6,669 bases of DNA from Pseudomonadota bacterium (lineage in GTDB: Bacteria; Pseudomonadota; Alphaproteobacteria; Rhizobiales; Methylopilaceae): contig JAEWEX010000493.1 in assembly GCA_023389135.1 (NCBI GenBank), forward strand, positions 1 through 6,669, given 5' to 3'. Below the pieces are notes generated by a model that saw only the letters and a program-made list of their open reading frames with translations, was not told the DNA's origin and did no database searches. A program made the translations under genes and the position numbers. How positions within the stretch are numbered: position 1 is the stretch's first letter; each line of letters begins with the position of its first letter. Shown here piece by piece: positions 1 to 6,669 of the stretch.

Positions 1-247
1 CGTAAAGCCCCGCGATCGAAGGCAGTCCGCGCTCGGAATTGCGCGGAAAGACGGTCACGAGCTTGACTCCCATCAGGCCGCCAGGCCGCCAGGCCGGCAT
101 GATCAGCAGGGTTTCGCCCGCCGGCCCGACATGATGATGCTGGCGCACCGGGGTCTCGCAGCCCGAGGCGAACATGTCGCGCAGCGCGCCGATCAGTTCC
201 GGCCAGGGCAAGCTGGTGCGAACAAGGTCGGCATCGAAAGTCAGCAT
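1..247 (-). CDS. Ornithine cyclodeaminase/mu-crystallin family protein, N-terminal part (runs off left edge)
   Basis: Reading the minus strand from the ATG at 247..245 gives 82 codons of open frame with no stop. The family (ornithine cyclodeaminase, ketimine reductases, delta1-pyrroline/piperideine-2-carboxylate reductases, alanine dehydrogenase of the Ala type) is NAD(P)-dependent and normally about 310-330 residues, so only the first quarter is here. Visible family marks are Arg35 in PVRQHHHV, the LLIMPAW block (residues 47-53), GVKLVTVFPRN with Lys62 (60-70), and GLPSIAGLY (74-82). In characterised members the Arg and Lys contact the substrate carboxylate and keto/imino region. The Rossmann domain lies outside the window, so the exact reaction cannot be assigned. 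This ATG is the only usable start: upstream in frame there is no ATG/GTG/TTG before a stop at 298..296. The Shine-Dalgarno is weak (GAGTGA, 257..252). The gene is divergent from the regulator and shares a control region with it. An 8-bp tandem repeat lies inside the gene at 75-97. Confidence 0.85.
   Translation of the reverse strand, partial: MLTFDADLVRTSLPWPELIGALRDMFASGCETPVRQHHHVGPAGETLLIMPAWRPGGLMGVKLVTVFPRNSERGLPSIAGLY
75..97. repeat. 8-bp tandem repeat (AGGCCGCC, about 2.9 copies) inside the cyclodeaminase-family gene
   Basis: The unit AGGCCGCC occurs at 75-82 and 83-90, and is followed by AGGCCGG at 91-97. The unit length is not a multiple of three, so gain or loss of one copy would shift the minus-strand reading frame. 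In the present copy number the frame is intact and the protein keeps family spacing between MPAW and GVKLV. Confidence 0.8.
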
Positions 248-272
248 CCGGTCACTCGCGTATCTGGAGAAT

Positions 273-284
273 TTCGTATAGGAA
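273..284. promoter_or_regulatory. Candidate operator 1, TTCGTATAGGAA (11/12 match to operator 2)
   Basis: The sequence differs at a single base from the perfect palindrome TTCGTATACGAA at 994-1005. It sits in the 96-bp gap between the divergent cyclodeaminase-family gene and the XRE-cupin gene, 25 nt upstream of the minus-strand start codon. A second small palindrome, GAATATTC (282-289), overlaps its edge. AT-rich sequence stands out here against a GC-rich background. Assignment to the adjacent XRE regulator is an inference from position and repetition. Confidence 0.6.
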
Positions 285-285
285 T

Positions 286-315
286 ATTCGACGCATCATC
301 GGGAATCGGAGTCAA
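286..315 (-). promoter_or_regulatory. Possible sigma-70 promoter for the minus-strand cyclodeaminase-family gene
   Basis: On the minus strand there is a good -35 hexamer, TTGACT (315..310), an 18-bp spacer, and a moderate -10, TCGAAT (291..286). The candidate operator at 273-284 lies just downstream of the -10, a position where a bound protein would block initiation. The -10 match is imperfect, so this is a weak prediction. Confidence 0.3.
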
Positions 316-332
316 GCATGGCTTCGCCTGCC

Positions 333-337
333 GGAGG
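333..337 (+). promoter_or_regulatory. Shine-Dalgarno GGAGG that fixes the GTG start of the regulator
   Basis: GGAGG lies 6 nt before GTG 344. It decides the start in favour of 344 rather than an ATG at 131, which would run the reading frame through the divergent promoter region and antisense through the neighbouring gene. Confidence 0.75.
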
Positions 338-343
338 CACGAC

Positions 344-967
344 GTGAACATTTCCGAACCGCGGAGCCCACGCGGCGGGCGCGAGATCGATCTCGGCGCG
401 CGCGTCCGCGCGCTCCGCAACCGGGCTGGCTTGACGAGCAAGGAGGTGGCGGCACGCTCGGGCCTGTCGCCCTCTTCCATCTCCAAGATCGAGAACAACC
501 TGCTCTCCCCGACCTACGAGAACATCATCAAGCTGGCGCGCGGACTGGACGTCGACATCGCCGAGCTGTTTTCCGATCCAGCGCGATCGACGCCGTTCGG
601 ACGGCGCTCCATCACCCGCAAAGGCGGGGGAAAATTCTTCCGGACTGCGCAATACGACTACGAAATGCTGTGCACGGATCTCGTCGCAAAGAAAATCCTG
701 CCGCTCAAGGCGCGGATCAAGGCGCGCAGCATCCGCGATTTCGGGGGGCTCATCCGCCATGACGGCGAGGAGTTGCTGCTGGTGCTGTCCGGCGCGGTGG
801 AACTCCACACGGAATTCTACGAGCCGGTGATGCTCCAGGCCGGCGACTGCGCCTATTTCGACAGCACCATGGGCCATGTCTGCGTCGCCCACGGCCTCGA
901 GGACGCCGAGGTGTTCTGGGTCTGCACCAACATCGACATGGCGCTGGCCGTGCCTGCGCCGGCCTGA
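344..967 (+). CDS. XRE-family transcriptional regulator with C-terminal cupin domain
   Basis: This 207-residue protein has the standard two-part layout of small-molecule-responsive XRE-cupin regulators. The N-terminal helix-turn-helix spans about residues 15-76. It includes IDLGARVRALRNRAGLTSKE, the recognition-helix region SPSSISKIENN (42-52), SPTYENIIKLARGL, and an ending DIAELF. A linker (about 77-130) follows. The cupin_2 barrel covers about 134-200, marked by HDGEELLLVLSGAVELH, LQAGDCAYFDSTMGH and the closing strand near EVFWVCTN. The usual HxH metal motif of cupin enzymes is absent, so the barrel probably senses a ligand rather than catalysing a reaction. The GTG start is chosen for its strong Shine-Dalgarno (GGAGG, 6-nt spacing) and because it leaves a normal divergent promoter region. 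The gene sits between two near-identical palindromes at 273-284 and 994-1005, consistent with local control of the divergent gene, of itself, and of the downstream transport operon. Whether it represses or activates cannot be told. Confidence 0.9.
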   Translation: MNISEPRSPRGGREIDLGARVRALRNRAGLTSKEVAARSGLSPSSISKIENNLLSPTYENIIKLARGLDVDIAELFSDPARSTPFGRRSITRKGGGKFFRTAQYDYEMLCTDLVAKKILPLKARIKARSIRDFGGLIRHDGEELLLVLSGAVELHTEFYEPVMLQAGDCAYFDSTMGHVCVAHGLEDAEVFWVCTNIDMALAVPAPA

Positions 968-976
968 CGCGGCCGG

Positions 977-1005
977 TTGCGCTGCAATTCAGTTTCGTAT
1001 ACGAA
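977..1005 (+). promoter_or_regulatory. Possible promoter of the transport/catabolic operon, overlapping operator 2
   Basis: TTGCGC (977-982), a 17-bp spacer and TACGAA (1000-1005) resemble weak sigma-70 hexamers. The second hexamer is the right half of the palindrome at 994-1005, so protein bound there would occlude RNA polymerase. The 112-bp gap (968-1079) after the regulator stop supports a promoter somewhere in this stretch. The exact hexamers are uncertain. Confidence 0.3.
994..1005. promoter_or_regulatory. Candidate operator 2, perfect 12-bp palindrome TTCGTATACGAA
   Basis: Every base pairs with its symmetry partner: TTCGTA followed by TACGAA. The site lies 26 bp after the regulator stop and 74 bp before the solute-binding protein start. 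It recurs with one mismatch at 273-284. A perfect, AT-containing palindrome repeated in the two non-coding gaps flanking a DNA-binding protein gene is a strong operator candidate. The cognate factor is most simply the XRE-cupin protein. Confidence 0.65.
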
Positions 1006-1079
1006 TTTTATTGCGACAGACAGAAACCGGCGGATCGATGGGGCCATCCAGTGCCGCGACCGCGACAGAGGACAGCGCG

Positions 1080-1964
1080 ATGAACGATCAGGACATGAGC
1101 CGCCGGACACTGTTCGGCATCGGCACCGCGGGCGGCGCGGCCCTGCTGACCGCAGGCGTCGCCGCAGCGCCCGCAGCCGCGCAGACCGCCCCCGAGGCCG
1201 CGGGCGGCACGCTTCAGGAAATCCGCGGCCGCGGGGAGTTGCGCATCGGCGTCGCGCCGGGCGAGCCCTGGTTCTTCAAGGACCAGCGTTCGGGGGAATG
1301 GCACGGCATCGGCTGGGGCGTCGGCGTCGCGCTGGCCGAACAGCTCGGCGTCAAGGCGGCGCCGGTGGAAACCACCTGGGGCAACGCGGTCGCCGGCCTC
1401 CAGGCAGGGCAGTTCGACGTCATGTTCGTGCTCGACGCCACGCCGCAACGGGCGCTGGCCGTCGACTTCCCGGTGCAGCCGATGTTCTACTACGCACAGG
1501 GCATCCTGGTCCGCGACGACCTCGAGGTCTCCGCCTGGGAGGAACTGAACAAGCCCGACATCCGCGTCGGCGTGATCCTGGGCACGGCGCCCGACCGCGA
1601 CGTCACCGCGCGGCTGCCCAATGCGCAGATCGAGCGCTTCCCCAATGGCGACGAAACGGCGGCCGCCTTCCAGGCGGGGCGCGTCGACGCGATCTCGCTG
1701 TTCCATCCGGCGCTGGTGATGCTTCGCAACCGCGTGCGCCGCGGTAAGGTGCTGCTGCCGACCCCGATCAAGCAGTCGACCACCAGCGCAGGCGTGCGCC
1801 GCACCGAGGACAAGTCCTGGCGCGACTGGCTCGGCCTCGCCCTCGCCTACATGTACACGTCCGGCGAGACGCAGCGGATCTACGAGGAGTTCCTCACCTT
1901 CCGCGGCATCGAGCCGGCCGACGCCCCGCCGGTGATGCGCGAGATGTGGGCGGGCGGCAACTAG
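1080..1964 (+). CDS. Family-3 ABC transporter solute-binding protein with Tat signal
   Basis: This 294-residue periplasmic binding protein (SBP_bac_3 fold) feeds the two permeases downstream. The N-terminus has a twin-arginine signal: SRRTLFG at 7-13, a hydrophobic stretch to about residue 31, and probable cleavage near PAAAQ (31-35). The mature part starts GTLQEIRGRGELRIGVAPGE (43-62), then lobe 2 and hinge regions including TPQRALAVDF (121-130) and LGTAPDRD (168-174). Arg124 matches the arginine that holds the ligand carboxylate in amino-acid binders such as HisJ. At the position of the alpha-amino-binding aspartate, GRVDAISLFHP (200-210) has Phe208 and His209 instead. The usual DG..GF..DL signature near residue 75 is also altered to WHGIGWGVGVALAEQ. 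I therefore expect a carboxylate ligand that need not be a normal alpha-amino acid. ATG 1080 is preferred over in-frame ATG 1038 because AGAGGA (1067-1072) lies 7 nt upstream and the Tat motif then sits at the N-terminus. A GC hairpin covers the stop codon. Confidence 0.9.
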   Translation: MNDQDMSRRTLFGIGTAGGAALLTAGVAAAPAAAQTAPEAAGGTLQEIRGRGELRIGVAPGEPWFFKDQRSGEWHGIGWGVGVALAEQLGVKAAPVETTWGNAVAGLQAGQFDVMFVLDATPQRALAVDFPVQPMFYYAQGILVRDDLEVSAWEELNKPDIRVGVILGTAPDRDVTARLPNAQIERFPNGDETAAAFQAGRVDAISLFHPALVMLRNRVRRGKVLLPTPIKQSTTSAGVRRTEDKSWRDWLGLALAYMYTSGETQRIYEEFLTFRGIEPADAPPVMREMWAGGN

Positions 1965-1970
1965 CCGCCC
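1952..1970 (+). other. GC-rich hairpin at the stop codon of the solute-binding protein gene
   Basis: GGGCGGC (1952-1958) and GCCGCCC (1964-1970) form a perfect 7-bp stem with the 5-nt loop AACTA, which contains part of the TAG stop codon. No T-run follows, so it is not a classical intrinsic terminator. Intercistronic structures after binding-protein genes commonly slow 3' decay or reduce read-through, giving excess binding protein over permease. That role here is an inference. Confidence 0.55.
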
Positions 1971-1992
1971 CAACCCTACCCGCGCTGCGGCG

Positions 1993-2661
1993 ATGAACTA
2001 CGACTGGGACTTCTCGCCGGTCTGGCGCAATGCCGGCTTCCTGCTGGAGGGGCTCGCCAACACGGTGTGGCTCTCGGCCTGCGCGATCTCGCTCGGCCTC
2101 CTCATCGGGCTCGGGCTCGCCATGCTCAGGCTGTCGCCAGTGCGGCTCGTCTCCGGGCTCGCCATGGCGTTCATCGAGTTCTACCGCAACACGCCGCCGC
2201 TGGTTCATTTCTTCTGGTACTTCTACGGCCTGCCCATCGCCATCGGCGTCAGCATGAGCCCGTTCCTGGCGGCGCTGCTGGCGCTGTCGATCCAGTCCGG
2301 AGCGTTCTTCGCCGAGGCGTTCCGCGGCGGCATCGTCTCCATCGAGCGCGGCCAGTGGGAAGCCGGCCGGGCGCTCGGCATGACGCAGGGCCGGCTGATG
2401 CGCCGCATCATCCTGCCGCAGGCGGTCCGCCGCACCATTCCGCCGCTGATGGAGCGCTCCTTCGAGCTCGTGAAGACCACCGCGCTCGCGGCGACGCTGG
2501 CCTATGGCGAACTGCTCTACAACGCCATGGTGGTGACCTCGCAGAGCTTTCGCCCGCTTGAGACCTATACGGCGGTGGCCGTACTGTTCTTCTCGCTCCT
2601 GTTCTGCGCCAGCCTCGCCATGCGCGCGGTCGAGGCGCGGCTCGCCCGCGGGCAGCGGTAG
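1993..2661 (+). CDS. Polar amino acid-type ABC transporter permease 1 (HisM/GlnP family)
   Basis: This 222-residue inner-membrane protein is of the His/Glu/Gln/Arg/opine permease family, at typical length. Hydrophobic segments are visible at about residues 15-45 (FLLEGLANTVWLSACAISLG onward), 53-62, 70-80, 85-105 and 185-208. The cytoplasmic EAA loop begins at Glu123 (EAGRALGMTQGRLMRRIILP) and ends near TIPPL. This is the coupling helix that docks on the ATPase. The gene starts 28 bp after the binding-protein stop and lacks a clear Shine-Dalgarno (only a GCGGCG-like stretch), so its translation may be weaker than that of the binding protein or depend on read-through past the hairpin. It is followed by a close paralogue 3 bp downstream, implying a heterodimeric membrane channel. 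Confidence 0.92.
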   Translation: MNYDWDFSPVWRNAGFLLEGLANTVWLSACAISLGLLIGLGLAMLRLSPVRLVSGLAMAFIEFYRNTPPLVHFFWYFYGLPIAIGVSMSPFLAALLALSIQSGAFFAEAFRGGIVSIERGQWEAGRALGMTQGRLMRRIILPQAVRRTIPPLMERSFELVKTTALAATLAYGELLYNAMVVTSQSFRPLETYTAVAVLFFSLLFCASLAMRAVEARLARGQR

Positions 2662-2664
2662 GCC

Positions 2665-3329
2665 ATGGCCTACGATTTCGCCTTCGAGGTGGTGTTTCAG
2701 GACATCGACCTGCTGCTGCGCGGCGTCGGGCTGACGGTGGCGCTGTGGGCGCTGGCATTCGCCTTCGCGCTGGTGGCCGGCCTGTTCCTCGGCATCGCCC
2801 GGGGCTCACCGCGGCGCTGGCTCAACTGGCCGGCGACGGCCTATATCGAGGTGTTCCGCAACACGCCGGTGCTGGTCCAGCTGGTCTGGTTCTATTACGC
2901 GTTCCCGGTGCTGACCGGCATCCAGATGTCGCCTTTCACCGCGGCGGCGCTGGGCCTCAGCCTCAACACCTCGGCCTATTGCGCCGAGATCTACCGTGGC
3001 GGGCTGCAGTCCATCCTGCGCGGCCAGTGGGAGGCGGGCACCGCGCTCGGCATGACCTATGGCCGGGTCATGCGCCGCATCGTGCTGCCGCAAGCGGTGC
3101 GCCGGATGATCCCGGCCTTCACCAACCGTGCAGTGGAACTGGCGAAGATGACGTCGATCGCCTCGGTGCTGGCCGTCCACGAGCTGATGTACGAGGCGCG
3201 GCTGCTCAGCACCCAGAGCTACCTGCCGCTGGAGACCTTCACCGTCGTCGCGGTCATCTACTTCCTGCTGATCTATCCCGGAACGCTCGCAGCCTATGCG
3301 CTCGAGCGCCGCTACGCCGCGAGGGCCTG

Positions 3330-3330
<1 letters not shown>
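2665..3330 (+). CDS. Polar amino acid-type ABC transporter permease 2 (HisQ/HisM family)
   Basis: This 221-residue permease is paralogous to the preceding one and almost equal in length. Its EAA loop begins at the same residue number, Glu123 (EAGTALGMTYGRVMRRIVLP followed by QAVRRMIPAF). Membrane segments lie at about residues 15-45, 53-60, 68-80, 90-105 and 190-212. FRNTPVLVQLVWFYY (residues 62-76) is the family signature ahead of the third segment. The start is 3 bp after the permease 1 stop, and the stop overlaps the ATPase start by one base (TGATG), so the three membrane-complex genes are translationally coupled. Together with permease 1 it should form the translocation pathway for the solute delivered by the periplasmic binding protein. 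Confidence 0.93.
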
Positions 3331-4115
<785 letters not shown>

Positions 4116-4121
4116 CATCAC

Positions 4122-4127
4122 AGGGGG
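4122..4127 (+). promoter_or_regulatory. Shine-Dalgarno AGGGGG for the class IV aminotransferase-like gene
   Basis: AGGGGG lies 5 nt before ATG 4133, in the 17-bp gap after the ATPase stop. It supports the 304-residue start, including an N-terminal extension of about 20 residues before the first family strand. Confidence 0.6.
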
Positions 4128-4132
4128 CCATC

Positions 4133-5047
4133 ATGGCTGCGACTGAAATCAAGGGCGCGCAGACACCGGCCGATGATCCCCGCAACGAGGATGTGCTCAT
4201 CTGGCTGAATGGCCGGCTCGTGAAGCGCGCCGAGGCGCTTGTCTCCATATTCGACGCAGGCTTCGGCCTCGGCGACGGCGTGTGGGAAGGCATCCGGCTG
4301 GTGGAGGGCCGGCTGGTGCTGGTCGACGAGCACCTGCGGCGCCTCTACGACGGCGCCCGCACTATCGCCATCGACATCGGAATGACGTCGGCCGAGATGC
4401 GTGGCGCGCTGGAGGACACGGTCGCCGCCAACGGCATGTCCGACGGCGTCCACATCCGGCTGATGGTGACGCGTGGCGAGAAGCGGACCGTGCATCAGGA
4501 CCCGCGCAACGCGCTGGGACGGGCGACGGTGGCCATCGTCGCCGAGCACAAAGTGCCGGATCCCGAGGTGAAGCGCCGCGGCCTGACGCTCGCCACCTCC
4601 ACCTTCCGCTGCAGCGGACCTGACGTCTTCGACCTGAGGCTCAACTCCCATAGCCGGCTCAACCTGATCCAAGCGCTGCTCCAGGCGATTTCGGCCGGCG
4701 CCCACGAGGCGCTGATGCTCGATCCCGCGGGCTTCGTGTCGAGCTGCAACTCCACCAACTTCTTCATCGTGCGCGACGGCCGCGTGCTCACCTCGACCGG
4801 TCGCTTCTGCTTCAAGGGCATCACGCGCGCGAAGACGATCCAGCTCTGCGCAGACAATGGGGTGAGCTGTACCGAGACCGACGTCACGCTGGCCGAGGCG
4901 TACTCGGCAGATGAGGCGTTCGTCACCGGCACCTTCGGTGGGCTGACCCCGGTGTCGTACATCGACGGCCGCCAGATCGGCAGCGGGGCGCGTCCGGTCA
5001 CCGGACGGCTGTCGGCGCTCTACGACACGATGGTCCGGCGGGGATGA
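4133..5047 (+). CDS. Class IV (PLP fold-type IV) aminotransferase-like protein lacking the catalytic lysine
   Basis: This 304-residue protein matches branched-chain and D-amino-acid transaminases along its length: VLIWLNGRLV (21-30), FDAGFGLGDGVWEGIR (40-55), EHLRRLY (66-72), GFVSSCNSTNFFIVRDG (200-216), FKGITRAKTI (227-236) and DEAFVTGTFGGLTPV (260-274). Phosphate-cup elements (Arg70, GITR at 229-232, TGT at 265-267) are kept. Active members read K-S-L-N-Y-L-N-N-I-L-A at the Schiff-base lysine; here the ungapped equivalent is N-S-H-S-R-L-N-L-I-Q-A (171-181), so the lysine column holds Asn171. No lysine occurs between 147 and 228. The glutamate that pairs with the pyridine nitrogen (VTEGSSSNVF in D-amino-acid transaminase) is Ser204. 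It may therefore not be a transaminase; non-Schiff-base chemistry, a scaffold or a regulatory role are alternatives. The fold family is secure and the function is not. The stop overlaps the next start (ATGA), implying coupled synthesis with the MmgE/PrpD protein. Confidence 0.88.
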   Translation: MAATEIKGAQTPADDPRNEDVLIWLNGRLVKRAEALVSIFDAGFGLGDGVWEGIRLVEGRLVLVDEHLRRLYDGARTIAIDIGMTSAEMRGALEDTVAANGMSDGVHIRLMVTRGEKRTVHQDPRNALGRATVAIVAEHKVPDPEVKRRGLTLATSTFRCSGPDVFDLRLNSHSRLNLIQALLQAISAGAHEALMLDPAGFVSSCNSTNFFIVRDGRVLTSTGRFCFKGITRAKTIQLCADNGVSCTETDVTLAEAYSADEAFVTGTFGGLTPVSYIDGRQIGSGARPVTGRLSALYDTMVRRG

Positions 5048-6453
5048 CCGAGGCTGCGCCGGACAGCCTGACGCTGCGGATCGCGCGGTTCGCCGCCAGG
5101 CTGACGCTGGAGGACATCCCGGATGAAGTCCGCGAGAAGGCGAAATTGCACATCCTGGATACGGTCGGCTGCGGCATCGCCGGCGCATCCTCCGATCTCG
5201 CGCGCCGACTGATCGACTTCGTCGCCACGGAACACGGCGCCGGGACGATCCCGGTCCTGGGGTCCGCACGAAGCTTCGGCCCAGCGGCCGCCGCCTTCGC
5301 CAATGCCGCAGCCATGAACGCGCTCGACTTCGACGACGGTTTCGAGATCGACGGAAAGGGCATGGGCCATCCGGGTGCGACCATCGTCGCAGCCGCGCTG
5401 TCGGCCTGCCGGCCGCGGACGACGGGAGGCGACCTGCTGCGGGGCGTGATTGCCGGCTATGAGGTAAACAACCGGCTGATCCTGGCCATGCAGCCGAGCC
5501 ATGAGCGGTTTCGCGAGGTCTATGGCGTATGCCAGCACCAGACCATCGGGGCCGCCGTCGCCCACGGAGTCACGCTGGGTCTCGATTCCGCACGGGTGGA
5601 GAACGCCATCGGCTTTGCGGCAACCCTTGCCAGCGTTCCCAGCCTGAGGAAATACAACTGGCAGTCGCGGCCGCTGGTGGACTTCAAGGATTTCAACGCG
5701 CCGGCGGCAGAGGCCGGCGTGCGGGCGGTGCAGCTCGATGCGCTGGGCCTCGCCGGCGCGCGCGACGTGCTGGACGGAGCTTCGGGCTACTGGCGGATGG
5801 CGGGTTCGGACAGGTTCGACCCGGCTGCATTGACCGACGGGCTGGGCGCCGACTGGCTGATCCTGCGCAGCAGCATCAAGCCCTATCCAGCCTGTCGCTG
5901 GATGCATGCGGCGATGGAGGCGTTCGAGACGCTGACGCGCCGCCATGCGCTGCAGCCGCGAGAGATCGAGCGCGTCGTCGTCCACACCTCGGCGGGCCTG
6001 GCGCGAGACTTCATGGACCATGCCCCCGCCACCATGGTCGATGCCCAGTTCAGCCTGCCCTTCTGTCTCGCGGCGCTAGCGCTCGGCGTATCGCCCGCGT
6101 CGCGCTGGTATGAGAACCGGACGCTGCGCCGCAATGACATGCTCGCCTTCGCCCGGAAGGTCGCGGCCGAGATCGACGACGAGGTGGACGCCGCCATGAG
6201 CGGCCCGCGGCGTCGCCCCGCCGGCCGCGTCAGCATCCTCGCACGGGGCGAACGCTTCGGGTCCAGCCTGATCGCACATCCCAGGGGCGGCTTCGAACGC
6301 CCCGTATCGTCAGCGGAAATCCGTGAGAAGTTCATGGCCAACGCCGCGCCGGTGCTCGGCCAGACCGCGACGCACGGCCTGGTCGCCGCGATCGGACGGC
6401 TGGAACGGACGGCCCGGGCCTCGGCGGTATTCGCGGTCGATCCCAAACCCTGA
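5044..6453 (+). CDS. MmgE/PrpD family protein (dehydratase/decarboxylase/epimerase superfamily)
   Basis: This 469-residue protein is of normal family length. The superfamily includes 2-methylcitrate dehydratase, cis-aconitate decarboxylase and iminodisuccinate epimerase. The all-helical domain carries HILDTVGCGIAGA (36-48), MNALDFDDGFEIDGKGMGHP (91-110), YGVCQHQTIGAAVAHG (160-175) and LVDFKDFNAPAAEAG (211-225). The lid domain carries SSIKPYPACRWMH (276-288). Candidate active-site residues, matched from memory to human cis-aconitate decarboxylase, are Asp95, His109, His165, Lys215 and Lys279. Gly99 stands where that enzyme has Thr97. Substrates of the family are usually polycarboxylates or imino-dicarboxylates, which fits a partner protein from an amino/imino-acid family but does not identify the reaction. 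The start overlaps the preceding stop by four bases (ATGA). It is the last gene of the operon here, with an IS element beginning about 30 bp after its stop. Confidence 0.9.
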   Translation: MTEAAPDSLTLRIARFAARLTLEDIPDEVREKAKLHILDTVGCGIAGASSDLARRLIDFVATEHGAGTIPVLGSARSFGPAAAAFANAAAMNALDFDDGFEIDGKGMGHPGATIVAAALSACRPRTTGGDLLRGVIAGYEVNNRLILAMQPSHERFREVYGVCQHQTIGAAVAHGVTLGLDSARVENAIGFAATLASVPSLRKYNWQSRPLVDFKDFNAPAAEAGVRAVQLDALGLAGARDVLDGASGYWRMAGSDRFDPAALTDGLGADWLILRSSIKPYPACRWMHAAMEAFETLTRRHALQPREIERVVVHTSAGLARDFMDHAPATMVDAQFSLPFCLAALALGVSPASRWYENRTLRRNDMLAFARKVAAEIDDEVDAAMSGPRRRPAGRVSILARGERFGSSLIAHPRGGFERPVSSAEIREKFMANAAPVLGQTATHGLVAAIGRLERTARASAVFAVDPKP

Positions 6454-6475
6454 ACGTCCTTCGGCAGGAGGGGGA

Positions 6476-6536
6476 TCCGTGATGACCTGAGACCCTGAAC
6501 TTCCTCCAGATTTGGGTAGAGTCCGTCGATCACGGA
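6476..6536. repeat. 8-bp inverted repeat TCCGTGAT / ATCACGGA at the operon-IS junction
   Basis: TCCGTGAT (6476-6483) and ATCACGGA (6529-6536) are exact reverse complements separated by 45 bp. Pairing can extend through GAC/GTC with one bulged base. The right arm ends 8 bp before the orfA start codon. It may form a weak mRNA hairpin near the transposase start, or be coincidental. Confidence 0.45.
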
Positions 6537-6669
6537 GACGGACGATGCGACCCTCGCGGTTCACGGAAGAACAGATCATCGGGATGCTGAAGGAACAGGA
6601 GGCCGGTGCGAAGACGGCGGATGTCTGCCGCAAGCACGGCATCTCGGCAGCGACCTTCTACAAGTTCAA
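6483..6669 (+). mobile_element. Left end of an IS3-family (IS51/IS407-like) insertion sequence, truncated by window edge
   Basis: The stretch from about TGACCTGAG (6483) leads into a short 5' untranslated region and then an orfA typical of IS3-family elements. Many IS3 ends begin with TG, so TGA at 6483 or 6489 is a plausible terminus. The right end and target duplication are outside the window, so the true boundary is uncertain by about 10-30 bp. The element lies beyond the operon's last stop codon and does not break any gene visible here. Confidence 0.6.
6545..6669 (+). CDS. IS3-family transposase OrfA, N-terminal part (runs off right edge)
   Basis: The frame opens at ATG 6545 and reads MRPSRFTEEQIIGMLKEQEA, then GAKTADVCRKHGISAATFYK, to the window edge (41 codons). 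SRFTEEQII, KEQEAGAK and HGISxATFY are the hallmark of the HTH_Tnp_1 domain in OrfA of IS3-family elements, which binds the terminal inverted repeats. OrfA is usually about 85-100 residues and is fused to the DDE-containing OrfB by programmed -1 frameshifting; that part is beyond the window. No clear Shine-Dalgarno other than a GGAGACGGAC stretch (6534-6543) precedes it. Confidence 0.9.
   Translation, partial: MRPSRFTEEQIIGMLKEQEAGAKTADVCRKHGISAATFYKF

Follow-up and report, generated by a model that had tools for sequence, protein, structure and literature searches.

Class IV aminotransferase-like proteins without the Schiff-base lysine: a member encoded beside amino-acid-type transporter genes, its clade and its genomic partners

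The window, by which we mean the whole 6,669-nucleotide stretch of a metagenome contig that was analysed, carries on its forward strand an operon in which a regulator and the components of an amino-acid-type ABC transporter are followed by genes for a class IV aminotransferase-like protein and an MmgE/PrpD protein:

2-247, minus strand: part of a divergently oriented gene for an ornithine cyclodeaminase/mu-crystallin type reductase, cut by the window end; matches below curated cut-offs.
344..967, plus strand: helix-turn-helix and cupin regulator (Pfam HTH_3, Cupin_2), its GTG start chosen by hand.
1080..1964, plus strand: family 3 solute-binding protein (Pfam SBP_bac_3).
1993..2661, plus strand: amino-acid-type ABC permease.
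2665..3330, plus strand: amino-acid-type ABC permease.
3330..4115, plus strand: amino-acid-type ABC transporter ATPase; best NCBIfam matches below cut-offs.
4133..5047, plus strand: class IV aminotransferase-like protein of 304 residues, lysine-less.
5044..6453, plus strand: MmgE/PrpD protein (Pfam MmgE_PrpD_N, MmgE_PrpD_C), in a 4-base overlap (ATGA) with the preceding gene.
6545-6669, plus strand: start of a transposase OrfA-like frame (MRPSRFTEEQIIGMLKEQEAG...), presumably of IS3 type, just downstream of the operon.

The aminotransferase-like protein has the fold-type IV structure and matches Pfam Aminotran_4 with 148.9 bits (cut-off 28.5) over positions 1-221 of the 223 in the profile. Two residues that characterize fold-type IV aminotransferases (5cm0, 5mqz, 1daa, IlvE), the Schiff-base lysine and the glutamate at the pyridine nitrogen, are nevertheless absent. 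In phmmer alignments with the solved branched-chain aminotransferases 5cm0, 5e25 and 5mqz, lysine stands over Asn171 and glutamate over Ser204 within a gap-free region. The positions concerned are:

4643..4645, plus strand: Asn171 (codon AAC), Schiff-base lysine column; Asn in 80 of 80 genome loci, the best 80 of at least 576.
4649..4651, plus strand: His173 of the NSHS motif; present in 54 of 54 Asn-type and 0 of 24 His-type rows of the tree described below.
4655..4657, plus strand: Arg175, four residues after Asn171; corresponds to Lys in the sister group with NSHSK and to Tyr in most of the canonical enzymes sampled.
4742..4744, plus strand: Ser204 (codon AGC), pyridine-nitrogen glutamate column, by alignment to solved transaminases.

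These alignments bear out a preliminary description of the locus in the placing of Asn171 (at 4643-4645) and Ser204 in the two catalytic columns, and in the gap-free match across the catalytic segment, for which it had proposed comparison with fold-type IV structures. Measured against a PLP-dependent class IV transaminase, the protein thus departs in the Schiff-base lysine and in the acidic residue at the pyridine nitrogen, and agrees in the arginine and threonines of the phosphate cup (Arg70, Thr231, Thr267). A covalent lysine counts as a standard feature of transaminases of fold type IV, according to the portion of PMC12429042 available to us. All 18 NCBIfam transaminase and aminodeoxychorismate lyase models listed for the protein fell under their cut-offs, the best scoring 222.5 against 363 (PRK08320.1). 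In the AlphaFold model, residues 170-172 are the sole run of three or more residues with pLDDT under 50.

The replacements are held constant among relatives. Aligned with 33 homologues (34 rows, from 120 listed), the window protein shares Asn171, Arg175 and Ser204 with every one of them. Among the best 80 of at least 576 confirmed genome loci, Asn171, Ser172, His173 and Ser174 are identical throughout; at position 175, 79 loci have Arg and one has Lys, and at position 204, 78 have Ser and two have Thr. In a plasmid collection, where 60 records out of 315 were listed, a gap in identity sets the family apart: the top 20 matches have at least 47% and the next at most 37%. Asn171 is present in all eight of those 20 proteins whose residues were read. 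Compared with its orthologue at locus L001, the window gene shows dN of 0.17 and dS of 0.74, and a simple pairwise count gave dN/dS of 0.20 to 0.44 against five of six orthologues, dS being saturated in the sixth (L083). The gene is under purifying selection. The initial judgement that this is a selected change, not decay, is therefore sustained by the conservation of Asn171 in all of these best 80 loci and by the excess of dS over dN, which together rule out decay or sequencing error.

Lysine-less proteins fall into three types, defined by His171/Glu204, by Asn171/Lys175/Thr204 and by Asn171/Arg175/Ser204, the last being that of the window. The first, with motifs such as HHANLLQ and HSANLIP in Gemmatimonadota, has His in the lysine column and retains Glu204; among the sequences read, His at column 171 occurs only in this Gemmatimonadota sister group. 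A tree of 98 class IV rows (78 lysine-less, 20 canonical, rooted on three of the canonical rows) was built without columns 171, 175 and 204, and places all 78 lysine-less rows on one side of a branch with SH-aLRT support of 100. Within that clade the His type (24 rows) is supported at 100, the Asn/Arg group (32 rows), which includes the window, at 96, and the Asn/Lys group (22 rows) at 66. The tree was made by a quick method with SH-aLRT values only, on rows sampled with an Asn-type protein model, and program warnings mark long branches both between clades and within the outgroup. A single disappearance of the Schiff-base lysine appears to be the simplest reading, short of proof. Column 204 holds only Ser or Thr in all 54 Asn-type rows and Glu in all 24 His-type rows, and Lys175 is found in 22 of the 54 (NSHSK), so that the early impression that some NSHS.LN proteins have a lysine close by proved right.

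The clade is spread over three phyla. A lysine-less member, its residues read, occurs in at least 25 of 299 genomes of Pseudomonadota, 30 of 200 of Gemmatimonadota and 4 of 201 of Chloroflexota, each sample including one centre genome picked for carrying the gene (G001, G006 and G506). These counts are lower bounds, the search model having come from Asn-type proteins and part of the candidates having been scored in many genomes. The weaker matches that were read (seven of eight in Pseudomonadota, both in Chloroflexota and five of about 40 in Gemmatimonadota) had Lys in all cases. That the window protein is a one-off of this metagenome contig is ruled out by the lysine-less members in genomes of three phyla.

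The residues around the vacated lysine position were compared across the 78 lysine-less rows, the 20 canonical rows and 60 class IV loci that served as a second canonical sample; all 60 of these have Lys171 and 57 have Glu204. This second sample was the best Pfam match per genome (30 Pseudomonadota, 30 Chloroflexota), which favours high-scoring canonical enzymes, and it has one gene in common with the first (L207 = L114). As a separate observation, loci L222, L235 and L237 keep the lysine but, as aligned here, show Cys or Gly where the pyridine-nitrogen glutamate would stand. Positions of interest in the window gene are:

4283..4285, plus strand: Trp51, clade-specific pocket residue; 78 of 78 lysine-less rows, 0 of 20 and 0 of 60 canonical.
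4340..4342, plus strand: Arg70, phosphate-cup arginine; 78 of 78 lysine-less, 20 of 20 canonical.
4451..4453, plus strand: His107, clade-specific pocket residue at a position where most of the canonical enzymes sampled have Tyr; 78 of 78 lysine-less rows, 0 of 20 and 0 of 60 canonical.
4481..4483, plus strand: Lys117, in the TRGxK loop; 76 of 78 lysine-less rows, L101 and L113 having Arg instead; 0 of 20 and 1 of 60 canonical.
4748..4750, plus strand: Asn206, two residues after Ser204; 78 of 78 lysine-less rows, 0 of 20 and 0 of 60 canonical.
4823..4825, plus strand: Thr231 of GITR, phosphate cup; 78 of 78 lysine-less, 19 of 20 canonical.
4931..4933, plus strand: Thr267, phosphate cup; 76 of 78 lysine-less, 15 of 20 canonical.

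We assume the phosphate-cup roles of Arg70, Thr231 and Thr267 from branched-chain aminotransferase structures, and likewise the pocket roles, the pointing of the loop toward the partner subunit, and the direction of Tyr at 175 to the phenolic oxygen. The Aminotran_4 score and the retention of the cup agree with the preliminary description, which had held the fold and phosphate-binding elements to be intact. Trp51, His107, Lys117 and Asn206 replace the usual residues of branched-chain and D-amino acid aminotransferases. Because Trp51, His107 and Asn206 are universal in the clade and Lys117 nearly so, each against none of the 20 canonical rows, the pocket is, judging by its residues, rebuilt and not lost.

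The arrival of Lys117 together with the loss of Lys171 also lends itself to the chief competing explanation, that the lysine has moved: Lys117, perhaps that of the partner subunit, or Lys175 in NSHSK would form the Schiff base, and the proteins would be ordinary covalent PLP enzymes. The TRGxK loop presumably reaches the partner's active site, as we take it from branched-chain aminotransferase structures, and the two rows with Arg117 (L101 and L113) are NSHSK rows with Lys175, so that none of the 78 rows lacks a lysine at both 117 and 175. Those same two rows nonetheless argue against an essential aldimine lysine at 117, the window has Arg at 175, and the existence of an engineered lysine mutant of a solved relative suggests that the wild-type protein has no lysine in place. 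We regard a relocated lysine as unlikely.

That relative, PDB 7z79, is an "aminotransferase-like protein" of Variovorax paradoxus and, with its N174K mutant 9j32, is the best match of the window protein by both sequence and fold. Over a stretch of 242 residues it shares 66.5% identity with the window protein and 98.3% with the gene at L021 (V. paradoxus NBRC 15149), which adjoins an amino-acid ABC transporter and represented it in the tree, 7z79 itself not being a row. Numbering in 7z79 is that of the window protein plus 3. In the printed alignment the two share the NSHSRLN motif, the SSCNSTNFF segment and the clade-specific Trp, His, Lys and Asn; the window protein has Asn171, a Ser/Thr at 204, Trp51, His107, Lys117 and Asn206 together, as the 7z79 family does, and belongs to the same clade. 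They differ in organism and in neighbours, the stretch around L021 giving no MmgE/PrpD match. Structural biologists have, then, already met the lysine-less family and put the lysine back. PLP is named in the PDB title of neither 7z79 nor 9j32, and our searches of the open-licence literature found no paper on either entry or on the lysine-less family.

Lysine-free chemistry on a transaminase scaffold has a precedent. The sugar 3-dehydratases ColD and E1 are PMP-dependent and have the catalytic lysine replaced by histidine, and in E1 the His-to-Lys change was made and studied, as described in the part of PMC8987622 available to us. On that evidence they resemble the window protein in carrying a replaced catalytic lysine on a transaminase scaffold, and the E1 change parallels N174K in the V. 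paradoxus relative; they act, however, on nucleotide sugars, and their lysine gave way to His, whereas the window protein, having Asn, lacks the histidine of the ColD/E1 type. The fate of the pyridine-nitrogen residue can be set in a wider frame: Ser or Thr at this position marks the fold-type II enzymes, which favour eliminations, and, by this analogy only, Ser/Thr204 might point away from transamination and toward elimination-like chemistry. ColD and E1 belong to fold type I, another fold than that of the window protein.

Neighbouring genes within 6 kb were surveyed with a set of named partner genes as tblastn queries. The 89 records searched comprised the best 80 of at least 576 loci, eight plasmid regions and the window, some records being shortened by contig ends. 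An ABC solute-binding protein or permease lay near the gene in 47 of the 89 and a Sulfotransfer_5 gene in 17, both in none and neither in 25; GntR/FCD regulators were found in 35 and an XRE-cupin regulator in 6, one of them (L016) weak. The set seen in the window (XRE-cupin regulator, ABC genes, class IV gene, MmgE/PrpD gene) recurs in L001, L002 and L003 and is rearranged on a Paracoccus yeei plasmid. The MmgE/PrpD family includes cis-aconitate decarboxylase and iminodisuccinate epimerase, and the overlapping neighbour belongs to it as a separate protein with its own fold. The preliminary description had entertained a regulatory partnership with this protein; despite the 4-base overlap in the window, MmgE/PrpD genes lie near the class IV gene in only 8 of these 89 records, and MmgE/PrpD is rejected as a fixed partner.

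Several further arrangements were observed among these loci. A third recurrent partner is a ClC-type chloride channel gene, present nearby in 6 of the 89 records (L005, L006, L007, L031, L082 and L085) and within 150 bases in five; this may hint at a chloride or halogen theme, for which six records are too few. In L082, L020 and L031 a ProC-like reductase gene stands among ABC genes, 1.8 to 3.3 kb from the lysine-less gene. On a Pseudomonas savastanoi plasmid typed as mobilizable (L083), the ABC and class IV cluster lies between insertion sequences, and the regulator and channel genes are annotated as unusually short. Among NSHSK genes on Rhodobacterales plasmids, a TAXI gene adjoins in L085 and a TRAP gene in L086, rather than the amino-acid ABC set, and in L084 a branched-chain ABC set and an Asp/Glu racemase gene lie a few kb away.

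The most constant partner of the lysine-less clade as a whole is the Sulfotransfer_5 protein (Pfam PF19798, threshold E up to 1e-20). PF19798 occurs in 21 of the 299 Pseudomonadota genomes, all 21 among the 25 with an Asn-type protein and in 0 of the other 274 (Fisher 1.4e-28, overstated, as related genomes were treated as independent). Fifteen of these 21 pairs adjoin, with 0 to 160 bases between match edges; two are far apart and four are on separate contigs. In Gemmatimonadota it occurs in 7 of 200 genomes, all among the 30 with a lysine-less protein (Fisher 8.9e-7), and by printed positions all seven pairs lie side by side; one of the seven, G006, is the sample centre, picked for carrying the Asn type. 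Combined, 28 of 28 Sulfotransfer_5 genomes also carry a lysine-less protein, and PF19798 was found in 0 of 14 named control genomes. It partners all three lysine-less types. Four Pseudomonadota genomes with an Asn-type protein have no Sulfotransfer_5 match, namely 3 of 7 with the window's Arg/Ser type and 1 of 18 with the Lys/Thr type. We infer that the pairing is probably the older state and that the transporter branch departed from it afterwards. A plant fusion presumably joins a sulfotransferase-like and a class IV domain; no paper on such a fusion was found in the open-licence literature, as far as the available passages go (PMC12506393, PMC11625862). Among ten His-type loci hand-picked from 29 and read with wide flanks, where genes were called roughly from their length and third-position GC content, Sulfotransfer_5 adjoins two, and GHMP-kinase-like and threonine-synthase-like genes, named by Pfam from one representative each, precede five (L165, L166, L167, L168 and L173).

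Such strict co-occurrence is what might be expected of a complex, and could mean that the lysine-less protein is a non-catalytic binding or regulatory protein, whose pocket senses a cofactor or metabolite and which controls or scaffolds Sulfotransfer_5, the ABC transporter or the MmgE/PrpD protein. The window protein lacks the two main catalytic residues, and the partner differs between branches, as this would allow. Against it, the pocket columns are conserved far above the average, new invariant polar residues included (mean entropy in Asn-type rows of 0.13 bits, over a hand-chosen set of 18 active-site columns, against 1.25 bits for the average column), and the window's type, with Sulfotransfer_5 missing from 3 of 7 genomes and with varied neighbours, has no single partner to regulate. 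A purely regulatory role thus seems improbable to us. The same pairing with a sulfotransferase-like protein could instead suggest an enzyme that has dispensed with PLP, its cup, still kept, binding another phosphate- or sulfate-bearing ligand, for example one from the Sulfotransfer_5 partner; in the window protein, substitutions affect the two positions that contact the pyridoxal ring. The retention of Glu204 in all 24 His types and of a hydroxyl in the Asn types suggests, though, that a pyridine ring is still bound, and in none of the 47 records with ABC genes (from the best 80 loci and the nine others), the window among them, does Sulfotransfer_5 lie within 6 kb. We consider a PLP-free enzyme very unlikely.

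The reading that we favour, and hold tentatively, is of a re-tooled fold-type IV enzyme that holds PLP or PMP non-covalently and carries out elimination-like or lyase-like chemistry in place of transamination. In this scheme the cofactor would be held by the phosphate cup with no bond to a lysine, B6 binding being itself part of the proposal; the substrate's amine, or its keto group in the case of PMP, would join the cofactor directly, and acid-base groups might come from His107, His173 and Lys117. In the window's branch the substrate would be an amino-acid-like solute imported by the adjoining ABC transporter, and the product may pass on to the MmgE/PrpD protein. We favour a re-tooled B6 enzyme because the cup is kept, residue 204 is Glu or Ser/Thr only and new invariant polar residues occupy the pocket; because the proteins form one clade of 78 rows (SH-aLRT 100) under purifying selection with conserved active-site columns; and because ABC transport genes lie within 6 kb in 47 of the 89 records from the best 80 loci and nine others. 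The precedent of ColD and E1, in the available part of PMC8987622, makes lysine-free PMP chemistry on a transaminase scaffold conceivable. Counted against this proposal are the PDB titles, which do not name PLP, the low pLDDT at 170-172 and the absence of His173 from the His types. Loss of both lysine and glutamate, moreover, normally abolishes transaminase chemistry and weakens PLP binding. A broader extension, which we think possible but rather doubtful, is that fold type IV has a lysine-free B6 branch of its own, arisen by one loss of the lysine, with a re-tooled pocket and non-covalent PLP or PMP, that worked first with Sulfotransfer_5 in a two-gene pathway and later, in the window's branch, in an operon for amino-acid uptake and breakdown.

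The change in this family is real, selected and clade-wide, and has already been touched by structural genomics; its single clade, its replaced set of pocket residues and its strict pairing with Sulfotransfer_5 are, as far as our searches of the open-licence literature go, apparently undescribed. The source names of lysine-less proteins are branched-chain amino acid aminotransferase and class IV aminotransferase, occasionally aminodeoxychorismate lyase or D-amino acid aminotransferase, and metabolic models resting on such names are likely wrong for these proteins. From its sequence pattern the lysine-less protein is likely an enzyme with a different chemistry rather than the product of a dead gene, and the Sulfotransfer_5 pairing offers a concrete place to seek the reaction. 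A clade with the phosphate cup kept, the lysine lost and new residues fixed in three phyla would offer a natural experiment on the role of that lysine.
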